From contig WFWP01000032.1 of the NCBI GenBank assembly GCA_015491055.1, positions 1 to 5,377 on the forward strand: DNA of 5,377 nt, in the 5' to 3' direction. The first letter of the stretch is position 1; each line of letters starts with the position of its first letter. This DNA comes from Patescibacteria group bacterium. Lineage in GTDB: Bacteria > Patescibacteriota > Minisyncoccia > Phycocordibacterales > UBA2100. The notes under the pieces are model-generated. The model saw only the letters and a program-made list of their open reading frames with translations. It searched no databases and was not told the DNA's origin. This document shows, piece after piece, positions 1-5,377 of the stretch. A program made the translations under genes and the position numbers.

Positions 1-115
1 GAGTGGAGGTTGTTATAGGTGATAACTGAAATATATTTTAGCGTAAGACCATTATAACGAATACGAATTTTTATAACAAATTTCCACACCCAAAAAATCC
101 GTTTGAAATTTTAAA

Positions 116-148
116 CGCGCAATCGCGCGGTCAGTTGCAATGCTTTTT
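116..148 (+). terminator. GC stem-loop followed by a T run, weak terminator candidate
   Basis: CGCGC at 116-120 pairs perfectly with GCGCG at 125-129 around a four-base loop (AATC), which stands out in very AT-rich surroundings. A run of five T follows at 144-148, but 14 bases after the stem, which is too far for a textbook intrinsic terminator. It could end a gene lying left of the window; the only trace of one is eight open codons before a TGA at 27-29, too few to identify. It may equally be a chance hairpin. Confidence 0.2.
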
Positions 149-154
149 CCTTCC

Positions 155-189
155 TTAAATCCTTCAATATTTTATAAGTGAAGGTTTAA
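155..189. other. Stem-loop of 11 pairs with one bulge
   Basis: CCTTCA at 161-166 pairs with TGAAGG at 179-184, and TTAAA at 155-159 continues the stem with TTTAA at 185-189, leaving T160 bulged. The loop is 12 bases of A/T-rich sequence. It ends 18 bases before the ATG at 208. No T run follows on either strand, so it is not a standard terminator; an RNA leader structure or protein-binding dyad is possible. Confidence 0.35.
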
Positions 190-207
190 AGAAATAAAAA
201 GTTTGGT

Positions 208-513
208 ATGACTCATAGTAGCGAATTGCTTGGCGATTTTACGTTGTGGCAAAGGTATTGTTGCGAGTCGTATGTAAAGTTATCTGTTCTTGTACTTATT
301 TGTAATGTTCTATATGTGGTGATATTGATATCGCAATTAAGTGAATTGTTTATGACACACATATATGGAAGAAGCGCTTATGTAAAATCGGACGCGCATT
401 CACCCAATTTCGCTTTCATCTACGCTGTAATCTTGCAGATAAGTAAAACGCAGAACTTTCCCTTGTTATTTCATAAGTCGGTGTTCTTATCATTGCTATG
501 TTCGCGCGAGTGA
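208..513 (+). CDS. Doubtful small hypothetical protein with one hydrophobic segment
   Basis: This open frame of 101 codons runs from ATG to TGA. I do not recognise the product. Residues about 25-47 form a hydrophobic stretch rich in Leu, Val and Ile that could be one membrane helix; the rest is rich in Ser, Cys and Leu with few Asp, Glu or Lys, unlike the neighbouring proteins. No Shine-Dalgarno sequence lies at normal distance: GAAGG at 180-184 is about 23 bases from the ATG. Codon use is not obviously alien, and a frame this long is moderately unlikely by chance, so it is kept at low confidence. It could be a small membrane protein or a spurious ORF in a long intergenic stretch. Confidence 0.3.
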   Translation: MTHSSELLGDFTLWQRYCCESYVKLSVLVLICNVLYVVILISQLSELFMTHIYGRSAYVKSDAHSPNFAFIYAVILQISKTQNFPLLFHKSVFLSLLCSRE

Positions 514-547
514 AGTAACAGAGTAGAGGTTGATGTGCCAACTCTTA

Positions 548-577
548 TTGCATGCAAAATCATACTTGATATTGCAT
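548..577. promoter_or_regulatory. Palindrome TTGCATGCAA plus a second TTGCAT, operator candidate
   Basis: TTGCATGCAA at 548-557 is a perfect ten-base palindrome, and TTGCAT recurs at 572-577 and again at 625-630, where it overlaps the presumed -35 region of the regulator gene at 681. Three copies in a 167-base leader is more than expected for AT-rich DNA. The arrangement would fit an operator, possibly for autoregulation by the downstream helix-turn-helix protein, but that link is inference. Trp-repressor relatives do bind short dyads; the motif here is not a known Trp operator. Confidence 0.25.
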
Positions 578-624
578 AAGGTGTTATATTTATAAATCGT
601 ATTGTTTTATTTACATTTTAATTT

Positions 625-651
625 TTGCATGAAGCGTGGTTATGTTATACT
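625..651 (+). promoter_or_regulatory. Promoter candidate for the YerC-like gene
   Basis: TATACT at 646-651 matches five of six bases of the sigma70-type -10 box and is preceded by TG plus one base at 643-645, an extended -10 element. TTGCAT at 625-630 (or TTTGCA at 624-629) is a plausible weak -35, with a short 15- or 16-base spacer. Transcription would start near 658, giving a leader of about 22 bases before the ATG at 681. A second -10-like box, TATAAA, lies at 658-663. Confidence 0.4.
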
Positions 652-680
652 TTAACTTATAAAAGTGGTAAATTTGCTTT

Positions 681-965
681 ATGCGTAAAAAGATAAACAG
701 TGAAGATATTGATGAGGTTTTGATGGCCTTGGCTTGCATTGATAATATAAAGGATATGAGATATTTTACATATGATTTGTTTACCGAGAAGGAATTACAC
801 TTGATTTCAATGCGTTGGAAAGCGGTTAGAATGCTTAAAGGAGGATTTTCTTATTCTCAAATAACGAGCGTTACCGGATTAAGTTCGGCGACGATAGCGC
901 GATTGGCGAGGAGACTGCATGATCGTGTTAACGGGTTTGATATAGTTTTGAATGAGTTGTTATGA
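681..965 (+). CDS. YerC/YecD-type TrpR-superfamily DNA-binding regulator
   Basis: This 94-residue protein matches the YerC/YecD group of the Trp repressor superfamily in length and layout. Helices at residues 8-35 lead to 'FTEKELHLISMRWKAVRML' (34-52), then the helix-turn-helix at about 55-80: GFSYSQITSVTGLSSATIARLARRL, written here as 'GFSYSQIT' then 'TGLSSATIARLARRL'. The C-terminal 'NGFDIVLNELL' is the family's usual ending. The pattern K-x-G-x-S/T-Y-x-x-I, T-G-x-S-x-A-T-I-x-R is typical. It should be a small cytoplasmic, probably dimeric, transcription regulator; its effector and targets are unknown, and YerC-type proteins generally lack an established tryptophan role. The ATG at 681 is the first start after an in-frame TAA at 669-671. 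Upstream sequence has only a weak GTGG, no strong Shine-Dalgarno. It stands alone, with long gaps on both sides. Confidence 0.88.
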   Translation: MRKKINSEDIDEVLMALACIDNIKDMRYFTYDLFTEKELHLISMRWKAVRMLKGGFSYSQITSVTGLSSATIARLARRLHDRVNGFDIVLNELL

Positions 966-987
966 TACATTGCAAATACGGTTAAAC

Positions 988-1009
988 TTACTTTATCGCA
1001 TTAAAGTAA
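988..1009. terminator. AT-rich hairpin downstream of the YerC-like gene
   Basis: TTACTTTA at 988-995 pairs perfectly with TAAAGTAA at 1002-1009 around the loop TCGCAT. It lies 22 bases after the TGA at 965, the usual place for a terminator, but the stem has only one G-C pair and no T run follows, so termination there would be weak. It could instead be a protein-binding dyad. Confidence 0.25.
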
Positions 1010-1210
1010 TTCGCAATCTTAATATCAAATCTTTGTGTAAATTATATTGAATTATATGTGGTGAATTTTTGTACTTGCATTTGTTTTAACACATAATTCC
1101 ACATTCAAATGTAATGTCATTGTTTCCTCGACTCATTGTACCATATCATGTTTATGCTCCCTTGATGTGAGAGAAAAATGTATGCCTACATAATTTTGCG
1201 AGTAGAGTTT

Positions 1211-1236
1211 TGCATATATGTATATGTGTGTATGTA
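1211..1236. other. 26-base strictly alternating purine/pyrimidine tract
   Basis: From 1211 to 1236 every base alternates pyrimidine and purine, as TG, CA, TA and TG steps (TGCATATATG, then TATATGTGTG, then TATGTA). Such tracts are flexible, melt easily and can adopt non-B forms under supercoiling. It lies in the middle of the gene-free gap before obg. No function can be assigned. Confidence 0.5.
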
Positions 1237-1388
1237 ATGAATTATTAATGTTGCAAAGGGTAATAATTGTTTTACAAACATCATATTAAACCGAATGGAA
1301 GTTGATACGAAAATCTATATTTTTTGTACGGTATAACATTGCGACCGGTAGCGTCAAACATAGGTAATTCGTATCGTAAAATTTTCGT

Positions 1389-1417
1389 TTGCCATGAAAT
1401 TTAAATGATGTTATCGT
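1389..1417 (+). promoter_or_regulatory. Promoter candidate for obg, close to the start codon
   Basis: TTGCCA at 1389-1394 matches five of six -35 bases. After a 17-base spacer comes TATCGT at 1412-1417 (four of six for the -10), preceded by TG plus one base at 1409-1411, an extended -10. The predicted transcription start is near 1424, only about three bases before the ATG at 1427, so the transcript would be leaderless or nearly so. This agrees with the absence of a Shine-Dalgarno sequence. Confidence 0.4.
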
Positions 1418-1426
1418 AAGTGTGTT

Positions 1427-2398
1427 ATGGTTTTGACAGATGAAATTATATTGCATCTTTGCGCGGGCAAAGGTGGCGACGGTGTTGTAGCTTGGTACAA
1501 AAACAGAAGGAACCGCAAGGGTGGTCCCGCTGGCGGGGATGGCGGGAAAGGCGGAGATGTATTTTTGAGAGGTGTACGCCAAATTGATGTGTTGAGTAAA
1601 TATATGGGTAACAACACATTGAAAGCGCAAGATGGACAAAATGGAGGTAAACGCTCTTTGGAAGGGAAAAACGGAAGTGATTTATTTATAGATGTTCCCG
1701 TCGGATCTGTTATTTCAAATTTGAACAGTGGAGAGGTATATGAAATAACTCGCGAGAATGAACAAGTGAAAATATTATCCGGAGGCAAGGGTGGTTTTGG
1801 GAACGAACATTTTAAGAGTTCCAGAAATGTAACGCCGATGGAGTTTACATATGGTAAACCTGGCCAATGCGCAGATTTTAAAGTTGAATTAAGATTAATA
1901 GCGAATGCCGGTTTAATAGGGTTACCCAATGCGGGCAAATCATCTTTATTAAACGCCCTAACTCGCAGTAATGCAAAGGTGGGCAATTATGCATTCACTA
2001 CATTAAATCCAAATTTAGGTGTTATGGGAAGGTTTGTATTGGCAGACATACCCGGGTTAATAAAGGGAGCTTCGGAGGGTAGAGGGATAGGGCATAAATT
2101 TTTAAGGCATGTTATGCGTACGAATATACTGATACATTGCATCTCGGGTGAACGAGATGATGTTGTGTCAACATACAATTTGGTAAGGAAAGAACTTGAG
2201 AAATATGACGTTTCCTTATCTCGTAAGCCCGAGATAGTGGTTCTAACCAAAATTGATTTGTTAAGTAAAGACGAGATGCATGCAAAAATTGCCGCTCTAA
2301 AGAATATAAATTCGCAAATAGCGTATGTATCTATATTTGACGATGAATTGATGAACAAATTAAAAATTTTTCTTTGTAAAGAACTTGAATCATTCTGA
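1427..2398 (+). CDS. obg: GTPase Obg (CgtA/ObgE family)
   Basis: Obg is an essential ribosome-associated GTPase involved in maturation of the large subunit and in stress and growth control. The 323-residue protein has the glycine-rich Obg fold at about 1-157, with 'CAGKGGDGVVAW' (12-23), 'GGPAGGDGGKGGDV' (32-45) and 'GGKGGFGNEHF' (119-129). The GTPase domain follows: G1 P-loop GLPNAGKSS (165-173), G2/switch I 'FTTLNPNLGV' (190-199), G3/switch II 'DIPGLIKGASEGRGIGHKFL' (207-226), G4 TKID (274-277) and a degenerate G5 near 'VSIF' (301-304). G4 has Thr where most Obg proteins have Asn. The protein ends right after the GTPase domain, so the variable C-terminal extension of many longer homologues is absent. 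An in-frame TGA at 1406-1408 makes the ATG at 1427 the only reasonable start. No Shine-Dalgarno is visible. Confidence 0.97.
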   Translation: MVLTDEIILHLCAGKGGDGVVAWYKNRRNRKGGPAGGDGGKGGDVFLRGVRQIDVLSKYMGNNTLKAQDGQNGGKRSLEGKNGSDLFIDVPVGSVISNLNSGEVYEITRENEQVKILSGGKGGFGNEHFKSSRNVTPMEFTYGKPGQCADFKVELRLIANAGLIGLPNAGKSSLLNALTRSNAKVGNYAFTTLNPNLGVMGRFVLADIPGLIKGASEGRGIGHKFLRHVMRTNILIHCISGERDDVVSTYNLVRKELEKYDVSLSRKPEIVVLTKIDLLSKDEMHAKIAALKNINSQIAYVSIFDDELMNKLKIFLCKELESF

Positions 2399-2417
2399 TT
2401 TTTACACATTATCATTG

Positions 2418-2426
2418 TTATCCACA
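2418..2426 (+). promoter_or_regulatory. Exact DnaA-box sequence TTATCCACA
   Basis: The nine bases equal the consensus DnaA box of many bacteria and lie in the short gap between obg and the next gene, about 45 bases before its ATG. A near match, TTATCCACT (eight of nine), sits at 3550-3558 in the next gap. One exact copy does not make an origin, and no dnaA, dnaN or cluster of boxes is visible. A DnaA regulatory site or chance are the main alternatives. Confidence 0.3.
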
Positions 2427-2450
2427 GCAATGTGCTGTAGATTTGTTTTG
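2424..2450 (+). terminator. Short hairpin with T-rich tail after obg
   Basis: ACAGCA at 2424-2429 pairs with TGCTGT at 2433-2438 around a three-base loop, followed by AG and the T-rich ATTTGTTTTG to 2450. The stem is only six pairs and the tail is interrupted by G, so it would be a weak intrinsic terminator for obg. It overlaps the DnaA-box sequence by three bases. Confidence 0.3.
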
Positions 2451-2457
2451 GCGGGGT

Positions 2458-2463
2458 TATAAT
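2458..2463 (+). promoter_or_regulatory. Perfect -10 box TATAAT eight bases before the ATG at 2472
   Basis: TATAAT is a perfect -10 match, but no good -35 stands 15-18 bases upstream (the best is about three of six) and no TG extension is present. If used, transcription would start at about 2470-2472, making the mRNA of the downstream gene leaderless. Confidence 0.4.
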
Positions 2464-2471
2464 TTGTCGTA

Positions 2472-3443
2472 ATGATCGTACAAGGGTTAAACTCGCATGA
2501 TTTAACATATGTCTCGAGTAGCCGAGCGGCAATGATAACGGGCTATAATAGAGATTATATAGGTCAGTTATGTAGAATGTCTACGATTGAATGTAAGCGT
2601 GTAGCGGGAGAATGGAGAGTTTATTTACCTTCAATTTTGGCGCATAAAAAACGATTTGGTATTGTGAATATTCCCAATTCGGACAACCTTAATAATGTTT
2701 CGGGCACCGTCTCGGTATCCGAGTTACATGGAACAAAGGGTGAAATGGCTGATATTATTGATGACAAATTTATCCCATCACAACTTGCTTCCAAATTAAC
2801 GGGATATTCACAGGATTATATAGGTCAACTTGCAAGATCGGGAGCGGTAAAGGCGAAGAAAGTGGGAAGGAAATGGTTTGTGGACGAAAACTCTTTGATT
2901 GAACATAAAAGGCGAAACGATGAACTGCTTGCATCTGTGCAAGCCGAGTCTGTTGGTGTGAAAAGAAATTTTACGCATAAAAATCAAGATGATGACAATA
3001 ATGTACAGATAAACAAAACTCGCAGCAATGCACTTTTGAAAGTAAAATACATGAAGGATGATGGTTGTCTGTTTCCAAATCCTGTCAAACATAATACGGG
3101 CAAAGGTGCGCGCGATGTAAGTGAAGCGCATCATGGTAACGGCTTAAGTGAGCATTATTCATATAACCGTAGAAATCGTGAACTGGTTCATAAAAAGACT
3201 TTTCCCGCAAAGGACAGAAGTGGGCATTTTGGTAGTGAGCAATTTTATGTACGCGACATAAACGGTACCGAGTGTGATTTACCGTTGTTTAATTTACAAA
3301 TGGCGGAATATATGGCATTAATCGTTTGTTTTATATCGGCAGTTTTGATAGGTTTGTCATTATTCTTGCCAAATTTGGTGGAAGAATACGGAAACTTCAT
3401 ACTCGATTCCGAATTTGCGGTTGATTTATTCAGTATATTTTGA
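2472..3443 (+). CDS. Membrane-anchored protein with two excisionase/MerR-like HTH domains
   Basis: The 323-residue product has two helix-turn-helix modules of the excisionase/MerR-like type (HTH_17 style), at about residues 12-61 and 100-148. Both carry GY-x-x-DYIGQL (24-33 and 111-120), followed by a basic strand-turn-strand (KRVAGEWRVYL; KKVGRKWFVDE) and a closing basic helix (LAHKKR; IEHKRR). A polar, low-complexity linker follows to about 275, then one strongly hydrophobic helix at 280-299 and a short acidic tail. The basic N-terminal part should be cytoplasmic and the tail outside. Family knowledge says such modules bind DNA; with the membrane anchor, this could be a tethered regulator or DNA-membrane link. 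A role in protein contacts is also possible. The ATG at 2472 is the first start after an in-frame TAA at 2460-2462. There is no Shine-Dalgarno. Its HTH resembles that of the next gene, suggesting a related pair. Confidence 0.85.
   Translation: MIVQGLNSHDLTYVSSSRAAMITGYNRDYIGQLCRMSTIECKRVAGEWRVYLPSILAHKKRFGIVNIPNSDNLNNVSGTVSVSELHGTKGEMADIIDDKFIPSQLASKLTGYSQDYIGQLARSGAVKAKKVGRKWFVDENSLIEHKRRNDELLASVQAESVGVKRNFTHKNQDDDNNVQINKTRSNALLKVKYMKDDGCLFPNPVKHNTGKGARDVSEAHHGNGLSEHYSYNRRNRELVHKKTFPAKDRSGHFGSEQFYVRDINGTECDLPLFNLQMAEYMALIVCFISAVLIGLSLFLPNLVEEYGNFILDSEFAVDLFSIF
2505..2915 (+). repeat. Internal duplication of the HTH module
   Basis: Codons 12-61 (2505-2654) and 100-148 (2769-2915) encode two copies of the same domain, 87 codons apart in register. 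The ten-residue core differs only as GYNRDYIGQL against GYSQDYIGQL, and 14 bases, GATTATATAGGTCA, are identical at 2553-2566 and 2814-2827. The flanks have diverged much more: copy 1 has CRMSTIECKRVAGEW where copy 2 has ARSGAVKAKKVGRKW. This indicates an old duplication with the core held by selection. Confidence 0.8.
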
Positions 3444-3541
3444 TTTGCAGTGCATGAACTAACATAATAATTTCATTCATAATTATAATTAAATCAGGTA
3501 CGAAGTCCTTTACTTAATCAACTCATCTTTGGGGTTTATGT

Positions 3542-3575
3542 AAAGCGATTTATCCACTTACTTATCGTTTTTTTT
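3542..3575 (+). terminator. Terminator-like hairpin with eight-T tail
   Basis: AAAGCGAT at 3542-3549 can pair with ATCGTTTT at 3564-3571, including one G-T pair, around a 14-base loop; the T run extends from 3568 to 3575. The location, about 100 bases after the TGA at 3443 and just before the promoter of the next gene, suits a terminator separating the two transcription units. The large loop and short G-C part make it weak. The loop contains the near-DnaA-box TTATCCACT. Confidence 0.35.
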
Positions 3576-3600
3576 GCCATTACGATGTTAAACTTATACT
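3574..3600 (+). promoter_or_regulatory. Promoter candidate for the HTH-fibre gene
   Basis: TATACT at 3595-3600 is a five-of-six -10 box. TTGCCA at 3574-3579 is a five-of-six -35, but the spacer is short at 15 bases, the same spacing seen between TTGCAT and TATACT before the gene at 681. Transcription would begin near 3607, leaving about nine bases before the ATG at 3616. No strong Shine-Dalgarno is in that leader. Confidence 0.35.
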
Positions 3601-3615
3601 CAAGTATTTAGAGTT

Positions 3616-5377
3616 ATGAAAAAAAATTTCTCAAATAACAGAGACTATATACATATTGATGATGTTGGCGGAGAGTTTGGATATTCACGGGAATATGTGA
3701 GGAATTTGGCGCGCAAAGGATTGGTTAAGTCCGAGAGAAGCGTGAATGGTGAGATTTTTGTAGATAAAAAAGATTTGTTGTCTTTCGCAAGAAATCAATC
3801 GGTAGATACCGGCGCCAAACAGCACGCTCTTGCCAGTATGGTATATGGTTCAATGGGTACGGCAAATAAGCAAAACGGTTCCCGGTTAAACGCAGTGAAA
3901 TCAACACTTTCGTCCGGGTCGGGCTTGCATATGTCCGATGCGAAAAAATTATCGTCAAGTTCCGGTTCGGATACAGCGGTTAGGATGCAAAGTGTTGCAA
4001 AAGGGGGAACTTTTGGGAATATGGGACATGGCATATCCGCCGGGAGTCTTGCGCATAAGTCGGTCGCATTAATCACCGCCGTATCTATGGTTTTCGGATT
4101 GTATGCGGTTACTGATCCGAGTTACAGGCAATTTGTCAAAACCGAGGCGTACGATATTGCGAACTTGGCGTATGATACAACGTCGCTTGCATATGAAAGT
4201 GTGATAGACGGTATGGACACAATCATTAATGGCGCTCCCGCATTATTTAATGAATTTGGCAGAAGTGCTGCGTTGGCATTGCAAGGTATGCTTGGATTTG
4301 GCGCATCTGATGATCTCGGTTATCGGTCTTTATCCGATAAAGAAGATAATTACTTAATATTTTCAACGGATACTTCAAACATTTTTGGAGACATGTATTT
4401 CAGGTTATCATCCGGGTTTGATTGGTTAAAATCATTTTTCCACAAACCTGATGAAAATAAATTTGCATATGACATACCTTTTGACACAGAAATGCAGGAA
4501 GATTTCAGAGAATCGTATGCATTTAATGATAATAATTATTATGACTCCGAATATGTGTTTTATGATGAATATGAAGCGGCTGATGATTTATTTGCGGATG
4601 ATAAATCTGATACAAGTGACAAATATCCGAGCAAAGATTCGGAAACGCAAGAGGATTTGGAGTCCGATATTGAAGAAAAGGTGACAATTGTACGAGAAAT
4701 TCATACACGCGAGATCGTAAAAGAGGTTGTGCCGGAAGATAAGATTAGTGACATTATAGATCGTGAAATAGAATTACGGGGCATTGTTTCAAATGATAAT
4801 GAATTTAATAAGCAATTAGACGAGTCTTTGAGTGATCTTCGCAATGAACTGAAAACCGAGTTATTAGGTATCGTTAATGAAGATCGTAAAAACAGTGTAG
4901 CGATAAGTCCAATAGGAGCCCTTTCCCTGTCTCAGCGGATAGATACCTTGAATGATGTGGATTTTATCGATGGATATATACGAGAGTCCGTGATTAAAGA
5001 TTCTTCAATTTCAGGTTCCACCGGTAATTTTACTACTCTTTCGGTTAGTGGGCAAACCACATTGTCCATTATTGATGCGGACAGTTTGAAACTTAACAAT
5101 GGCCTAACCGTCATGGGCGGAAATGTTTCTCTTCCCGATAATTCCATAGAATCAAGTGAAATAACTGACGGTACAATTGCAACAGCAGATATGGCAGATG
5201 GCGCAATAACAAGCTCCAAGATTGCGGATGGAACAATTACAAATGCAGATATAGCAGATTCTGCCATCACAAGTGTCAAAATTGCAGACGGAACCGTGAC
5301 TTCAACAGACATCGCAGACGGCACGCTCACCAACGCTGACATCAGCGCAAGCGCAGGCATCGCATACTCTAAATTAA
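3616..5377 (+). CDS. Large surface fibre/adhesin-like protein with N-terminal HTH (partial)
   Basis: An open frame of 587 codons starts at ATG 3616, the first start after an in-frame TAA at 3589-3591, and leaves the window without a stop, so the C-terminus is missing. Residues 11-60 form a helix-turn-helix like the two in the preceding gene, with GYSREYVRNL at 22-31 and the strand 'GEIFVDKKDLL' at 45-55. A Ser/Gly/Lys-rich linker leads to one hydrophobic helix at about 149-165 (SVALITAVSMVFGLYAV). Then come a probable helical part to about 230, a very acidic Asp/Glu/Tyr-rich stretch (286-357), a probable coiled coil (375-425), a beta-type 'STGNFTTLSVSGQTTL' segment (468-483) and seven ten-residue repeats from 511. 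The charge pattern predicts the HTH inside and the long part outside the cell. Repeats of this style occur in phage-fibre-like and Patescibacteria surface proteins. Attachment or host contact is inferred; DNA binding is untested. Confidence 0.9.
   Translation, partial: MKKNFSNNRDYIHIDDVGGEFGYSREYVRNLARKGLVKSERSVNGEIFVDKKDLLSFARNQSVDTGAKQHALASMVYGSMGTANKQNGSRLNAVKSTLSSGSGLHMSDAKKLSSSSGSDTAVRMQSVAKGGTFGNMGHGISAGSLAHKSVALITAVSMVFGLYAVTDPSYRQFVKTEAYDIANLAYDTTSLAYESVIDGMDTIINGAPALFNEFGRSAALALQGMLGFGASDDLGYRSLSDKEDNYLIFSTDTSNIFGDMYFRLSSGFDWLKSFFHKPDENKFAYDIPFDTEMQEDFRESYAFNDNNYYDSEYVFYDEYEAADDLFADDKSDTSDKYPSKDSETQEDLESDIEEKVTIVREIHTREIVKEVVPEDKISDIIDREIELRGIVSNDNEFNKQLDESLSDLRNELKTELLGIVNEDRKNSVAISPIGALSLSQRIDTLNDVDFIDGYIRESVIKDSSISGSTGNFTTLSVSGQTTLSIIDADSLKLNNGLTVMGGNVSLPDNSIESSEITDGTIATADMADGAITSSKIADGTITNADIADSAITSVKIADGTVTSTDIADGTLTNADISASAGIAYSKL
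5146..5355 (+). repeat. Seven tandem 30-base / ten-residue repeats
   Basis: Codons 511-580 form seven units of exactly ten residues: IESSEITDGT, IATADMADGA, ITSSKIADGT, ITNADIADSA, ITSVKIADGT, VTSTDIADGT and LTNADISASA. The pattern is hydrophobic-T-x-x-x-I-A-D-G-T, as expected for a stacked beta-solenoid or fibre shaft. Units alternate K and D at the fifth position in part. The final residues GIAYSKL before the window edge look like a transition out of the array. At DNA level the units differ enough that the array is not a recent expansion. Confidence 0.9.

Follow-up and report, generated by a model that had tools for sequence, protein, structure and literature searches.

How Patescibacteria make and control structures that touch other cells is a largely open field. 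The locus described here raises a question within it: what does a helix-turn-helix (HTH) domain of a DNA-binding type do at the head of a protein that continues through a membrane helix into a fibre? We analysed one stretch of DNA, referred to as the window, which is a complete contig of 5377 bases from a 469-kb, 80%-complete assembly. Among the genomes sampled from one order, about half carry relatives of its HTH-helix module (N-terminal profile matches at E<=1e-6 in 119/247 genomes, many of them in the HTH only). Moreover, a nearly locus-private operator would provide a defined DNA-protein pair, testable in vitro without culturing the organism, and such a pair would show if a surface protein with a structural role can regulate its own transcription.

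Table 1. Features of the window, in positions of the window, with residues counted within each protein
Feature	Position	Strand	Basis or remark
TrpR-like gene	start 681	+	ORF list and family search
obg	1427..2398	+	conserved neighbour; obg and/or gatB, frequently secA, in relatives
TTATCCACA box upstream of partner gene	2418..2426	+	31 bp before TATAAT at 2458
Partner gene, 323 aa, two HTH domains and a C-terminal membrane helix	2472..3443	+	ORF, family search, structure prediction
Partner HTH 1, residues 13-62	2508..2657	+	structure prediction
Partner HTH 2, residues 100-161	2769..2954	+	family search, structure prediction
Partner membrane helix, residues 273-298	3288..3365	+	hydropathy, structure prediction
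TTATCCACT box upstream of fibre gene	3550..3558	+	36 bp before TATACT at 3595
Candidate -10 of fibre gene, TATACT	3595..3600	+	inverted repeat of relatives unrecognisable around this position
HTH-membrane helix-fibre gene, 587 codons	3616..5377	+	open at contig end
Winged HTH domain, residues 11-61	3646..3798	+	block-mean pLDDT 93-97 over residues 11-80; BldC, Xis and MerR fold matches
Linker, residues 62-141	3799..4038	+	structure prediction; long helix extends to residue 99, low confidence beyond
Predicted membrane helix, residues 142-166	4039..4113	+	hydropathy peak 149-167; structure prediction
Acidic region, residues 271-352	4426..4671	+	26 D/E, 7 K/R
Possible coiled coil, residues 353-430	4672..4905	+	from sequence only; bases 4606-5346 align with same-genus orthologue
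Shaft of 10-residue repeats, residues 513-587	5152..5376	+	runs off contig

Domain architecture of the fibre protein

The frame at 3616 joins a predicted winged HTH, one predicted membrane helix, an acidic stretch and a shaft of 10-residue repeats. The sequence-only reading had placed an excisionase/MerR-like HTH at residues 11-60, a membrane helix at 149-165 and an acidic region and repeat shaft in the same open frame, and each of these was borne out (Table 1). By the fold of its predicted structure the HTH belongs to the BldC/Xis/MerR superfamily, and its fold matches include BldC, Xis and MerR in complex with DNA. The likeness to HTH_17, BldC and MerR that had been proposed therefore stood for the BldC and MerR folds and fell short for HTH_17 (PF12728), where the fibre HTH scores 14.8 bits and the partner 20.4 bits against a gathering score of 27 bits; the partners of two relatives score 29.6 and 38.8 bits. 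Regulators of the ToxR/CadC family carry an OmpR-type winged helix (Trans_reg_C), for which there was no Pfam match at E<=1.

The fibre protein had no match in an NCBIfam search and no significant match in a sequence search of the PDB. Residues 1-260, used as a protein-search query, retrieved nothing at E<=0.001, and the homologue search was therefore made with the partner as query. The same assembly was also searched for the missing C-terminus of the fibre gene, with the window itself as the sole match. The shaft matches phage tail-fibre families (phrog_892 at E 1.4e-13, with PHROG 28766 and 21412 among the others). However, the likeness to phage tail fibres lies in the repeat shaft sequence, whereas here the protein has an N-terminal HTH and a membrane helix and its gene stands in a cellular locus rather than a phage genome, the neighbours being obg and the TrpR-like gene in the window and obg, gatB or secA in relatives.

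From the domain order and the predicted helix we infer a cytoplasmic HTH and an outside shaft; the positive-inside rule is unclear for the fibre protein (27/63). Among 63 relatives the fibre HTH is K or R at positions 30 (93%), 33 (100%), 36 (74%), 40 (79%) and 41 (84%), which lie around the predicted recognition helix and wing, and its net charge is positive in 62 of the 63. The window's own HTH has N30, L36 and E40 where most relatives are basic, and retains the basic residues R29, R33, K34, K38 and R41.

The fusion among relatives

The same domain order was sought in other Patescibacteria genomes and found. Matches to residues 1-429, or to part of them, occur at E<=0.01 in 31/98 related genomes (the window's own included), and one relative has a complete 4051-aa frame with HTH, hydrophobic segment and shaft repeats. 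A same-genus orthologue aligns with the window at its residues 3-233 and 322-568. At the order level we chose 12 loci for their large frames. The HTH heads the frame in each and is followed by a hydropathy peak of 1.34-2.45, which is under 1.5 in three loci. Five of the frames are complete at 2311-4377 aa, and obg and/or gatB lies upstream in 9/12 stretches. Because relatives have single complete frames, of up to 4377 codons, the HTH-helix-fibre fusion is not an assembly artefact.

The sequence-only reading had named homologues with the N-terminal part as a separate gene as one case that would speak against it. The fusion is present in many relatives, but short HTH-helix stubs do occur behind the partner in 6/79 loci, and in L127 and L132 the HTH-helix module lies apart from the large genes. 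The stub loci, L106, L127 and L132 among them, suggest that the HTH-helix module and the fibre are separable units. The stub in L106 (11546-12529) is 327 aa long; it is accompanied by an operator-like site (score 27.3), and no fibre follows it.

In the loci of relatives secA is a frequent neighbour. Frames that we take to be REP-type transposases lie beside or between the locus genes at L047:9250-9927, L098:12185-12862 and L034:796-1488. Some relatives have two fibre genes in the genome.

A partner protein encoded upstream

The predicted structures of both partner HTHs match the BldC/Xis/MerR fold, as does that of the fibre HTH. The protein search found 205 homologues of the partner, and an identical copy (P0002) is recorded on a 39.5-kb contig. 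The partners of relatives share the build of two HTHs and a helix, with an ELxYxR-like C-terminal tail in 35/48 (loose pattern), and the positive-inside rule is clear for them (39/48).

In 59 of 79 loci drawn by the partner profile an HTH gene follows within 1.3 kb downstream of the partner, and in 53 of those 59 this gene is at least 450 aa long or cut by the contig end. The other 20 loci comprise 9 with no HTH gene though the contig continues, 5 whose contigs are too short, 5 with a giant gene and no partner, and 1 unclassified. In L108, L109, L113, L115, L118, L119 and L121 the hydrophobic peak of the partner lies near 198-291 with a longer part behind it, and no HTH gene is found within 1.3 kb. 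A scan of viral contigs with the partner profile turned up a single short partial match, in a short frame at L133:2-607 whose match to the partner HTH is weak (27 bits).

An inverted repeat around the putative -10

In the fibre promoters of relatives a conserved element surrounds the putative -10, reading CCGAAATA-n-CTAG, then TANNAT, then TAG-n-TAnnTCG. Scored with a matrix trained on the same 63 fibre upstream regions, 41/63 reach at least 13.4, where the best of 630 shuffles reaches 10.3, and 22/63 score below that best shuffle. The operators of L065 and L089 score 47.2 and 38.4. A strict pattern, CTAGTANNATN{1,2}TAGNTANNTCG, has 29 matches in 28/70 family genomes and 0 in the reversed control, leaving 42/70, the window's included, without a match. 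Of the 29 strict matches, 26 lie 1-205 nt before an HTH frame, which runs off the stretch in 23 cases and is complete and short (236-303 aa) in 3. In L137 and L156 a gene of 162-163 aa, presumably for a GxxExxY protein, stands between operator and fibre gene and the fibre match comes next, and in L134 the match is at the contig end behind the partner.

The arms of the 29 sites are complementary at a mean of 8.6/13 pairs (range 6-12). At the 9 left-arm positions that are free of the pattern the mean is 5.2, compared with 2.3 in shuffles (largest of 2000 means 3.1) and 1.2-2.8 in a sliding arm control at the same positions. The repeat is imperfect, and the gap between its arms varies by one base. 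In relatives, the inverted repeat before the fibre gene thus behaves like a dedicated operator that is nearly private to the locus. In several loci, L065, L078 and L105 among them, a second short inverted repeat (TCGnGTnnnCGAAC-like) was seen just after the operator; it could be a 5′ hairpin of the transcript.

A looser core searched for in 297 genomes of the order has 21 matches, with 7 in the reversed control. An HTH gene follows 16 of the matches, and in 14 of these 16 cases another HTH frame lies upstream; the remaining 5 are elsewhere. With 5/21 matches away from any HTH gene and 7 in the control, the looser core by itself is weak evidence. In most of 52 order-level loci a generic palindrome score did not reach significance; it failed to separate them because it is not centred on the promoter.

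The distribution of the strict pattern bears on the idea, raised in the sequence-only reading, that force or binding felt by the fibre reaches the HTH by way of the helix and so changes gene expression. The domain order is that of one-pass transmembrane regulators, as the cited part of a survey describes them (PMC10269533). However, in 70 family genomes the strict pattern occurs only at the locus or, once, at a contig end behind the partner, and no wider regulon is seen through this pattern. We consider a contact sensor of this kind decidedly unlikely.

In the window's own fibre promoter the inverted repeat is unrecognisable, 370/1000 shuffles reaching its score. HTH and operator may have drifted together here, and therefore the functional argument rests on relatives. 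The drift of both would also fit a case in which the operator belonged to an unrelated regulator and the fibre HTH were only a cytoplasmic stop for export. Such a relic is very improbable in our view: most relatives retain the basic positions of the HTH, and the partner, which is the gene compared for this and is an HTH protein too, occurs together with the operator.

Co-occurrence of partner and repeat

We compared loci with and without a partner outside the window's family, using 52 of the 56 rows, among the matches listed, that have frames of at least 500 aa. The looser element is present in 11/17 order-level loci with a partner and in 1/35 without (Fisher 2e-6), where absence means none within 1.6 kb of the available stretch as judged by script, L187 having 0.7 kb of contig upstream. 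The looser named pattern was drawn up after the first 12 loci had been seen. Hence a second count was made without these 12 loci, which had prompted the test, and without two training-set duplicates; it gave 6/11 versus 1/27 (p=0.001), and since the genomes are related by ancestry both Fisher p-values overstate independence. Shuffles of the same stretches carry the looser element at a rate of ~0.02.

Because loci without a partner have the fibre HTH while lacking the element, the likelier reader of the repeat is, on sequence, the partner. Partnerless lineages retain an HTH-helix-giant gene without the element, and the fibre HTH therefore presumably does something else there. The sequence-only reading made no use of the upstream gene. 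Its product is a membrane protein with tandem HTHs and co-occurs with the operator, which makes it a better DNA-binding candidate than the fibre HTH. The reading of the fibre protein as a membrane-anchored one-component regulator nevertheless gains support from a predicted DNA-binding fold, conserved basic residues and an operator-like inverted repeat.

An anchoring role had also been proposed, in which the HTH would tether the base of the fibre either to the nucleoid or to a protein on the inner face, without regulating a promoter. There are models for this, as RacA ties DNA to the pole and the HTH of RodZ, a protein composed of HTH_25, a membrane helix and DUF4115, binds MreB. Neither the HTH_25 nor the DUF4115 Pfam model matched at E<=1, in a fibre frame whose C-terminus is missing, and the lack of a RodZ-type HTH_25 argues against the comparison. 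Moreover, a general anchor would not be expected to come with an inverted repeat that is nearly private to the locus and co-occurs with the partner, and we regard this role as unlikely. The evidence rather favours the view that membrane-held HTH proteins, chiefly the partner, control the fibre gene.

A proposed model for control of the fibre gene

We tentatively propose, at a little short of an even chance, that the partner and fibre HTHs exert a membrane-held, self-limiting control of the fibre gene. The tandem HTHs of the partner would read the two roughly 13-bp arms, one HTH per arm to judge from their size, and the promoter would thereby be held at the membrane, mostly shut. The fibre's own HTH would add feedback, in that every inserted fibre would lower further synthesis, with few very large fibres per cell as the outcome. 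DNA binding, the direction of control and export are steps that we infer from sequence.

The direction of control could also be the opposite. The same HTHs would then capture the same promoter at the membrane and switch it on, with transcription, translation and export at one membrane site (transertion); this overlaps with self-limiting control except for the sign. The fibre promoters have no -35 match (mean 2.07 of 6, versus 2.46 at control positions), as in activator-dependent promoters. MerR-fold proteins are known activators. Moreover, secA often adjoins, and there is a published precedent in which, for the building of a secretion system, a target promoter is captured at the membrane by regulators that are themselves membrane-bound (PMC9977878). 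However, the repeat is centred on the putative -10. A site over the -10 is the typical position of a repressor, and we hold activation to be somewhat unlikely.

The self-limiting arrangement has partial parallels among known systems. A transmembrane transcription regulator has, within a single protein, a domain that binds DNA and one or more transmembrane regions, and the fibre frame has both as predicted parts. Such regulators also act on genes from the membrane according to outside information, a property on which the operator-like repeat of relatives bears here. In the cited portion of a survey of such regulators ~56% are single-pass, and ToxR and CadC resemble the fibre protein in having a DNA-binding domain, a single membrane helix and an outside part in one protein (PMC10269533). 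Compared with the regulators treated there, the fold here is that of BldC, Xis and MerR, the outside part is a repeat fibre that can run to thousands of residues, and a candidate operator precedes the fibre gene itself. VtrA/VtrC-VtrB of Vibrio parahaemolyticus, as presented in the cited part of that study, likewise involves a pair of HTH proteins held in the membrane, of which one acts on the other's promoter, and the building of a surface structure (PMC9977878). There, however, the regulators are separate from the structure, whereas here one of the two is the fibre itself.

The HTHs of the two proteins share their predicted fold with other domains as well. To our knowledge, in none of BldC, Xis, MerR and RacA is the HTH joined in one protein with a membrane helix and a fibre. 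The predicted fold of each HTH of the locus resembles these domains (PDB 6ama, 4j2n, 5d8c and 5i44). A literature search by title and abstract found nothing on an HTH-membrane-fibre protein in Patescibacteria. Compared with published membrane regulators, a regulator that is itself a giant fibre appears to be new within the literature searched.

DnaA-box-like sites and other promoter boxes

A further feature of the fibre promoters is a DnaA-box-like site. The exact box TTATCCACA is present in 27/63 fibre upstream regions, in 0 of 30 rounds of shuffles and before 4/295 other genes of the same loci; TTATCC[AC]C[AT] is present in 43/63. In the 41 promoters with the core, 31 boxes of a loose pattern have their ends 39-41 bp ahead of the core, and in 15 instances the distance is 29-31 or 18 bp, the positions differing by about one helical turn.

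Exact TTATCCACA boxes flank dnaA in genomes G000 and G003 and lie ~0.6 kb from the dnaA match in G014, and none is near dnaA in G027 and G031, two of the five genomes. The name dnaA comes from a family search; names of other genes behind the box, such as mraZ and rpoB, are readings of translations. Counts over whole genomes, box versus reversed pattern, are 16:2 in G000, 12:4 in G003, 8:7 in G014, 7:3 in G027 and 8:4 in G031, the box thus being no commoner than its reverse in G014. The notion that TTATCCACA is private to the fibre was dropped, as it also precedes dnaA and other genes; judging from sequence, the box is a wider promoter feature of these bacteria. In G000 and G003 it was seen before dnaA and other genes at L175:12, 33 and 109, L178:1389 and 1465, L183:136, and L170:1699 and 1719, some of these boxes lying ~35-50 bp before a -10-like hexamer. 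A DnaA regulon of the lineage is possible.

In the proposed self-limiting control, DnaA-box-like sites at a nearly fixed upstream distance would tie firing of the promoter to the replication cycle. In its fullest form, which we think rather improbable, the model would be that of a self-counting giant fibre: DNA-reading heads on the inside and a two-headed membrane partner would grip the fibre's own promoter, the gene would be parked at the membrane, fibre number would be set by its own product and release would be timed by DnaA.

Lastly, CCGAGA/TCTCGG boxes occur in 45/74 partner promoters, 11/63 fibre promoters and before 50/295 other genes. In order-level loci they precede 19/35 partnerless giants and 0/17 fibre genes that stand behind a partner. 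The stricter form of the box is rare per genome. These boxes may be an operator or, partly, gatB terminators. They were frequently observed before the first HTH gene of a locus, upstream of the partner in L065, L073, L074 and L089 and upstream of the giant gene in L186, L189, L193, L225 and L226.
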